This document shows, piece by piece, positions 1-64,000 of a stretch of 64,000 bases of DNA (within the stretch, counting starts at the first letter, position 1; every line of letters begins with the position of its first letter). The stretch is from contig NZ_SOAZ01000004.1 in NCBI RefSeq assembly GCF_004364155.1, forward strand, positions 62,001 to 126,000. The letters run 5' to 3'. Origin of the DNA: Fonticella tunisiensis. Its GTDB lineage: Bacteria; Bacillota; Clostridia; Clostridiales; Caloramatoraceae. The position numbers were made by a program, and so were the translations under genes. Under the pieces are notes generated by a model, which saw only the letters and a list, made by a program, of their open reading frames with translations, did no database searches and was not told the DNA's origin.

Positions 1-1
1 A

Positions 2-439
2 ATGGGGGGAACAGCCCTTGCAGAGGGTATAGGAGAAGTGTTAACCCCCCTAAAGCCCTTCGAAGCATGGTGCGTTGTTGCAAAGCCCAACATCTCCGTA
101 TCTACAAAGGAGGTTTATAGAAGCCTCAGGCTCGATGAAATAACAAGGCATCCTGAAACGACGAGGATAATTGACTATATGGAAAGGGGCAATATAGAGG
201 GTGTTGCAGAAAATATGGTTAATGTTCTTGAAACTGTAACCATAAAAAGGCATCCGGTGATTTTTGAAATAAAGAACATAATGATGGAATTTCATGCCCT
301 TGGAAGCCTTATGAGCGGAAGCGGGCCAACGGTATTTGGGCTGTTTAAGGATAAGGGTAAAGCGGAGATATGCTATAACAGGTTAAGGGATTATCTCAAG
401 GAAGTATATTTAGTAAGAACCTTCAATGGAGAGGTGTAA
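2..439 (+). CDS. ispE: 4-diphosphocytidyl-2-C-methyl-D-erythritol kinase, C-terminal part
   Basis: This is the last 145 codons of a GHMP-family kinase; the start lies before the window. IspE phosphorylates CDP-methylerythritol in the cytosolic non-mevalonate isoprenoid pathway. The supporting features are a glycine-rich GGTALAEGIGE-type stretch at the cut end, the proline-rich KPFEAWCVVAKPNISVST segment (IspE proteins have a similar 'KP..v.vsT' strand) and the C-terminal GHMP signature LMSGSGPTVFG near residue 105. Complete family members are about 280-290 residues, so roughly half is visible. The next gene starts 5 nt after its stop, suggesting one transcript. Identity is good but rests on half a protein. 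Confidence 0.85.
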   Translation: MGGTALAEGIGEVLTPLKPFEAWCVVAKPNISVSTKEVYRSLRLDEITRHPETTRIIDYMERGNIEGVAENMVNVLETVTIKRHPVIFEIKNIMMEFHALGSLMSGSGPTVFGLFKDKGKAEICYNRLRDYLKEVYLVRTFNGEV

Positions 440-444
440 CAAAT

Positions 445-1179
445 ATGAATGCAGTGATTCTTGCCGGGGACCGGGGAGAAAATGGGGTTCCCAAGGCCCT
501 TATAAAAATAGCCTCCAGGTATATGGTGGAATATGTAATAGAGTCCCTTAGAAACTCAGGCTGCATCAACAGGGTTTACATAGTTGGCGATAAAATAATA
601 AAGGAAAAAGTAGGCCATCTTGTGGACGGATGGGTAGATTCCGAGGGTGATATATTGAAAAATATAAAAAAGGGGATTCATGAACTCGGGGAATATAACA
701 AGCCTTGTTTAATATGTACCTGCGACATCCCAATGGTAAAGGGCGAGGCTATAAGGGATTTTGCCCTAAGATGTGAAGCCCTTGATATTGATGTTGGTTA
801 TCCTATCATAGATAAGAAGCTTAACGATGAGAAATATCCTGAGGTAAAAAGAACCTATGTTAAGATGAGGGAAGGAACCTTTACTGGAGGGAATATCATA
901 TATATCAATCCACAGGTTGTTGATAAATTTACTAAAAAAATTGAGAAATTTGTGGAATACAGAAAAAAACCCTTTAAAATGGGAAGGGAGCTTGGGATAA
1001 TCTTTCTCATAAAGCTTGTCCTTGGCATACTTTCAATTTCATCCGTTGAATTAAAGGTATGGAAGATGTTTGGAATTAGGGGAAGTGCTATAATAACAAG
1101 CTATCCCGAAATTGGAAACGATGTGGATAAGCCATCCGATATCGAATTTGTAAATAAATATTTAGGAGATTCGGCTTAA
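445..1179 (+). CDS. MobA-like nucleotidyltransferase family protein
   Basis: This 244-residue protein has the N-terminal nucleotide-binding start of the NTP-transferase fold (MNAVILAGDRGENGVPKAL: an LAG loop followed by the PKAL segment), a CTCDIPMV motif near residue 92 that corresponds to the metal-binding aspartate strand, and a GGNIIYINP segment near residue 152. MobA, IspD and GlmU relatives transfer a nucleotide to a small molecule. The loop reads LAGDRGE rather than the usual LAGGxGxR, so the substrate is unclear. It is probably cotranscribed with ispE (5-nt gap) and ends at a strong terminator. Genes of this kind often follow ispE in clostridia; the function is unknown to me. Confidence 0.75.
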   Translation: MNAVILAGDRGENGVPKALIKIASRYMVEYVIESLRNSGCINRVYIVGDKIIKEKVGHLVDGWVDSEGDILKNIKKGIHELGEYNKPCLICTCDIPMVKGEAIRDFALRCEALDIDVGYPIIDKKLNDEKYPEVKRTYVKMREGTFTGGNIIYINPQVVDKFTKKIEKFVEYRKKPFKMGRELGIIFLIKLVLGILSISSVELKVWKMFGIRGSAIITSYPEIGNDVDKPSDIEFVNKYLGDSA

Positions 1180-1220
1180 AAGGGGTCCCATATATCATAA
1201 GATATGGGATCCCTTTTTAA
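1178..1220 (+). terminator. Intrinsic terminator after the ispE operon
   Basis: AAAGGGGTCCCATAT and ATATGGGATCCCTTTTT form a long stem ending in a T run, immediately after the stop codon of the nucleotidyltransferase gene. Confidence 0.85.
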
Positions 1221-1291
1221 TATTTCTAGCCAGCTGAATAAACGTGGCTTATTCTGTAAAAATTAAACTAAGAGAATATGGAGGTGTTCCT

Positions 1292-1504
1292 ATGGTGTCT
1301 GTTTTAAGATTCATCTCAAAGACTTTTGATTTAAACGTTTTAATATTATTTCTTTTGTCAAGCATTATCCTGCTGGGGTTTGATGCTAGATATTATAAAA
1401 AGAATAATGCAGTCAGGGAATACAAATCGGCAAGGTTTTTTGGATACTTTTACATAGCAGCAGGGATTTTACTTTATGTTATTGCAAGGAATATAAGGCT
1501 TTAG
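1292..1504 (+). CDS. Small two-TM membrane protein upstream of gerKA
   Basis: This gene encodes a 70-residue protein with two hydrophobic segments (about residues 12-30 and 48-66) separated by a short basic stretch (DARYYKKNNAVREYKSARFFG). I place the start at ATG 1292 because GGAGG at 1280-1284 is correctly spaced; a longer reading from 1244 has no such site. It ends 12 nt before gerKA and is probably the first gene of the germination operon. It resembles a small conserved clostridial family found in front of ger operons (CLC_0170-like, from memory). No biochemical role can be assigned; association with the germinant receptor in the spore membrane is inferred from position only. Confidence 0.6.
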   Translation: MVSVLRFISKTFDLNVLILFLLSSIILLGFDARYYKKNNAVREYKSARFFGYFYIAAGILLYVIARNIRL

Positions 1505-1516
1505 GGGTGATATATA

Positions 1517-3082
1517 TTGAAAATCCACAGAAGGAAGAGGGATAATGAAGTACTGCATGAACAGAAGTTTGAAAGCGCCACTACCATAAGTGAAATTATT
1601 GATGACAACATATCGAAGGTAAAGAATGCATTTATGGATTCAAACGATGTTGTCTTTAGGGAATTCAACATAGGAGGTCCGGAAGGCCACAGGATGTTTT
1701 TAAGCTATATAGATGGGATGGCCGATAAAATTCTATTAAACGACTTCGTATTAATGCCCCTTATGCTTAAAGCCAGGGAGGTTAAGCCGGACCTTGAGGA
1801 TATAAGAAATAGTCTAATAGATGCGACTAAGAATTCAGCTATGGCCGTTACTGATTTCAAAGAAGTTGATCAGATAGAAGATGCCCTTCTTGCTATTATG
1901 GCCGGGGAAACTGCGCTTTTTATTGATGGATATAATAAAGCTATAATAATTGCCACAAGGCTGTGGCCTGCCAGAAATACCAGCGAGCCATCGGCGGAAA
2001 CCGTTATAAGGGGGCCAAGGGACGGCTTTGTAGAGACGATAAGGTTTAACACTGCCCTTGTAAGGCGACGCATAAGGGACACCAGGTTTAAGGTTAAACA
2101 GATTCGTGTTGGAACAAGGTCAAAAACGGATATTGCCATAATGTATATCGATGATATAGTTGATAAAAGGGTACTTCAGAAGGTAGAAGAAAAGATCAAG
2201 TCAATAAACATTGATGCTGTTCTTGACAGCGGGTATGTTCAGCAGTTTATAGAGGAAAAGCAGTTTACGCCCTTTCCGCAGATACAAACCACAGAAAGGC
2301 CGGATGTGGTTGCAGGTGCAGTTTACGAAGGAAGGGTTGCAATAATTGTGGATAACTCTCCCTTTGCCCTTATTGTTCCAACTACTTTAAATGCCTTCTT
2401 TCAATCGGCTGAGGATTATTACTCACGTTCAAGCATTACAACCTTTGTGAGGTTTTTAAGGCTGATGGTAGGTACCCTTTCCCTGGTTGCCCCTTCCCTC
2501 TATATTGCCTTAACATCCTATCATCCGGGAATAATTCCAAATAAGCTTATACTTTCAATTGCTGCAACCAGGGAGGGCATACCCTTTCCTGCTTTTATAG
2601 AAGCTATAATAATGGAACTTACCCTGGAGTTTTTAAGGGAAGCGGGTGTCAGGCTTCCAAGGCCAATAGGATCTACAATAGGTATTGTTGGCGGTATTGT
2701 AATAGGCCAGGCGGCAGTTTCGGCAGGAATTGTAAGTCCAATTATGGTTGTGGTCGTTGCCATAACTGCAATATCTTCCTTTGCCATTCCAAATTATGAA
2801 GTTGCTACAAGCTTCAGGCTTATAAGATTCATTCTCATGATACTTGGTGCCATCTACGGTCTTTATGGAGTTGTACTTGGATGTATGGCTACCCTTATAC
2901 ATCTGGTAAACTTAAAAAGCTTTGGTACTCCATACTTAGCACCAATGGCTCCTTTTTCAATGGAGGATATGAAGGATACATTCATATTGAAATTGCCCTG
3001 GAAGTATCTAAAGAAAAGACCGATACATCTTGATCCTGAGGATGTGTTAAGACAGGGAGGTGGAGAAGATGACTCCAAATGA
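1517..3082 (+). CDS. gerKA: Spore germination receptor A subunit (GerA/GerKA family)
   Basis: This is the A subunit of a nutrient germinant receptor in the inner spore membrane; A, B and C subunits together sense germinants. The 521 residues match the family size: a soluble N-terminal region (about 1-280) containing the typical GPRDGFVETIRFNTALVRRR segment near residue 165, then a membrane region with several hydrophobic stretches (about 310-450) including PFPAFIEAIIMELTLEFLREAG. The start is TTG at 1517 preceded by AGGGGTGA. It overlaps gerKB by a few codons, the usual translationally coupled order gerKA-gerKB-gerKC. Expression by sigma-G is expected from the family but I did not identify the promoter. 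Confidence 0.93.
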   Translation: MKIHRRKRDNEVLHEQKFESATTISEIIDDNISKVKNAFMDSNDVVFREFNIGGPEGHRMFLSYIDGMADKILLNDFVLMPLMLKAREVKPDLEDIRNSLIDATKNSAMAVTDFKEVDQIEDALLAIMAGETALFIDGYNKAIIIATRLWPARNTSEPSAETVIRGPRDGFVETIRFNTALVRRRIRDTRFKVKQIRVGTRSKTDIAIMYIDDIVDKRVLQKVEEKIKSINIDAVLDSGYVQQFIEEKQFTPFPQIQTTERPDVVAGAVYEGRVAIIVDNSPFALIVPTTLNAFFQSAEDYYSRSSITTFVRFLRLMVGTLSLVAPSLYIALTSYHPGIIPNKLILSIAATREGIPFPAFIEAIIMELTLEFLREAGVRLPRPIGSTIGIVGGIVIGQAAVSAGIVSPIMVVVVAITAISSFAIPNYEVATSFRLIRFILMILGAIYGLYGVVLGCMATLIHLVNLKSFGTPYLAPMAPFSMEDMKDTFILKLPWKYLKKRPIHLDPEDVLRQGGGEDDSK

Positions 3083-4175
3083 TGACAAAATATCAAGCAT
3101 ACAGCTTGGGGTATTCATATATAATACGATTTTAGGCGTTGGAATACTTACCCTTCCGGCTTCCCTTGCAAAGGAAGTTGAAGCAGGAGCCTGGGTTCTG
3201 GCTATATTATCGGGGCTGGTTAATATTATATTTATTTACTTTATGTGCAAGGTTGGGGAAAAATACAGCGAATACGGTTTTGCAGGTGCATTAAGAAGAC
3301 AATTTGGAAAGGTTTTTGGAACAATACTTGCAATACCAGTTCTTGTATATTTTGTGGTTTTCACAGCAATTGTTTTGAGAATTTTTGCAGAAACCATTAA
3401 ATTGTATTTACTTAGTAACACCCCCCTTGAGTTTATTATATTTCCCTTAATAATACTTGCAATTGTCCTTGCAAGAACAGGGGTTGAGCCTTCAGCAAGG
3501 TTCTTTGAGTCGGTAACTCCTTTGATAATCCTCATACTTGTATTTCTAATGTTTGTTGCACTGCCTAAAAGTGATTTTACCAATCTAAGGCCTGTTTTTT
3601 CAGTATCCCCTGTTAAATATATTACGGGCTTGAAATCTGGAGCCTTTGCATATTCAGGATATGAGATACTGCTTATAATTTTTCCATTTTTAAGAAAGCC
3701 CGAAAAGGCCTTTAAGGTCTCTTCAATAGCTTTAATTATTATAACTTTGTTTTACACAATAATAGTTATGGAGACCCTTGCGAAGTTTGGCTCAAGGGAA
3801 ACAGCCTCTTTAATATATCCAACCGTAAACCTTATTAAGGCCTCGGAGATTCCGGGAGGGTTTATAGAAAGACTTGAGGGATTGCTTATGGCCCTCTGGG
3901 TGATTTTTGTTTTTACAACAGTTGTATCTACTATGTACGGAGCATCTGTAATAGGAGGAGATATTTTAAATCAGAAAGAGAAAAAACATATCGTATCCAT
4001 ATTTCTGCCTCTTATATATATTTTATCTTTAACAGGAGAGAGCGTTGTAGAGCTTTTTAAAATGAGCGATACCTTAACTATCTACCTTGGAACCTACACA
4101 ATAATAATAGTACCAATTATCATGTTTATAGCTTCCCTGCTTGACAGGAAGGGAGGGAAGAAAGGTGAAGCATAA
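3069..4175 (+). CDS. gerKB: Spore germination receptor B subunit (GerAB/GerKB family)
   Basis: This 368-residue polytopic protein has about ten hydrophobic helices and belongs to the APC-superfamily GerAB/YndE group, the membrane subunit of the germinant receptor that binds or gates the germinant signal. The N-terminal helix carries the family-like stretch IYNTILGVGILTLPASLAKE. I chose ATG 3069, which follows GGAGGTGGAG at ideal spacing; the in-frame GTG at 3060 lies inside that site. It overlaps the end of gerKA and its 3' end overlaps the gerKC start. Together these give a three-subunit receptor operon. Confidence 0.93.
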   Translation: MTPNDDKISSIQLGVFIYNTILGVGILTLPASLAKEVEAGAWVLAILSGLVNIIFIYFMCKVGEKYSEYGFAGALRRQFGKVFGTILAIPVLVYFVVFTAIVLRIFAETIKLYLLSNTPLEFIIFPLIILAIVLARTGVEPSARFFESVTPLIILILVFLMFVALPKSDFTNLRPVFSVSPVKYITGLKSGAFAYSGYEILLIIFPFLRKPEKAFKVSSIALIIITLFYTIIVMETLAKFGSRETASLIYPTVNLIKASEIPGGFIERLEGLLMALWVIFVFTTVVSTMYGASVIGGDILNQKEKKHIVSIFLPLIYILSLTGESVVELFKMSDTLTIYLGTYTIIIVPIIMFIASLLDRKGGKKGEA

Positions 4176-5337
4176 AAGGGGATTAATTTGTATATTAATA
4201 CTTACACTTCTTTTCACTTCTGGATGCTGGGATAAAATTGAACTTGAGCAAAGGGTATTTATAACTGCCATGTTGATCGATTTAAATGAAGAAGATAAGG
4301 AAAATAAACCAATAGGCAGCACTGGAGCCTTTAATGATGATATGCCAGAGAAGCTGAAAATTACATTTGGTATGGCAAATCCCAGCAAAATACAGGAAGG
4401 GGAAAATGCTTTTTTGATAAGAAGCGTAACAAGCGTAAACGCTACTAAGGCCGTTGAGAAGTTGGCCACGATGACATCCAGGGTGCCGTTTTATGGTCAA
4501 TTGAGATTAGTAATTCTTACGGAAAGATTGGTAAGGAATAAGGAAACCTTTAAGGAAATACTCGATCATATAGAGAGAGATGCAGTAATAAATAGTCTGG
4601 CGAAGGTTGTAATCTTTACTGGAAATCCTGAGGAAGCTTTTGAAATAGATCCTAAGCTTGAAATTTTAAACTCAGTCTATGTGACCGGCATAATGGATAA
4701 CTCTAAAATAACATCCGAAACGACAGATATGACCTTAACTGAACTCCTGTCATCAATAAGAAATAACGATGGGTTAGCAGCGGTTCCCCTTCTGGAAGTT
4801 AGGCCTCAGGATGGCAGAGGATTTGAAATAAACAGGCTTGCCCTTATTAAGGATTACAGCCTTTTAGATTATCTTGATACCAGATATGTAAGGACCTATA
4901 AGATAATGAACAGAAAGTTTAAAAACGGGAAAAAGGTTATCAACTATAAGGGTTTAGAGATACCGTTTGTTATTTATACAATGAATAGAGAGATATGGCT
5001 CGAAGAAGGAGGAGATAATCTCAAATACAGAGTAAAGGTTGAGGTTGAAGGGGATATCAAGGAATATTCATTTGAGGAAAACCTCTTTGAGACGAATACG
5101 CTAAAGGATATTCAGCAGAAAATTCAAGAGTCAATAAAAATGGAACTTCAGGAATCAACGAGATATTTTCAAAATGTTATAGGTGCCGATTACCTCGGGT
5201 TTGGCGATTATACAAACAAATACCATAACAGTGTTTATAAAAAATATAAAGAAAACTGGGATGAATCCTTTAAGAAAGCGGAAATAAGCTATGACGTAAA
5301 GGCAGATATCAGGAGAATAGGTCCCTCCAAGAAATAG
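4165..5337 (+). CDS. gerKC: Spore germination receptor C subunit, lipoprotein (GerAC/GerKC family)
   Basis: This 390-residue lipoprotein has a basic N-terminus, a hydrophobic segment and a lipobox ending LLFTSGC, directly followed by WDKIELEQR, the typical 'CWD..EL..' opening of GerAC proteins. The lipidated cysteine anchors it in the inner spore membrane beside GerKA and GerKB. GTG 4165 is taken as start because it gives a normal-length signal peptide and lies just after GGGAGGGAAGAAAG; the longer reading from 4141 would prepend eight charged residues. The gene overlaps gerKB by 11 nt and is followed by a strong terminator, closing the operon. Confidence 0.93.
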   Translation: MKHKRGLICILILTLLFTSGCWDKIELEQRVFITAMLIDLNEEDKENKPIGSTGAFNDDMPEKLKITFGMANPSKIQEGENAFLIRSVTSVNATKAVEKLATMTSRVPFYGQLRLVILTERLVRNKETFKEILDHIERDAVINSLAKVVIFTGNPEEAFEIDPKLEILNSVYVTGIMDNSKITSETTDMTLTELLSSIRNNDGLAAVPLLEVRPQDGRGFEINRLALIKDYSLLDYLDTRYVRTYKIMNRKFKNGKKVINYKGLEIPFVIYTMNREIWLEEGGDNLKYRVKVEVEGDIKEYSFEENLFETNTLKDIQQKIQESIKMELQESTRYFQNVIGADYLGFGDYTNKYHNSVYKKYKENWDESFKKAEISYDVKADIRRIGPSKK

Positions 5338-5376
5338 GTTTTTGAAAATTTCAAAAACCTATTTCTTTTTATGTTT
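5335..5376 (+). terminator. Intrinsic terminator of the gerK operon
   Basis: AATAGGTTTTTGAAA and TTTCAAAAACCTATT form a long perfect stem overlapping the gerKC stop codon, followed by TCTTTTT. Confidence 0.85.
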
Positions 5377-5479
5377 AAAAATTTTATTTATGGAAACACT
5401 TATAAATAATAAAAGAAATGGATTGCATATTCTATATTTCTATAAGTTGTTAAATACAATCGAGTTTGGGGGAATAGCC

Positions 5480-6217
5480 ATGAAGAAGTTATTAGTCGTT
5501 TTGCTTATCTTAGCGTCAGTTTTAACCTACAACAGTTTCACAAACAAATCTGTTTCGGCAAGTGGAATTAAGGACAAACTTATAAGGTTTCATGTCATTG
5601 CAAACAGCGACCTCGACGGCGATCAGGAGGTAAAGCTTAAGGTTAGGGATGCTATTTTAAAGGCCATAGGCCCAAGGCTTGAGAAGTCATCCTCAAGGGA
5701 TGAGTCGCTTGCTATATTAAACAGGAGCCTTCCAGAGATTGAAAGGATAGCAAACGATATTCTGATTAAAGAGGGAAAGCCCTATAGGGCTAAGGCGGTG
5801 CTTGGGGATTTTAACTTTCCTGTTAAAACCTATAATTCAATAACGCTTCCGGCGGGAGAGTATAAGGCACTGAGGGTTGTACTTGGCAAAGGTGATGGGA
5901 AAAATTGGTGGTGTGTTATGTTTCCACCCCTCTGTTTCATAGACATAACCAGGGGTTATACATCTGAAAAAACAGATGAGGAGCTCAAAAAAGTGTTAAA
6001 GGATGAGGAAGTAGAGAGTATAACTGCATTTAAACAGCAGACGGAGAAGAAAGAAGTTGTATCAAATAACTCAAAGGGCCAGTTGCAGAGCAGGGAGATT
6101 TCAAGCAAATCCTCTGAAGAAAAAGTTAAGCAGATAAGTGAAAATAAGGTTGAGTTCAGGTTTAAAACTGTGGACTTTCTCAAATCCACAATTGAAAAGA
6201 TAAGGGATATGTTTTAA
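5480..6217 (+). CDS. spoIIR: Stage II sporulation protein R
   Basis: SpoIIR is the secreted forespore signal that triggers SpoIIGA to process pro-sigma-E in the mother cell. The 245-residue protein has an N-terminal signal sequence (MKKLLVVLLILASVLTYNSF) followed by the family hallmark IRFHVIANSDLDGDQ and VKLKVRDAILK near residue 35, and a WWCVMFPPLCFID segment near residue 140. The start ATG 5480 follows TTTGGGGGAAT. The C-terminal 80 residues are charged and low-complexity. It stands alone between two terminators. Sigma-F control is expected for the family, not demonstrated here. Confidence 0.93.
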   Translation: MKKLLVVLLILASVLTYNSFTNKSVSASGIKDKLIRFHVIANSDLDGDQEVKLKVRDAILKAIGPRLEKSSSRDESLAILNRSLPEIERIANDILIKEGKPYRAKAVLGDFNFPVKTYNSITLPAGEYKALRVVLGKGDGKNWWCVMFPPLCFIDITRGYTSEKTDEELKKVLKDEEVESITAFKQQTEKKEVVSNNSKGQLQSREISSKSSEEKVKQISENKVEFRFKTVDFLKSTIEKIRDMF

Positions 6218-6239
6218 GTCATTGCCTAAAGATAATTAA

Positions 6240-6312
6240 AAGTTCCAGGGTGTAGGGTGTATAAGAAACTTATAGCTTGTCATACACCTCTAACTTGGGG
6301 CTTTTTTAATTT
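6240..6312 (+). terminator. Intrinsic terminator after spoIIR
   Basis: GGTGTAT (about 6255) pairs with ATACACC (about 6283) inside a larger imperfect hairpin that ends in GGGGCTTTTTT. Confidence 0.65.
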
Positions 6313-6386
6313 TAAAGAATAAAAATACTTTTTTTACAAAAAATATTTATAGAGTTTTACTTAAAACACGTTAAGGGGGTAATTAT

Positions 6387-7742
6387 ATGTTTAAGAAGAG
6401 AGCGGTGCTGGCAATTATAGTTTCCATTATTATTGCAGGCTCTACCACCTTTGGAACCCTTATGTACCTTGAGTCTAGGGATTATAGAAACGTTCTCCAA
6501 AGCCAGTATGAAAGATCCCTATACAATCTTGTATCGGATGTCGAGCAGATACAGGTATCCATGTCAAAAATACCTGTAAGTGCATCGCAGAAGCAGAGTC
6601 TTCTTATGTTTGCAGATGTCTGGAGGCAGGCAAATGCGGCCCAGGAGAGGCTAAACTCCCTGCCTATATCAAACGCTGCACTTCAGGATGTAAGTAAATA
6701 TCTTTCCCAGGTTGGAGATTTTTGCTATGCCCTTTTAAAAGCAGCCAACAGAGGGGAAAGCCTTACACAGACTGAATGGAACAATTTTGATAAACTTAAA
6801 AGCTATTCACAGTATTTAAGTACTCAAATCCACGCACTGGAACAGGATGTATCACAGGGAAGAATGGACTGGGGAGAGATAAGGACTGCAGGAAAGGAAA
6901 TATTTGAAAAGAGGCTTCAAAATTCAGTTGAAACGAAATTTGAACAAATTGCAGAATCTATGCAGAAGTATCCAACTCTTATATATGACGGCCCCTTTTC
7001 TGAAAATGTACTTAATATAAAGCCGAGGGTTTTATCGGAAAAGGAAATAAGCCTTGGTAAGGCCAAGGAAATTGCTGCAAACATACTTGGTAAGGATAAA
7101 GTTGAGAGCATAAGCCAGTACAGCGATAAAAAGGGAGAAAGAATACCCGCCTATGCATTATCAGTTAAAATGAAGGGCAGAAGGGACGGAGAAGTCAACA
7201 TAGATATAAGCAAAAATGGAGGGCATGTAGTATATATGCTGGACTCCAGGGATGTTAATGAAGATAAAATAGGCATGAAGGCAGCAGTAGAAAGAGGTAG
7301 AAAATTTTTGGAGTCAATTGGTTATAGGGATATGATACCTACGTTTTCCCTGAAGTATGACAGCACAGCCCTTGTAAACTACGTATATGTCGATGGAAAA
7401 CATGTAGTCTATCCGGATCAAATTAAACTTAAGATCGCACTTGACAATGGGGATATAGTAGGTATTGAATCGCAGCATTACCTGATTGCCCACTATGACA
7501 GGGATATACCGAATCCAAGGATAACTCCGGAAGAGGCAAGGAAAAATGTAAGCCAGAAGCTTAACATCAGAAACGTAAGGTTAGCTGTAATACCTATGGA
7601 ATCGTTGAGGGAGGTATACTGCTATGAGTTTTATGGTGATTATGATGGTGAAAAATACATAGTTTATATAAATTCTCAGGATGGAAATGAGGAAAGGATA
7701 CTTAAGATAATGGATACGCCAAACGGTGAACTTACGATGTAA
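6387..7742 (+). CDS. ypeB: Germination protein YpeB
   Basis: YpeB is needed to localise and stabilise the cortex-lytic enzyme SleB in the spore and to control its activity during germination. The 451-residue protein starts with a membrane anchor (AVLAIIVSIIIAGSTTFGTL), continues with a helical region rich in Gln (about 30-200) and ends with repeated PepSY-like segments (for example EKEISLGKAKEIAANILG near 215 and ITPEEARKNVSQKLN near 380), matching the family layout. The start ATG 6387 follows AAGGGGGT. In Bacillus ypeB follows sleB; here its upstream neighbour is spoIIR and no sleB is visible in the window. Confidence 0.9.
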   Translation: MFKKRAVLAIIVSIIIAGSTTFGTLMYLESRDYRNVLQSQYERSLYNLVSDVEQIQVSMSKIPVSASQKQSLLMFADVWRQANAAQERLNSLPISNAALQDVSKYLSQVGDFCYALLKAANRGESLTQTEWNNFDKLKSYSQYLSTQIHALEQDVSQGRMDWGEIRTAGKEIFEKRLQNSVETKFEQIAESMQKYPTLIYDGPFSENVLNIKPRVLSEKEISLGKAKEIAANILGKDKVESISQYSDKKGERIPAYALSVKMKGRRDGEVNIDISKNGGHVVYMLDSRDVNEDKIGMKAAVERGRKFLESIGYRDMIPTFSLKYDSTALVNYVYVDGKHVVYPDQIKLKIALDNGDIVGIESQHYLIAHYDRDIPNPRITPEEARKNVSQKLNIRNVRLAVIPMESLREVYCYEFYGDYDGEKYIVYINSQDGNEERILKIMDTPNGELTM

Positions 7743-7785
7743 ATATTACAAGGGATATCTTCTATCCAAGGGGGGAAAATAATAA

Positions 7786-7825
7786 TGGCAAGTAAATAGG
7801 GCAGCACATTTAGGTGGCTGCCCTG
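7786..7825 (+). other. Four-codon mini-ORF with a GC-rich hairpin
   Basis: A strong ribosome-binding site (AAGGGGGG at about 7769) precedes ATG GCA AGT AAA TAG (7786-7800). The stop codon runs into a perfect 8-bp hairpin, AGGGCAGC (7799-7806) with GCTGCCCT (7818-7825). There is no T run behind it, so it is not a clear terminator. It may be the remnant start of a lost SASP gene (SASPs often begin MAS..) or a leader of the SASP gene 60 nt downstream. Confidence 0.4.
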
Positions 7826-7883
7826 CAATTCCCGGCTAACTGATTTTTAATTTGAGTTGGTGAATTATAAAGGGGGTATTTTA

Positions 7884-8069
7884 ATGAGCAGACATAGAAG
7901 CATTATGTCAGACGAGTTAAAATACGAACTTGCCAGAGAGCTTGGAGTTGGCGATATAGTAAGGTCTGATGGTTGGGGAGGAGTATCCTCAAGAAATTGT
8001 GGGAACATGGTGGCCGCTGCAATAAGATATGCAGAAAGGGCCTTTGAACAACAGAATAACTTAAGATAA
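7884..8069 (+). CDS. Alpha/beta-type small acid-soluble spore protein
   Basis: This 61-residue protein matches alpha/beta SASPs, which coat spore DNA and protect it from UV and heat. Visible family features are the germination-protease region ELARELGVGD (residues 13-22) and the C-terminal block GWGGVSSRNCGNMVAAAIRYAE (a GxxGxxxSRxxG-type motif, about residues 31-52). It has the divergent spacing seen in some clostridial SASPs, and the central region is shorter than in classic SspA/SspB. The start ATG 7884 follows AAAGGGGGT; ten codons upstream lack a ribosome site. It is monocistronic with its own terminator. Confidence 0.85.
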   Translation: MSRHRSIMSDELKYELARELGVGDIVRSDGWGGVSSRNCGNMVAAAIRYAERAFEQQNNLR

Positions 8070-8073
8070 ATAT

Positions 8074-8098
8074 GCTGGCCTTTGGCCAGCTTCTTTTA
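8074..8098 (+). terminator. Intrinsic terminator of the SASP gene
   Basis: GCTGGCC-TTT-GGCCAGC forms a perfect 7-bp stem followed by TTCTTTT. Confidence 0.85.
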
Positions 8099-8176
8099 TG
8101 TTTAACTATTAAATATTTACAAAGAATATATATTAGTTTAATATAATTTAGATGGAGGCAAAAGGAGTTGAAAAAC

Positions 8177-9136
8177 ATGACAAAGGCAATTGCCCTTGTT
8201 TCAGGAGGATTGGACAGTATACTTGCCGCTAATTTGATTAAAAATCAGGGAATTGACGTCATAGGCTTATGCTTCAGCTCTGCGTTTTTTACATATGAAA
8301 GGGCAGTTAAAATGTGTGAACAGATAGATATACCACTTAAGGTTATTGATTTTACCGATGAGCATCTTTCAATGGTAAAAAGCCTAAAGTATGAACATGG
8401 TAAAAGTGCAAATTTCTGCATTGGATGTCATGGCATGATGATGAAGTATTCGAGAAGACTTATGAATGAACTTGGTGCTGATTTTATGGTTACAGGTGAA
8501 GTTATAAGCCAGAGGCCAATGCCAAAGGATGTTAATGACGGGAGGTTTGAGGACTATATCTTAAGACCCCTCTGTGCAAAAAATTTACCTCCAACTAAAA
8601 TGGAAAGGGATGGGCTTGTTGACAGGGAAAAGCTTCTTGATATTAAGGAAGGATCCAGAAGGGTCACAATGGAGCTTGCAGAAAGGTGGGGAATAAAGGA
8701 GTATCCATTATCTGATGGAGGATGTAAGTTAACAGAGCCAGGATTTTCTGCTAGACTTAAGGATCTTTTAAATTATAATAAAGATATAAATCCCGATGAT
8801 GTTGAAATGCTCAATTATGGAAGACATTTTAGAATTAATAGAGATGTAAAGATAATATCAGCAAGGGATGAAAGGGAAGGAAAGGTTATAACTCCTCTTA
8901 TTAAAAAGGATGATTATATATTTAATACGATAGATTTTAAAGGATCAACGGTTATACTTCGTGGAAACCCTTCATATGATGACATAATACTTGCTGCAGC
9001 CATCGCTGGAAGGTACAGCAAAGGAAGGGATGAAAAAGAGGTTAGAGTAAAGTACAAAAAGCAGCAGGATAAGGAGTATAATATAATAGAGGTATCTCCG
9101 GCAAGGGATGAAGAAATAACCATGTATTTGTTATAA
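8177..9136 (+). CDS. PP-loop ATPase, tRNA-thiolation-like (MnmA/ThiI group)
   Basis: This 319-residue protein opens with the ATP-pyrophosphatase PP-loop ALVSGGLDS (residues 6-14). A CIGCHG motif lies near residue 72, and a further Cys (DGGCKLTEPGFS) near 190 could serve in sulfur transfer or metal binding. Such proteins activate a tRNA uridine by adenylation and then thiolate it. The layout matches a short clostridial family annotated variously as ThiI- or MnmA-like; the full MnmA tRNA-binding domain and the ThiI THUMP domain are not apparent. The start is ATG 8177 (AAAGGAG nine nt upstream); the TTG at 8168 directly abuts that site. murI follows after 14 nt. The exact substrate is not known. 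Confidence 0.7.
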   Translation: MTKAIALVSGGLDSILAANLIKNQGIDVIGLCFSSAFFTYERAVKMCEQIDIPLKVIDFTDEHLSMVKSLKYEHGKSANFCIGCHGMMMKYSRRLMNELGADFMVTGEVISQRPMPKDVNDGRFEDYILRPLCAKNLPPTKMERDGLVDREKLLDIKEGSRRVTMELAERWGIKEYPLSDGGCKLTEPGFSARLKDLLNYNKDINPDDVEMLNYGRHFRINRDVKIISARDEREGKVITPLIKKDDYIFNTIDFKGSTVILRGNPSYDDIILAAAIAGRYSKGRDEKEVRVKYKKQQDKEYNIIEVSPARDEEITMYLL

Positions 9137-9150
9137 AGGTGGGGATGTAA

Positions 9151-9957
9151 TTGGATAGAAGGCCAATTGGAGTTTTTGACTCGGGCATTGGGGGTCTTAC
9201 GGTTGTTAAGGAAATAATGAAAATACTTCCAGAAGAGGATATAGTTTATTTTGGGGATACTGCGAGGGTACCCTATGGGTCAAAATCCAGGGATACAATA
9301 ATAAAGTTTGCGTTTCAGGACAGCAGATTTCTGCTTAGCAAAAATGTAAAGGCAATCGTAGTTGCCTGCAACACTGCATCTGCCATGAGCCTTGGTGAGC
9401 TTCAGGAGTCGATAGAAGTACCCGTTATAGGGGTGATAAAGCCCGGAGCCCATGCAGCCGTAAGGGCAAGCAAGACAGGAAGAATTGGTATAATTGGAAC
9501 TGAAGGTACCATAGGAAGTCGGGCATATGAAAATGCTATTAAGAAACTTTATCCTGAGGCAGAGATCATAGGGCATCCCTGTCCACTTTTTGTACCTCTT
9601 GTTGAGGAGGGATGGGCAGGTACGAAGGTCTCCTACTTAGTTGCGGAAGAATACCTAAAGCCTTTGAAGGATGTAGACATAGATACTCTTGTTATGGGCT
9701 GTACCCATTATCCTCTTTTAACCAGGGTTGTTGGAGATGTTATGGGGCAGGATGTTACCCTGATAAACCCTGCAGAGGAGACTGCCTTAGAGCTTAAAGA
9801 GATTTTGATGGAAAAGGGTCTTCAAAACGATCCTGAAAATAATCCATCATACAGGTATTATGTTAGCGACAATCCCGATAAGTTCTCGAGGGTTGGAAGC
9901 AACTTTTTAAACAGGGATATATCAAACATCCAAAAGGTCGATATCGAAAAATATTGA
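9151..9957 (+). CDS. murI: Glutamate racemase
   Basis: MurI interconverts L- and D-glutamate to supply D-Glu for peptidoglycan precursors in the cytosol. The 268 residues cover the whole family: substrate strand GVFDSGIGGLTV near residue 7, first catalytic cysteine in VVACNTASA near 70, second in VMGCTHYPLL near 181, and the ETALE tail segment. TTG 9151 is the start (GGTGGGGATGTAA just upstream), consistent with the conserved MDRRPIGVFDSG opening. The gene lies between the PP-loop gene and a DUF1934 gene with short gaps, a likely three-gene operon ending at the terminator near 10400. Confidence 0.96.
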   Translation: MDRRPIGVFDSGIGGLTVVKEIMKILPEEDIVYFGDTARVPYGSKSRDTIIKFAFQDSRFLLSKNVKAIVVACNTASAMSLGELQESIEVPVIGVIKPGAHAAVRASKTGRIGIIGTEGTIGSRAYENAIKKLYPEAEIIGHPCPLFVPLVEEGWAGTKVSYLVAEEYLKPLKDVDIDTLVMGCTHYPLLTRVVGDVMGQDVTLINPAEETALELKEILMEKGLQNDPENNPSYRYYVSDNPDKFSRVGSNFLNRDISNIQKVDIEKY

Positions 9958-9978
9958 TTTTGAAGGAAGGAGGATAAA

Positions 9979-10401
9979 GTGGATAATAAGGTACTCATTT
10001 CAGTTAAAACTTTACAATATATTGATGGACAACCTGAGGAAATTGAGCTTATAACGGAAGGAAGATACTATAAAGAGGGGGATCACTTCTTTGCAGAGTA
10101 CGAGGAAAGCGAAATCTCCGGAATGGAAGGCACAAAGACCACTGTGAAAATTGAAGATGATTCATTAATCATTACCCGTAGGGGGACTACAAACTCAAGC
10201 CTTGTATTTAAAAAGGGGCTCAATCATAAAAGCCTCTACAGCACTCCCTATGGTGCTCTTGAAGTTGTAATTAAGCCAAGGAAGGTTTTAATAGATGTAA
10301 ACGAGGCAGGAGGAAACGTGAAGCTTGAATACAGGATGGAGGCTTCAGGGTTTGAATCGATAGAAAATGCCCTTGAGCTTAACATAAAGAGGATAAATTA
10401 A
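9979..10401 (+). CDS. DUF1934 beta-barrel protein (YwiB-like)
   Basis: This 140-residue protein is built mostly of predicted beta strands and fits the DUF1934/YwiB family of small calycin-like barrels: VLISVKTLQYIDGQPEEIELITEGRYY at the start (quoted only in part as family opening 'V.I.V.t.Q'), an acidic FAEYEESE segment near residue 35, and a C-terminal KLEYRMEASG strand. The start is GTG 9979 after GAAGGAGGATAAA. The gene often sits near murI or argS in Firmicutes. No enzymatic residues are evident and the cellular role is unknown. It ends at a strong terminator. Confidence 0.75.
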   Translation: MDNKVLISVKTLQYIDGQPEEIELITEGRYYKEGDHFFAEYEESEISGMEGTKTTVKIEDDSLIITRRGTTNSSLVFKKGLNHKSLYSTPYGALEVVIKPRKVLIDVNEAGGNVKLEYRMEASGFESIENALELNIKRIN

Positions 10402-10429
10402 CACCTGAAAGCAGGTGTTAATTTTTTTG
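10398..10429 (+). terminator. Intrinsic terminator after murI-DUF1934
   Basis: TTAACACCT-GAAAGC-AGGTGTTAA is followed by seven T residues and overlaps the stop codon. Confidence 0.9.
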
Positions 10430-10659
10430 CAGGGGACTCTTAAATTGATATCCATCTTGTCTATTGCACCAGTAAGGGCAGCATAAATAGTTAAAGCCCT
10501 AGTTTAATATGGATATTACATAATGTGTGTAAGAAAATGCTCTTTTTTATGTGTAAATAAAAAAATGTTAAAGAAAAGGTTTAAGTTATTTATAAATCAG
10601 GTATAATTACACTTTAACTTCTTAAATTATTGCTTTAAGTTAAAGCTGTTGTTAAAGTA
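10430..10659. other. AT-rich intergenic stretch
   Basis: No gene is visible. It holds a weak inverted repeat (ACTTTAACTT near 10610 with AAGTTAAAG near 10638) and a lone TATAAT at about 10600. No clear function. Confidence 0.4.
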
Positions 10660-10695
10660 AATAATAAAGATAAGGACGATGTAAATCGTCCTTAT
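10660..10695 (-). terminator. Intrinsic terminator of the minus-strand OYE gene
   Basis: ATAAGGACGAT (10670-10680) pairs perfectly with ATCGTCCTTAT (10685-10695); on the minus strand the stem is followed by CTTTATTATTT. It overlaps the stop codon of namA. Confidence 0.8.
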
Positions 10696-11711
10696 TTGAG
10701 CTTTGCCCTTTCATATTGTTTTGGCCACTGAATATCATATCTGAGGTGTCTTGCTGCCTGAAGGGGCCAGTATGGATTTCTTAAAAGCTCACGGCCCAAT
10801 ATAACTATGTCTGCCCTTCCACTCCTAAGTACGTCCTCTGCAAGCTCAGGCTGTGTAATAAGACCTACTGATGCAGTTTTAAATCCAAGCTCCTTTTTAA
10901 TCCTTTCAGAGTATTTAACCTGGTATCCAGGATACAGCTCTATTTTTGCATTTAAAAGCCCTCCACTGCTTACGTCTATTACATCTATTCCCTCATCCTT
11001 TATTAAGGAGAGTATTCTAACCATCTCATCGATGTTTATACCGCCTTCTATGTAGTCATCTGCAGAAACTCTAAGGAAAATGGGTTTATCCTTTGGCCAT
11101 ACTTCCTTAACAGCCTGGATGACCTCCCTTAAAAACCTTGTTCTGTTTTCTGTAGTGCCGCCGTATTCATCAGTTCTTTTATTTGAAAGTGGTGACAGGA
11201 ATTCGTGAATTAAATATCCATGGGCACCATGGATTTCAATTATATCAAACCCTGCCTTTTCGGCCCTTACAGCAGCTTCCCTAAACTTATTTATTATATC
11301 CTTTATTTCTTTCTTTGATAATTCCTTTGGTGTTTTATAATCTTTATTCCATTCCATAGAAGTTGGAGCAACTGGTGTATCGTCAGTTACTTCGCTTTTT
11401 CTTCCTGCATGGGAAAGCTGTATGCCAATTGTGGCTCCGTATTTTTTACATTCATCAACAATCCTTTTTAAGGGCTGTATCTGTTCATCCTTCCATATGC
11501 CAAGGTCGTAATCAGTGATTCTACCCCTTGCCTCAACATCTGTTGCTTCAAGTATTATAAGGCCTGTGCCTCCGACTGCCCTTGTGACATAGTGCACAAA
11601 ATGCCAATCATTTGCCATTCCATCCCCTTGAGCGCTGTACTGGCACATTGGAGACATCATTATTCTATTTTTTATTATAATGTTTCTTAACTTAATTGGT
11701 TCAAAAAGCAT
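10692..11711 (-). CDS. namA: NADPH dehydrogenase, Old Yellow Enzyme family (YqjM/NamA-like)
   Basis: This FMN-dependent ene-reductase uses NAD(P)H to reduce activated C=C bonds, often in stress or xenobiotic metabolism. The 339 residues align in layout with Bacillus YqjM: MLFEPIKLRNIIIKNRIMMS start, the YqjM-type flavin-tuning cysteine in MSPMCQYS (about residue 23), LGIWKDEQI near 91, substrate-binding HAGRK near 122, the HGAHGYLIHEFLSP motif near 170 and SNKRTDEYGG after it. It is transcribed alone from the minus strand, ATG start after a GGAGGGAAAATC site. A second OYE gene lies 245 bp away in divergent orientation. Confidence 0.88.
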   Translation of the reverse strand: MLFEPIKLRNIIIKNRIMMSPMCQYSAQGDGMANDWHFVHYVTRAVGGTGLIILEATDVEARGRITDYDLGIWKDEQIQPLKRIVDECKKYGATIGIQLSHAGRKSEVTDDTPVAPTSMEWNKDYKTPKELSKKEIKDIINKFREAAVRAEKAGFDIIEIHGAHGYLIHEFLSPLSNKRTDEYGGTTENRTRFLREVIQAVKEVWPKDKPIFLRVSADDYIEGGINIDEMVRILSLIKDEGIDVIDVSSGGLLNAKIELYPGYQVKYSERIKKELGFKTASVGLITQPELAEDVLRSGRADIVILGRELLRNPYWPLQAARHLRYDIQWPKQYERAKLK

Positions 11712-11955
11712 GATTTTCCCTCCTTCAACTATATAATACCACTTAAGGCAAAATATATTCAGTGATTGTAATCAAATATAGGATATGTAAGTTTGATTAT
11801 TTGAAGGTATATGTCTATAATTAAAAATAAATCATGAATTATTAAATATGGGTGGAAAGCCCGTTAATTGAGGATAACAGGTTGAGTGCGTGTGAATCTC
11901 CTTATTTTATATAAAGTAAACAATAATATAATTATGTATATTAGGAGGTTTGATT

Positions 11956-12948
11956 ATGTCATACTTATTAAAACCACTGCAAATAGGGAATTTAACCCTT
12001 TCAAACCGTCTGGTTATGCCGCCTATGGCCACTGCAAGGTCAAAGGAAGACGGAGGAGTAAGTCAGGAAATTTTGGATTACTATGATGAAAAGTCCAGGG
12101 GAGGTTATATATCCCTTATAATTATTGAACACAGCTTCATAAGCCAGGAGGGAAAGGCAAGCAAAAACCAGCTCTCAGTCGCTGACGACAGCGTAATTGA
12201 AGGACTGAAAAAACTTTCTGAGGTTATACATAAAAATGGTTCAAAAACTATAATGCAAATAAACCATGCAGGAAGCGCAGCAACTGAAGAAGTTACGGGT
12301 AAAACACCCGTTGGTCCTTCTGCAGTTTCTAATCCGAGAAAGGGAACTATTCCACATGAGCTTAATAAGGATGAAATAAAGGGTATTGTTAAAGCCTTTG
12401 GGGATGCTGCAAGGAGAGTTAAAGAGGCAGGCTTTGATGGGGTGGAGATACACTCAGCCCATGGGTATTTTCTAAATCAATTCCTTTCACCCCTTACAAA
12501 CAAAAGGACGGACGAGTATGGTGGAAATATACATAACAGAATCCGCATTCACCTTGAGGTTATTAAGGCAGTAAGAGAGTCAGTTGGAGAAGATTTCCCT
12601 GTATTTTTGAGGCTGGGTGCTTCGGATTATAGAGAAGGTGGAACAACAATAGAGGACAGCATAATTGCCTCAAAGGAATTTGAAAGGGCAGGAGTGGACG
12701 TTATCGATGTTTCAGGAGGCTTCTGCGGATACGTGATACCGGGCAATAGCGAGCAGGGCTACTTCTCACCCCTTACTGAAGCAATAAAAAAAGAGGTATC
12801 CATACCGGTAATTCTAACCGGAGGAATAACCGATGCCAAGGCCGCTGAAAGGCTCCTTGAAGAGGGCAAGGCAGACCTCATAGGAGTAGGAAGGGCCATA
12901 TATAACAACTCCAACTGGGCTAAGGAGGCCATAGAGAGCTTAAGGTAA
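11956..12948 (+). CDS. NADH:flavin oxidoreductase, Old Yellow Enzyme family
   Basis: This 330-residue TIM-barrel flavoprotein is distinct from the neighbouring NamA. It has the FMN-site opening LKPLQIGNLTLSNRLVMPPM, substrate-binding QINHAGS near residue 97, the HSAHGYFLNQFLSPLTNKR motif near 165 and the C-terminal phosphate-binding GVGRAIY near 308. It stops after the barrel, so it lacks the C-terminal FeS/NAD domains of 2,4-dienoyl-CoA reductases. The NamA cysteine position reads MPPMATAR, with no Cys, so redox tuning should differ. The start ATG 11956 follows AGGAGG by 7 nt. It lies divergently from namA; a shared regulatory region between them is possible but no operator is evident. Confidence 0.85.
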   Translation: MSYLLKPLQIGNLTLSNRLVMPPMATARSKEDGGVSQEILDYYDEKSRGGYISLIIIEHSFISQEGKASKNQLSVADDSVIEGLKKLSEVIHKNGSKTIMQINHAGSAATEEVTGKTPVGPSAVSNPRKGTIPHELNKDEIKGIVKAFGDAARRVKEAGFDGVEIHSAHGYFLNQFLSPLTNKRTDEYGGNIHNRIRIHLEVIKAVRESVGEDFPVFLRLGASDYREGGTTIEDSIIASKEFERAGVDVIDVSGGFCGYVIPGNSEQGYFSPLTEAIKKEVSIPVILTGGITDAKAAERLLEEGKADLIGVGRAIYNNSNWAKEAIESLR

Positions 12949-13049
12949 CAATATCCGATGATATGATGCATTGATAAACTTTATAGGGGCAGCTGCCTAC
13001 CAATGTCATAAACTTAGTGTGTAATATTATGAAAGTAATGACTTAATCC

Positions 13050-13105
13050 TACGCTGCGATAAAAAATATGTTCCATTCCATATATTTTTTATCTCCGCTT
13101 GGTTT
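13050..13105 (+). repeat. MITE-like repeat, core fragment (copy 1)
   Basis: CGCTGCGATAAAAAATATG... and ...CATATATTTTTTATCTCCGC face each other with almost no centre: the two inner inverted repeats of the family without the usual middle. The outer terminal repeats are not recognisable here. Confidence 0.7.
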
Positions 13106-13200
13106 TAATTTTACTCGAAATACAAATATTGGATGCTTAAGTTGATGACATTGGCTTCCTGCAGATGCCCTCATACTTTGTGTTTAGAATCGCTGTAACT

Positions 13201-13560
13201 TTATTGTTCCTTGATACATTTAACAATAGGCTCTATGGCCTTTCTGTCCGTCCAATCAATAGGATTTTCATAGGCTGCCAAAAGGCCCTTGCTATCCTCA
13301 TCGAGCTCCTCAGGCTTTTTCTTTAGAAGCTTTTTCCTAAGCACATTCATCATCATCCTGTCAACAAAACCAAGCTTTTGATACTTGAAAGCACCCCTTA
13401 AATAGAAGAAATTTACCTTTTCTTTCATCTCCCCTGTAAAGTTGCTGGAGATCTCAAACAAATCTCTCTTAACCTCTTCTGCTATCCACTCCGCATAACG
13501 TTTAGTACTTCCGTACCTGGATTTGTAAAGTACAAGGACCCTTTCAGGTTTTCCCCTGAT
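13201..13560 (-). pseudogene. Decayed flavodoxin-domain (HemG-like) gene
   Basis: Reading the minus strand from 13560, the frame gives a flavodoxin N-terminus (VLVLYKSRYGSTKRYAEW, the FMN-phosphate loop) that runs without a stop into DLFEIS, then jumps to NFTGEMKEKVNFFYLRGAF and a full flavodoxin C-terminus (KLGFVDRMMMNVLRKKL ... DWTDRKAIEPIVKCI). Clostridial proteins of this type are about 165-175 residues and carry a GGGLYAGG-type flavin loop between these parts; about 60 residues including that loop are absent. Where the initiator ATG should be, after GAGG, the codon is ATC. Internal deletion plus lost start codon indicate a pseudogene. A shorter in-frame TTG start would leave no FMN site. 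Confidence 0.65.
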
Positions 13561-13700
13561 ATATAATTCCTCTAATTAATCAATTATAAATAAATTCTAC
13601 ATCTTATGTAATAAAATAGAAAAAGGATTATCCAAAGCTGAATCTTGAGCGGTGGGGGATAAGGGTATGTTTGATGAGAGTATGGTTGAGATAAAATCAA

Positions 13701-13736
13701 GGGACAGTTCACAACTGTTTAATTATGAACCGTCCC
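13701..13736. repeat. Short palindromic unit
   Basis: GGGAC-A-GTTC (13701-13710) pairs with GAAC-C-GTCCC (13727-13736) with one internal mismatch. It sits just beyond the proS terminator; there is no T run, and the function is unknown. Confidence 0.5.
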
Positions 13737-13737
13737 T

Positions 13738-13776
13738 AAAAAATCAGGCAGTGGAAAGTCCACTGCCTGATTTTTT
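13738..13776 (-). terminator. Intrinsic terminator of proS
   Basis: AAAAAATCAGGCAGTGG (13738-13754) pairs with CCACTGCCTGATTTTTT (13760-13776): a perfect 17-bp arm pair with A/T ends, able to act in both directions. It overlaps the proS stop codon. Confidence 0.9.
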
Positions 13777-15211
13777 AGTATGCTCTTCCCCAGTATACGA
13801 GCTTCTTTGCTGGCTTGCCGCAGCAGATGCATGTGTCTGACACATGTTCCTGCTCAAAGGGCATACATCTTGAAGTTGCGGAGGTGAGCTCCTTGATTTT
13901 ATCTTCGCATTCCCTTTCTCCGCACCACATAGCCTTTATAAAGCCGGGCTTGTTGTTTATGAGGTCGACAAATTCATCAAGAGTTGTTGCTGTACTTGTT
14001 TTTTCAAGCTGTGCAGCCCTTGCCTTTTCAAGGAGTGACCTTTGAATATCCTGAAGTATTTCAGGTATCTTAGTTTCAATCTCATCCATTGATACAACTA
14101 TCTTTTCCCTGCTGTCACGCCTTACAAGAACAACCTGGTTCTTTTCTATATCCTTAGGGCCAACTTCAAGACGAAGTGGAACTCCCTTCATTTCATATTC
14201 GCTGAACTTCCAGCCAGGCATCTTATCGCTTACATCCATATTAACCCTTGCAACCTTTGAGAGCCTTTCTTTAAGCTCTGCAGCCTTTTCAACGACTCCA
14301 GGCTTATGCATAGCTATAGGTATTATTATAAGCTGTGTTGGTGCAATTGCAGGAGGAAGCACAAGCCCGCTGTTGTCCCCGTGAACCATTATTATTGCAC
14401 CTATAAGCCTTGTTGTAATTCCCCATGAGGTCTGGTGAACGTACTTAAGCTTTCCATCCTTGTCTGTATACTGAATGTCAAAGGCCCTTGCAAAACCATC
14501 TCCAAAGTTGTGGGAAGTACCGCACTGAAGAGCCTTACCGTCATGCATAAGGCTTTCTATTGTATAGGTGGCCTTAGCCCCTGCAAACTTTTCCTTATCA
14601 GTCTTCTGCCCTTTAACAACAGGAATTGCAAGGATTTCTTCGCAAAGCTTCGCATAGATATTTAGCATTCTTATTGTTTCTTCCTGAGCTTCCTCAGCTG
14701 TTGCGTGGGCTGTGTGTCCTTCCTGCCATAGAAACTCAGTGGTTCTTAAAAAGGGTCTCGTTGTCTTTTCCCATCTAACGACGGAGCACCACTGGTTATA
14801 AAGCTTTGGAAGATCCTTGTAGGATTGAATTATTTTTGAATAATGGTCGCAAAAGAGGGTTTCAGAAGTTGGCCTTACGCAGAGCCTTTCAGTAAGCTCT
14901 TCGTTTCCACCATGTGTTACCCATGCAACCTCAGGTGCAAAGCCTTCAACGTGCTCTGCTTCCTTTTTAAGAAGGTTTTCAGGAATGAAAAGAGGCATAT
15001 ATACGTTCTCATGTCCTGTTTCCTTAAGCATACTGTCGAGATATTTTTGAATGTTTTCCCAGATTGCGTATCCATAGGGACGGATAATCATACATCCCCT
15101 TACGCTTGAATAGTCAACAAGCTCAGCCTTTTTAACTACGTCTGTATACCACTTTGCAAAATCCTCTTCCATGGATGTTATGGCTTCAACAAACTTTTTT
15201 TCCTTTTCCAT
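13775..15211 (-). CDS. proS: Prolyl-tRNA synthetase, archaeal/eukaryal type
   Basis: ProRS charges tRNA-Pro. The 478-residue length and absence of the large bacterial editing insert identify the short archaeal/eukaryal-type (ProS3) enzyme common in clostridia. Class II motifs are visible: [11 protein letters not shown] near residue 38 (motif 1 region), [11 protein letters not shown] near 110 with [23 protein letters not shown] (motif 2, about 145-165, quoted in part), and a motif 3 region near [14 protein letters not shown]-terminal Cys cluster ([10 protein letters not shown], then [10 protein letters not shown]) is the zinc-like tail of this group. Start ATG 15211 follows GGAGGGATAATTCT; the 15 extra codons upstream lie in the leader. 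Controlled by the T-box just upstream. Confidence 0.95.
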
Positions 15212-15239
15212 AGAATTATCCCTCCATGATAATTTAATG

Positions 15240-15480
15240 CAAACAAAAAACCTCAATCCACAAAGGGACCGAGGTATCGTATCGGTGGTACCACCCTAAT
15301 TGGTGCAAATGCACCCACTTAATTTCATAACGGTAGAAATCCGCTGAGGCCTATGAAAATCATTCAGCCCAGAACTCCGAGGCGGGTTCAAGGTTATCCT
15401 CTGGAAATCTCACACCATATGATTTCCTCTCTGAAAAAGGCTTACCCTTTACTATTCCTCTTCATGGTCCTAAAATATTC
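15240..15480 (-). promoter_or_regulatory. T-box leader of proS
   Basis: On the minus strand the leader carries the T-box sequence AGGGTGGTACCACC (15297-15284), the antiterminator bulge that pairs with the uncharged tRNA 3' end. It is followed by a terminator, ACCTCGGTCC pairing (with two G-U) to GGATTGAGGT and then TTTTTT (15275-15245). A Stem I-like region lies between about 15300 and 15475, containing an AGAGAGG segment and a CCCGCC stretch that could supply a proline specifier codon. Uncharged tRNA-Pro should promote readthrough into proS. The specifier assignment is not certain. The 220 bp further upstream show no gene. Confidence 0.92.
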
Positions 15481-15701
15481 AGTTTAAAATATCTAGTTTT
15501 CATGATAAATTAAAAGCTCTATTCTGTCAACAACATTTAAAAAGCCGATATAAAATCGTTTAATATCCATGTGCCGATGGATCTGCAGCTGACTTGGCAA
15601 TATGATATTTAGTTTTGAATATTTTACATCATAAACAAAGTATTTGCCCTTGTTTTCCAAAATCAGTTAAAATATAATATCAATAATAGGGAGGGGAAAA
15701 A

Positions 15702-16427
15702 ATGATAGAAATAAAGGGTGTATCAAAAACCTATGGAAAGGGAAAGATTAAGGCCCTTAATAACATAAACCTTGAAGTGAGGGATGGTGAAATATTTGGC
15801 TTTCTAGGGCCAAACGGTGCTGGAAAAACCACAACAATAAAACAGATAACGGGGATTTTAAAGCCCGATTCAGGAACCATAAAAATAAACGGAATAGACA
15901 TAGTTAAAAACCCTGTGGAAGCAAAGAAGCATATAGGCTTTGTTCCTGATAATCCCGAAATATTTAACAGGCTTAGAGGAATGGAATATTTAAACTTCAT
16001 AGGGGATGTTTATGAAGTTCCGGAGGATGAAAGGTACAAGAGGATAAATGAGCTTTCAGAGGCCTTTGAGATAAGGGATGCTCTGTCATCGAGCATAAAC
16101 AGCTATTCCCACGGAATGAAGCAAAAGCTTGTACTAATTGGGGCACTTCTCCATAACCCATCTGTGTGGGTACTTGATGAGCCGATGGTTGGGCTTGATC
16201 CTAAATCTGCGTTTATTTTAAAGGAAATGATGAGAAAGCATGCGGACTCAGGAAAAACGGTTTTCTTTTCAACCCATGTAATGGAGGTTGCTGAAAGGCT
16301 ATGCGACAGGATAGGGATAATTAAAAAAGGGGAAATAATATTTGTCGGTACCCTTGATGAGCTGAGACATCTCAGGAAGGATAATGACAGCCTCGAAAAT
16401 CTGTTCCTGGAGTTGATAGAAGAATGA
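15702..16427 (+). CDS. ABC transporter ATP-binding protein
   Basis: This 241-residue ABC ATPase has all motifs: Walker A GPNGAGKTT (about residue 37), Q-loop region GFVPDNPE, signature YSHGMKQKL (near 135), Walker B VWVLDEPMVGLD (near 155) and switch histidine FFSTHVME (near 190). It resembles the EcsA/CcmA-like group that drives ABC-2 exporters. The start ATG 15702 follows GGGAGGGG. It overlaps the permease gene by 4 nt, indicating translational coupling and a two-gene exporter operon. The substrate is unknown. Confidence 0.92.
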   Translation: MIEIKGVSKTYGKGKIKALNNINLEVRDGEIFGFLGPNGAGKTTTIKQITGILKPDSGTIKINGIDIVKNPVEAKKHIGFVPDNPEIFNRLRGMEYLNFIGDVYEVPEDERYKRINELSEAFEIRDALSSSINSYSHGMKQKLVLIGALLHNPSVWVLDEPMVGLDPKSAFILKEMMRKHADSGKTVFFSTHVMEVAERLCDRIGIIKKGEIIFVGTLDELRHLRKDNDSLENLFLELIEE

Positions 16428-18100
16428 AAAAAGCATGGGCGTTAACGAAAATATATATTAATTCTCTCTACGGCATCAGCGGGTTTATAAACAGCTTTAA
16501 GACAAATAAAAAATCGGCCTTTAAGACAATCGCCCTTATTCTGTTAATACTTATCGGGCTATTGGGTACAGCATCTGCCTTTATTATATACAATATACAG
16601 CTTTACGATATTTTAAGACCTATAAACCAGCAGGGGATTATAATAAGCAATTCTTTTATATTTGCAGCCATGTTTACCCTCATATTTGGGATAGTGGGGA
16701 TAATCGCCACATACTTTGTGGATAAGGAAGGAGATATAATTCTTTCCATGCCGTTAAAACCTTGGAATCTTTTATTTGCCAAATTCTTTACAAGCTATTT
16801 GTATGAAGCCGTTCTGTCTTTAATTATAATGGCAACGGGAGTGATTGTATATGGTGTTAAATCAGGGGAAGGGCTTTTATTTTACATAATTTCATTTATA
16901 GTGTCCCTTTTGATACCTGTAATACCCCTCGTTGTCTCCTATATTGTTATAATTCCACTGATGAAGGTTGCAAACTTTTTAAAGAAAAAGGATGTTGTAA
17001 TGATAATATCAGGCTTTATAGGCGCTTTATTTGGGGTTGTGATACAGCTTTCTTTTCAAGACACCATGATGAAAATGAATAAGAATCCGGAGGTCTTAAG
17101 AGAAATATTTACATTCCAAAATGGAATGGTTTCAATTGCATCAAGGATATATCCTCCATCCACCTGGGGAACCTATGCCATAATCGATATATCGTCCACG
17201 CGGGGATTTACAGGACTAATGCTTTTGCTGCTTACTGCAGCAGTGGCAGTTATATTGCTTCATTGTTTTATGTCTGAAATGTATTTAAGGAGCCTTATAG
17301 GAAGCACCGAGGTTAGAAAATCCGAAAGAAAAATGACAGAGAAGGAATTAAAAATGGGACTTAGAAGAAGAAACATATTAACTTCCCTTCTGTTAAGGGA
17401 GATAAGGCTTATGAACAGGGAACCCATCTTCTTTTTAAACGGTCCCTTTGTAATATTCCTTATTCCTGCAATCCTCGGGGCAATGCTTTTTATTCAAAGG
17501 GATGTAATAGCTGCACAGCTTGGTACAATTCTTAGGTACAACACTTCGAGCTATTATTCAACCCTTATAGTTGCTGGTATGGGGGCTTTTTTGGGTTCAA
17601 TGTCAAGCATTGCGTCATCGGCTATTTCAAGGGAAGGGAAGGCATTTATGTATCTAAAGTCAATGCCCATAGAACCCGTCAAGTATATAAATGCAAAGCT
17701 CTTACATGCCGGGATATTTGGCGTTATGGCAGGTTTTATCACCTGTGCAATCGGGTATTTTCTCATGGGTGTTACTATAGGCGGTCTTATGCTCGCCTTT
17801 ATAATTTCACAGCTTCTTATGCTTCCAAGCTTCATATGCGGATTACTTTTAGAGCTTACCTGGCCAAAGCTTATATGGGATAACCCCCAAAAGGCAGTAA
17901 AGCAAAACATTAACGTTGTGATAATAATATTTGGTGGAATGATTTTTCTATATGGAACAGCTGCTGCTGTGTATTTCCTTCTTAAAACACCCATATATGG
18001 ATACCTTGTCCTTACAATTGTTTTGGCGGTTATAAATGTGGTACTTTATGCCTGTTTGATAAGTTACGGAAGGAAAAGATTTTATGAAATAGAAGCTTAA
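16424..18100 (+). CDS. ABC exporter permease, two-module
   Basis: This 558-residue membrane protein has about 12 hydrophobic helices arranged as two similar halves (first about 25-270, second about 325-545), with a charged connector near 300-325 (EVRKSERKMTEKELK). This suits a fused ABC exporter permease that pairs with the ATPase in front. The second half contains GAMLFIQRDVIAAQLG and the loop AISREGKAFMYLKSMP, a cytosolic coupling-type segment also seen in other ABC-2 permeases ('sreG....lkslPv'). The start ATG overlaps the ATPase stop (ATGA). Substrate unknown; terminator follows directly. Confidence 0.8.
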   Translation: MKKAWALTKIYINSLYGISGFINSFKTNKKSAFKTIALILLILIGLLGTASAFIIYNIQLYDILRPINQQGIIISNSFIFAAMFTLIFGIVGIIATYFVDKEGDIILSMPLKPWNLLFAKFFTSYLYEAVLSLIIMATGVIVYGVKSGEGLLFYIISFIVSLLIPVIPLVVSYIVIIPLMKVANFLKKKDVVMIISGFIGALFGVVIQLSFQDTMMKMNKNPEVLREIFTFQNGMVSIASRIYPPSTWGTYAIIDISSTRGFTGLMLLLLTAAVAVILLHCFMSEMYLRSLIGSTEVRKSERKMTEKELKMGLRRRNILTSLLLREIRLMNREPIFFLNGPFVIFLIPAILGAMLFIQRDVIAAQLGTILRYNTSSYYSTLIVAGMGAFLGSMSSIASSAISREGKAFMYLKSMPIEPVKYINAKLLHAGIFGVMAGFITCAIGYFLMGVTIGGLMLAFIISQLLMLPSFICGLLLELTWPKLIWDNPQKAVKQNINVVIIIFGGMIFLYGTAAAVYFLLKTPIYGYLVLTIVLAVINVVLYACLISYGRKRFYEIEA

Positions 18101-18105
18101 CTTTT

Positions 18106-18143
18106 AAAGCAGAGGGGCTTTACGATGTTTCTCTGCTTTATTT
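18106..18143 (+). terminator. Intrinsic terminator of the ABC exporter operon
   Basis: AAAGCAGAG (18106-18114) pairs with CTCTGCTTT (18131-18139), followed by ATTT. Confidence 0.75.
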
Positions 18144-18412
18144 CAGCTAATAACAATTTTCTGCCATTTATGAATTAGCATTCTGCCCTGACGGCCATCC
18201 CGTGCTTTAGGATTTTATGATATTATTCCTTTATGAAGAAATATGCGTTATATTTAAAAAAATATAAATTTGTGCATAATCATAAAATTTATATGATAAT
18301 ATAATATAGTAACAAATGTTTTCATTATAATAAATTACAAAGCTTGGTTAATTTAAGCGGCTAAGCGATATGCTTTAAAGAGCATGAGAACGGTTACTAT
18401 GGGAGGGGTTTT
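18144..18412. other. AT-rich intergenic stretch before the MBL hydrolase
   Basis: No ORF or clear RNA is visible. A small dyad ATGCTTTAAAGAGCAT (18370-18385) lies about 30 nt before the next start codon. Promoter elements cannot be picked out confidently in the very AT-rich sequence. Confidence 0.35.
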
Positions 18413-19054
18413 ATGAAAATTAAATGGTTAGGACACGCTTGTTTCAAAATAACATCGGAAAAGGGAATAAGGTTGCTTACTGATCCCTTTGATGATAACG
18501 TAGGGTATAAACTTCCCTCTGTAGAGGCAGACATAGTGACAGTAAGCCACGGTCATTATGATCATAATTTTACAGACTGTGTCAAGGGAAGCTATGAGGT
18601 TATAAATAAGGTTGGAAACTTTTATGTAAAGGACATATCTATTACAGGGGTTCATACATACCACGACAATGAACGTGGAAGCAAGCGAGGCGACAACATA
18701 GTATATGTTTTTGAGGTCGACGGAATAAGGGTATGCCACCTGGGGGATCTTGGGCATTTGCTTTCTCCTGCTCAAATAGAGATGATTTCAAAGGTTGATG
18801 TGCTTTTGGTTCCTGTTGGAGGGGTATATACAATAAATGGAGAGGAAGCTTCACAGGTTGTAAAACAGCTTAAACCTTCAATTATAATTCCAATGCACTA
18901 CAAAACACCTGCATTAAAATTCAACCTTGAGCCCCTAGACGATTTCCTAAGCAGGATGGAAGGGGTAGAGAAGCAGTCGTCTCAGGTACTTGAGATAAAG
19001 AAGGAAGATATAAATAACAATAAAACAAGGTTATATGTTTTAAAGTATGAATAG
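18413..19054 (+). CDS. Metal-dependent hydrolase, MBL fold (UPF0173/UlaG-like)
   Basis: This 213-residue metallo-beta-lactamase-fold protein has the opening KIKWLGHACFKI, the metal-binding SHGHYDHN motif near residue 45, a further His in CHLGDLGH near 108 and a late IPMHYKTP near 160. These residues would bind a dinuclear metal centre. The family (UPF0173) has no settled substrate. The start ATG 18413 follows GGGAGGGG. Single gene with its own terminator; the neighbours give no clue. Confidence 0.85.
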   Translation: MKIKWLGHACFKITSEKGIRLLTDPFDDNVGYKLPSVEADIVTVSHGHYDHNFTDCVKGSYEVINKVGNFYVKDISITGVHTYHDNERGSKRGDNIVYVFEVDGIRVCHLGDLGHLLSPAQIEMISKVDVLLVPVGGVYTINGEEASQVVKQLKPSIIIPMHYKTPALKFNLEPLDDFLSRMEGVEKQSSQVLEIKKEDINNNKTRLYVLKYE

Positions 19055-19080
19055 GCAGATGCTCTCTGCCTATTTTTATT
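19051..19080 (+). terminator. Intrinsic terminator of the MBL hydrolase gene
   Basis: ATAGGCAGA-TGCTC-TCTGCCTAT followed by TTTTATT; overlaps the stop codon. Confidence 0.88.
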
Positions 19081-19140
19081 TGGAGTTTAAAAAGGGATAT
19101 TTTATGTTCGGCCGTGAAATAGTAAATATAGTAATTCTAT

Positions 19141-19411
19141 TACACTACTTGTTGTGCTGCTCTGAAAAGCCCATAGGAATAAAAGTAGAAAATGTTTACA
19201 GGTAGGCGCTGCGATAAAAAATATATTTCATTCACTGGTACGCTTAGCAAAGAAGTCCTAAGGCTTGGGATTTGAAAAATGTGAATTTCATATATTTTTT
19301 ATCGACCCTTAGATAATGCAAAACGTTTTTCATAATCTTGTGGTGAATTTTGTTTCATACAGAGCTAGTTCAGGGGCTATGTAAATTTATCCAGCACAAC
19401 GAGTTAACTTT
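19141..19411 (+). mobile_element. MITE-like element, near-complete (copy 2)
   Basis: About 271 bp with no ORF. The left end (ACTTGTTGTGCT at 19147) and right end (CAGCACAACGAGTTAACTT at 19392) are inverted. Inside, GGCGCTGCGATAAAAAATAT (19205) faces CATATATTTTTTATCGACC (19289) across a short centre. It also carries a right-side block (AAAACGTTTTTCATAATC, from 19320) shared with copy 8. It lies between the MBL gene and pyrG. Confidence 0.75.
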
Positions 19412-19459
19412 ATGTTGATTTATAATACCTTTTGAAGTAAAATAAAAAAGTTAGTTTAG

Positions 19460-21082
<1,623 letters not shown>

Positions 21083-21088
21083 ATCAAA

Positions 21089-21116
21089 AATATCCCGGTT
21101 TTACCGGGATATTTTT
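21089..21116 (+). terminator. Intrinsic terminator of pyrG
   Basis: AATATCCCGG-TTTTA-CCGGGATATTTTT; a perfect 9-bp stem with a T run. Confidence 0.9.
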
Positions 21117-21127
21117 CATGGAAAAAT

Positions 21128-21144
21128 CATGAAACGTTTCCATG
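21128..21144. promoter_or_regulatory. Possible LacI-family-type operator before nrdD
   Basis: The perfect palindrome GAAACGTTTC (21131-21140) has a central CG like LacI/CcpA-family operators and lies inside a wider repeat (ATGGAAA at 21119, TTTCCAT at 21137). It is one base short of the Bacillus cre consensus, so I call it only as a candidate. Confidence 0.35.
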
Positions 21145-21300
21145 TCAACGGAGAAGTTGGTATAAAAAACTTTAAAAAAAAGAGCAATTTCACATTAATT
21201 GAATGTATCATACCTACAAAACTAAATTTGTAATTGCCAGGATTTTTATTTGGGGTATAATAAATATCGTACAAGATATAGTATGTTTGGGGGTAAAATT

Positions 21301-23409
21301 ATGCTACATGTTGTGAAAAGGGACGGCAGAAAGAGCGATTTCAACTACATGAAAATAACTGATGCTATAAAGGCTGCAGCTTCGGAGATTGCCTTTAATT
21401 TAAAGGAGAGTGAAGCTGTAGCGTTAACTCAAAAGGTAATTAAAAGAATTGAAGAACTTGAAAAGGATGCTGTATCAGTTGAAGAGATTCAAAATATAGT
21501 AGAAGAAACCTTATTAAACAATGGTTATAAAGAAATTGGAACTGCCTATTCAAACTATAGAAGAGAAAGAACAAAGGTCAGAGAAATTAAATCAGATCTC
21601 ATGAAGGCTATAAAGCAAATTGGAGTGGAAACTGACAGGGACAATGCTAATGTTGGAAATAACTTTAGCTCCAAGCTTCTTAGAATTGCCAGCGAATCAA
21701 ACAAATGGTATAATCTTGCGTCAATGCCAAAGCATCTGGCTAAAGCCCACGAAAACGGAGACGTATATTATCACGACCTTGACAGTTATAATTTAACTAT
21801 AAACTGTTTACATATACCGACAAGGGAGATACTGGAAAGAGGTTTTAATACCGGGTATGGTATGATAAACAGGCCTAAAAGGATCGAATCCGCTGCAGAG
21901 CTATCCTGTATATTGCTGCAGTCCAGCCAGAACGATATGTTTGGTGGACAGTCTCATCCTGACTTTGACAATGATATGGCTGTCTTTGTTGAGCCTACAA
22001 GGGATGAGATTAGAAGGGAGCTTGAAGATATTGGCGTTCCAGAGGATAAAATCGATGAGCTGGTTGAAAAAAAGCTCAGAAAAAAAATATCTCAGGCTAT
22101 GCAGGGAATAGTTTATAACTTAAACACTATGCACAGCAGAGCAGGTTCTCAGGTACCCTTTTCATCAATAAATATTGGGATACCAAAATCAAAGGATGCA
22201 GCACTTATATGTGAGATATTTCTGTTAGAATACGAAAAGGGGCTGGGCAAGGGAGAGCAGCCAATCTTTCCAAACATAATCTTCAGAGTAAAGGAAGGTG
22301 TAAACAGGGAAAAGGGAGATCCGTATCACTATCTTTATAAGCTTGCCTGCAGAGTTGCTGCAAAGAGAATGAACCCAACCTTTATGAATCTGGATGCAGA
22401 TTTTAATAAGGCCTACTATGATAGAGGTGTGATGCCGGCTACAATGGGGTGTAGAACATATGTCTGTTCAAATATAAATGGAGAGCCGGGAACAAAGGGA
22501 AGAGGAAACATAGCACCTGCAACCATCAACCTTCCAAGGCTTGGAATACTCGCTAAGGGCGATATAGATAAATTCTTTAAATTGCTGGACAGCAGACTGG
22601 AGCTTGCCAGGGAGGCGCTGATGCACAGGTATAGCGTTTTGAAAAATTTAAGGGTTAAGGACCTTCCCTTCGTAGCCGGTCAGGGGCTAATGAAGGGTTC
22701 GGAAAATCTTTCACCCGATGATTCAATAGAGCCGATACTTAAGCAGGGAACCTGGTCCATTGGTTTCATTGGCCTTGCAGAAACCCTTACAGCCCTTGTT
22801 GGAAAGCATCACGGAGAAGATGAATATGCCAGGGAACTTGGAATAAAAATAGTATCCCACATAAGGGCATATACAGACAGAAAAACAGAGGAAGATAAAT
22901 TGAACTGGAGTACATATGCAACACCTGCAGAGGGCCTGAGCGGAAGGTTTATAGTTCAGGATAAAAGGATATTTGGAATAATACCCGGCGTTACAGATAA
23001 GGACTATTATACGAACAGCTATCATATACCCGTTGGGTATCCAATTTCAATAAAGGATAAAATAGATATAGAAGCCCCCTACCATAAGCTCTGTAATGCG
23101 GGACATATAAGCTACCTTGAGCTTGATGATTATCCAACAGGGGATACAATAATGAATATATTAGATTATGCCTATAAACATACCAATATAAGCTATATAG
23201 GGATCAACTTCCATATAAGATACTGCAGAAAGTGTGGAACGTACCTTCACGGCGGCGAGAAAAGATGTACAAAGTGTGGAAGTTATGATATTCAAGGAGT
23301 GTCAAGGGTTACGGGATATTTAGGTCTTGATGAAAGGTTTGGAGCCGGAAAATCTGCAGAGAGAAAGGACAGAAGGTCCCATTTAACTAATAAGAGAGTG
23401 TATGTTTAG
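21301..23409 (+). CDS. nrdD: Anaerobic ribonucleoside-triphosphate reductase (class III)
   Basis: NrdD reduces NTPs to dNTPs with a glycyl radical, an oxygen-sensitive reaction. The 702 residues contain an N-terminal ATP-cone (LHVVKRDGRKSDFNYMKI, about 1-90), a central domain with NCLHIPTREILERGFNTG near 175-190 (quoted in part), a C-terminal zinc site CRKCG...CTKCG near residues 642-660, and the glycyl-radical loop SRVTGYLG near 670. Start ATG 21301 (TTTGGGGGT upstream) gives the standard ATP-cone opening; the longer frame from 21250 has no ribosome site. The activase gene nrdG follows 25 nt later. Confidence 0.96.
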   Translation: MLHVVKRDGRKSDFNYMKITDAIKAAASEIAFNLKESEAVALTQKVIKRIEELEKDAVSVEEIQNIVEETLLNNGYKEIGTAYSNYRRERTKVREIKSDLMKAIKQIGVETDRDNANVGNNFSSKLLRIASESNKWYNLASMPKHLAKAHENGDVYYHDLDSYNLTINCLHIPTREILERGFNTGYGMINRPKRIESAAELSCILLQSSQNDMFGGQSHPDFDNDMAVFVEPTRDEIRRELEDIGVPEDKIDELVEKKLRKKISQAMQGIVYNLNTMHSRAGSQVPFSSINIGIPKSKDAALICEIFLLEYEKGLGKGEQPIFPNIIFRVKEGVNREKGDPYHYLYKLACRVAAKRMNPTFMNLDADFNKAYYDRGVMPATMGCRTYVCSNINGEPGTKGRGNIAPATINLPRLGILAKGDIDKFFKLLDSRLELAREALMHRYSVLKNLRVKDLPFVAGQGLMKGSENLSPDDSIEPILKQGTWSIGFIGLAETLTALVGKHHGEDEYARELGIKIVSHIRAYTDRKTEEDKLNWSTYATPAEGLSGRFIVQDKRIFGIIPGVTDKDYYTNSYHIPVGYPISIKDKIDIEAPYHKLCNAGHISYLELDDYPTGDTIMNILDYAYKHTNISYIGINFHIRYCRKCGTYLHGGEKRCTKCGSYDIQGVSRVTGYLGLDERFGAGKSAERKDRRSHLTNKRVYV

Positions 23410-23434
23410 ATAGACTTTTATTATAGAGGTGTGT

Positions 23435-23965
23435 ATGGTGAATAATTCCAGTAAAAGATATGTGAGACTGTCCGGAATAGTCTATGAAAGCCTTGTAAAT
23501 GGTCCTGGAATAAGAAGGGTTCTTTTCTCCCAGGGATGCAGGCACAACTGTCCTGGCTGTTTTAATCCGGATACCCATTCCTTTGATGGAGGAGTAGAAT
23601 ATGAACTTGATAGTCTTGTGGAGGACATTATGAAAAATCCCCTCCTTAAAGGTGTTACCTTCAGCGGGGGAGACCCCTTTGAGCAGGCTGATAAGTTTGC
23701 GTATATAGCTGAGAAGGTGAGGAAAGCGGGCTTAAATGTCTGGACGTATACGGGATATACCTATGAATATATACTTGAAAATGCAAATTCCAGAGCAGGC
23801 TGGAGTGAACTTTTAAATGCCACTGATGTTTTGGTGGACGGCAGGTTTGAAAAGAAGCTTCATCGAGAGGGATTAAGGTTTAGGGGTTCATCCAATCAGA
23901 GAATAATAGACGTAAAAGAAAGCCTTAAATGTGGAAAAGTTGTAACGTTAAACTTTGATATATAG
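23435..23965 (+). CDS. nrdG: Anaerobic ribonucleotide reductase activating protein
   Basis: This radical SAM enzyme generates the glycyl radical on NrdD. The 176-residue protein carries the cluster motif CRHNCPGC (CX3CX2C) near residue 31, followed by FSGGDPFEQ (SAM-binding GGE-like motif, near 73) and the WTYTGY segment near 103. I chose ATG 23435, 5-10 nt after AGAGGTG; the reading from GTG 23429 starts inside that site. Cotranscribed with nrdD and followed by an unusually long perfect terminator stem. Confidence 0.95.
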   Translation: MVNNSSKRYVRLSGIVYESLVNGPGIRRVLFSQGCRHNCPGCFNPDTHSFDGGVEYELDSLVEDIMKNPLLKGVTFSGGDPFEQADKFAYIAEKVRKAGLNVWTYTGYTYEYILENANSRAGWSELLNATDVLVDGRFEKKLHREGLRFRGSSNQRIIDVKESLKCGKVVTLNFDI

Positions 23966-24005
23966 AAATAGAGGTAAGGGCTATGCCCTTACCTCTATTT
24001 CTATA
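23961..24005. terminator. Long perfect hairpin terminator after nrdG
   Basis: Two perfect 21-nt arms (23961-23981 and 23985-24005) around a TAT loop. The GC-rich middle is GAGGTAAGGGC/GCCCTTACCTC and the outer ends are AT-rich, so it could end transcription from either side. It includes the nrdG stop codon. Confidence 0.85.
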
Positions 24006-24018
24006 TACAAATTTTAAA

Positions 24019-24073
24019 TCTTAAGCCCTAGAACTTCCTTGCTAAGCGTACTGGTGAATGAAATATATAAAAA
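24019..24073 (-). repeat. MITE-like repeat fragment (copy 12)
   Basis: CCCTAGAACTTCCTTGCTAAGCG and TACTGGTGAATGAAATATAT (quoted in parts) match the right inner half of the family; the outer ends are missing. Confidence 0.7.
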
Positions 24074-24153
24074 TAAATTGAATTTTAATTTTTAAAAATA
24101 TGAAGGAAAATAAAATTAAATGGAGAATAATTATCATACGGAGGTGAAAAAAA

Positions 24154-24540
24154 TTGATAGTGGACGCTTCCAAAAAGATCGCTGTAAAATGCAGCGAATG
24201 TGGAAAGTATAATATAATTAGTACGAATTTTTTTGAAATGAAAATTCCAACAAATTACAGATGCACATGCGGCCACAAGATGTTCAAATCCCATATAAAC
24301 AGAGAAGAGGTTTTAATTGACATAGATTGTATAGCATGTGAAAGGGTTCACAGCTACAGGTTTAAGCTTAGGGATATAATCGAAAAGCCAATAACCATAA
24401 TAGGCTGTCCGTCAACGGGCATGGAGATAGCCTTCCTTGGAAAGGATAGATATGTCGACGACGTAGTTCAGCGTTACATGGATGATATGTTCGAGCTTCT
24501 AAAAGCTCTGGGGATAATAGGAGAAAGAGCAGCTAAATAA
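24154..24540 (+). CDS. Conserved hypothetical protein with paired cysteines
   Basis: I do not recognise this 128-residue protein. It has cysteine pairs suited to zinc: CSECG (residues 10-14), CTCGHK (near 39), CIACERVH (near 60), plus a single CPSTG near 90, in a mixed alpha/beta context with an acidic, helical C-terminus ([19 protein letters not shown]). This looks like a tandem zinc-ribbon, as in small nucleic-acid or protein-binding factors. The start TTG 24154 follows GGAGGTG; GTG 24160 is a possible alternative. It ends 26 nt before fsa and may share its transcript. Confidence 0.6.
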
Positions 24541-24566
24541 ATTTTATTATAAATAGGAGGGGTAAA

Positions 24567-25214
24567 ATGAAGATATTTATTGACACCGCCAATGTAAATG
24601 AAATAAGGGAGGCTGAGAGTTGGGGTATACTCAGCGGGGTTACAACAAATCCATCTCTTATAGCAAAGGAAGGGAGGGACTTCATCGAGGTTGTAAAGGA
24701 AATTGCCTCCATAGTAGATGGTCCCATAAGCGCAGAAGTTATAAGCCTTGACCATGAAGGAATGGTAAAGGAGGCAAGGGAGCTTGCTAAAATCCATCCA
24801 AACATAGTCATAAAGATACCAATGACGATTGAAGGGCTTAAAGCTGTAAAGATTCTTTCAAAGGAAGGAATTAAAACAAACGTTACGCTTATATTCTCAT
24901 CCGCACAGGCACTTCTTGCGGCAAAGGCAGGAGCTACATATGTAAGCCCATTCGTAGGAAGGCTTGATGATGTAGGAACCGATGGAATGAACCTCATTGA
25001 GGAGATCGTAGCTATATTTAACAATTATGCAATAGACACTGAGATAATAGCAGCAAGCATCAGGCATCCAATTCATGCTGTTAACGCAGCACTTGCAGGC
25101 GCACACATAGCTACAATTCCATTCAAGGTTTTAAAGCAGATGACAAAACATCCTCAAACAGATCTTGGAATTGAAAAGTTCCTTGAGGATTGGAAGACAG
25201 TACCAAAGAAATAA
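24567..25214 (+). CDS. fsa: Fructose-6-phosphate aldolase / transaldolase-like protein
   Basis: This 215-residue protein of the small TalC/FSA group has the opening [27 protein letters not shown] near residue 27, the Schiff-base lysine strand IVIKIPMT near 80 and [14 protein letters not shown] near 107. Family members are either fructose-6-P aldolases or genuine transaldolases of the pentose phosphate pathway; sequence alone does not settle which. The start ATG 24567 follows AGGAGGGG. Its neighbourhood (pyrG, glpX, rho) matches the Bacillus ywjH position. Confidence 0.93.
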
Positions 25215-25244
25215 AGCAGGTAAAATTATATTTGAAATGGCGCG

Positions 25245-25279
25245 AAAGAAAGCTGGTATTTAACTGGCTTTCTTTTTTA
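25245..25279 (+). terminator. Intrinsic terminator of fsa
   Basis: AAAGAAAGC (25245-25253) pairs with GCTTTCTTT (25267-25275) and is followed by further T residues. Confidence 0.75.
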
Positions 25280-25286
25280 TATCCTT

Positions 25287-25446
25287 TTTAACGAAAGTTC
25301 TTGATTTTTCAAATCCCGAGCCATAGAACTTCTTTGCGAAGCGTACTGGTGAATGAAATATATTTTTTATCGCAGCGCCTATCTGTATATATTTTCTACT
25401 TTTATTCCAATGGGCTTTTCAGAGTAGCACAATAAGTTAGTTTAAT
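25287..25446 (-). mobile_element. MITE-like element, truncated on one side (copy 3)
   Basis: It begins inside the long-form centre (TTTAACGAAAGTTCTTGAT) and continues through GGTGAATGAAATATATTTTT, the GCAGCGCC segment and the outer end AGTAGCACAATAAGTTAG (25424). The other terminal repeat is missing, so the copy is truncated next to the fsa terminator. Confidence 0.75.
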
Positions 25447-25566
25447 AATGAAATTTGTATAATTTATATATATGTCATTTAATTTATTGACATATATATG
25501 TGATATCTATATAATAAACATATCTTTTAAAATATATAGTATAGCATATATATAGGAGGACGGTTT

Positions 25567-26532
25567 ATGGATAGAGATTTAGCGCTCGGCCTTGTTAGAG
25601 TTACGGAGGCAGCTGCACTTAACGCAGCTAAATATATGGGACGAGGGGACAAAAACGCTGCTGACCAGGCTGCAGTTGACGGCATGAGAAGGATGTTTGA
25701 CTTTGTTGACATAAAGGGTACAGTTGTAATAGGAGAAGGAGAGCTTGATGAGGCTCCAATGCTGTATATAGGTGAAAAGGTAGGAACATGGAGCGAAGGC
25801 TCACCTGAGGTTGATATTGCCGTAGACCCGCTTGATGGGACAAGCTTTATAGCAAAGGGGATGCCCAATGCCCTTGCGGTTGTTGCAGTGGCAAAAAGTG
25901 GTTGCCTTCTCCATGCTCCTGACATGTATATGGAAAAGATTGCAGTGGGCCCCGGAGCAAGGGGATGTATAGACCTTGATGCTCCCTTTAGTGAAAACAT
26001 AAAAAGGGTTGCGGAGGCCCTTAATAAAAGCGTGAGCAACATAACAGTTGTTATTCAGGACAGGCCAAGGCATGCAGGACTTATAGAGGAGGCTAGAAAT
26101 GTTGGGGCAAGAATAAAGCTTATAACCGATGGGGATATTGAGGCAGCCCTTGCAACAGGCTTTGAGGATACAGGTGTAGATATATTTGCAGGAATTGGAG
26201 GAGCACCTGAGGGGGTAATCGCTGCAGCAGCTTTAAAATGCCTTGGGGGAGATTTTCAGGGGAGGCTTTATCCCATGAATGAGGCAGAGGCAGAAAGATG
26301 CAGGAAAATGGGAATAGTTGATCTTAAAAAGGCCATGACCATAGACGAAATAGTAAAGGGCGATGATGTATATTTTGCTGCAACAGGAGTATCCGATGGA
26401 GAACTTTTAAAAGGAGTTGTGTACTATCAGAATGCAAGGGCCAAAACCCAATCGGTTGTAATGAGAGCGAAGACGGGAACAGTCAGATTTGTAAATGCAG
26501 TGCACAATTTAGAGAAGTCAGGTAGAAGATAA
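25567..26532 (+). CDS. glpX: Fructose-1,6-bisphosphatase class II
   Basis: GlpX dephosphorylates fructose-1,6-bisphosphate in gluconeogenesis. The 321-residue protein has the metal and substrate residues of the Li+-sensitive phosphatase fold: VVIGEGELDEAPMLYIGE near residue 57, DIAVDPLDGTSFIAKG near 82 (the DPxDGT metal motif), GIGGAPEGVIAAAALK near 209, and DVYFAATGVSDG near 275. The start ATG 25567 follows AGGAGGACG. Monocistronic with its own terminator, between a MITE copy and rho. Confidence 0.95.
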   Translation: MDRDLALGLVRVTEAAALNAAKYMGRGDKNAADQAAVDGMRRMFDFVDIKGTVVIGEGELDEAPMLYIGEKVGTWSEGSPEVDIAVDPLDGTSFIAKGMPNALAVVAVAKSGCLLHAPDMYMEKIAVGPGARGCIDLDAPFSENIKRVAEALNKSVSNITVVIQDRPRHAGLIEEARNVGARIKLITDGDIEAALATGFEDTGVDIFAGIGGAPEGVIAAAALKCLGGDFQGRLYPMNEAEAERCRKMGIVDLKKAMTIDEIVKGDDVYFAATGVSDGELLKGVVYYQNARAKTQSVVMRAKTGTVRFVNAVHNLEKSGRR

Positions 26533-26566
26533 ACGGGAAGAATTTGTTACTTCCCGTTTTTTTTCT
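26531..26566 (+). terminator. Intrinsic terminator of glpX
   Basis: AAACGGGAAG and CTTCCCGTTT pair and are followed by TTTTTT. Confidence 0.9.
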
Positions 26567-26984
26567 ATTGTTTATAAGTATATGCTTTACATTTTAAACC
26601 TTTAGATATAAAATAATTTAAGGATTGGTAGTTTTTATCTTTAACATCTTTATTTCAAGGATTTCCGCATTGGCCTTCCTTTAAGTTCCCAATGGTGATT
26701 GTTTTAAATGGGTGTTAATTAAAAACTTTTAAAAGGTATCATATCGATTTCACTGCGGGATTATAATTTCCAGGTGGAGTTAAACTATTAACAAAATATA
26801 ATTCGATACTTATTTTAACTTGATTTATCCTTCTGTTTTTAATATTTCATGAGATAAAAAACACATGAAATCGTTTTAAAATATCCCTTTATAATGCTTG
26901 ATTTACAAAGTTATAGAAGATAAATGTTACCATGTCAGGTATATTTCATGTACCCGCATTTGCTATCATATCAGGAGGTGTAAT
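26567..26984. other. Long AT-rich leader region upstream of rho
   Basis: 418 bp without a convincing gene. A weak inverted pair (ATTTCATG near 26845, CATGAAAT near 26863, around GATAAAAAACA) resembles a worn core of the MITE-like family. An in-frame extension of rho back to 26898 lacks a ribosome site and is not accepted. rho leaders are often long because Rho autoregulates; nothing in the sequence proves that here. Confidence 0.35.
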
Positions 26985-28394
26985 ATGAATTTTGAAGAGT
27001 TAAAATCCAAAACCCTCGAGGAACTGAGGGAGATTGGAAGAGGTATGGGAATAAAATCCATAACCAAATATAGAAAAAGTGAACTCATAGAGGAGATATT
27101 GAAGGTTGAGGAAGAGAATAAGAAAAATGAAAATAAAAAAGACGAGCTTCCTGTTGTACCCGTTGAAGTTGAGGTTGAGGCTGCTGAGCCAAAAGTAACT
27201 GAAAGCTTTGAACTTCATGATATAGATGAGGATAAAAGGGAAAAGATCCAGGAGCTTATATCCGATGCAGATACCGTAGAGGGAGTTTTTGAACTGATCG
27301 AGGGGCAGTCCTACGGGTTTTTAAGGCTTGATAATTATCAGCAGGGGCAGAGGGATATATATGTTTCCCCCTCTCAGATCAGAAAGTTTGGAATAAAAAC
27401 CGGTGATAAGGTAAAGGGTAAGGCAAGGTATCCGAGGGAAACGGAAAAGTATAAGGCCCTTATATATCTGCAGGAGCTTAATGGCCTGCCTCCTGAAAAG
27501 GTAGGTTTCAGAAAACCCTTTGAGAGCTTAACGCCTATTTATCCTGACAAAAGGCTCAGCCTTGAAACTACAAGTAATGACCTAGCAACCAGGCTTATAG
27601 ACCTTTTAGCCCCTATAGGAAGGGGACAAAGAGGGCTTATTGTTGCTCCTCCGAAGGCAGGTAAAACTGTTCTGCTTAAGAAGGTTGCGAATGCTATAAC
27701 TAAAAATCACCCCGATGTTGAGCTTATCGTACTTCTCATAGATGAACGTCCGGAGGAAGTTACCGATATGCAGAGATCTATAAAGGGCGAGGTTGTGTAT
27801 TCTACCTTTGATGAGGAGCCTGAAAACCACACAAGGGTTGCGGAACTTGTGCTTGAAAGGGCAAAAAGGCTTGTTGAAATGAAAAAGGACGTTGTTATAC
27901 TCCTTGACAGCTTAACAAGGCTTGCAAGGGCATATAACCTTACAATATCCCCGACGGGAAGAACGCTATCAGGAGGTCTTGACCCTGGAGCCCTTATTCA
28001 GCCAAAGAAATTTTTTGGGGCAGCGAGAAACGTAGAAGAAGGAGGAAGCCTCACTATCCTTGCAACAGCCCTTGTTGAAACAGGAAGCCGTATGGATGAT
28101 GTTATATTTGAGGAGTTCAAGGGAACAGGAAATATGGAGGTCCATCTTGATAGAAAGCTTCAGGAAAGGAGAATATTCCCTGCAATAGATATAAACAAGT
28201 CTGGAACAAGAAGGGAAGATCTGCTCTTAAGTCCTGAGGAACTGAACGCTGTTTTAGCTATCAGAAAGAGCCTTGCAAATGAAACAACCCAGGAGGCAAC
28301 GGAAAAGCTTCTTAATGTCCTTATGAAAACGAGAAACAATAGGGATTTCGTTCAAGTATTTGTCAAGCTCAATAAGGACGGAAGCTCCTACTAA
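26985..28394 (+). CDS. rho: Transcription termination factor Rho
   Basis: Rho is the hexameric RNA helicase that ends transcription at Rho-dependent sites. The 469-residue protein has the N-terminal Rho_N helical domain ([18 protein letters not shown]), an acidic linker (about 45-85), the cold-shock-like RNA-binding domain with GFLRLDNY and [13 protein letters not shown] near 115-135, the Walker A site [16 protein letters not shown] near 215, Walker [17 protein letters not shown] near 305 and the Q-loop after it. The start ATG 26985 follows AGGAGGTG. Separate promoter from rpmE. Confidence 0.97.
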
Positions 28395-28436
28395 AATGGT
28401 TGATTAAATACAGTACCTGTGTTATAATTTTAAGAG

Positions 28437-28464
28437 TTGACGATGAGAATAGACCTGTTATAAA
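28437..28464 (+). promoter_or_regulatory. Promoter of rpmE
   Basis: TTGACG (28437-28442), 16-nt spacer, TATAAA (28459-28464). Transcription would start near 28471, at or just inside the 5' arm of the leader hairpin. A second TATAAT lies at about 28422. Confidence 0.6.
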
Positions 28465-28466
28465 TT

Positions 28467-28509
28467 TTGAGTCCTGCTGAAAATGAATATATGGAATGCA
28501 GGGACTCAA
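28467..28509 (+). promoter_or_regulatory. Hairpin leader of rpmE (possible L31 autoregulatory element)
   Basis: TTGAGTCC-TGC (28467-28477) pairs with GCAGGGACTCAA (28498-28509) with a one-base bulge. There is no T run, so it is a leader hairpin, not a terminator. L31 leader motifs that bind the protein are known in Firmicutes; assignment to that class is my inference. Confidence 0.5.
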
Positions 28510-28562
28510 TTATACGGCTAATAAGCTTCTTAAAATCATGAATGGAGAAAGAGGTGAAATAA

Positions 28563-28778
28563 ATGAGAGAAGGAATTCATCCAAACTATACACACGAAGC
28601 AGTTGTAAAATGTGCATGTGGAAATACTTTCGTAACTGGATCAGTTAAGAAGGAGCTCAGAGTTGAAATGTGCTCAAAGTGCCATCCATTCTTCACAGGA
28701 AAGCAGAAGAATATTGCAGAGCAGGGTGGAAGAGTAGAAAAGTTCATGAAGAAGTACAACATAAAGATAGAAGAATAA
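28563..28778 (+). CDS. rpmE: 50S ribosomal protein L31, zinc-binding form
   Basis: This 71-residue protein is the C+ form of L31: [20 protein letters not shown] start, the first zinc ligands CAC (residues 18-20) and the second pair [10 protein letters not shown] (near 38-41). The middle [11 protein letters not shown] and the tail [10 protein letters not shown] are standard. ATG 28563 follows AGAGGTGAAATAA. The gene lies between rho and tdk as in Bacillus. The zinc ligands suggest this copy is used when zinc is available; no zinc-free paralogue is in the window. Confidence 0.97.
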
Positions 28779-28807
28779 TTTTAAATAAAGAATGGAAATT
28801 CTGTAAA

Positions 28808-28831
28808 GGACCGGTGAGCCGGTCTTTTTTT
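28808..28831 (+). terminator. Intrinsic terminator of rpmE
   Basis: GGACCGG-TGAG-CCGGTC followed by seven T residues. Confidence 0.9.
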
Positions 28832-28849
28832 ATATAAAGTGGGGGAGGA

Positions 28850-29434
28850 ATGAACATGTACGGACCAAAGAATCATGGATGGATAGAAATGATTGTAGGG
28901 CCAATGTACAGCGGCAAAAGTGAGGAGCTTATAAGAAGAATCAAAAGGGCAAAGATAGCAAAGCAAAGGGTTCAGGTATTTAAGCCCGTTATAGATGATA
29001 GATATAGTAAAACCGATGTAGTATCCCACAACGGCGATAAGGAAGAGGCTGTTTGTATCGGCTCATCCTCTGAGATACTTCAGCTCATTAAGGCCGACAC
29101 AGATGTGATTGCAATCGATGAAGTGCAGTTCTTTGATATGGGTATAGTCGATGTATGTAAAAGGCTTGCCGATAAGAATAAAAGGGTTATATGTGCAGGC
29201 CTTGATATGGATTTTAGGGGGGAACCCTTTGGTCCGGTGCCCGTTCTTTTATCCATTGCGGAATTCATCGATAAGATACAGGCAATATGCGTAGTATGCG
29301 GAAATCCTGCAACAAGGACACAGAGGCTTATAAATGGAAAGCCTGCAAAGTATTCGGATCCTATAGTTTTAGTTGGGGCACAGGAGGCCTATGAAGCTAG
29401 ATGTAGAAAGTGCCACATAGTTCCAAGGGATTGA
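28850..29434 (+). CDS. tdk: Thymidine kinase
   Basis: Tdk phosphorylates thymidine in nucleotide salvage. The 194 residues match the TK1-like family: P-loop [16 protein letters not shown] near residue 14, [11 protein letters not shown] near 87 (Walker B plus catalytic Glu), the lasso domain with zinc ligands [13 protein letters not shown] near 146 and [10 protein letters not shown] at the end. ATG 28850 follows GGGGGAGG. A DUF3006 gene starts 9 nt after the stop. Confidence 0.96.
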
Positions 29435-29443
29435 GGTGATTAA

Positions 29444-29653
29444 ATGAAAGGGGTTATAGACAGGTTTGAAGGGAGCTTTGCTGTTGTTGTAATGGATGAT
29501 GGAGCAATAAAAAATATACATAGGGATAAGCTTCCTGAAGGAGCAAAGGAGGGGGATGTATTGATACTCGGGGACAGGGTTGAGATAGATGTTGAGGAAA
29601 CAAAAAAAAGAAAAAAAGAAGCGGATAAGTATCTTCATTTGTGGGAGGATTAA
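29444..29653 (+). CDS. DUF3006 domain protein
   Basis: This 69-residue protein matches the small DUF3006 family: GVIDRFEGSFAVVVMDDG at the start (the typical 'iDRfEg..AVv.'), HRDKLPEGAKEGDVL in the middle and a basic, helical tail (EETKKRKKEADKYL). Proteins of this kind form a small beta domain of unknown function. The start ATG 29444 follows TGAGGTGATTAA, and the gene is 9 nt behind tdk. A MITE copy begins about 10 nt after the stop. Confidence 0.8.
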   Translation: MKGVIDRFEGSFAVVVMDDGAIKNIHRDKLPEGAKEGDVLILGDRVEIDVEETKKRKKEADKYLHLWED

Positions 29654-29663
29654 AGGACGAAAA

Positions 29664-29754
29664 GTAATATATTCCATTCACTGTTTCAGCTTGCAGGGAA
29701 GTTTTAGAACTTCTTTGCCAAGCGTACTGGTGAATGGAATATATTTTTTATCAG
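29664..29754 (-). repeat. MITE-like repeat, core only (copy 4)
   Basis: AATATATTCCATTCACTG faces TGGTGAATGGAATATATTTT around TTAGAACTTCTTTGCCAAGCG; the core of the family without recognisable outer ends. The family's two GAA tracts read GGAA on both sides here, a paired change that keeps the stem. Confidence 0.7.
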
Positions 29755-29848
29755 ATGGAACATTGGCAAAATCATTTGTATATGGTTTATTTTTATTAAT
29801 TTTTATATGTGCTATAATAGCAATAAAGTATTTTTTAGAGGTGATTAA

Positions 29849-30766
29849 ATGGCTAAAAAGACGAGTATAGGAGGACAGGCTGTTATTGAGGGGGTTATGA
29901 TGAGGGGACCTCAAAGGATAGCTATTGCCGTTAGAAAACCCGATGGTGAAATAGAGATAGATGTTCAGGACAGCATCCCTTTAACTAAAAAGAATAAATT
30001 TTTATCACTTCCTATAATAAGAGGCGCTGTGGCGCTTTTCGATTCCCTTATTATAGGAATGAAAAGCCTTACTTTTTCCGCCTCCTTTTTTGAGGAAGAG
30101 GATGATGAGAGCAAGTTTGACAGATTTATTAAGGACAAACTTGGTGATAAGGCCGATAACTTTTTAATGGGATTTGCAATGATGATTTCTCTTATAATTG
30201 CAGTAGGACTTTTCTTTATACTTCCAACCTTCTCTGCCAATCTAATAAAAGAGGTTAGCCATAATTTCATAATAATAAACCTTGTTGAGGGGGTTATAAG
30301 ACTTATAATTTTTCTTCTCTACATTTACCTTATAAGCAGGATGAGGGATATACAGAGGGTATTTGAATACCACGGTGCGGAGCATAAAAGCATTTACTGC
30401 TACGAAGAGGGGATTGAGTTAACCCCTGAAAACGCTGCCAGGTTCTCAACTCTTCATCCAAGGTGTGGAACTAACTTTCTTTTAATTGTCATGATTATAA
30501 GCATAATATTTTTTAGCTTCTTAGGATGGCCCAATCTTCTTATGAGAATCCTATCACGTATTGTATTTTTACCCCTTGTTGCAGGCCTTTCCTATGAGCT
30601 TATAAAGTGGCTTGGAAGATCGGAGAGCTGCCTTGCTAAAATTCTTTCATATCCAGGCCTTATGCTGCAGAAGCTAACAACAAGGCAGCCTGATTTAAAG
30701 CAGCTTGAGGTTGCTATAGCGGCACTTAAGGCAGTAATACCTGAAGGCGAGGATGATAACTGGTGA
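29849..30766 (+). CDS. DUF1385 membrane protein (YqhQ-like)
   Basis: This 305-residue protein belongs to the DUF1385 family: SIGGQAVIEGVMMRGPQR at the start, LPIIRGAVALFDSLIIGMKSL near 55, FEYHGAEHKSIYCYE near 173 and HPRCGTNFLL near 205. It has about five membrane helices in the second half. The conserved His and Cys residues suggest a metal or redox site, but the function is unknown to me. ATG 29849 follows TTTAGAGGTGATTAA. Its stop overlaps the prmC start, and in many Firmicutes it precedes prmC/prfA, as here. Confidence 0.87.
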   Translation: MAKKTSIGGQAVIEGVMMRGPQRIAIAVRKPDGEIEIDVQDSIPLTKKNKFLSLPIIRGAVALFDSLIIGMKSLTFSASFFEEEDDESKFDRFIKDKLGDKADNFLMGFAMMISLIIAVGLFFILPTFSANLIKEVSHNFIIINLVEGVIRLIIFLLYIYLISRMRDIQRVFEYHGAEHKSIYCYEEGIELTPENAARFSTLHPRCGTNFLLIVMIISIIFFSFLGWPNLLMRILSRIVFLPLVAGLSYELIKWLGRSESCLAKILSYPGLMLQKLTTRQPDLKQLEVAIAALKAVIPEGEDDNW

Positions 30767-31623
30767 AGCTTTTTGAGGCCATTAAAAAAGCGTCCGATAT
30801 TCTGAGGGATAAAGGTACACCCCAGCTGGATGCTGAAGTTATTTTAAGCAATCTACTTGAAAAGGACAGGATTTTTCTCTATTTAAACAGGGATATGCCC
30901 CTTGATGGGGTAGTAGTCGACGAATTCTTTAAGAGAATAGAGAGAAGAAAAAATGGCGAGCCTGTACAATATATAACTGGAAGGCAGGAATTCATGTCCC
31001 TGGATTTTAAGGTAAAGCCAGGAGTTCTTATTCCAAGGGGAGATACCGAGGTACTTGTTGAAGAGGTGCTTAAAGCCATAGAAGGTTTTGAAAAGCCAAT
31101 TGTGGTTGATGTAGGCTGTGGAAGCGGAGCCATTTCCGTTTCTATAGCAAAGTACAAAGAAGATGCATTGGTTTATGCCCTGGATATTATGGATACACCC
31201 CTTGAGGTTACAGAGGAAAACGCCAAACTTAACGGCGTTTCAGACAGGGTTAAAGTTCTAAAATCAGATAAGATGGCAGGATTTGATACTACGCTTCATG
31301 GAAAAGTAGATGTAATAGTATCTAATCCTCCCTATATAAGGGAGAATACAATACAAACCCTTATGGAAGAGGTAAAATCCTTTGAACCACATGAGGCTCT
31401 TTCTGGGGGAGAAGATGGCCTTTACTTTTACCGGGAAATTACAAGGGATGCCCCGAAGCTTCTCAAGGCAGGTGGTTTACTTGCCTATGAAATCGGTCAT
31501 GATCAAAGGGAAGAGGTGATGGAGATACTTAAAATCAATGGGTTTGAAAACGTCATATGTATTAAAGATTTAGCCGGAAAGGATAGAGTTGTTATGGGAT
31601 GGAGGGGAAAATATGCTTTTTGA
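30763..31623 (+). CDS. prmC: Release factor glutamine methyltransferase
   Basis: PrmC methylates the Gln of the GGQ motif of release factors RF1 and RF2. The 286-residue protein has an N-terminal helical domain, the linker QYITGRQEFM near 70, the SAM-binding VVDVGCGSGAISVSIA near 112 and the catalytic SNPPYI near 187. The start GTG 30763 overlaps the DUF1385 stop by 4 nt. Its target prfA lies about 1 kb downstream, separated by two chromate-transporter genes. Confidence 0.95.
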   Translation: MKLFEAIKKASDILRDKGTPQLDAEVILSNLLEKDRIFLYLNRDMPLDGVVVDEFFKRIERRKNGEPVQYITGRQEFMSLDFKVKPGVLIPRGDTEVLVEEVLKAIEGFEKPIVVDVGCGSGAISVSIAKYKEDALVYALDIMDTPLEVTEENAKLNGVSDRVKVLKSDKMAGFDTTLHGKVDVIVSNPPYIRENTIQTLMEEVKSFEPHEALSGGEDGLYFYREITRDAPKLLKAGGLLAYEIGHDQREEVMEILKINGFENVICIKDLAGKDRVVMGWRGKYAF

Positions 31624-32161
31624 TTTGTTTATGGTTTTTGCAAAGATAGGGGCCTTTACATTAGGAGGAGGATATGCTATGGTTCCTCTTATTCAATCTG
31701 AGGTTGTTGACAGGAAGAGCTGGATTGAAAAGGAGGAGTTTATAGATATTCTTGCAGTTTCTCAGTCAACTCCAGGGGCCCTTGCCCTTAATATGGCCAC
31801 CTTTATAGGATATAAGAAGAAGGGCATTTTAGGAGCAGCATCTGCAATACTTGGAGCCATTATGCCCTCATTTTTGATTATTTTAATTGTAGCCATGTTC
31901 TTTACTAAATTTATGAACGTGAAGGCTGTACAGGAGGCATTTATGGGCATAAGGCCTGCAGTTGCTGCACTTATAGCCTTTTCAGTATATAAGATAGCAA
32001 TGACAAGCAAGATAAAGCCAATGTGGTACATAATAGCTGTTATTTCAGCGGTACTTGTCATATTCTTTGATGTCGATCCTATACTTATAATCATAGTTTC
32101 AGGACTTTCAGGGGCTGTTATTGGAAAGTTAGGGGGTACTAAAGATGGAGATAATAATTAA
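31613..32161 (+). CDS. Chromate transporter, half-size subunit 1
   Basis: This 182-residue membrane protein is a short CHR-family unit: FDLFMVFAKIGAFTLGGGYAM at the start (FxxxGxxxxGGGYAM motif), VVDRKSWIEKEEFIDILAVS near 29, and TPGALALNMATFIGY near 53, with about five membrane helices. Short CHR proteins work as pairs of oppositely inserted halves; the next gene is the partner. I chose ATG 31613 because GGAGGGG precedes it, which overlaps prmC by 11 nt; the in-frame start at 31589 lacks a site. The substrate may not be chromate. Confidence 0.88.
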   Translation: MLFDLFMVFAKIGAFTLGGGYAMVPLIQSEVVDRKSWIEKEEFIDILAVSQSTPGALALNMATFIGYKKKGILGAASAILGAIMPSFLIILIVAMFFTKFMNVKAVQEAFMGIRPAVAALIAFSVYKIAMTSKIKPMWYIIAVISAVLVIFFDVDPILIIIVSGLSGAVIGKLGGTKDGDNN

Positions 32162-32666
32162 GCTTTTTCTCACCTTTGCAAAGATAGGTGCCTTTTCAAT
32201 TGGAGGAGGGTATGCTATGCTTCCCTTTATTCAAAGGGAAGTAATAGGAAGGTATGGATGGCTAACAACTGGGGAATTCTCTGACATACTTGCAATTTCC
32301 CAGATGACACCAGGACCAATTGCAGTAAATTCAGCAACCTTTGTAGGATACACAGAGGGCGGAATTTTAGGAAGCGCCGCAGCTACGCTCGGAGTGGCCC
32401 TTCCATCCTTTATAATGATACTTTTAATTGCTGCCTTTTTTATAAAGATTTATGAGAAAAAGACCACAAAGAACGTATTCAGAGGCATAAGGCCGGCGGT
32501 TGTCGGGCTTATAGCTGCTGCAGCCTACAGCGTCACAGTTGAAAGCGTTATAGATATAAAGGGGGCTATAATTTTTGGATTAAGCCTTTTAAGCCTCTTC
32601 CATAAGAAGGTCGACCCAATATATGTAATAATTGCCTCTGCCCTTGTGGGGATTATAGTGTATTAG
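32145..32666 (+). CDS. Chromate transporter, half-size subunit 2
   Basis: This is the second CHR half, 173 residues: IIKLFLTFAKIGAFSIGGGYAM, REVIGRYGWLTTGEFSDILA and MTPGPIAVNSATFVGYTEGG, each parallel to the first subunit. It overlaps the first gene by 17 nt, so the pair should be made together and probably forms a heterodimer that completes the transporter. Natural substrates of such pairs in anaerobes are not established. It ends 70 nt before prfA. Confidence 0.88.
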   Translation: MEIIIKLFLTFAKIGAFSIGGGYAMLPFIQREVIGRYGWLTTGEFSDILAISQMTPGPIAVNSATFVGYTEGGILGSAAATLGVALPSFIMILLIAAFFIKIYEKKTTKNVFRGIRPAVVGLIAAAAYSVTVESVIDIKGAIIFGLSLLSLFHKKVDPIYVIIASALVGIIVY

Positions 32667-32736
32667 ATATTGTTCACATTTTAAATTATGTGTTATAATA
32701 TTAAAATGTGAAATTTTATATAATAGGTGAGGAAAT

Positions 32737-33804
32737 ATGCTTGATAAGCTTGATTTTATCGAAGAAAAATACGAGGAACTTACTAAAAAGATAAGCGACC
32801 CAGAAGTTATATCCGACCAATCCATGTTTCAAAAGCTCTGCAAGGAGCACAGTGCAATTGAAGAGATAGTTATGGAATATAGAAAATATAAGGATATATT
32901 ACAGAGAATTGCTGATGACAAAGAGATGCTTAATGATAAACTTGACAAAGAAATGAAGGAGCTTGTTGAGGAGGAGCTTAAGGAGCTTGAGGGCGAGAAG
33001 GAAAACGCTGAGCAAAGGCTTAAGGTTCTTCTCCTGCCAAAGGATCCTAATGATGATAAAAACGTATTTATCGAAATAAGGGCCGGTGCAGGGGGAGAAG
33101 AAGCTGCCCTGTTTGCCGGAAATCTCTTTAGAATGTATACAAGATATGCTGAAAGGAACAATTGGAAGGTAGAAATGATGTCTTCAAATCCAACGGGCCT
33201 CGGCGGCTTTAAGGAAGTTATATTTATGGTAAAGGGACGGGGTGCCTACAGCAAGCTGAAGTATGAAAGCGGTGTTCACAGGGTTCAAAGAGTTCCTGAA
33301 ACCGAAGCCGGCGGAAGGATACACACCTCAACTGCAACGGTTGCAGTCCTTCCTGAAGCCGAGGACGTTGAAATCGAGATAAATCCAAATGACCTTAGAA
33401 TAGACGTTTTCAGATCCTCAGGAAATGGAGGACAGTCCGTCAACACAACCGATTCGGCTGTTAGAATAACACACCTTCCAACGGGTATTGTCATTTCCTG
33501 CCAGGATGAGAAATCACAGCTAAAAAACAAGGAAAAGGCTATGAAGATCCTTAAGGCAAGGCTTTATGAAATAGAGCAGGAAAAGCAGAGAGCAGAAATT
33601 GCCCAGGAGAGAAAGAGCCAGGTTGGAACGGGAGATAGAAGCGAAAGAATAAGAACCTACAACTATCCACAGGGAAGGGTTACGGATCACAGAATAGGAC
33701 TTACCATATACAGACTTGAAAGCTTCCTTGATGGGGATATTGACGAAGTTGTAGATGCCCTTATAACAGCCGATCAGGCAGAAAAGTTAAAAGAAGTAGG
33801 ATAA
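32737..33804 (+). CDS. prfA: Peptide chain release factor 1
   Basis: RF1 reads UAA and UAG and releases the finished protein. The 355-residue protein carries the stop-codon PxT tripeptide as PET in [14 protein letters not shown] near residue 187, the catalytic GGQ in [15 protein letters not shown] near 230, and the coiled N-terminal domain. ATG 32737 follows ATAGGTGAGGAAAT. As in other Firmicutes it lies near tdk, rpmE and prmC. A MITE copy starts 1-2 nt after the stop codon. Confidence 0.97.
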
Positions 33805-33805
33805 T

Positions 33806-34070
33806 AGTTTAATCCGTTGTGCAAGTTAAGGGGTTAAGCGGAGATAAAAAATATATGAAATTCACATAAAGCTAAGAGCTAGAAGTTCCTGGCGAAGGGA
33901 TGCAGAAAAATCCAAGAACTTTCGTGACTTAAGCAAGGCGAGTTTAACGAAAGTTCTTGATTTTTAAAATCCCGAGCCTTAGAACTTCTTTGCTAAGCGT
34001 GTTGGTGAATGAAATATATTTTTTATCGCAGCGCCGATCTGTAAATTTATCTAGCACAACGAGTTAACTT
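33806..34070 (-). mobile_element. MITE-like element, complete long form (copy 5)
   Basis: 265 bp, no ORF. Terminal inverted repeats are AGTTTAATCCGTTGTGCAAG (33806) and CTAGCACAACGAGTTAACTT (34051). The next layer is GCGGAGATAAAAAATATATG (33838) facing ATATATTTTTTATCGCAGCG (34014). The centre holds AAGAACTTTCG/CGAAAGTTCTT arms. This is one of two long-form copies, the other being copy 8. The flanking TAAT on each side could be a target duplication. Confidence 0.8.
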
Positions 34071-34089
34071 AATGAGTAAATAAAATTAT

Positions 34090-34177
34090 AGGGGTAGGTT
34101 TCTATGCGGAATTGATGGGGCTGTACCACACAATATTTGATTGCTGTGGTAACGGGTGAGCATGGGAATCTGCCCCT
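34090..34177 (+). ncRNA. Candidate structured RNA/leader before the PH-like gene pair
   Basis: A 13-bp closing helix can form between AGGGGTAGGTTTC (34090-34102) and GGAATCTGCCCCT (34165-34177), with three G-U pairs and no mismatch. Inside, TACCACACAAT pairs with ATTG-C-TGTGGTA (34124-34151), an 11-bp hairpin with one bulge. The joining strands (GCGGAATTGATGGGG and ACGGGTGAGCAT) are not AT-rich like normal spacers here. It sits 17 nt before a start codon. I could not match it to a known riboswitch class. Confidence 0.45.
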
Positions 34178-34193
34178 GTCACTATAGGGTGGA

Positions 34194-34580
34194 GTGGTGG
34201 ATGTGAAAATATTCAGAGTGAACAGGTTTATGTTTTTAGCTCTTCCTGCGATTGTAATATCGGTTATACTTCTTTATGCCATTTTTCTCTTTAAGCAGAG
34301 TTACAGGTGGGTTAACATAGTCAATTTAACATTAGATGGTATAATATTGATATATTACAGTTTAAAGTTCTGCAGGGATGTAGTTTTTGACAAGAAGGGT
34401 ATAACTTTAATTACTATACCAAAAAAATACAGGGTACCAAAGGAGCAGATCAAAGGAGCAGTATATACGTCCTTTTTAACAAAGATCATAACCGAAAATG
34501 GGAGTTTCTATGTTTTAACATCCTCTAAGGAAAGGTATATTCTTGAAAGCCTCATAAAGGACGTTAAAAATAGCCCTTAA
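34194..34580 (+). CDS. Hypothetical two-TM protein with PH-like C-terminus
   Basis: This 128-residue protein has two membrane helices (about residues 13-31 and 39-58) followed by a beta-rich segment (VVFDKKGITLITIPKKYRVP ... KRYILESLIKDV) that looks like a bacterial PH-like domain. The start is a GTG; 34194, 34197 and 34203 are all possible after GGGTGGAG. It shares its layout with the gene behind it (two helices then 'F.v....v.ik....p...i....v'), so the two may be distant paralogues or partners. I recognise no named family. It is preceded by a candidate structured leader. Confidence 0.6.
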   Translation: MVDVKIFRVNRFMFLALPAIVISVILLYAIFLFKQSYRWVNIVNLTLDGIILIYYSLKFCRDVVFDKKGITLITIPKKYRVPKEQIKGAVYTSFLTKIITENGSFYVLTSSKERYILESLIKDVKNSP

Positions 34581-34592
34581 AGAGGTGGTAGG

Positions 34593-35282
34593 GTGACAAA
34601 TAAAAAACAGGTTAAAAAAGCCAGGAAATCTGAAAAGAATGCCTCTTCATCGGGTACTAGAATGAAGATTAAAAAGCAGATTAAAAGGGAAAACGCCAGA
34701 AACAAAAGAACCATTATATTTTCCCTTATAATTATGGCTTCCATGTCCTATTTGGTTGTTTCATTAAATAACGATGGACTTTTTTCTGGATGGGAGATAT
34801 ATTTTGCATATGGTTATCTCATTCTAATAAACATACTCCTTTTGATAAATATATTAAAGGTTATATCAAAAAACAGGTTTTTATTCGAAGTTTCAGGCGA
34901 CAGGGTAAAAATTAAGGACGGAATGTTTAAAGCTCCTCTTTCCATTATGCTGGACAGGATACGCTATGTAGATGTATATGAAAAGGATATGGAAGACTTT
35001 GAGGTTTTAATCGTTATTGAAAGGGGTAAGAGAAATAAAGCCTTTCAGAGCTTCGACAGGAATTTTGTAAAATCAAATCCCCATTATGGAAAAGTCCTCA
35101 ACAATCTTGAGGAGCTTTATCCCGATAATAAATTTTACTGCTATGTAATGAAAAAGGCAGGGGCAATGAAATACCTGTATCTTTATATGCTGTATAAAAG
35201 CTGCTACGAGGCTAAGTTTTCATCCCTTTCCATGGACTATATACGGAGGTTTGTTGAGGAGTATATAGATAACCATATTTGA
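34593..35282 (+). CDS. Hypothetical membrane protein with basic N-terminus and PH-like domain
   Basis: This 229-residue protein begins with a strongly basic region (about 1-39: KKARKSEKNASSSG, KIKKQIKRENARNKR), then two membrane helices (about 40-57 and 68-90), a PH-like beta segment (FLFEVSGDRVKIKDGMFKAP ... LDRIRYVDVYEKD, about 96-140) and a helical, Tyr-rich C-terminus. It follows the similar smaller gene after 12 nt and is probably cotranscribed. GTG 34593 follows AAAGAGGTGGTAGG. No function can be named; the basic tail could bind membrane or nucleic acid. Confidence 0.6.
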   Translation: MTNKKQVKKARKSEKNASSSGTRMKIKKQIKRENARNKRTIIFSLIIMASMSYLVVSLNNDGLFSGWEIYFAYGYLILINILLLINILKVISKNRFLFEVSGDRVKIKDGMFKAPLSIMLDRIRYVDVYEKDMEDFEVLIVIERGKRNKAFQSFDRNFVKSNPHYGKVLNNLEELYPDNKFYCYVMKKAGAMKYLYLYMLYKSCYEAKFSSLSMDYIRRFVEEYIDNHI

Positions 35283-35293
35283 AAATTAAAAAC

Positions 35294-35341
35294 AAATTGA
35301 CTTGTTTTGGTAGTTTTAAAACTACCAAAACAAGTCAATTT
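35294..35341. repeat. 48-bp perfect palindrome
   Basis: The 24 bases from 35294 (AAATTGACTTGTTTTGGTAG then TTTT) are exactly complementary to the next 24, with no spacer. It lies 12 nt after the PH-like gene and 65 nt before the ZIP gene. It could be a terminator (the weak T tract is inside the stem), a bidirectional operator, or a remnant of a repeat. Perfect long palindromes without a loop are unusual. Confidence 0.8.
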
Positions 35342-35406
35342 ACAACGAATATATTTCATTTCTCTAAAATAGATTAAATTGAATATAATTTTAGGGAGAT
35401 GAAATT

Positions 35407-36138
35407 TTGGAAAGAATAACTACAGCAGCATTGATAGGAACTGTTGTATGCGGAATGGGCACAGGTGCCGGTGCCGTCATTGCAACTGGTTTTAGAAAAT
35501 CAAACAACATCGTTATGTCAAGCATAATGTCCATAGCAGCAGGCCTTATGCTGGCTGTTGTGGCCTTTGATTTAATCCCCGAGGCCATACTCATGGGAGG
35601 ACTTAACATAACTTTATTTGGCATACTGTTCGGAGTAGCCTTTGTCACCATACTGGATATTTTCCTGCCCCACACAAAAGTGCTCAAAAAGTATGGAAGG
35701 CATGTTAAAACTGCGCTGCTTTTGGGCATAGGGCTTGCAGCCCATAATTTTCCTGAGGGTCTTGCCATAGGCTCGGGTTTTATGGGAGGCCAGTCCCTTG
35801 GAATAGAGCTGGCCCTTGTTATTGGTCTCCATGACATTCCGGAAGGTGCAGCGGTTGCGGCCCCCCTTATGCAGAGCGGGCTTGGGAGGATTAAAATAAT
35901 ACTTTTAACAGTATTGACTGCTCTTCCTACGGCTGTGGGAGCCCTTGCCGGAGGTATTTTAGGAAATATATCGAAGATTTTTATAACCCTGTGCCTTGGC
36001 TTTGCAGCAGGAACCATGCTTTATATAGTGTGCGGGGAGCTGATACCTGAAAGCAAGGACTTGTTTAAAGGAATTTTTTCAACCATTTCAACTATAATAG
36101 GCGTAATATTAGGCCTTATAATAACTTCGGCGTTTTAG
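35407..36138 (+). CDS. ZIP-family metal transporter
   Basis: This 243-residue polytopic protein has about eight helices with the ZIP metal-path motifs: AAGLMLAVVAFDLIPEA near residue 45, HNFPEGLAIGSG near 115 and HDIPEGAAVAAPL near 145. ZIP proteins import zinc, iron or manganese; the sequence fits the GufA/ZupT-type subgroup but does not fix the metal. The start is TTG 35407 (GGGAGATGAAAT upstream). It is followed by the ywlC gene. Confidence 0.9.
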   Translation: MERITTAALIGTVVCGMGTGAGAVIATGFRKSNNIVMSSIMSIAAGLMLAVVAFDLIPEAILMGGLNITLFGILFGVAFVTILDIFLPHTKVLKKYGRHVKTALLLGIGLAAHNFPEGLAIGSGFMGGQSLGIELALVIGLHDIPEGAAVAAPLMQSGLGRIKIILLTVLTALPTAVGALAGGILGNISKIFITLCLGFAAGTMLYIVCGELIPESKDLFKGIFSTISTIIGVILGLIITSAF

Positions 36139-36181
36139 CCTTAAAATAGTGCAGGCATGGAATATCACTGGAGGAAACGTT

Positions 36182-37225
36182 ATGGATACGAAGGTTTATT
36201 ATTTAGATGAGGATGATATGGATAAAATAAATGAAGCTGCCCAAATTATAAAAAACGGAGGACTTGTTGTTTTTCCGACGGAAACAGTGTACGGACTAGG
36301 GGCAAACGCCTTAAATGAAGAGGCATGTAAAAAAATTTTCATTGCAAAGGGAAGGCCCCAGGACAATCCCCTTATAGTCCATGTGGCTGATTTTGATATA
36401 TCAAAGTACGTGAAAAACATTCCGGAAATGGCTCAAAAGCTTATGGAGGCCTTCTGGCCAGGGCCCCTTACGATAATCATGGAAAAATCACATCTGATAC
36501 CTGGGGCTGTGACAGCAGGGCTTGACAGCGTCGCCATAAGAATGCCTTCAAATAAAGTAGCAAGAAGGCTTATAGAGCTTTCCGGAGTTCCCATTGCAGC
36601 TCCAAGCGCCAATCTGTCAGGAAGGCCCAGCCCTACAACGATTGAGCACTGTATTGAGGACCTTTCAGGAAGGGTAGATGCCATCATAGGTGGAGAAAGG
36701 TGTGAAGTTGGGCTTGAATCAACCGTCGTTGATACCACAGGTGGAGTGGCTACAATTCTGCGCCCTGGCGGCATAACAAAGGAGATGCTTGAGGATGTCA
36801 TTGGAAGGGTTGAAATAGACCCTGCAATAATGAAAAAGCCCGATAGCAACTTTAAACCAAAGGCACCGGGAATGAAATACAGACACTATGCTCCAAAATC
36901 TCCTATGGTCATAGTAAGAGGCAGGGATGAGGATGTTATAAATTACATAAATAAAAGGGTAGAGGAGCTTGAAAAGGAAGGTAAAAGGGCAGGAATTATG
37001 GCAGCGGATGAAACGATGGAAAGGTACAGGGGAGGATTTAAAATATCCGTAGGAAGCCGAAAACAGCTTGGAATAATAGCTGCAAATTTATTTGATTCTT
37101 TAAGAGAATTTGATAAAATAGGTATAGATTATATTTTTGCTGAGGGCTTTCCCGAGGAGGGGCTTGGTCTTGCTATTATGAACCGCCTCAAAAAAGCCGC
37201 AGGGTATAATGTGATAGAGGTGTAG
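36182..37225 (+). CDS. ywlC: Threonylcarbamoyl-AMP synthase (Sua5/YwlC)
   Basis: This enzyme makes threonylcarbamoyl-AMP from threonine, bicarbonate and ATP, the first step of t6A37 in tRNAs that read ANN codons. The 347 residues include the YrdC domain (GGLVVFPTETVYGLGANAL near 27, KGRPQDNPLIVHV near 59, SANLSGRPSPT near 145) and a C-terminal Sua5 domain starting near 220 after PGMKYRHYAPKSP. ATG 36182 follows GGAGGAAACGTT; the 11-codon extension to 36149 has no site. First gene of a probable operon with ywlE. Confidence 0.95.
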   Translation: MDTKVYYLDEDDMDKINEAAQIIKNGGLVVFPTETVYGLGANALNEEACKKIFIAKGRPQDNPLIVHVADFDISKYVKNIPEMAQKLMEAFWPGPLTIIMEKSHLIPGAVTAGLDSVAIRMPSNKVARRLIELSGVPIAAPSANLSGRPSPTTIEHCIEDLSGRVDAIIGGERCEVGLESTVVDTTGGVATILRPGGITKEMLEDVIGRVEIDPAIMKKPDSNFKPKAPGMKYRHYAPKSPMVIVRGRDEDVINYINKRVEELEKEGKRAGIMAADETMERYRGGFKISVGSRKQLGIIAANLFDSLREFDKIGIDYIFAEGFPEEGLGLAIMNRLKKAAGYNVIEV

Positions 37226-37237
37226 AGGAGGTTAAGA

Positions 37238-37690
37238 ATGAAGGTTCTTTTTGTGTGTACTGGCAATACCTGCAGAAGCAGCATGGCTGAAGCTATTGCA
37301 AAGCATTATGCTTCTATAAATAAACTTGATATAGAAGTTTCATCCGCAGGCATATATGCAGTCCAGGGTGAAAAAGCTTCCCAAAATGCAATAAAAGCTA
37401 TGGAAGAAAAGGGATTGGATCTTACTTCCCATTTATCAAAGCCTTTATCATATGACCTCCTAAAAAGTGCTGATCTTGTTCTTACAATGACTGAGGGACA
37501 TAAGTTAGCTATACTTTCAAGATATCCTGAGTTTAAGGAGAAAGTGTTTACGCTAGGAGAATACGCAGGGGAAGATAGGGATATTATTGATCCCTTTGGA
37601 GGCGATTTAAACGTTTATAGGGCCTGTGCCTTTGAACTGGAAAATCTAATAGGCAAAGTATTTGGAAAATTAAGGGAAGGCCGGGTATAA
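37238..37690 (+). CDS. ywlE: Low-molecular-weight protein phosphatase (YwlE-like, probable protein-arginine phosphatase)
   Basis: This 150-residue phosphatase has the P-loop VCTGNTCRSSMAEA (Cys and Arg of the CX4-5R loop near residues 7-13) and the acid loop DIIDPFGGDLNVY near 115. The Thr inside CTGNTCRS is the residue that marks arginine phosphatases (YwlE) rather than tyrosine phosphatases, so it probably reverses McsB-type arginine phosphorylation; no mcsB is in the window. ATG 37238 follows AGAGGAGG, 12 nt after ywlC. A terminator spans the stop codon. Confidence 0.9.
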   Translation: MKVLFVCTGNTCRSSMAEAIAKHYASINKLDIEVSSAGIYAVQGEKASQNAIKAMEEKGLDLTSHLSKPLSYDLLKSADLVLTMTEGHKLAILSRYPEFKEKVFTLGEYAGEDRDIIDPFGGDLNVYRACAFELENLIGKVFGKLREGRV

Positions 37691-37716
37691 TATATACCCT
37701 TGCTTTCCCTTTTTTG
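37672..37716 (+). terminator. Intrinsic terminator of ywlC-ywlE
   Basis: AAGGGAA and TTTCCCTT enclose a second hairpin GGGTATA-AT-ATACCC; followed by TTTTTT. It covers the ywlE stop. Confidence 0.7.
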
Positions 37717-37796
37717 ATGTATATAGACTAAATTGCTATTGTCTACACAAAATATTTAATATAAAATATTTACTTGAATGTTCAGGAGGGATAAAT

Positions 37797-38246
37797 ATGA
37801 AAATAGCCATAGGAAGCGACCACGGCGGTTATAATCTTAAGCAGGTTATCATGGAGTTTTTAAGGGACAGGGGAATAGAATACAAGGACTTTGGTACCTA
37901 TGACACAAATTCCTGCGACTACCCTGACTATGCCCATGCAGTTGCAGAGGCCGTGTTAAGCGGAGAGTATGAAAAAGGAATACTGGTATGCGGAACTGGA
38001 ATAGGCATATCTATAGCTGCCAACAAGGTTCCAGGAATAAGGGCAGCACATGTTACCGATACATTCAGTGCAAAGGCAGCGGCCCAGCACAACAATGCAA
38101 ATATAATAGCCCTTGGGGAAAGGATAACGGGTCCCGGCCTTGCCATTGAAATAGTGGATGCCTTTCTTTCATCTGAGTTTGAAGGCGGAAGGCATGAAAG
38201 AAGGGTTAACAAAATCACTGAAATAGAAAAGAAATATTATAAATAG
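37797..38246 (+). CDS. rpiB: Ribose 5-phosphate isomerase B
   Basis: RpiB interconverts ribose-5-P and ribulose-5-P. The 149 residues show SDHGGYNLK near residue 7, YPDYAHAVAEAV near 42, the active-site Cys in GILVCGTGIGISIAANK near 67 and HNNANIIALGERI near 101. ATG 37797 follows AGGAGGGAT. upp starts 12 nt later, giving an rpiB-upp-dCMP deaminase operon. In Bacillus glyA sits between rpiB and upp; it is absent here. Confidence 0.96.
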   Translation: MKIAIGSDHGGYNLKQVIMEFLRDRGIEYKDFGTYDTNSCDYPDYAHAVAEAVLSGEYEKGILVCGTGIGISIAANKVPGIRAAHVTDTFSAKAAAQHNNANIIALGERITGPGLAIEIVDAFLSSEFEGGRHERRVNKITEIEKKYYK

Positions 38247-38891
<645 letters not shown>

Positions 38892-38899
38892 GTGAGACC

Positions 38900-39319
38900 A
38901 TGAGGCAGTCCTGGGAACAATATTTTATGCAGCTTGCTGAAATGGTAGCAACCCGAGGCACCTGTGACAGGGCAAATGTAGGGGCAGTTATAGTAAACTC
39001 TGACAATAGAATCGTTGCAACAGGATATAACGGCAGCATTTCTGGAAATCCCCACTGCGATGAAGTGGGCCATACCATGAGGGATGGGCACTGTATAGCG
39101 ACGATTCACGCGGAGATCAACGCCCTGCTCTACTGTGCAAAGGAGGGTATTGCAGTTAAAAACTGCACCATTTATGTAACTCATTTTCCATGCCTCAACT
39201 GCACTAAAGCACTGATACAGGCAGGAATTAAAAGGCTTTTCTACAGGCATGACTACAGGGTAGACGATTATGCTGTGGAACTTTTGAAAAGGAATAATAT
39301 AAGCTTTAAAAGGATATGA
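38900..39319 (+). CDS. comEB: dCMP deaminase (ComEB-like)
   Basis: This zinc-dependent deaminase turns dCMP into dUMP for thymidylate synthesis. The 139-residue protein has ATRGTCDRANVGAVIV near residue 17, the catalytic HAEINALLYC near 71 and PCLNCTKALIQAG near 98 (the HAE...PCxxC zinc motif). ATG 38900 follows TAGGTGAGACC, directly behind upp. The ComEB name is by similarity only; dCMP deaminase is the safer function. Confidence 0.92.
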   Translation: MRQSWEQYFMQLAEMVATRGTCDRANVGAVIVNSDNRIVATGYNGSISGNPHCDEVGHTMRDGHCIATIHAEINALLYCAKEGIAVKNCTIYVTHFPCLNCTKALIQAGIKRLFYRHDYRVDDYAVELLKRNNISFKRI

Positions 39320-39330
39320 AATTTTATTTA

Positions 39331-39357
39331 AAGTCGCTACAAGATAGCGGCTTTTTT
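39331..39357 (+). terminator. Intrinsic terminator of rpiB-upp-comEB
   Basis: AAGTCGCTA-CAAGA-TAGCGGCTT (one G-U) followed by TTTT. Confidence 0.88.
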
Positions 39358-39512
39358 AAATGTGCTACATTTAATTATTCTATTTAGCTTCCGGAAGGTC
39401 ATGGTATAATGGGATAAAAACAGTATGAAGCTGGATAAAGAAAAAAGGGATGTAAATGAAGCTATATTGTGATAAAATTGTTTTATGCAAAATGTTTTAA
39501 GGGTGTGAAAGG

Positions 39513-40544
39513 ATGCTTCGTTACGCGGTGATTTTTGTTCTGGCTGCATTGATATCCATTATATTTACCCCGGTGGCCAGGAGGATAGCCTACAGGTTTG
39601 GAGCCATAGATATACCAGATGATGAGAGAAGGATACATAATAAACCCATTCCAAGAATGGGGGGACTTGCTATTTACATATCATTTGTGATATGCAGCCT
39701 GATCTTTTCAAAATTTAATACCCACGTTGTGGGAATAATAGCCGGTGGAACAATACTCGTAATCGCAGGAATGATAGACGATGTTAAGCCTCTAAGGCCT
39801 GTTCAAAAGCTTATATTTCAAATTGCAGCCTCAGCCGTACTGATTGCCTTCGGTATAACCATTGGAAGTATTACGGTTCCCTTCATAGCTGATGGGGAAA
39901 GCGTGTATATAGGATATTTCGGTATTCCACTTACGATTTTGTGGGTAGTGGGGATAACCAATGCGGTAAACCTTATAGATGGTCTTGACGGCCTTGCGGC
40001 AGGGCTTGCCATGATTTTCTCAATTACTATATTTGTAGTGTCTATGATAAGCAACAGGGAGGTTGCAATGCTTTTAACGGCAATACTTGCAGGTTCCTGC
40101 CTTGGGTTTTTGCCATATAATTTCAACCCTGCCTCCATTTTCATGGGAGATACAGGGTCACAGTTTTTGGGATTTACGCTTGCGGCTATATCAACACAAG
40201 GGGCGGTAAAGTCTGCAGCTGCAGTTACACTTGCAGTTCCAATACTTGTTCTATGGCTTCCCATATTTGATACTCTATTTGCAATGGTAAGAAGAAAGGT
40301 GAACAAAAGGCCTATTATGGAGGCGGACAGAGGTCACCTCCATCACAGACTTTTAGATTTAGGTTTGAGCCATAGGAAGGTAGTTATAATAATGTACCTT
40401 ATAAGCATATTTCTCGGTGCCACTGCTGTTTTAGCAATGGTGCTGTCGACTCAAAAATCCTATGTAATACTGCTTTTAGTATGCTTTATAACGCTGTCCA
40501 TTGGAGTTGAATTTGGGTTTATTACCAGAAAGACAAGGAATTGA
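39513..40544 (+). CDS. tagO: Undecaprenyl-phosphate GlcNAc-1-phosphate transferase (TagO/WecA family)
   Basis: This membrane enzyme moves GlcNAc-1-P from UDP-GlcNAc to undecaprenyl phosphate, starting wall teichoic acid or other surface polymer synthesis. The 343 residues have about ten helices and the family motifs RRIHNKPIPRMGGLAIY near residue 31, the aspartates AGMIDDVKPL near 88, VNLIDGLDGLAAGLAM near 150, FMGDTGSQFLGF near 207 and the basic RGHLHHRLLDLGLSHR loop near 270. ATG 39513 follows GGGTGTGAAAGG. Coupled to wecB, which supplies ManNAc from the same sugar nucleotide. Confidence 0.93.
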   Translation: MLRYAVIFVLAALISIIFTPVARRIAYRFGAIDIPDDERRIHNKPIPRMGGLAIYISFVICSLIFSKFNTHVVGIIAGGTILVIAGMIDDVKPLRPVQKLIFQIAASAVLIAFGITIGSITVPFIADGESVYIGYFGIPLTILWVVGITNAVNLIDGLDGLAAGLAMIFSITIFVVSMISNREVAMLLTAILAGSCLGFLPYNFNPASIFMGDTGSQFLGFTLAAISTQGAVKSAAAVTLAVPILVLWLPIFDTLFAMVRRKVNKRPIMEADRGHLHHRLLDLGLSHRKVVIIMYLISIFLGATAVLAMVLSTQKSYVILLLVCFITLSIGVEFGFITRKTRN

Positions 40545-40561
40545 TGGAAGAGGTGGTACTT

Positions 40562-41719
40562 TTGGATAAAATAAAGGTAATGACCATATTTGGAACAAGG
40601 CCTGAGGCTGTTAAAATGGCTCCCCTTGTTAAGGAACTTGAGTCAAGAAAAGAAATAGAATCCATCGTTTGCGTTACAGCCCAGCACAGGCAAATGCTTG
40701 ATCAGGTTTTAAATTTGTTTGATATAACACCAGATTACGACCTCGATATAATGAAGGAAAGGCAGTCCCTTTCAGGAATAACCACAAGGGTTCTTGAAGG
40801 GCTTGAAAGGATATTTGAGAAGTCAAAGCCGGATATAGTACTTGTACACGGAGATACAACCACAACCTTTGCAGGGAGCCTTGCAGCTTTTTACAATAAA
40901 ATAAAGGTTGGACATGTTGAAGCAGGCCTTAGAACCTTTAACAAATACTTTCCCTTTCCTGAGGAGATGAATAGAAAGCTTACAGGTGCTATGGCGGATA
41001 TGCACTTTGCACCAACGGCAACATCAAAGGAAAACCTTTTAAGGGAAGGCATAAGGGAAGAGGATATATTCGTTACCGGAAATACAGTAATAGATGCAAT
41101 GGCCACAACGGTTGATAAGGAATATTTTTTTGAAACTGAGGATCTCAGGAACATAGACTTTAAGAACAGGAAGGTCATAATGATAACTGCCCATAGAAGG
41201 GAAAACTGGGGTAAGCCACTTGAAAACATATGTACAGCTTTAAAGAGAATTGCTGAGGACTTTGAAGACGTTGAAGTAGTATATCTTGTTCACCTCAATC
41301 CTGTGGTGAAGGAAACTGCCTACAGCATACTCGGCGGAACTGACAGGGTACACCTTCTTCCACCACTTGATACCAAGGAAACCCATAACCTTATGGATAG
41401 AAGCTATCTCATATTAACGGACTCAGGCGGCCTTCAGGAGGAAGCGCCCCATCTTGGAAAACCGGTACTTGTATTAAGGGATGTAACCGAAAGGCCCGAG
41501 GCTGTTAAAGCAGGAACCGTAAAAGTCGTTGGAACTGAGATAGACAGGATATATAATGAAACTGCTGAACTTCTTAAAAATGAAGAGAAGTACAATAGCA
41601 TGGCCAATGCAGTTAACCCATATGGGGACGGGAATGCCTCAAAGAGGATTGTTGACAGTATACTATATTATTTCAACAGGATTGACAAAAGGCCGGAGGA
41701 TTTTGTACCTTCAAGGTAG
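40562..41719 (+). CDS. wecB: UDP-N-acetylglucosamine 2-epimerase, non-hydrolysing
   Basis: WecB/MnaA interconverts UDP-GlcNAc and UDP-ManNAc for surface polymers. The 385 residues start with KVMTIFGTRPEAVKMAPLVK and carry VHGDTTTTFAGSLAAF near 94, GHVEAGLRTFNKY near 115, PFPEEMNRKL near 129, and TDSGGLQEEAPHLGKPVLV near 285. I prefer TTG 40562, which follows AGAGGTGG and gives the family opening; ATG 40541, overlapping the tagO stop, is possible but lacks a good site. It forms an operon with tagO. Confidence 0.94.
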   Translation: MDKIKVMTIFGTRPEAVKMAPLVKELESRKEIESIVCVTAQHRQMLDQVLNLFDITPDYDLDIMKERQSLSGITTRVLEGLERIFEKSKPDIVLVHGDTTTTFAGSLAAFYNKIKVGHVEAGLRTFNKYFPFPEEMNRKLTGAMADMHFAPTATSKENLLREGIREEDIFVTGNTVIDAMATTVDKEYFFETEDLRNIDFKNRKVIMITAHRRENWGKPLENICTALKRIAEDFEDVEVVYLVHLNPVVKETAYSILGGTDRVHLLPPLDTKETHNLMDRSYLILTDSGGLQEEAPHLGKPVLVLRDVTERPEAVKAGTVKVVGTEIDRIYNETAELLKNEEKYNSMANAVNPYGDGNASKRIVDSILYYFNRIDKRPEDFVPSR

Positions 41720-41855
41720 GAATTTTCAAGCGCCAGCATTTAATATAACTTCAAGATAAAAGGCTTAAAGTTTCGATAATTCACGTTAATTTAATTTATA
41801 AAGTAAAATTAGGTATTAATCATATAATATGACTTAAATTCATTATAAAATCGCT

Positions 41856-41883
41856 TTGAAATTTATATTTAAACTGATAAAAT
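41856..41883 (+). promoter_or_regulatory. Promoter of the atp leader/operon
   Basis: TTGAAA (41856-41861), 16-nt spacer, TAAAAT (41878-41883). A start near 41890 would put the structured leader at the 5' end of the transcript. Confidence 0.5.
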
Positions 41884-41889
41884 AATTAT

Positions 41890-42020
41890 ATGTTCAAAGG
41901 TTGGACAGCAGCCCCTGGGGAGGCTGTCAAGCCATGGTGCAACCTACTTGCAGGCGTTTATCTCTAAAAAGGATAGATGTAGGCTGGTATCCACAGGAGG
42001 ATGCCAGCTTTGGCTTTTTT
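41890..42020 (+). ncRNA. Structured leader with terminator in front of the ATP synthase operon
   Basis: GGTTG (41899) pairs with CAACC (41940), enclosing GACAGC/GCTGTC (41904-41909 with 41923-41928). A second helix is CTAC/GTAG (41944, 41979) around TATC/GATA. Then GCTGGTATCC (41983-41992) pairs with GGATGCCAGC (41999-42008), followed by TTTGGCTTTTTT, an intrinsic terminator 90 nt before atpI. This is the arrangement of an attenuator or riboswitch, or of a short independent RNA. It matches no class I know. Confidence 0.55.
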
Positions 42021-42110
42021 GAAAGTTTTAAATAATGCTAAAAGGCGTTACTTTTTAAAATTAAGGATAAACTAAAAAGCGAAGGTAAATTAATATAAGA
42101 AAGCCGGACG

Positions 42111-42503
42111 GTGAATAATTTGAATCAGAGCATAAACAGCCTTATGTTAAAAAGGTTAGGAGCCGGATTTATAACTGCTGCTGTAATCAGTTTGTTTGTT
42201 TACGCATTCCTTGGAATGTATGGGCTAAAATCCTATTTCATAGGTTTTTTACTGAGCGCCCTAAATTTTATACTTCTTTCCTTGGAGTTAAACACCATTC
42301 TTGAAATAAGACCGAAAAGGTCAAGGGTATACCATCTTATATTTTTCCTGATAAGGTACATACTAATTGGGTATGTAATAGTTCAGGCGGTGAAAAACGA
42401 TAATGCCAATGTATTTTTAATATTTGGAGGACTTATTACAATGAATTTTTCCATTGTTATAAATGCTTCCCTGAATCATTTCATACGGAGGAAGGTGAGC
42501 TAG
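42111..42503 (+). CDS. atpI: ATP synthase subunit I (AtpI-like)
   Basis: This 130-residue membrane protein has four hydrophobic helices and sits first in the atp operon, the place of the AtpI assembly factor, which helps c-ring assembly. Sequence conservation is low (ALNFILLSLELNTILEIRPKR, HLIFFLIRYILIGYVIVQA), so the name rests mostly on size, topology and position. The start is GTG 42111; TTG 42120 is an alternative. The atpB ATG follows the stop directly (TAGATG). Confidence 0.8.
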   Translation: MNNLNQSINSLMLKRLGAGFITAAVISLFVYAFLGMYGLKSYFIGFLLSALNFILLSLELNTILEIRPKRSRVYHLIFFLIRYILIGYVIVQAVKNDNANVFLIFGGLITMNFSIVINASLNHFIRRKVS

Positions 42504-43205
42504 ATGGGAGAGGTCAAAACGTTATTTGAATTTACCATTGGTGGATTGAAGTTTGGTATAACCTATTCAGTTGTTGCCCAGTGGATTGTAATGATTTTTA
42601 TCATGCTTATGGTACTTCTAATAAGGGGCAGGATGAATGATGTGCCGAGGGGGATTCAGGTATGGGTTGAGACCCTTGTTGAGACTATAAATAGTCTTGT
42701 CCGAAGCAACATGGGAGAAAAATATGAAAAATTTACTCCCTTCGTTGGAACACTTATGATTTATCTTTTACTTCTAAATCTTTTTGGACTTACAGGATTT
42801 AGGCCGCCAACTGCAGATTATAGTGTGGCACTGGGGCTTGCCATCATATCCTTTGTCCTTATACATGCAACTGCAATAAGGAACAATGGAATAAAGCATT
42901 ATCTTAAAGGGTATACCCATCCCTATACAGCAATGCTGCCTCTTAACATCGTTGAAAGGCTTGTAGTTCCGGTTTCATTGAGCCTTCGACTTTTTGGAAA
43001 TATAACAGCAGCTGTTATACTTGTTGAACTTATATATGACGGCCTCGCCTATCTGTCGGGGGTATTGCATCTTGGCATACCGCTACTACAGGCGGTTATA
43101 CCAATACCATTTCATGTATACTTTGACCTGTTTGACGGGGCTATACAGATGTTCATATTTGTTATGCTAACTATGATATTTATAAAAACTACATCAGATC
43201 ATTAA
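42504..43205 (+). CDS. atpB: ATP synthase F0 subunit a
   Basis: Subunit a forms the ion half-channels beside the c-ring. The 233-residue membrane protein has the essential arginine in SLSLRLFGNITAAVILVEL (near residue 160-178), preceded by the ERLVVPVSLS segment and followed by AVIPIPFHVYFDLFDGAIQMFIFVML. The N-terminus lacks a Sec-type signal. It immediately follows atpI, with GGAAGGTGAGCT upstream of ATG 42504. Confidence 0.96.
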   Translation: MGEVKTLFEFTIGGLKFGITYSVVAQWIVMIFIMLMVLLIRGRMNDVPRGIQVWVETLVETINSLVRSNMGEKYEKFTPFVGTLMIYLLLLNLFGLTGFRPPTADYSVALGLAIISFVLIHATAIRNNGIKHYLKGYTHPYTAMLPLNIVERLVVPVSLSLRLFGNITAAVILVELIYDGLAYLSGVLHLGIPLLQAVIPIPFHVYFDLFDGAIQMFIFVMLTMIFIKTTSDH

Positions 43206-43217
43206 GAGGAGGAATAA

Positions 43218-43475
<258 letters not shown>

Positions 43476-43486
43476 TTAAATCCTGC

Positions 43487-43523
43487 GGCTTGCTCTATTC
43501 ATGTAAATGAATTGAAGCAAGCC
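43487..43523 (+). promoter_or_regulatory. Intra-operon hairpin after atpE
   Basis: GGCTTGCT-C-T-ATTCAT (43487-43502) pairs with ATGAAT-TGA-AGCAAGCC (43507-43523). Only TTCTT follows, so termination would be partial. Position behind the c-subunit gene suggests uneven expression or mRNA stabilisation. Confidence 0.55.
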
Positions 43524-43563
43524 TTCTTAAAATTGAAAGCCATATATTGGAATACAGTTGAAG

Positions 43564-43650
43564 CTAATTTAACGTGTGGTGCTAGTTCTTTCTTCATATA
43601 TTTTTATCTCCGCTTTTTTATAAAAGAATTAGCATAATAAGTTAATTTAA
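43564..43650 (+). mobile_element. Miniature MITE copy inside the atp operon (copy 6)
   Basis: 87 bp between atpE and atpF. Left end AATTTAACGTGTGGTGCTAG and right end ATTAGCATAATAAGTTAATT are degenerate terminal repeats. Only one inner repeat, CATATATTTTTATCTCCGCT, remains. No stop or promoter is obviously introduced. Confidence 0.7.
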
Positions 43651-43721
43651 TAATAGTTTAAAGATTTAGTTTAAGTAGCGCCAGTAATTTGTCTTAAACC
43701 CCTTCAAAAGGAGGAGAGCAT

Positions 43722-44201
43722 ATGGAAGTTAATTTAACTACGGTAATATTTACTATAATAAATGTTTTAATTTTATACTGGTATTTAAGAAAATTTCTCT
43801 TTACTCCTGTTACAAACTTTATGAATAAGAGAACAAAAAGTATTGAAGATAAAATACAAAGTGCAGAAGAAAAGCTCAAAACGGCTGAAGAAGCAAAGGT
43901 TAAGTATGAAAGCAAGCTTCAAATGGCCGATGATGAAGGAAAAAAGATTATAGATGAATATAGAACAAAGGCTATAAAGCGTTCAGATGACATAATAATG
44001 AGTGCGAAAAAGGAAGCTGAGGCAATCAGAAAGAGGGCGGAGCTGGATGCAGAGAGGGAATACGAAAGGGTACAGGACGAAATTAAAAAACAGATTGTAG
44101 AGCTTTCCCTTCTTGCAGCCAAAAAGTCCATAGGAGAGCAGCTTGATGAAGAGAAACACCATGAGCTTATTAGAGAATTTATAAGCAAGGTAGGGGTATA
44201 G
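43722..44201 (+). CDS. atpF: ATP synthase F0 subunit b
   Basis: Subunit b is the peripheral stalk that ties F1 to F0. The 159-residue protein has one N-terminal membrane helix (TVIFTIINVLILYWYLRKFLF, quoted as the 20-residue span 6-26 in part) and then a long charged coiled coil (about 35-145; for example AEEKLKTAEEAKVKYESKL). ATG 43722 follows AAAGGAGGAGAGC. Unusually, 246 bp separate it from atpE, filled by a hairpin and a MITE copy. atpH follows after 1 nt. Confidence 0.94.
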   Translation: MEVNLTTVIFTIINVLILYWYLRKFLFTPVTNFMNKRTKSIEDKIQSAEEKLKTAEEAKVKYESKLQMADDEGKKIIDEYRTKAIKRSDDIIMSAKKEAEAIRKRAELDAEREYERVQDEIKKQIVELSLLAAKKSIGEQLDEEKHHELIREFISKVGV

Positions 44202-44202
44202 T

Positions 44203-46265
<2,063 letters not shown>

Positions 46266-46285
46266 AGGGCAGGGAGGTGAAGTCC

Positions 46286-48542
<2,257 letters not shown>

Positions 48543-48554
48543 GAGGTGAAGTGG

Positions 48555-48959
48555 ATGGCTAAATTCAATGTTAAGATCGTAACTCCGGAAAAGAGCTTCT
48601 TTGAAGGAGATGTTGATTCCATCCTGCTTGATACCACCACAGGAAGGGTGGAAATACTTGCAAACCACATTCCATATGCAGCAGGTATAGTACCTACGGT
48701 GTTAAAGATAAAAAAAGACGATGAAGTAAAATACGCTGCCCTTTCGGGAGGGCTTTTGGAGTTTAAGGACAACAGGGCTATTGTTCTTTCAAATTCAGCA
48801 GAATGGCCGGAGGAAATCGATGTAGAGAGGGCAAAAAAAGCTAAGGAGAGGGCAGAGGAAAGGCTTAAATCAGGCGATAAAAGGGTAAATAAGGAAAGGG
48901 CAAAGCTTGCCTTAAGGCGTGCCGAGGCAAGGCTAAAAGCTGTGGAAAGGGCAAAATAG
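48555..48959 (+). CDS. atpC: ATP synthase F1 subunit epsilon
   Basis: Epsilon regulates ATPase activity through its mobile C-terminal helices. The 134 residues comprise the beta-sandwich (KFNVKIVTPEKSFFEGDVDS, GRVEILANHIPYAAGIVPT near 34) and a helical, basic C-terminus (ERAEERLKSGDKRVNKERAK). I chose ATG 48555, after AAGAGGTGAAGTGG; GTG 48546 is inside that site. A strong terminator follows, ending the nine-gene operon. Confidence 0.95.
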   Translation: MAKFNVKIVTPEKSFFEGDVDSILLDTTTGRVEILANHIPYAAGIVPTVLKIKKDDEVKYAALSGGLLEFKDNRAIVLSNSAEWPEEIDVERAKKAKERAEERLKSGDKRVNKERAKLALRRAEARLKAVERAK

Positions 48960-48986
48960 TTCAGAAATTCTGTGCCCTGATCTTTT

Positions 48987-49020
48987 AAAAACCCCGAAGG
49001 TTGACTTCGGGGTTTTTTTG
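48987..49020 (+). terminator. Intrinsic terminator of the atp operon
   Basis: AAAAACCCCGAAG-GTTGA-CTTCGGGGTTTTTTT; a perfect stem with a T run. Confidence 0.95.
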
Positions 49021-49065
49021 TGCGTTTTAAAAGGAATAATTTGTAAGTATCATTGAATAAATTTT

Positions 49066-49102
49066 CTCCCATTTGGTTATACTTACTAATACCAAATGGG
49101 AG
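49066..49102 (+). promoter_or_regulatory. Inverted repeat covering the ywmB ribosome-binding site
   Basis: CTCCCATTTGGT (49066-49077) and ACCAAATGGGAG (49091-49102) are perfectly complementary over 12 bp. The right arm contains GGGAG, part of the GGGAGGG ribosome site of ywmB. A TATACT lies in the loop, so this could instead be a DNA operator around a promoter. Confidence 0.6.
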
Positions 49103-49110
49103 GGATGGAA

Positions 49111-49815
49111 ATGAAAAAATGGGGTGTTTTAATGGCAGTACTTCTGCTAATACTATATTTAAATAGGTCTTTTAATTCAAGGGATGGCTTATCTATTTTA
49201 TATAAATCCTTTAACAATACCGGAGCTGAATTTATGAAGATGGAAATTGAAGGTCATGCAAGCTTCATATCAGGGGAAAGCATAGAAAAAACCGCTGAAA
49301 ACATTTTTAAGGCCCTAACGCTTGAAGGGGAGTATTCTCAGTCAAGGATGGATGAATGGTCTGAATTAAACTATAGAAATGAAGATACGGAAGTTAAAGT
49401 CAGGGTAAGGAAAATACCCGGCGAAAATTTAACCTATGCTTCGGTTACCCTATCACAATATAGGTTGGGCGAGAATATTAATAATAATATAAGGAGGACT
49501 GTGGCAAAAGCCTTCGAAGTTTATAAGGTTGAGCCCTCCTTTTCTTCGTTAATCATGGGCAGGTTCAACGAGAAACTCAGCGTTCCACAGATGAAGGAAA
49601 GAATATCCTCTGCATTTTCCTCCATTGGAGCGAGACTTGTAGAGGGAATGGATGAAAGAAACATGGTTAGCTTGACCGGCTATGTTAAAGGAATAAGTGA
49701 CAGAGTTGAAATAGAGGGTAAGTATATAAATTTGAATATGGCTTTAAGGTATAGCGAAACAAAGGGCTGCACCTACATATGGATAGGAAGTCCAATCATA
49801 TTGACAGAATATTAA
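49111..49815 (+). CDS. ywmB: YwmB-family (TATA-box-binding-like) exported protein
   Basis: This 234-residue protein has an N-terminal hydrophobic helix (GVLMAVLLLILYL) and then two alpha/beta repeats typical of YwmB, whose solved fold resembles TATA-binding protein; the cell role is unknown. Its place directly before murA and spoIID is the conserved Firmicute order. I chose ATG 49111, six nt after GGGAGGG; two upstream in-frame ATGs (49096, 49105) overlap that site. Translation could be limited by the inverted repeat that includes the ribosome site. Confidence 0.8.
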   Translation: MKKWGVLMAVLLLILYLNRSFNSRDGLSILYKSFNNTGAEFMKMEIEGHASFISGESIEKTAENIFKALTLEGEYSQSRMDEWSELNYRNEDTEVKVRVRKIPGENLTYASVTLSQYRLGENINNNIRRTVAKAFEVYKVEPSFSSLIMGRFNEKLSVPQMKERISSAFSSIGARLVEGMDERNMVSLTGYVKGISDRVEIEGKYINLNMALRYSETKGCTYIWIGSPIILTEY

Positions 49816-49834
49816 TATGAATGGGGGAATATAA

Positions 49835-51094
49835 ATGGATAAAATAGTCATCAATGGAGGCAGCAGATTAACAGGAAAGGTTAAAATCAGTGCAGCCAAA
49901 AACTCGGTGCTTCCTATTATAGCGGCATCACTACTGTGCCCTTGTGAATGTGTTTTAGATGATATACCCTTTTTAGATGATGTTTATGTAATTTGCAGCG
50001 TACTTAATTCACTTGGTGCATCTATAAAGATAGATGAAAAAATGGATCAGATAACAATAAAAGGCCATAATATAAATTCAACGGAGCCTCCTTATGACCT
50101 TGTAAGGAAAATGAGGGCTTCATTTTTAGTTATGGGGCCAATTCTATCCAGGTTTGGAAGGATTAAAATTTCACTTCCAGGGGGATGCAACATAGGAACA
50201 AGGCCTATTGATCTTCATCTAAAAGGGTTTGCTGCCCTTGGTGCCGATATAATACTTGGACATGGCTATGTAGAGGCAATATGCAAAAAACTCAAAGGAG
50301 CAAATATATATCTGGATTTTCCGTCGGTAGGAGCAACTGAAAATATAATGACAGCTGCGGTGCTGGCGGATGGGGAGACTGTTATAGAAAATGCTGCAGA
50401 GGAGCCGGAAATAGTAGATCTTGCAAATTTCTTGAACAACATGGGCGCAAATATTACAGGTGCTGGAACCGACAAGATAAAGATAGAAGGGGTTACGGAG
50501 CTTAAAGGTACAAGGCATCAGGTTATTCCGGACAGAATTGAAGCCGGAACCTATATGGTGGCAGCTGCTATAACGGGAGGAAATGTTACTGTTGAAAATG
50601 TTATCCCCGAACATGTAAGGCCTATTATTGCAAAGCTTCAGGAGACAGGGGTTCAGGTTTATGAGGAGCAGAACAGGGTAAGGGTTGTATCAAATGCAAG
50701 GTTCAAATCCGTTGATATTAAGACGATGCCGTATCCCGGCTTTCCAACGGATATGCAGGCGCAGTTCATGGCACTTATGAGCATAGCAAGGGGGACTTCA
50801 ATTATAACTGAGACCGTGTTTGAAAACAGGTTTATGCATGTAACTGAGCTTAAGAGGATGGGAGCCAATATAAAGATAGATGGAAGAAGCGCCGTGGTGG
50901 AAGGCGTAGAAGGCTTAACCGGTGCAAAGGTTAAAGCTACGGACTTAAGAGCAGGTGCTGCGCTGGTTCTCGGCGGCCTTATGGCAGAGGGGAAAACGGA
51001 AATTTATGACGTTCATCATATTGACAGAGGATATGTTGATATGGTAGGTAAGCTTAAAAATATTGGGGCAGATATCGAAAGAATATCTGAGTAA
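49835..51094 (+). CDS. murA: UDP-N-acetylglucosamine 1-carboxyvinyltransferase
   Basis: MurA adds enolpyruvate from PEP to UDP-GlcNAc, the first committed step of peptidoglycan synthesis, and is the fosfomycin target. The 419 residues include [18 protein letters not shown] near 15, [14 protein letters not shown] near 90, the active-site cysteine in [19 protein letters not shown] near 117 (fosfomycin-sensitive form) and [15 protein letters not shown] near 300. ATG 49835 follows ATGGGGGAATATAA. The ywmB-murA-spoIID order matches Bacillus. Confidence 0.97.
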
Positions 51095-51112
51095 GTGGCT
51101 GCCATGCTCTAA

Positions 51113-51134
51113 AACTTCCCGCACGGCGGAAGTT
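51113..51134 (+). other. Hairpin downstream of murA
   Basis: AACTTCC (51113-51119) pairs with GGAAGTT (51128-51134). No T run follows; it directly precedes a large terminator, so the 3' end of murA carries two stacked hairpins. Confidence 0.5.
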
Positions 51135-51141
51135 CTTATAG

Positions 51142-51212
51142 AAAAGGGCTGATAAGTCCGGGTAAATTCGTTATGTTTTAACGAATTCATCTGGCTTGTC
51201 AGCCCTTTTAAG
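51142..51212 (+). terminator. Large hairpin terminator of murA
   Basis: AAAAGGGCTGA (51142-51152) pairs with TCAGCCCTTTT (51199-51209), with further pairing inside, including AATTCGTTA with TAACGAATT. It is unusually long (about 70 nt) for a terminator. Confidence 0.8.
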
Positions 51213-51318
51213 TTTTGACCTTCTTTTGGCTTGAGTTTGTTTTTTGTCATAAAATTTTCTCTTTGAAAATAAAATTCTATATAGGAGTTTGTCCCTGTCT
51301 ATGAAAGGGGGAAAGTTA

Positions 51319-52365
51319 TTGAGAAGGATATTGATTTACATACTTTCAGTGATTTTATTAACACTATTCATACCAATTATAATCCTGGGAAATATAGGCG
51401 AGGGAATAGGGCTTCCCCAAAATATAATACCACAGGCTGTATCGAATAGCAGCAAGGGTAACGATGAATCTATTAAGATAAAGGTTTATATGTCCAAAAC
51501 AACTAAAAAGATAGAGGAGATGGATCTTGAAGAATATGTAAAGGGGGTTGTTGCTGCTGAAATGCCAGCATCATGGGGTATAGAGGCCTTAAAAGCTCAA
51601 GCGATTGCTGCAAGAACCTATGCTGTAGCGCGCATGAGTCAGTTTGGAGGAAAAGAAAGCCATGAAGGGGCGGCTGTTTGTGATGATGTACACTGTCAGG
51701 CGTGGATATCCAAGGAGGACAGGATGAAAAACTGGGACTTAAGTGTAGCTTCTGAATATTGGAATAAAATAGAAAATGCAGTTGAGGCTACCAGGGGACA
51801 GATAATGACATATGATGGAAAACTGGCTTCTCTGGTTAAGTATTTTTCAACAAGCAACGGATGGACAGAAAACAGTAAAGAGGTGTTCGGATATGAAGCA
51901 CCCTATCTTGTAAGTGTAGAAAGCTCTGGCGAGGAGGTGTCAAAGACCTTTAAATCCACAAAGGAAATAAGCAAAGCAGATTTCATTAAAAAAATGGTTG
52001 AATATGATAACAAAATAAAGAAGGAAGGGGAGCCGGAACTTAAGCTATCGAGTAAAACCCTGTCTACCGAAATAAAAATACTTGGCTGGACCGAAGGAAA
52101 AAGGGTCAAAGCAATTAAAATAGGAAATAAAACCTACTCCGGCGTGGATGTAAGATGGGCCATGGGCCTTAGTTCAGCTGATTTTAATGTAAAGGTGACA
52201 TCCAGCAAGGTTATTTTTGATGTCAGGGGGAACGGCCATGGAGTGGGAATGAGCCAGTGGGGAGCAAAGGCAATGGCTGACAAAGGAAGTAAGTATGATG
52301 AAATTTTAAAGCATTATTACACAGGTATAGCAATAAATAAGATTAGCGATATTTCAAAAAAATAG
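51319..52365 (+). CDS. spoIID: Stage II sporulation protein D
   Basis: SpoIID is a membrane-anchored lytic transglycosylase that with SpoIIM and SpoIIP drives engulfment. The 348 residues have an N-terminal membrane helix (RRILIYILSVILLTLFIPII), the active-site region EYVKGVVAAEMPASW near 75 (catalytic Glu expected in AAEMP), QAIAARTYAVARM near 97 and GHGVGMSQWGAKAMA near 313. I take TTG 51319, after AAAGGGGGAAAG; codons upstream to 51289 are unlikely. It ends in a strong terminator. Confidence 0.94.
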   Translation: MRRILIYILSVILLTLFIPIIILGNIGEGIGLPQNIIPQAVSNSSKGNDESIKIKVYMSKTTKKIEEMDLEEYVKGVVAAEMPASWGIEALKAQAIAARTYAVARMSQFGGKESHEGAAVCDDVHCQAWISKEDRMKNWDLSVASEYWNKIENAVEATRGQIMTYDGKLASLVKYFSTSNGWTENSKEVFGYEAPYLVSVESSGEEVSKTFKSTKEISKADFIKKMVEYDNKIKKEGEPELKLSSKTLSTEIKILGWTEGKRVKAIKIGNKTYSGVDVRWAMGLSSADFNVKVTSSKVIFDVRGNGHGVGMSQWGAKAMADKGSKYDEILKHYYTGIAINKISDISKK

Positions 52366-52380
52366 GAATAAAAACTGTGA

Positions 52381-52424
52381 AATTTGAGCATCTTACAAAT
52401 ATAAGATGCTCAAAAATTTTTTTG
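52381..52424 (+). terminator. Intrinsic terminator of spoIID
   Basis: TTTGAGCATCTTA and TAAGATGCTCAAA pair perfectly and are followed by AATTTTTTT. Confidence 0.92.
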
Positions 52425-52479
52425 TATCCCATGTATGATATTCCATAATCTGGACAAACTACATAATGGAGGTGTAAAA

Positions 52480-53292
52480 ATGGGAGTAAAAAACATGTTT
52501 AAGAAATCATCAAAAATATTTGACAGGGAGGGTTTCTACATTGTTCTGTTTGTCTGTCTCTGCATAGTGGCTGTAGCTGCAGTCTATATTTCAAGGAATA
52601 ATGCAAACATAAATAAAAAGCTGACATCGGACAACAAAACAAATGTTGAGCAAACCGACAACAAGCCAAACGCTGATTTAGTTGAAGACACTGATAATAA
52701 AACAGTTCCGGCTTCAACTAATAGCTCAAACAATAATTCAAAAACAAGCTCAATAACAAACACAGCAAATAAAACGAGTAGTAATTCCTCCAAACAGACA
52801 AGTACTGTAAAGTCAAGCTTTAAACTACAGATGCCTGTAGAAGGGGAGATAAGCAGACCATTTAGCAATACCGCTCCTGTGCAGTATCCGGCCATTGGAG
52901 GCGCACTGGAAGTTCATGAGGGCATTGATATTAGGGCCGAGATAGGGACAGAGGTTAAGGCTGCTGAAGCTGGAACGATTTCAAGAGTTAGTGCCGATCC
53001 AGTGCTGGAAGGAAACGCAGTTACAGCATATGGATTCAGTGTAGAAATAGACCATGGAAATGGAGTTAAGACAGTATACTGCAACCTTGACCCGGATAAA
53101 GTACCTGAAGGCATCAAGGCAGGTAAAAAAGTTAAAAAAGGCGATGTAATAGGCTATGTTGGAGACAGCTATTACAAGGAGTTAGCCGAATCCGATGGTC
53201 CCCATTTACATTTTGTAGTATTGGAGAAAACAAAGGGTAATAAAACATACGATATAGTCGATCCATCAAAATACTTAATCCTTAAGAAATAA
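52480..53292 (+). CDS. spoIIQ: SpoIIQ-like M23 peptidase
   Basis: In sporulation SpoIIQ spans the forespore membrane and binds SpoIIIAH of the mother cell. The 270-residue protein has one membrane helix (FYIVLFVCLCIVAVAAVYIS), a Ser/Thr/Asn/Lys-rich linker (about 45-115) and a LytM/M23 domain. The zinc motifs are complete: VHEGIDIR (HxxxD) near residue 146 and HLHF near 244. Bacillus SpoIIQ lacks a catalytic residue, clostridial ones keep it, so this copy may be an active endopeptidase. ATG 52480 follows GGAGGTG. Position between spoIID and spoIIID supports the name. Confidence 0.88.
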   Translation: MGVKNMFKKSSKIFDREGFYIVLFVCLCIVAVAAVYISRNNANINKKLTSDNKTNVEQTDNKPNADLVEDTDNKTVPASTNSSNNNSKTSSITNTANKTSSNSSKQTSTVKSSFKLQMPVEGEISRPFSNTAPVQYPAIGGALEVHEGIDIRAEIGTEVKAAEAGTISRVSADPVLEGNAVTAYGFSVEIDHGNGVKTVYCNLDPDKVPEGIKAGKKVKKGDVIGYVGDSYYKELAESDGPHLHFVVLEKTKGNKTYDIVDPSKYLILKK

Positions 53293-53307
53293 TGTGGAAC
53301 TTGAAGG

Positions 53308-53353
53308 GGGCTTGCAAACTTTCTCTGGAAGGTTTGTCAAGCACTCTTTTTTT
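53308..53353 (+). terminator. Intrinsic terminator of spoIIQ
   Basis: GCTTG-C-AAACTTTC pairs with GGAAGGTTT-GT-CAAGC, followed by ACTCTTTTTTT. Confidence 0.75.
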
Positions 53354-53426
53354 GGAAATCGAATATTATAAAAAACTTTAAATGCACATATCTATTAAAA
53401 AGAGATATAAAAAGGAGGTACTTGAC

Positions 53427-53681
53427 TTGAAGGACTATATTGAGGAAAGGGTTCTAGAAGTTGCAAAGTATATAATTGATACGAAGTCCACAATACGAAA
53501 AGCTGCAAAAATATTTGGAGTAAGTAAAAGCACAGTACACAAGGATATTACAGAAAGACTTCCTAAAATAAATCCTCAAATTGCAAAGGAAGCCAAGGAT
53601 ATATTGGAGTTAAATAAAGCTGAGAGACATATAAGGGGCGGTAAAGCCACAAAGATGAAATATAGTGCGCAAGAAGCATAA
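53427..53681 (+). CDS. spoIIID: Sporulation transcriptional regulator SpoIIID
   Basis: SpoIIID is a small DNA-binding protein that reshapes mother-cell gene expression under sigma-E. The 84-residue protein carries the helix-turn-helix TIRKAAKIFGVSKSTVHKDI (residues 22-41) followed by ERLPKINPQIAKEAKDIL and the basic RHIRGGKATKMKY tail, all closely matching the family. TTG 53427 is the start because AAAGGAGG lies just upstream and it gives the standard length; the extension to 53382 is spurious. Confidence 0.96.
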   Translation: MKDYIEERVLEVAKYIIDTKSTIRKAAKIFGVSKSTVHKDITERLPKINPQIAKEAKDILELNKAERHIRGGKATKMKYSAQEA

Positions 53682-53784
53682 AATACAACTGCTCCCTACA
53701 AAAAATATTAATATAAGAAGGAATTTGAAGAATTTTATAGAAGTATATATTAGTTTTGTATAATTTGCGGTAGGGAGTGAAAGT

Positions 53785-54798
53785 ATGAATTTATTTAAGT
53801 CTAAAAGCGATATGGGAATAGATTTAGGTACAGCAAGTGTGCTTGTATATGTCAAGGGGAAGGGCATAGTACTCAGGGAGCCTTCAGTTGTAGCAATTGA
53901 TAAGAGCAATAATAAGGTACTGGCTGTTGGCGAAGAGGCCAGAAGAATGATAGGCCGAACTCCTGGTCACATTGTTGCCATGAGGCCAATGAGGGATGGC
54001 GTAATTTCGGATTTCGACACCACCCAGCTAATGCTGAAGCATTTTATTAAAAAGGCCTTTGGCGGCTTTGGAAGGCCAAGGCTTGTAGTGTGTATCCCAT
54101 GTGAAGCCACAGAAGTTGAGAAAAGGGCAGTAAGGGATGCGGCACTTAATGCAGGAGCAAGAACTGTTTATCTGATAGAGGAGCCTATAGCTGCTGCTAT
54201 AGGAGCGGGGATTGATATAACAAGACCAAGCGGTTCCATGGTAGTGGATATTGGAGGAGGGACTACTGACGTTGCTGTTATATCTCTCGGGGGAATGGTC
54301 GTAAGATCCTCCATTAAGATTGCAGGAGACAAGTTCGATGAAGCAATAATACGATATGTTAGAAAAGAACATAAAATGATGATTGGGGAAAGAACTGCGG
54401 AAGACCTAAAGGTTAATATAGGATGTGCCTATAAGAGGGACGAGGATATCTCTATGGAAATTAGAGGAAGAGATCTTGTACTTGGTCTTCCAAGGAATAT
54501 TGTAGTTACCTCGGAAGAAATTAGAAGCGCCCTTCAGGAAACCATAGAAGCTATTGCCGAGTGTGTGCATTCAGTTCTTGAAAAAACTCCTCCTGAACTT
54601 GCCGCAGACATCTGCGATAAGGGAATACTTATGACAGGAGGAGGTTCGCTTCTATGGGGTCTTGATAAGTATTTAGAGGAAAGAATGCAGGTTCCTGTAA
54701 GAGTTGCAGAGGATGCAGTTTCCTGCGTGGCTATAGGTACAGGTAAAGCATTGGACTTTTCTGATAGGCTTGAGGAATTAACTGCTTCTAATTATTAA
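53785..54798 (+). CDS. mbl: MreB-family cell-shape protein (Mbl position)
   Basis: This is an actin-like filament protein that guides lateral wall synthesis. The 337 residues have the actin-fold phosphate loops MGIDLGTASVLVYVKGKGI near 10 and VVDIGGGTTDVAVISLGG near 157, the connect and adenosine parts ILMTGGGSLLWGLDKYL near 280, and LIEEPIAAAIGAG near 130. By position behind spoIIID it corresponds to Mbl of Bacillus, though sequence alone does not separate MreB from Mbl. ATG 53785 follows GGTAGGGAGTGAAAGT. Confidence 0.93.
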   Translation: MNLFKSKSDMGIDLGTASVLVYVKGKGIVLREPSVVAIDKSNNKVLAVGEEARRMIGRTPGHIVAMRPMRDGVISDFDTTQLMLKHFIKKAFGGFGRPRLVVCIPCEATEVEKRAVRDAALNAGARTVYLIEEPIAAAIGAGIDITRPSGSMVVDIGGGTTDVAVISLGGMVVRSSIKIAGDKFDEAIIRYVRKEHKMMIGERTAEDLKVNIGCAYKRDEDISMEIRGRDLVLGLPRNIVVTSEEIRSALQETIEAIAECVHSVLEKTPPELAADICDKGILMTGGGSLLWGLDKYLEERMQVPVRVAEDAVSCVAIGTGKALDFSDRLEELTASNY

Positions 54799-54835
54799 AA
54801 TCCTTCTATCCGCCGGATAGGGGGATTTTAATTTT
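54797..54835 (+). terminator. Intrinsic terminator of mbl
   Basis: AAAATCC-TT-CTATCC-GCC-GGATAG-GG-GGATTTT followed by AATTTT; overlaps the stop codon. Confidence 0.85.
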
Positions 54836-55005
54836 ATAAACTGGTTACAAAAAAATTATTACCAGGTATAAAAAATAATTGAGCTATAAACTTAATAATT
54901 ATATAATATAAATAAGACATTCCATGGTGATGTATTAAGCTTTGTGCCAGCGTATCGTAAGTGCTATTTATAACTGTTTTTTACTGCGGAGCATGGTGAA
55001 AATAT

Positions 55006-55116
55006 AATTTAACCCGTTGTGTCAAATAAATTCATAGATAGGCGCTGCGATAAAAAATATATTTCATTCACCAGTACGTTTTGCAAAGAAGTTCTAAGGC
55101 TTTGGATTTGAAAGAA
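55006..55116 (+). mobile_element. MITE-like element, right side missing (copy 7)
   Basis: The left end AATTTAACCCGTTGTGTC (55006) is followed by GGCGCTGCGATAAAAAATAT (55041), TTTCATTCACCAGTACG and CAAAGAAGTTCTAAGGC; the sequence then diverges about 38 nt before fabZ. A piece matching the missing inner repeat lies just after fabZ. Confidence 0.75.
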
Positions 55117-55153
55117 GGGATTTTAAACAGAAGAAGAGAAATGGAGGCATATT

Positions 55154-55576
55154 ATGGAAAATATAGATATTCAAAATATTTTACCTCACAGATACCCTTT
55201 CCTGCTTGTTGACAGGATAACAGAAATTGAAGAGGGAAAAAGGGCTGTAGGAATAAAAAATGTTACAATAAATGAACCATTTTTTCAGGGGCATTTTCCC
55301 GGCAACCCTATAATGCCAGGAGTTTTAATTGTAGAGGCTATGGCACAGGTAGGTGCAGTTGCAATACTTTCGATGGAAGAGTACAAGGGAAAGCTTGCAG
55401 TTTTTACAGGAATTGATAAACTAAGATTTAGAAAGCAGGTAGTTCCAGGGGATACCCTTATTATGGAGGCAGAGCTTGTTGCAATAAAAAGAGGGATAGG
55501 AAAAGCCAAGGTTTCAGCAAGGGTTGGAGACAAAATCGCTGCAGAGGGAGAATTGATGTTTGCAGTGGTTAAATGA
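55154..55576 (+). CDS. fabZ: 3-hydroxyacyl-ACP dehydratase FabZ
   Basis: FabZ removes water from 3-hydroxyacyl-ACP in fatty-acid synthesis. The 140-residue hot-dog protein has [20 protein letters not shown] near the N-terminus, the catalytic His in [21 protein letters not shown] near 47-67 (quoted in part: [13 protein letters not shown]) and the catalytic Glu in the same helix. ATG 55154 follows AATGGAGGCATATT. It stands alone, as in Bacillus near mbl, rather than in a fab operon. MITE pieces lie on both sides. Confidence 0.96.
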
Positions 55577-55578
55577 AA

Positions 55579-55602
55579 TGGTGAATAGAATATATTTTAT
55601 CT
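55579..55602 (-). repeat. MITE-like repeat remnant after fabZ
   Basis: GGTGAATAGAATATATTTTATC matches the family's inner repeat (GGTGAATGAAATATATTTTT...ATC) with a few changes. It is inverted relative to copy 7 on the other side of fabZ. Confidence 0.5.
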
Positions 55603-55653
55603 ATATGCAGCAAAAAAGGTGAGCTTAAGTGCTCACCTTTTTTGCTGCATATA
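55602..55653. terminator. Bidirectional terminator between fabZ and yyaC
   Basis: Two perfect 23-nt arms (55602-55624 and 55631-55653) around TTAAGT, with A6 and T6 tracts inside the stem next to GGTGAGC/GCTCACC. It serves both converging genes, and the last codons of yyaC are part of it. Confidence 0.92.
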
Positions 55654-56167
55654 GGAGGGCCTCTGACACAACCTCAGCCATTGCCATTATAAAGCTGAGC
55701 CTTGTATTTCTTATGGAAAACACGTCCGAATTGTCAATAGTATCCACAACCCCAACTATCGAAATATCTCCAACCTGGGGCAGGACTTTCCCAACACCCT
55801 TTCCAGGATGGACTGGTCCAAGTTTAACCTGTATATCGCCTATGCAGTCCTCATATCCAAGGCAGGCATCTATTGCTATTGTAAAATAGTCGGGATACTT
55901 CAATTTTACATTTTTAATTACCTTTTCGAGATTAATGGCGTGGGCTGGAAAATCAAGAGTTCCTACTACTGGATATGGAAAGTTATTTTTCGTCAGAAAT
56001 GTACCAACCAGAGGACCAAGGCAATCTCCAATGCATTTATCAGTTCCTATACATACAATCAAAGTTTTTTCCTGGAAAAAACCCGATATATATTCACCAA
56101 GATCCCTTACAGCAGTCTTATCGAGATAGTTTATTCTAATTCCAAGTATGTCTGGATGATTTCGCAA
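55625..56167 (-). CDS. yyaC: Sporulation protein YyaC (DUF1256)
   Basis: YyaC-family proteins share a fold with the germination protease GPR and are found only in spore formers. The 180-residue protein has ICIGTDKCIGDCLGPLVGTFL near 35-52, VVGTLDFPAHAINLEK near 68, YFTIAIDACLGYEDCIGDI near 95 (quoted in part) and VHPGKGVGKVLP near 122. I prefer TTG 56167, eight nt behind GAGGGGG; GTG 56176 is directly against that site. The function in the spore is not settled. Convergent with fabZ, sharing its terminator. Confidence 0.88.
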   Translation of the reverse strand: MRNHPDILGIRINYLDKTAVRDLGEYISGFFQEKTLIVCIGTDKCIGDCLGPLVGTFLTKNNFPYPVVGTLDFPAHAINLEKVIKNVKLKYPDYFTIAIDACLGYEDCIGDIQVKLGPVHPGKGVGKVLPQVGDISIVGVVDTIDNSDVFSIRNTRLSFIMAMAEVVSEALLYAAKKVST

Positions 56168-56309
56168 GCACTTCACCCCCTCGTTAATATATACAAAGGA
56201 GGGTATGTCTTTTATTACAAAATTTATTTATGAATAATAAGTTATTAAAAATGAAATACTATTTATTAGCCAAATAAATGGCGGTGAATATTTTGTGTGG
56301 AGGGGTAGC

Positions 56310-56534
56310 ATGAAAAGGACTTTAAATATATGGCTTGTTGTCATCATAACATTTATAACTTTAGTTGCCATTTTTACATTCAGGAGTGACAACCCTTCAT
56401 ATGAGACTCTATCAATTGATGATGAATCTCAGAAGGAATATGAAAAGCCGGAGGGAACAGGATACATATTCGATGATTTCAACAGAAATTTGAATATACC
56501 AATGAATAACGCAGGGACGGGTCAAAATAGATAG
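56310..56534 (+). CDS. Hypothetical single-TM protein
   Basis: This 74-residue protein has one N-terminal hydrophobic segment (LNIWLVVIITFITLVAIFTF), then a polar, acidic tail (SIDDESQKEYEKPEG ... IFDDFNRNLNIP) facing outward or inward; no family recognised. ATG 56310 follows GGAGGGGTAGC; the reading from 56295 starts inside that site. It lies divergently from yyaC (upstream of it) and ends in a hairpin. With spore genes next door a sporulation role is possible but unsupported. Confidence 0.55.
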   Translation: MKRTLNIWLVVIITFITLVAIFTFRSDNPSYETLSIDDESQKEYEKPEGTGYIFDDFNRNLNIPMNNAGTGQNR

Positions 56535-56569
56535 GGAGGCGGATGAACAGCCTCCTTATCCTATATTTT
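56531..56569 (+). terminator. Probable terminator after the single-TM gene
   Basis: GGAGGC (56535-56540) pairs with GCCTCC (56550-56555), with ATAGG/CCTAT outside, then ATTTTAT. Confidence 0.65.
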
Positions 56570-56755
56570 ATCTATTTCAGCCTTCTTTGAAAGATTAATC
56601 TGTCATAAAAACTATTCTTTTATAACTTTTACCGTAGAATCTGTGAAATTCAATCAGGGGGAGGTATAATTTTAAGTATAGTGAAGCATTGCATAGTATG
56701 GGGAATGTATGACAAGGAAAATGAACATAAACCCTTAAAATCAACTTTAGTTAAA

Positions 56756-56784
56756 TTGATAAATTACCTTATATTATGTATACT
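56756..56784 (+). promoter_or_regulatory. Promoter of the first tRNA copy
   Basis: TTGATA (56756-56761), 17-nt spacer, TATACT (56779-56784); 29 nt before the tRNA-Val gene. Confidence 0.8.
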
Positions 56785-56812
56785 GACTATGTTGCTGCTT
56801 GAGGAATGGCAT

Positions 56813-56888
56813 GGGCGCATAGCTCAGCTGGGAGAGCATCTGCCTTACAAGCAGAGGGTCACAGGTTCGAGCCCTGTTGTGCCCACCA
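56813..56888 (+). tRNA. tRNA-Val (UAC anticodon), copy 1
   Basis: A 76-nt cloverleaf with CCA encoded. Acceptor GGGCGCA/TGTGCCC, D arm GCTC...GAGC, anticodon loop CTTACAA (TAC), T loop GGTTCGAGCC. Identical to the copy at 57181. Confidence 0.97.
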
Positions 56889-56891
56889 TAT

Positions 56892-56966
56892 GCCTGTCAT
56901 CTCAACTGGCAGAGCAACTGACTTGTAACGGGCAGTTTGCAGGTTCAAGTTATATATTTGGATAGA
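56892..56966 (+). pseudogene. Decayed tRNA-Thr (UGU) gene
   Basis: It lines up base for base with the intact tRNA-Thr at 57260. The D arm and the CTTGTAA anticodon loop are kept, but the anticodon stem is broken (ACTGA faces CGGGC instead of TCAGT), and the 3' half of the T arm and the acceptor (GCCTGTC against TTTGGAT) no longer pair. CCA is lost. Confidence 0.85.
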
Positions 56967-56973
56967 TCAATAT

Positions 56974-57058
56974 GGAGGAGTTCCCGAGTGGCCAAAGGGG
57001 GCGGACTGTAAATCCGTTGGCGCAGCCTTCGATGGTTCGAATCCATCCTCCTCCACCA
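56974..57058 (+). tRNA. tRNA-Tyr (GUA anticodon), copy 1
   Basis: An 85-nt class II tRNA with CCA encoded. Acceptor GGAGGAG/CTCCTCC, anticodon loop CTGTAAA (GTA), long variable arm, T loop GGTTCGAATCC. Identical to the copy at 57345. Confidence 0.97.
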
Positions 57059-57061
57059 TAT

Positions 57062-57094
57062 TCTAAAAGCTCTGCTTATAAAGCAGGCTTTGAA
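57062..57094 (+). terminator. Degenerate terminator after tRNA copy 1
   Basis: AAAGC-TC-TGCTT-ATA-AAGCA-G-GCTTT; an imperfect stem without a good T run, a weaker version of the one after copy 2. Confidence 0.5.
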
Positions 57095-57123
57095 CGATAA
57101 AAAATAAATTGTTATAATAGTTG

Positions 57124-57152
57124 TTGACAGAGTTAATTAAATGATGTATACT
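57124..57152 (+). promoter_or_regulatory. Promoter of the second tRNA copy
   Basis: TTGACA (57124-57129), exact 17-nt spacer, TATACT (57147-57152); near-consensus sigma-A promoter 28 nt before tRNA-Val. The downstream sequence repeats that of copy 1. Confidence 0.9.
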
Positions 57153-57180
57153 GACTATGTTGCTGCTTGAGGAATGGCAT

Positions 57181-57256
57181 GGGCGCATAGCTCAGCTGGG
57201 AGAGCATCTGCCTTACAAGCAGAGGGTCACAGGTTCGAGCCCTGTTGTGCCCACCA
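57181..57256 (+). tRNA. tRNA-Val (UAC anticodon), copy 2
   Basis: Same 76-nt sequence as the gene at 56813, with CCA encoded. Confidence 0.97.
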
Positions 57257-57259
57257 CAT

Positions 57260-57335
57260 GCCGGCTTAGCTCAATTGGCAGAGCAACTGACTTGTAATCA
57301 GTAGGTTGTAGGTTCAAGTCCTATAGCCGGCTCCA
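57260..57335 (+). tRNA. tRNA-Thr (UGU anticodon)
   Basis: A 76-nt cloverleaf with CCA. Acceptor GCCGGCT/AGCCGGC, anticodon stem ACTGA/TCAGT with loop CTTGTAA (TGT), T loop GGTTCAAGTCC. It is the intact partner of the decayed gene at 56892. Confidence 0.97.
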
Positions 57336-57344
57336 GTTTAATAC

Positions 57345-57429
57345 GGAGGAGTTCCCGAGTGGCCAAAGGGGGCGGACTGTAAATCCGTTGGCGCAGCCTT
57401 CGATGGTTCGAATCCATCCTCCTCCACCA
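57345..57429 (+). tRNA. tRNA-Tyr (GUA anticodon), copy 2
   Basis: Identical to the gene at 56974; 85 nt including CCA and a long variable arm. Confidence 0.97.
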
Positions 57430-57458
57430 AAAAAGACGCTTATCAAAGCGTCTTTTTT
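57430..57458 (+). terminator. Intrinsic terminator of the tRNA operon
   Basis: AAAAAGACGCTT-ATC-AAAGCGTCTTTTTT; strong stem with T run immediately after the tRNA-Tyr CCA. Confidence 0.92.
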
Positions 57459-57669
57459 ATTATTGCTTTTTAAACTATACCATATTGGAATCTTTAAAAA
57501 TGGCTTGGCATGCAGCTTATGGGGCTTACTTTATTTGGCCTTATAACTGTGGGATTGATATTTAACTGGCTGCAGATCAGATAATTTTATAGACTCATTT
57601 TAATACATATATTTGCAGATAGCGCTATAATACTAATTGGCCTGGGGATGTTCGAGATGATATAATAAG
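57459..57669. other. Intergenic stretch without gene
   Basis: I see no ORF, RNA fold or repeat of note here; the next 390 bp are a MITE-like element. Confidence 0.4.
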
Positions 57670-58060
57670 TAAAGTGGTGAATTTTGTTTCATGTAGAGCT
57701 ACTCAGAAAAGTTCATTTGAATAAAAGTAGAAAGCATGTACGGACCGGCGCTGCGATAAAAAATATATTTCATTCACCAGTACGCTTGGCAAAGAAGTTC
57801 TATGGCTCGGGATTTGAAAAATCAAGAACTTTCGTTAAACTCGCTTCTCTTAAGTCACGAAAGTTCTAGGATTTTTCTGCATACCATCGCCAAGAACTTC
57901 TAATTGCCCGCTTTATGTGAATTTCATATATTTTTTATCTCCGCTTAGGTACTGAAAACGTTTTTTATAATCTTGTGGTGAAATTTATTTCATGTATAGC
58001 TAGTTCTGAAACTGAGCGAGAGCGAGTTCATGAACTTCCTTATCCGATGCGAATTAATCT
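57670..58060 (+). mobile_element. MITE-like element, long form with extra flanks (copy 8)
   Basis: The core (57747-57956) runs from GGCGCTGCGATAAAAAATAT to CATATATTTTTTATCTCCGC and holds the long centre AAGAACTTTCG...CGAAAGTTCT. The flanks contain GGTGAATTTTGTTTCATG (left) and AAAACGTTTTTTATAATC...GTGGTGAAATTTATTTCATG (right), blocks also found in copy 2. The GTTGTGC ends themselves are worn. It lies directly upstream of the membrane-protein gene. Confidence 0.7.
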
Positions 58061-58096
58061 ACTATATCCGTGGTCTTAATATGAAAGGATGGTATC

Positions 58097-59575
58097 ATGC
58101 CTGTAAGAAAAAAAAATGAACTGTCTAAGGATTGTTTAAAACAGTATAAATATCTAAGCCTTGTGGGAGCAGCAGGTGCAGCCCTTATAGCTTTATTTGT
58201 GTTATTCTATCCTCCAATGCCAGGTGTAGCAGACCAGGGAGACTTTTATAGGGTAATGGCTGTAACGGGACTTGGGAAAGTCACTACCCCTGATTGGTAC
58301 AAATATGTTACAACGGAATATAAAATACTTCCAATGAACTATACCAGGTTGTTTGGCGTCATTCCAACAACTAGCATGATCTATCCTATTTTCCTTGCAC
58401 GCCAGGCTGCCATAATCATAGGAAGTGAATATTTTAGCACTAAAATTTTGGCCCTTGTATATACTGTAATGTATATATCAAGCCTTTACATGTGCTTTAA
58501 ATGGTTGCGGTTTAAAAGGGTGGCTACAGGCATTTTCTTTGTAGCTTTATCCTTGTTTATATTGATGGATGGAAACTATCTGGTATGGTTTAACAGCCTG
58601 TACGGGGAGCCTATGATGTTTACAGGGCTGATTATATTTATTTCCTGTTTCCTATATGTGTCCAAGCATATGGAAGAAATAAATGTAAAGAAGATTCTAC
58701 TTCTTTTTATGGCTGCCCTTTTATTTTTAGGATCTAAGCCCCAGGTATTTCCTGCTCTACCCTTTATGCTTTTGATTATATTCCGCATAGTTTCTCTTCA
58801 AAGAGATTTTGTGACCTCTATCGAAATAAAATCGATATTCCTCGCAGCAAGCCTAATGCTGATTTTCTATGTGGGTGGAATATATCTTCAGACAAGCTTT
58901 ACTACCGGAATTGATACTGAATACAATTCTGTATTTTATGGAGTATTAAAGGGTTCAGAGGACCCCAGGGCTGATCTTAGAAAGTTGGGGCTTCCTGAGG
59001 ACATGGCTTTGGAAGCAGGGAAACACTCCTATCTTCCAAAGAATCAATATGTAAAATATGTTCCCAGATCAGAACTAACATTAAGAGAGTTCAATGACAG
59101 AATAAGCAACTTTAAGCTTTTGAAGTTTTATCTGTCCCAGCCAGCGAGGCTTATAAAGGGCATGGAATATACAGCTTCAAAGGCCTTTGACACTGGAACC
59201 TCCCTTGGAAAGTTCGAGAAGGGTGAAGTTAAGGAATATACACCTCATCTTAGTCGGTTCACATTGTGGTCGAACTTTAGAAGCACCATAATGCCCAGAA
59301 GCCTAGCTTTTATTGTGGCTTTTTATGCTCTGGTGATTTTAACATCAATTATAGAATATATAAGAAGAAAGGACGATATGGAAAGCCGCCTTCAAATAGA
59401 ACTTCTATGGCTTATTATAATCATAGGGCTTTTACAGTTTCCAATGCCATATATAGGAAATGGGGAAGCCGATACAGCAAAGCAGCTTTTCCTTTTCAAT
59501 TATACCTTCGATATAGTTTTTATAGTGGTATGTACATGGATTTTTAATAGGGCGTATGGCATGTTGAGAAGATAG
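58097..59575 (+). CDS. Polytopic membrane protein, possible GT-C-type glycosyltransferase
   Basis: This 492-residue protein has about ten hydrophobic helices spread over the whole length, and an acidic DQGDFYRVMAVTG motif in the first extracytoplasmic loop (near residue 48). Long loops follow the first and the middle helices (about 280-370). Membrane glycosyltransferases of the GT-C fold have such an Asp-bearing first loop and use lipid-linked sugars, so surface glycan synthesis is a reasonable guess; I cannot name a family. ATG 58097 follows GAAAGGATGGTATC. The next gene starts within 75 nt. Confidence 0.55.
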   Translation: MPVRKKNELSKDCLKQYKYLSLVGAAGAALIALFVLFYPPMPGVADQGDFYRVMAVTGLGKVTTPDWYKYVTTEYKILPMNYTRLFGVIPTTSMIYPIFLARQAAIIIGSEYFSTKILALVYTVMYISSLYMCFKWLRFKRVATGIFFVALSLFILMDGNYLVWFNSLYGEPMMFTGLIIFISCFLYVSKHMEEINVKKILLLFMAALLFLGSKPQVFPALPFMLLIIFRIVSLQRDFVTSIEIKSIFLAASLMLIFYVGGIYLQTSFTTGIDTEYNSVFYGVLKGSEDPRADLRKLGLPEDMALEAGKHSYLPKNQYVKYVPRSELTLREFNDRISNFKLLKFYLSQPARLIKGMEYTASKAFDTGTSLGKFEKGEVKEYTPHLSRFTLWSNFRSTIMPRSLAFIVAFYALVILTSIIEYIRRKDDMESRLQIELLWLIIIIGLLQFPMPYIGNGEADTAKQLFLFNYTFDIVFIVVCTWIFNRAYGMLRR

Positions 59576-59647
59576 GGAAGTATGGGTGTGAACTATAAAA
59601 AAGAGAATTCGTATTTACATAAAATTTTTATGCAAATGGGGGCAAAA

Positions 59648-60028
59648 ATGGATTTAAAAAGAGTAAAGGAATGGGCAAGGGGTTTAAAAAAAAATATAAA
59701 TTTATTATATATTGCATATAAACATAAGAAAACACCATGGTATGCAAAGGCACTGACATTTATAGTGGTAGCCTATGCCCTTAGCCCTCTGGATTTAATA
59801 CCGGACTTTATACCTGTTTTAGGATATTTAGATGATCTTTTCCTAATTCCCCTTGGTATTACCGTAAGCATGAAGCTCATACCGGAAGAAGTAATTGAAG
59901 AATGCCGGGAAATGGCTGAAAGGGGAGAAGGGTTTTCTGATATTAAGTCCAGGGGAGTATATGGGGTGGTCTTAATCGGCGCTGTTTGGGCTTTAATTAT
60001 ATACTTAATTTTAAAAAGGATATTTTAA
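59648..60028 (+). CDS. DUF1232 membrane protein (YkvA-like)
   Basis: This 126-residue protein matches DUF1232: WYAKALTFIVVAYALSPLDLIPDFIPVLGYLDDL, of which the core YALSPLDLIPDFIPVLGYLD is diagnostic (about residues 45-65), followed by a second membrane stretch and a C-terminal helix (VVLIGAVWALIIYLILKRIF). I chose ATG 59648 after ATGGGGGCAAAA; an upstream ATG at 59582 would add 22 residues with a weak site. Function unknown. A MITE copy starts at its stop codon. Confidence 0.85.
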   Translation: MDLKRVKEWARGLKKNINLLYIAYKHKKTPWYAKALTFIVVAYALSPLDLIPDFIPVLGYLDDLFLIPLGITVSMKLIPEEVIEECREMAERGEGFSDIKSRGVYGVVLIGAVWALIIYLILKRIF

Positions 60029-60242
60029 ATCAATGCGTTGTGTTAGTTTTATTTTCGGCAGTATCTAAGGGTCGATAAAAAATATATGAAATTCACATTT
60101 TTCAAATCCCGAGCCATAGAACTTCTTTGCTAAGCATACTGGTGAATGAAATATATTTTTTATCGCAGCGCCTACCTGTATATATTTTCTGCTTTTATCC
60201 CAATGGACTTTTCAGAGTAGAGTAGCACAACAAATTAAATTA
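60028..60242 (-). mobile_element. MITE-like element, complete short form (copy 9)
   Basis: 215 bp. Ends AATCAATGCGTTGTGTTAG (60028) and AGTAGCACAACAAATTAAAT (60221) are inverted. Inner repeats GTCGATAAAAAATATATGAA (60071) and GAATGAAATATATTTTTTAT (60144). The long-form centre is deleted. It lies between the DUF1232 gene and the metK promoter. Confidence 0.8.
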
Positions 60243-60309
60243 AAATTCATATGAATAAATCATGGGATTTTGGATAATAATGTAATTAAATGAGTTAATA
60301 AAACAAATA

Positions 60310-60338
60310 TTGACAAATGCATGCGGGTGTGTTATGAT
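60310..60338 (+). promoter_or_regulatory. Promoter of metK
   Basis: TTGACA (60310-60315), 17-nt spacer, TATGAT (60333-60338), about 40 nt upstream of the SAM riboswitch. Confidence 0.85.
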
Positions 60339-60377
60339 TGCAAGGTAAAATTGAAAAATATAATTGAAAAGGTTATG

Positions 60378-60527
60378 CCTTATCAAGAGAGGTGGAGGGA
60401 CTGGCCCGATGAAGCCCGGCAACCGATGGCTGTGCCATAAAGGTGCCAATTCCTGCGGAATGGTTACATTCTGGTAGATGAGGTTCTGAAAAGTTACCTC
60501 TTCTCGCGAGAAGAGGTTTTATTTTGT
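60378..60527 (+). promoter_or_regulatory. SAM-I riboswitch (S-box) with terminator
   Basis: Aptamer about 60378-60485: P1 CCTTATC/GATGAGG, AAGAGAGGTGGAGGGACTGG, GATGAAGCCCGGCAACC and GGTGCCAATTCC are the class hallmarks. The expression platform is the terminator ACCTCTTCTCGCGAGAAGAG (60496) followed by TTTATTTTG. SAM binding should favour termination before metK, giving feedback control. Confidence 0.97.
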
Positions 60528-60562
60528 TACAATCGATGGTATTTAGAAAAGGAGGTATATTA

Positions 60563-61750
60563 ATGGCAAGAAGGCTTTTTACTTCAGAGTCAGTTACAGA
60601 AGGACATCCAGATAAGATATGCGATCAGATTTCCGACTCAATACTTGACGCTATACTCGAAAAAGACCCAAATGCAAGAGTTGCCTGTGAAACAGCAGTT
60701 ACAACTGGAATGGTTTTAGTTATGGGAGAAATATCAACAAACTGCTACATAGACATACCAAGCGTTGTTAGAAAAACCGTTGAAGAAATCGGATATACAA
60801 GGGCAAAGTATGGCTTTGATGCTGACACATGTGCTGTTATTACATCAATACATGAGCAGTCAGCCGACATCGCTATGGGAGTTGACAAGGCTCTTGAAGC
60901 TAAAAAGGGTGAAATGGAAGCAATAGAAGCAATTGGTGCAGGAGACCAGGGAATGATGTTTGGTTTTGCAACAAACGAAACTGAAGAATTCATGCCTCTT
61001 CCTATTGCCATGGCCCACAGGCTTGCAAGAAGGCTGGCAGAAGTTAGAAAGAACGGTACCCTTGAATACTTAAGGCCTGACGGAAAGACTCAGGTTACTG
61101 TAGAATATGAGGACGACAAGCCCGTTAGAATAGATACAATAGTCATATCAACCCAGCACAGCCCTGAGGTTACAAGGGAACAAATCGAAAGGGATATGAT
61201 TGAGCATGTTATAAGAAAGGTTGTTCCACATAACCTTCTTGATGAAAACACAAAATATTTCATTAACCCAACTGGAAGGTTTGTAATCGGCGGACCCCAC
61301 GGCGACTCTGGATTAACAGGAAGAAAGATAATAGTTGATACCTACGGCGGATATGGAAGACACGGTGGCGGTGCCTTCTCAGGAAAGGACCCAACAAAGG
61401 TTGACCGCTCAGCTGCATATGCTGCAAGGTGGGTTGCCAAGAACCTTGTTGCTGCAGGCGTTGCTGATAAGCTTGAAATAGAAGTTGCATACGCTATAGG
61501 TGTTGCAAGGCCCGTATCAATAGAAGTTGATACCTTTGGAACGGGAAAAATATCAGAGGATAAGATAATCGAAATAATAAATAAAGTATTTGACCTTAGA
61601 CCAGCAGCCATAATAAAGCAGCTCAACCTTAGAAGGCCAATATACAGGCAAACGGCAGCATACGGTCATTTTGGAAGAACAGATGTTGACCTTCCATGGG
61701 AAAAGCTTGATAAGGTTGATGAAATAAAGAAGCTTATAGCTGATATGTAA
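60563..61750 (+). CDS. metK: S-adenosylmethionine synthetase
   Basis: MetK makes SAM from methionine and ATP. The 395-residue protein has [20 protein letters not shown] near residue 5, the ATP-binding [10 protein letters not shown] hexapeptide near 115-122, the P-loop-like [18 protein letters not shown] near 265 and the C-terminal HFGR. ATG 60563 follows AAAGGAGGTATATTA; the extension to 60524 overlaps the terminator. Regulated by the SAM riboswitch. Repeat copies lie on both sides. Confidence 0.98.
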
Positions 61751-61751
61751 A

Positions 61752-61779
61752 AAATGCCCCATATTGGGGCTTTTTTTAT
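61752..61779 (+). terminator. Intrinsic terminator of metK
   Basis: ATGCCCC-ATATT-GGGGC followed by TTTTTTTAT. The T run doubles as the beginning of MITE-like copy 10. Confidence 0.88.
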
Positions 61780-61825
61780 CGCAGCGCCTATCTGTAAACT
61801 TACCCAGCACAACTAATTAAATTAA
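61771..61825 (-). repeat. MITE-like repeat, one end only (copy 10)
   Basis: TTTTTTTATCGCAGCGCCTA followed by TCTGTAAACTTACCCAGCAC and AACTAATTAAATT: the right end of the family fused to the metK terminator T run. Confidence 0.8.
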
Positions 61826-61888
61826 ATACCAAATTTGATTATAATCACATCTTAATTTTATTCTATATTTTATAATGAAATTGTAGGT

Positions 61889-62060
61889 AAATTAACTTGT
61901 TGTGCTAGTTCAGGAATTGGGCGGAGATAAAAAATATATGAAATTCACATTTTTCAAATTCCGAGCCTTAGAACTTCTTTGCTAAGCGTACTGGTGAATG
62001 AAATATATTTTTTATCGCAGCGTCGGTCTGTAAATTTATCTGGCACAACGAGTTAAATTA
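61889..62060 (-). mobile_element. MITE-like element, complete short form (copy 11)
   Basis: 172 bp, the best short-form example. Ends AAATTAACTTGTTGTGCTAG (61889-61908) and CTGGCACAACGAGTTAAATT (62040-62059) pair at about 16 of 20 positions. Inner repeats are GAGATAAAAAATATATGAAA (61924) and GAATGAAATATATTTTTTAT (61996). It lies 64 bp from copy 10 in the same orientation. Confidence 0.85.
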
Positions 62061-62104
62061 ATATAATATCTAGCAATTTCACCCCCATCCTATTAATATT
62101 ATTG

Positions 62105-62162
62105 CTTTCCGCAAGGCCGGCACCCCTTAATTTTCAGGAGTTGGGGTGCTGGAGGTGGAAAG
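62105..62162 (+). ncRNA. Strong hairpin, candidate leader or small RNA
   Basis: CTTTCC (62105-62110) pairs with GGAAAG (62157-62162), and inside CCGGCACCCC (62117-62126) pairs with GGGGTGCTGG (62143-62152; one G-U). A good ribosome site GGAGGTGG (62151-62158) is part of the 3' arm. It precedes a tiny ORF and a terminator. Confidence 0.5.
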
Positions 62163-62192
62163 TAAATAAGTGAATATGGAAAAATCATTAAT

Positions 62193-62258
62193 ATGAAGCA
62201 GATGGAAAACGATAAGTTTTATTTTGATGAACAGGAGAAAAGTACAACGTCTGTATAG
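62193..62258 (+). CDS. Possible 21-residue small ORF
   Basis: The frame reads MKQMENDKFYFDEQEKSTTS plus V then stop; acidic and polar. Its ATG overlaps the stop of an even shorter frame (62176-62196, MEKSLI) as ATGA, and a terminator follows 4 nt after its stop. No ribosome site directly precedes 62193, so translation would need coupling from the upstream frame behind GGAGGTGG. Coding is uncertain; it could be chance in a non-coding RNA. Confidence 0.25.
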   Translation: MKQMENDKFYFDEQEKSTTSV

Positions 62259-62261
62259 TTA

Positions 62262-62301
62262 TTAGGGCAGTCTGTAAAAAGGCTGCCTTAAATTTTTTGT
62301 T
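62262..62301 (+). terminator. Intrinsic terminator before the DUF1659 gene
   Basis: AGGGCAG (62264-62270) pairs with CTGCCTT (62283-62289; one G-U), then AAATTTTTTGTTTTTTT. Confidence 0.75.
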
Positions 62302-62361
62302 TTTTTATATATAAATTTTCCACCTTCCCTCAACTTATATAGGTGAAAGGGGGTGAACAGG

Positions 62362-62586
62362 ATGGCAGTAAGCGCTATGGGACTTACTTCAGCACTGGTT
62401 ATAAAGGTTAAGACCGGTACTGATGCCCTGGGAAATGATACCTTTAGAAGTATAAGCATTAAAAAGGTTAAATCTCAGGCAGCTGATCAGGACGTGTTTG
62501 ACGTGGCACAGGCCATTGCAGGGGTTTTAAGCCCGGCGGTTGAAAGCATTATGAGGCAGGACACTGAAGAACTCATAAACGCTTAA
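62362..62586 (+). CDS. DUF1659 domain protein
   Basis: This 74-residue protein matches the small DUF1659 family: hydrophobic beta start (TSALVIKVKTGTDALGND), SISIKKVKSQAADQDVFDVA and AQAIAGVLSPAVESIMR toward the end. It forms a pair with the DUF2922 gene behind it, a combination common in Clostridia. Function unknown. ATG 62362 follows AAAGGGGGTGAACAG. The gene lies behind an upstream hairpin-terminator unit. Confidence 0.82.
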   Translation: MAVSAMGLTSALVIKVKTGTDALGNDTFRSISIKKVKSQAADQDVFDVAQAIAGVLSPAVESIMRQDTEELINA

Positions 62587-62621
62587 ACCAGTTTATAAAT
62601 AGGTGAAGGGAGGTGATGGGA

Positions 62622-62840
62622 ATGGCAAAGACGCTCCAATTGGTTTTCCAGAATCAGGCTGGTAAAAACGTTACCATAAACATTCCGGAGGTCAGGGATG
62701 GTTTGACCTCTGAAGAAATAAAAAACCTTATGCAGCTTATAATAACCAAAAACATATTCGAAAGCACCGGGGGAGATCTGGTAGCGCTGATGGAGGCAAA
62801 CATCATATCAAGGGATGTTCAGGAGGTCGCAGTAAGATAA
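62622..62840 (+). CDS. DUF2922 domain protein
   Basis: This 72-residue protein matches DUF2922: KTLQLVFQNQAGKNVTINIP at the start (residues 3-22), TSEEIKNLMQLIITKNIF in the middle and EANIISRDVQEVAVR at the end. It pairs with the DUF1659 gene 35 nt upstream, probably as one transcript. ATG 62622 follows GGGAGGTGATGGGA; GTG 62613 is inside that site. Function unknown; terminator follows. Confidence 0.82.
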   Translation: MAKTLQLVFQNQAGKNVTINIPEVRDGLTSEEIKNLMQLIITKNIFESTGGDLVALMEANIISRDVQEVAVR

Positions 62841-62843
62841 TGG

Positions 62844-62872
62844 ATGTGAGGGCAGGGATTCTGCCCTCTTTC
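62844..62872 (+). terminator. Intrinsic terminator of DUF1659-DUF2922
   Basis: GAGGGCAG-GGATT-CTGCCCTC followed by TTTCATTT. Confidence 0.85.
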
Positions 62873-63139
62873 ATTTATTATTCCTATCATTGTTTTATGT
62901 ATTATAGAAAATAGCGACATTCTGCATGTTTATTTTATGAAAAAAATATTATGTAAAATCGAATCAAATTGTCGAATTTTGCGCAAAATAAAGAAGAAAG
63001 AAGATAATTCGTTCCTGTATAACTTTATTGCTATTAATAAATAAAATTAAGGCTCTGTTTTCTTTTGATTTTACTTAATAGCAAGGTATAATTAAATCCG
63101 TTAAACAATTGGAAACACAGAAATAGAAAGGGTAGATCT
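62873..63139 (+). promoter_or_regulatory. Upstream region and promoter of the KimA-like gene
   Basis: Mostly AT-rich. A likely promoter is TTGATT (63065-63070), 16-nt spacer, TATAAT (63087-63092). I looked for the c-di-AMP (ydaO) riboswitch that often controls this transporter and saw none of its conserved blocks. Confidence 0.5.
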
Positions 63140-64000
63140 ATGATTAAAAAACTTTTCGACATACTAATTGGCAAACCATTACCTAATGAACAAACATCCA
63201 GTGAAAAGTATAATATTCCTTTTGGACTGGCTGTTATGGCAAGCGATGCAATTTCTTCAGTAGCTTATGCTGCGGAAGAAATTCTTATTGTTCTCATAGG
63301 AACAATAGGGTTAATGTCATACACATGGCTTGGATGGATATCCTTGGCTATTATAGGCTTGTTATTTATACTTACCATATCCTATATACAGATTATAAAA
63401 GCCTATCCTCATGGCGGGGGAGCATATATAGTTGCAAAGGAAAACATTGGGATAAGATCGGGTTTAATTGCTGCAGCTTCCCTGTTGATTGATTATATAC
63501 TCACTGTGGCTGTTAGCGCCAGTGCAGGAGTTGCGGCAATAATATCTGCATTTCCTAATTTAAGCCAATATAAAGTAGAACTAGTTGTAGGGCTAATTAT
63601 TATACTAACTATTTTAAATTTGAGAGGTATAAGTGAATCATCAAGGATTTTTAGTGTACCAACTTATTTATTCATAATCAGTATGATTATTATGATAATT
63701 TATGGAATGATAAAATATACAATTTACGGAGCTCCAGCCCCAATGATAAATGAACAGATTAAGGCAACTGGAGAGTTAAGTTTGTTTTTAATTCTCAGGG
63801 CATTTTCGTCAGGATGTTCAGCCCTGACAGGGTTAGAGGCAGTAAGTAACTCCGTTCCTAATTTCAAAGAACCAAGCCAAAAAAATGCTAAAATCGTTAT
63901 GATACTGTTATCTTCCTTGATCCTTTTTATCTTTGGTGGAACTTCCTTACTTGCAAGGTTCTACCATGCAATTCCAGTGGGCTATCCTACCGTCGTTGCT
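63140..64000 (+). CDS. KimA-like potassium transporter (APC family), N-terminal part
   Basis: The frame is open from ATG 63140 (AGAAAGGGTAGATCT upstream) to the window end, 287 residues so far. It closely follows the B. subtilis KimA pattern: IGKPLPNEQTSSEKYNIPFG, ASDAISSVAYAAEEILIVL near 35, AYPHGGGAYIVAKENIG near 90, LIDYILTVAVSASAG near 118 and FSSGCSALTGLEAVSN near 225, with APC-type helices throughout. KimA is a high-affinity K+ importer inhibited by c-di-AMP; it has a cytosolic C-terminal domain not visible here. Substrate is inferred. Confidence 0.82.
   Translation, partial: MIKKLFDILIGKPLPNEQTSSEKYNIPFGLAVMASDAISSVAYAAEEILIVLIGTIGLMSYTWLGWISLAIIGLLFILTISYIQIIKAYPHGGGAYIVAKENIGIRSGLIAAASLLIDYILTVAVSASAGVAAIISAFPNLSQYKVELVVGLIIILTILNLRGISESSRIFSVPTYLFIISMIIMIIYGMIKYTIYGAPAPMINEQIKATGELSLFLILRAFSSGCSALTGLEAVSNSVPNFKEPSQKNAKIVMILLSSLILFIFGGTSLLARFYHAIPVGYPTVVA

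Follow-up and report, generated by a model that had tools for sequence, protein, structure and literature searches.

A conserved structured RNA in front of the F-type ATP synthase operon of Fonticella tunisiensis and Caloramator: a candidate transcription attenuator

RESULTS

Genes and promoters at the atp locus

The DNA analyzed here, a 64-kb stretch referred to as the window, is part of a 3.1-Mb genome whose genus has no other representative; its family also contains Caloramator and Thermobrachium celere. On the forward strand, the atp operon begins with atpI (positions 42120 to 42503 from the start codon TTG at 42120, or from GTG at 42111; PF03899, E = 6e-6), continues with atpB for subunit a (42504 to 43205; PF00119) and has atpE 3' of atpB, all three genes being identified by Pfam. 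Between atpI and the gene for UDP-GlcNAc 2-epimerase, which ends at 41719, lies a structured leader RNA of about 130 nt (41890 to 42020, forward strand), its start being estimated from the promoter. This promoter (41856 to 41883, forward strand) consists of the -35 element TTGAAA, a 16-nt spacer and the extended -10 element TGATAAAAT, which has the form TGnTAAAAT, giving TTGAAA-16-TAAAAT as a whole. It was the top-scoring site of the region in a consensus scan (11.4, with a matrix of our own), and the equivalent position in all five Caloramator homologs carries TTGAAT-16-TGnTAAAAT; the promoter that had been called here in an earlier sequence-only reading is thus borne out.

The spacer between the terminator of the leader and atpI (42021 to 42119, forward strand) contained no convincing promoter, its best site scoring 4.2, a value matched by 69% of shuffles; expression of the atp genes of the window from the leader promoter would therefore need readthrough. 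The spacer between atpE and atpF (window positions 43476 to 43721) is unusually long, at 246 nt, with strong hairpins (z = -3.3) and no recognizable terminator, and is apparently shorter in the Caloramator relatives on an approximate reading. Elsewhere in the window, a T-box leader (15261 to 15474, reverse strand) and a SAM riboswitch (60377 to 60484, forward strand) are ordinary Rfam matches.

Three consecutive hairpins

The helices of the leader, all on the forward strand, had been described as nested; they are present, but follow one another as three hairpins, and pairing of the second can reach into the 5' arm of the third. Hairpin P1 (41899 to 41933), which is supported by covariation, is built of GGUU/AGCC, then GACAGC/GCUGUC, an AG/AG internal loop (41910-41911 opposite 41921-41922) and CCC/GGG. 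Hairpin P2 (41954 to 41980) was found by prefix folding to carry an extension, P2ext, which brings the whole to 41950 to 41984; its pairs G41950-C41984 and C41951-G41983 flank a tandem A.G/G.A mismatch, its GCAG and AGGC strands are invariant across the members, and it shares the AGGC at 41981-41984 with the 5' arm of the terminator. The terminator-like hairpin, P3 (41981 to 42010), has a 12-bp stem and the loop ACAGGA; 100% of the alignment cells of this helix are paired, and two of its pairs have changed on both sides. It is followed in the sequence by TGGC and a T6 tract (42011 to 42020, with T6 at 42015-42020).

A strong terminator 90 nt before atpI had been proposed from the sequence. The hairpin, the T6 tract and the distance (90 to 99 nt, depending on whether GTG 42111 or TTG 42120 is the start, or roughly 90 to 100 nt) agree with this, but the T-run is set 4 nt off the stem by TGGC, whereas in the Caloramator homologs it follows the stem directly; the terminator of the window is not a textbook one, unlike theirs. 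The RNA from 41890 to 42030 has a folding energy of -56.4 kcal/mol compared with -40.8 +/- 3.5 in shuffles (z = -4.46; 0 of 200 as good). With the terminator removed, the first 96 nt give a z of only -2.0, and much of the excess stability must therefore come from the terminator. For the leader outside the terminator, the case is one of sequence comparison among relatives, not of folding energy.

Homologs and covariation

A blastn search of the leader against 40 relatives returned no match beyond itself, and homologs were recognized only by inspecting the sequences that precede atpI within the family. Each of the five Caloramator-genus genomes examined (group g2, with T. celere counted among them) has a homologous RNA at the equivalent place before atpI, with the same order of promoter, P1 (CAGCC...GGAGG), P2 (GGCAGAC...GUAGGCC) and terminator, the last of the form GGCCGGUACC...GGUACCGGCC-U5 or close to it. 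A covariance model built from these five members alone, with the window left out (R1), matches the window at 41887 to 42016 with 35.0 bits (E = 9e-6), a score that is weak by itself and not decisive, since chance loci in the family that have only a terminator reach up to 31 bits. Homology is carried by the placement, which is identical, by conservation of the promoter and by the cores of P1 and P2, which do not vary. A second model (R2), built without the terminator and with helix 2 misaligned by one column, had the window leader as its single match in the 64 kb (17.6 bits, E = 0.033).

In the alignment of the six members, 94.4% of the cells pair, compared with 31 to 47% when the alignment is slid, and 13 pairs have changed on both sides, a number reached by 0 of 500 shuffles. 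Nine of the 16 pairs of P1 are among those changed on both sides, while its CAGCC...GGAGG core is invariant. The RNA stands directly before atpI in all six members, and the gene upstream differs, encoding UDP-GlcNAc 2-epimerase or thiolase; it is thus with atpI that the leader stays. The sequence-only reading had turned on whether related clostridia conserve the RNA before their atp operons, and they do so in 5/5 Caloramator genomes, with the double-changed pairs given above.

P1 and the extended P2 have a motif in common, 5'-C-AG-N-C ... G-N'-AG-G-3', which is a tandem A.G/G.A internal loop closed by C-G (the CAG/AGG form). All six members have the loop motif unchanged in each of the two hairpins, and N-N' varies, being C-G in P1 and A-U or G-U in P2. 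A search of both strands of the 64-kb window for a tandem pair of CAG/AGG hairpins gave the leader as the single match, and 40 random sequences of the same 64-kb length gave one match between them; the descriptor was drawn up after the sequences had been seen, and these counts are consequently support, not proof.

Distribution

A search with R1 of 391 sampled genomes of the class found the window only, and a scan of viral contigs gave no match. A motif pattern search across genomes returned the five Caloramator members and five unrelated matches, none of which scores with R1; the one in Clostridiaceae that was inspected falls in a coding region. The leader RNA was not seen in the atpI upstream regions of other Caloramatoraceae genera, and nothing similar precedes atpI in genera g4 and g8. 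Of 29 regions preceding atpI across the order, those with a terminator no more than 160 nt from atpI all came from Caloramatoraceae; terminators before atpI elsewhere in the order belong to the preceding gene. The structured RNA is real and conserved and, as far as sampled, is limited to Caloramator and the genus of the window.

Three observations were made on the side. In genus g7 (L008, L009, L010 [reverse strand] and L011), a TAAAAT promoter before atpI is followed directly by a short hairpin of the ACCGATATC/GATATCGGT type and a T-run, which lie close to atpI. Genera g3, g5 and g6 of the same family gave no F-type AtpB match in a genome search, which suggests that they have lost or replaced the F-type ATP synthase. 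In Caloramator sp. mosi_1 (L013/L014), atpB appears as two matches with an internal TGA, the result of either a frameshift or an error in assembly.

Four of the five Caloramator genomes have a strong promoter, TTGACA-17-TATTAT or TATGAT, in the stretch from the terminator to atpI, scoring 12.6 to 13.1 (reached by 0.1 to 0.3% of shuffles); no second promoter was found before atpI in the window or in SKW282, the fifth Caloramator member. The downstream promoter lies some 50 to 75 nt past the terminator in L004, L005, L007 and L014, where it is preceded by a conserved block, TTTCTGACAA, right behind the terminator.

Comparison with known RNA families

At gathering thresholds, no Rfam 15 family matches the leader of the window or its five homologs, and the chance that this is an unrelated ncRNA already described, the other point on which the sequence-only reading had turned, found no support there. 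In E-value mode, the matches were all far below threshold, and those inspected fell mostly on the terminator stem. The T. celere member gave weak matches to the L20, pyrG and trpB leaders (23 to 27 bits), far below their gathering scores and with alignments that cover essentially the terminator hairpin only. Neither the Na+ riboswitch DUF1646 model nor any other Rfam riboswitch matched the leader of the window down to E = 10. As a family, the RNA is absent from Rfam; attenuation as a mechanism is already known.

Predicted order of folding

In prefix folding of window transcripts, P2ext has a probability of 0.76 to 0.97 in those ending at 41985 to 42005 and of 0 at 42010. The same holds across the members: in 6/6, P2ext reaches about 0.8 to 1.0 before the 3' arm of the terminator is made and is then displaced, and by predicted energies the completed terminator beats P2ext by 2.9 to 6.5 kcal/mol. 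This order gives the RNA the anatomy of an antiterminator and terminator, with an antiterminator that would need help to win. In the window, a later competition was also predicted between the lower stem of P1 and an AAGCCA/UGGCUU helix just before the T-run; it was not seen in the homologs. A leader peptide was considered and discarded: after GGGGAGG, a frame of 33 codons is open in the window, but the homologs have stops or no start there, T. celere excepted.

DISCUSSION

Computational analysis of the region before the atp operon revealed a promoter and a three-hairpin RNA with covarying pairs and a duplicated loop, in which P2ext and P3 pair exclusively and P2ext comes first. We marginally favor the reading that this leader attenuates transcription of the F-type ATP synthase operon, a model for which two of the expected parts are found: a promoter, a leader and an intrinsic terminator before the first gene (with the T-run of the window 4 nt off the stem), and a helix overlapping the terminator, P2ext, that energy predictions make mutually exclusive with P3 in all six members. 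RNA polymerase would start at the promoter (41856 to 41883) and make P1 and then P2 with P2ext, which would occupy the AGGC at 41981-41984 that also forms the base of P3. By default, the emerging 3' arm of P3 would displace P2ext, and part of transcription would stop in the T-run at about 42020; a factor acting in trans, probably a protein reading the CAG/AGG loops of P1 and P2ext, or else a ligand, might hold P2ext in place and so allow readthrough into atpI. We infer the conditional readthrough, as well as the existence, nature and signal of such a factor, from this anatomy. A counterpoint is that P2ext extends only two or three base pairs past the tandem mismatch: the two inner pairs never vary, so that covariation does not test them, and the outermost G-C pair is U.U in the window.

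The main rival is a separate small RNA, about 130 nt long, that would run from its own promoter to its own terminator and act in trans or by binding a protein, while atpI is served by a further promoter. The conserved promoter of the leader, the very strong Caloramator terminators and the second strong promoter about 50 nt on in 4/5 Caloramator genomes all fit this; a promoter there would bypass an attenuator, and in those genomes the RNA may act, perhaps additionally, as a small RNA. A small RNA merely neighboring the operon, an option that had been raised from the sequence, thus draws on the downstream promoter of most Caloramator homologs but finds none in the window, nor is there one in SKW282, and P2 overlaps the terminator arm in every member. 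The conserved positions lie in stems and internal loops, unlike those of a base-pairing small RNA; the linker and the hairpin loops vary among the members, and no conserved unpaired seed was found in them. The conserved internal loops speak for binding of a protein or a ligand. Overall, we consider a separate small RNA somewhat unlikely. That the element is a passive boundary, at which an upstream or spurious transcript carrying a stable 5' hairpin simply ends without regulation, is hardly probable at all: in g7, the equivalent region does combine a TAAAAT promoter like the present one with no more than a short hairpin ahead of atpI, but a boundary of this kind leaves unexplained why the promoter is conserved, why P1 covaries and why invariant AG/AG loops are present twice.

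A true riboswitch, in which the leader would bind a small molecule or ion signaling energy or ion status and so control the terminator, is improbable, even though the anatomy resembles riboswitch expression platforms. A large conserved unpaired core, a pseudoknot and a junction are all absent, and the Rfam searches of the window leader speak against it as well. In an alignment with the Na+-specific c ring 1YCE, the Gln and Ser of that ring, residues that we take to mark Na+ specificity, are replaced by Thr and Ala in the c subunit encoded here, making Na+ coupling unlikely. Na+ riboswitches (DUF1646 motif) are reported to precede V-type ATPase genes in enterococci and clostridia, as well as genes that carry an ATP synthase component annotation (PMC9337991). 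They resemble the present leader in being terminator-bearing leaders before clostridial ATPase genes with ON-switch logic (PMC9337991) and differ from it in their helices, in the absence of any Rfam match here and in the c subunit, which does not look Na+ binding. The view that control of an atp operon by a riboswitch-like leader is without example in Firmicutes needs qualifying by the DUF1646 precedent (PMC9337991), which is a different RNA.

Protein-dependent antitermination offers further parallels. In ANTAR-target leaders (EutV/NasR type), two hairpins in a row are followed by an intrinsic terminator whose 5' arm the second overlaps, a layout identical to the one found here (PMC3369931), and the window genome and the Caloramator genomes encode one ANTAR protein each. 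The second hairpin of our leader does overlap the terminator, but ANTAR hairpins are 3-bp stems with A1/G4 hexaloops, whereas here an AG/AG internal loop is set in longer stems; two A1/G4 hexaloops were not found, such loops being unconserved, differently positioned where present and missing in T. celere. We regard an ANTAR target as very improbable. RAT sites of BglG/LicT/SacY-type antiterminators are hairpins with an internal loop that overlap the 5' arm of a terminator. Compared by description, they have one hairpin and serve sugar genes, while the leader has two hairpins with symmetric AG/AG loops and precedes an atp operon. RAT-type antitermination is also described in the introduction of PMC3369931; proteins with a CAT_RBD domain occur in 13 of 17 family genomes, with no obvious link to the leader.

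The attenuator, first proposed from the sequence as riboswitch-like, is thus upheld as far as conservation, covariation, exclusive helices and the lack of a known family go; for a riboswitch in the strict sense of small-molecule binding the case is weaker, and an antiterminator held by a protein would account for the leader no less well. In the literature searched, we found no report of conditional termination before an F-type ATP synthase operon in Firmicutes and nothing on point for an attenuator or riboswitch of the atp operon in clostridia.

As a tentative proposal, possible but not probable, an uncharacterized RNA-binding regulator, perhaps a dimer, might recognize the two CAG/AGG loop hairpins and set expression of the whole atp operon in Caloramatoraceae, tying it to an energy or growth signal via termination. 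The duplicated loop is a concrete bait for finding such a regulator, and a conserved, uncatalogued RNA before the atp operon would open the control of ATP synthase levels in anaerobic thermophiles to direct testing.
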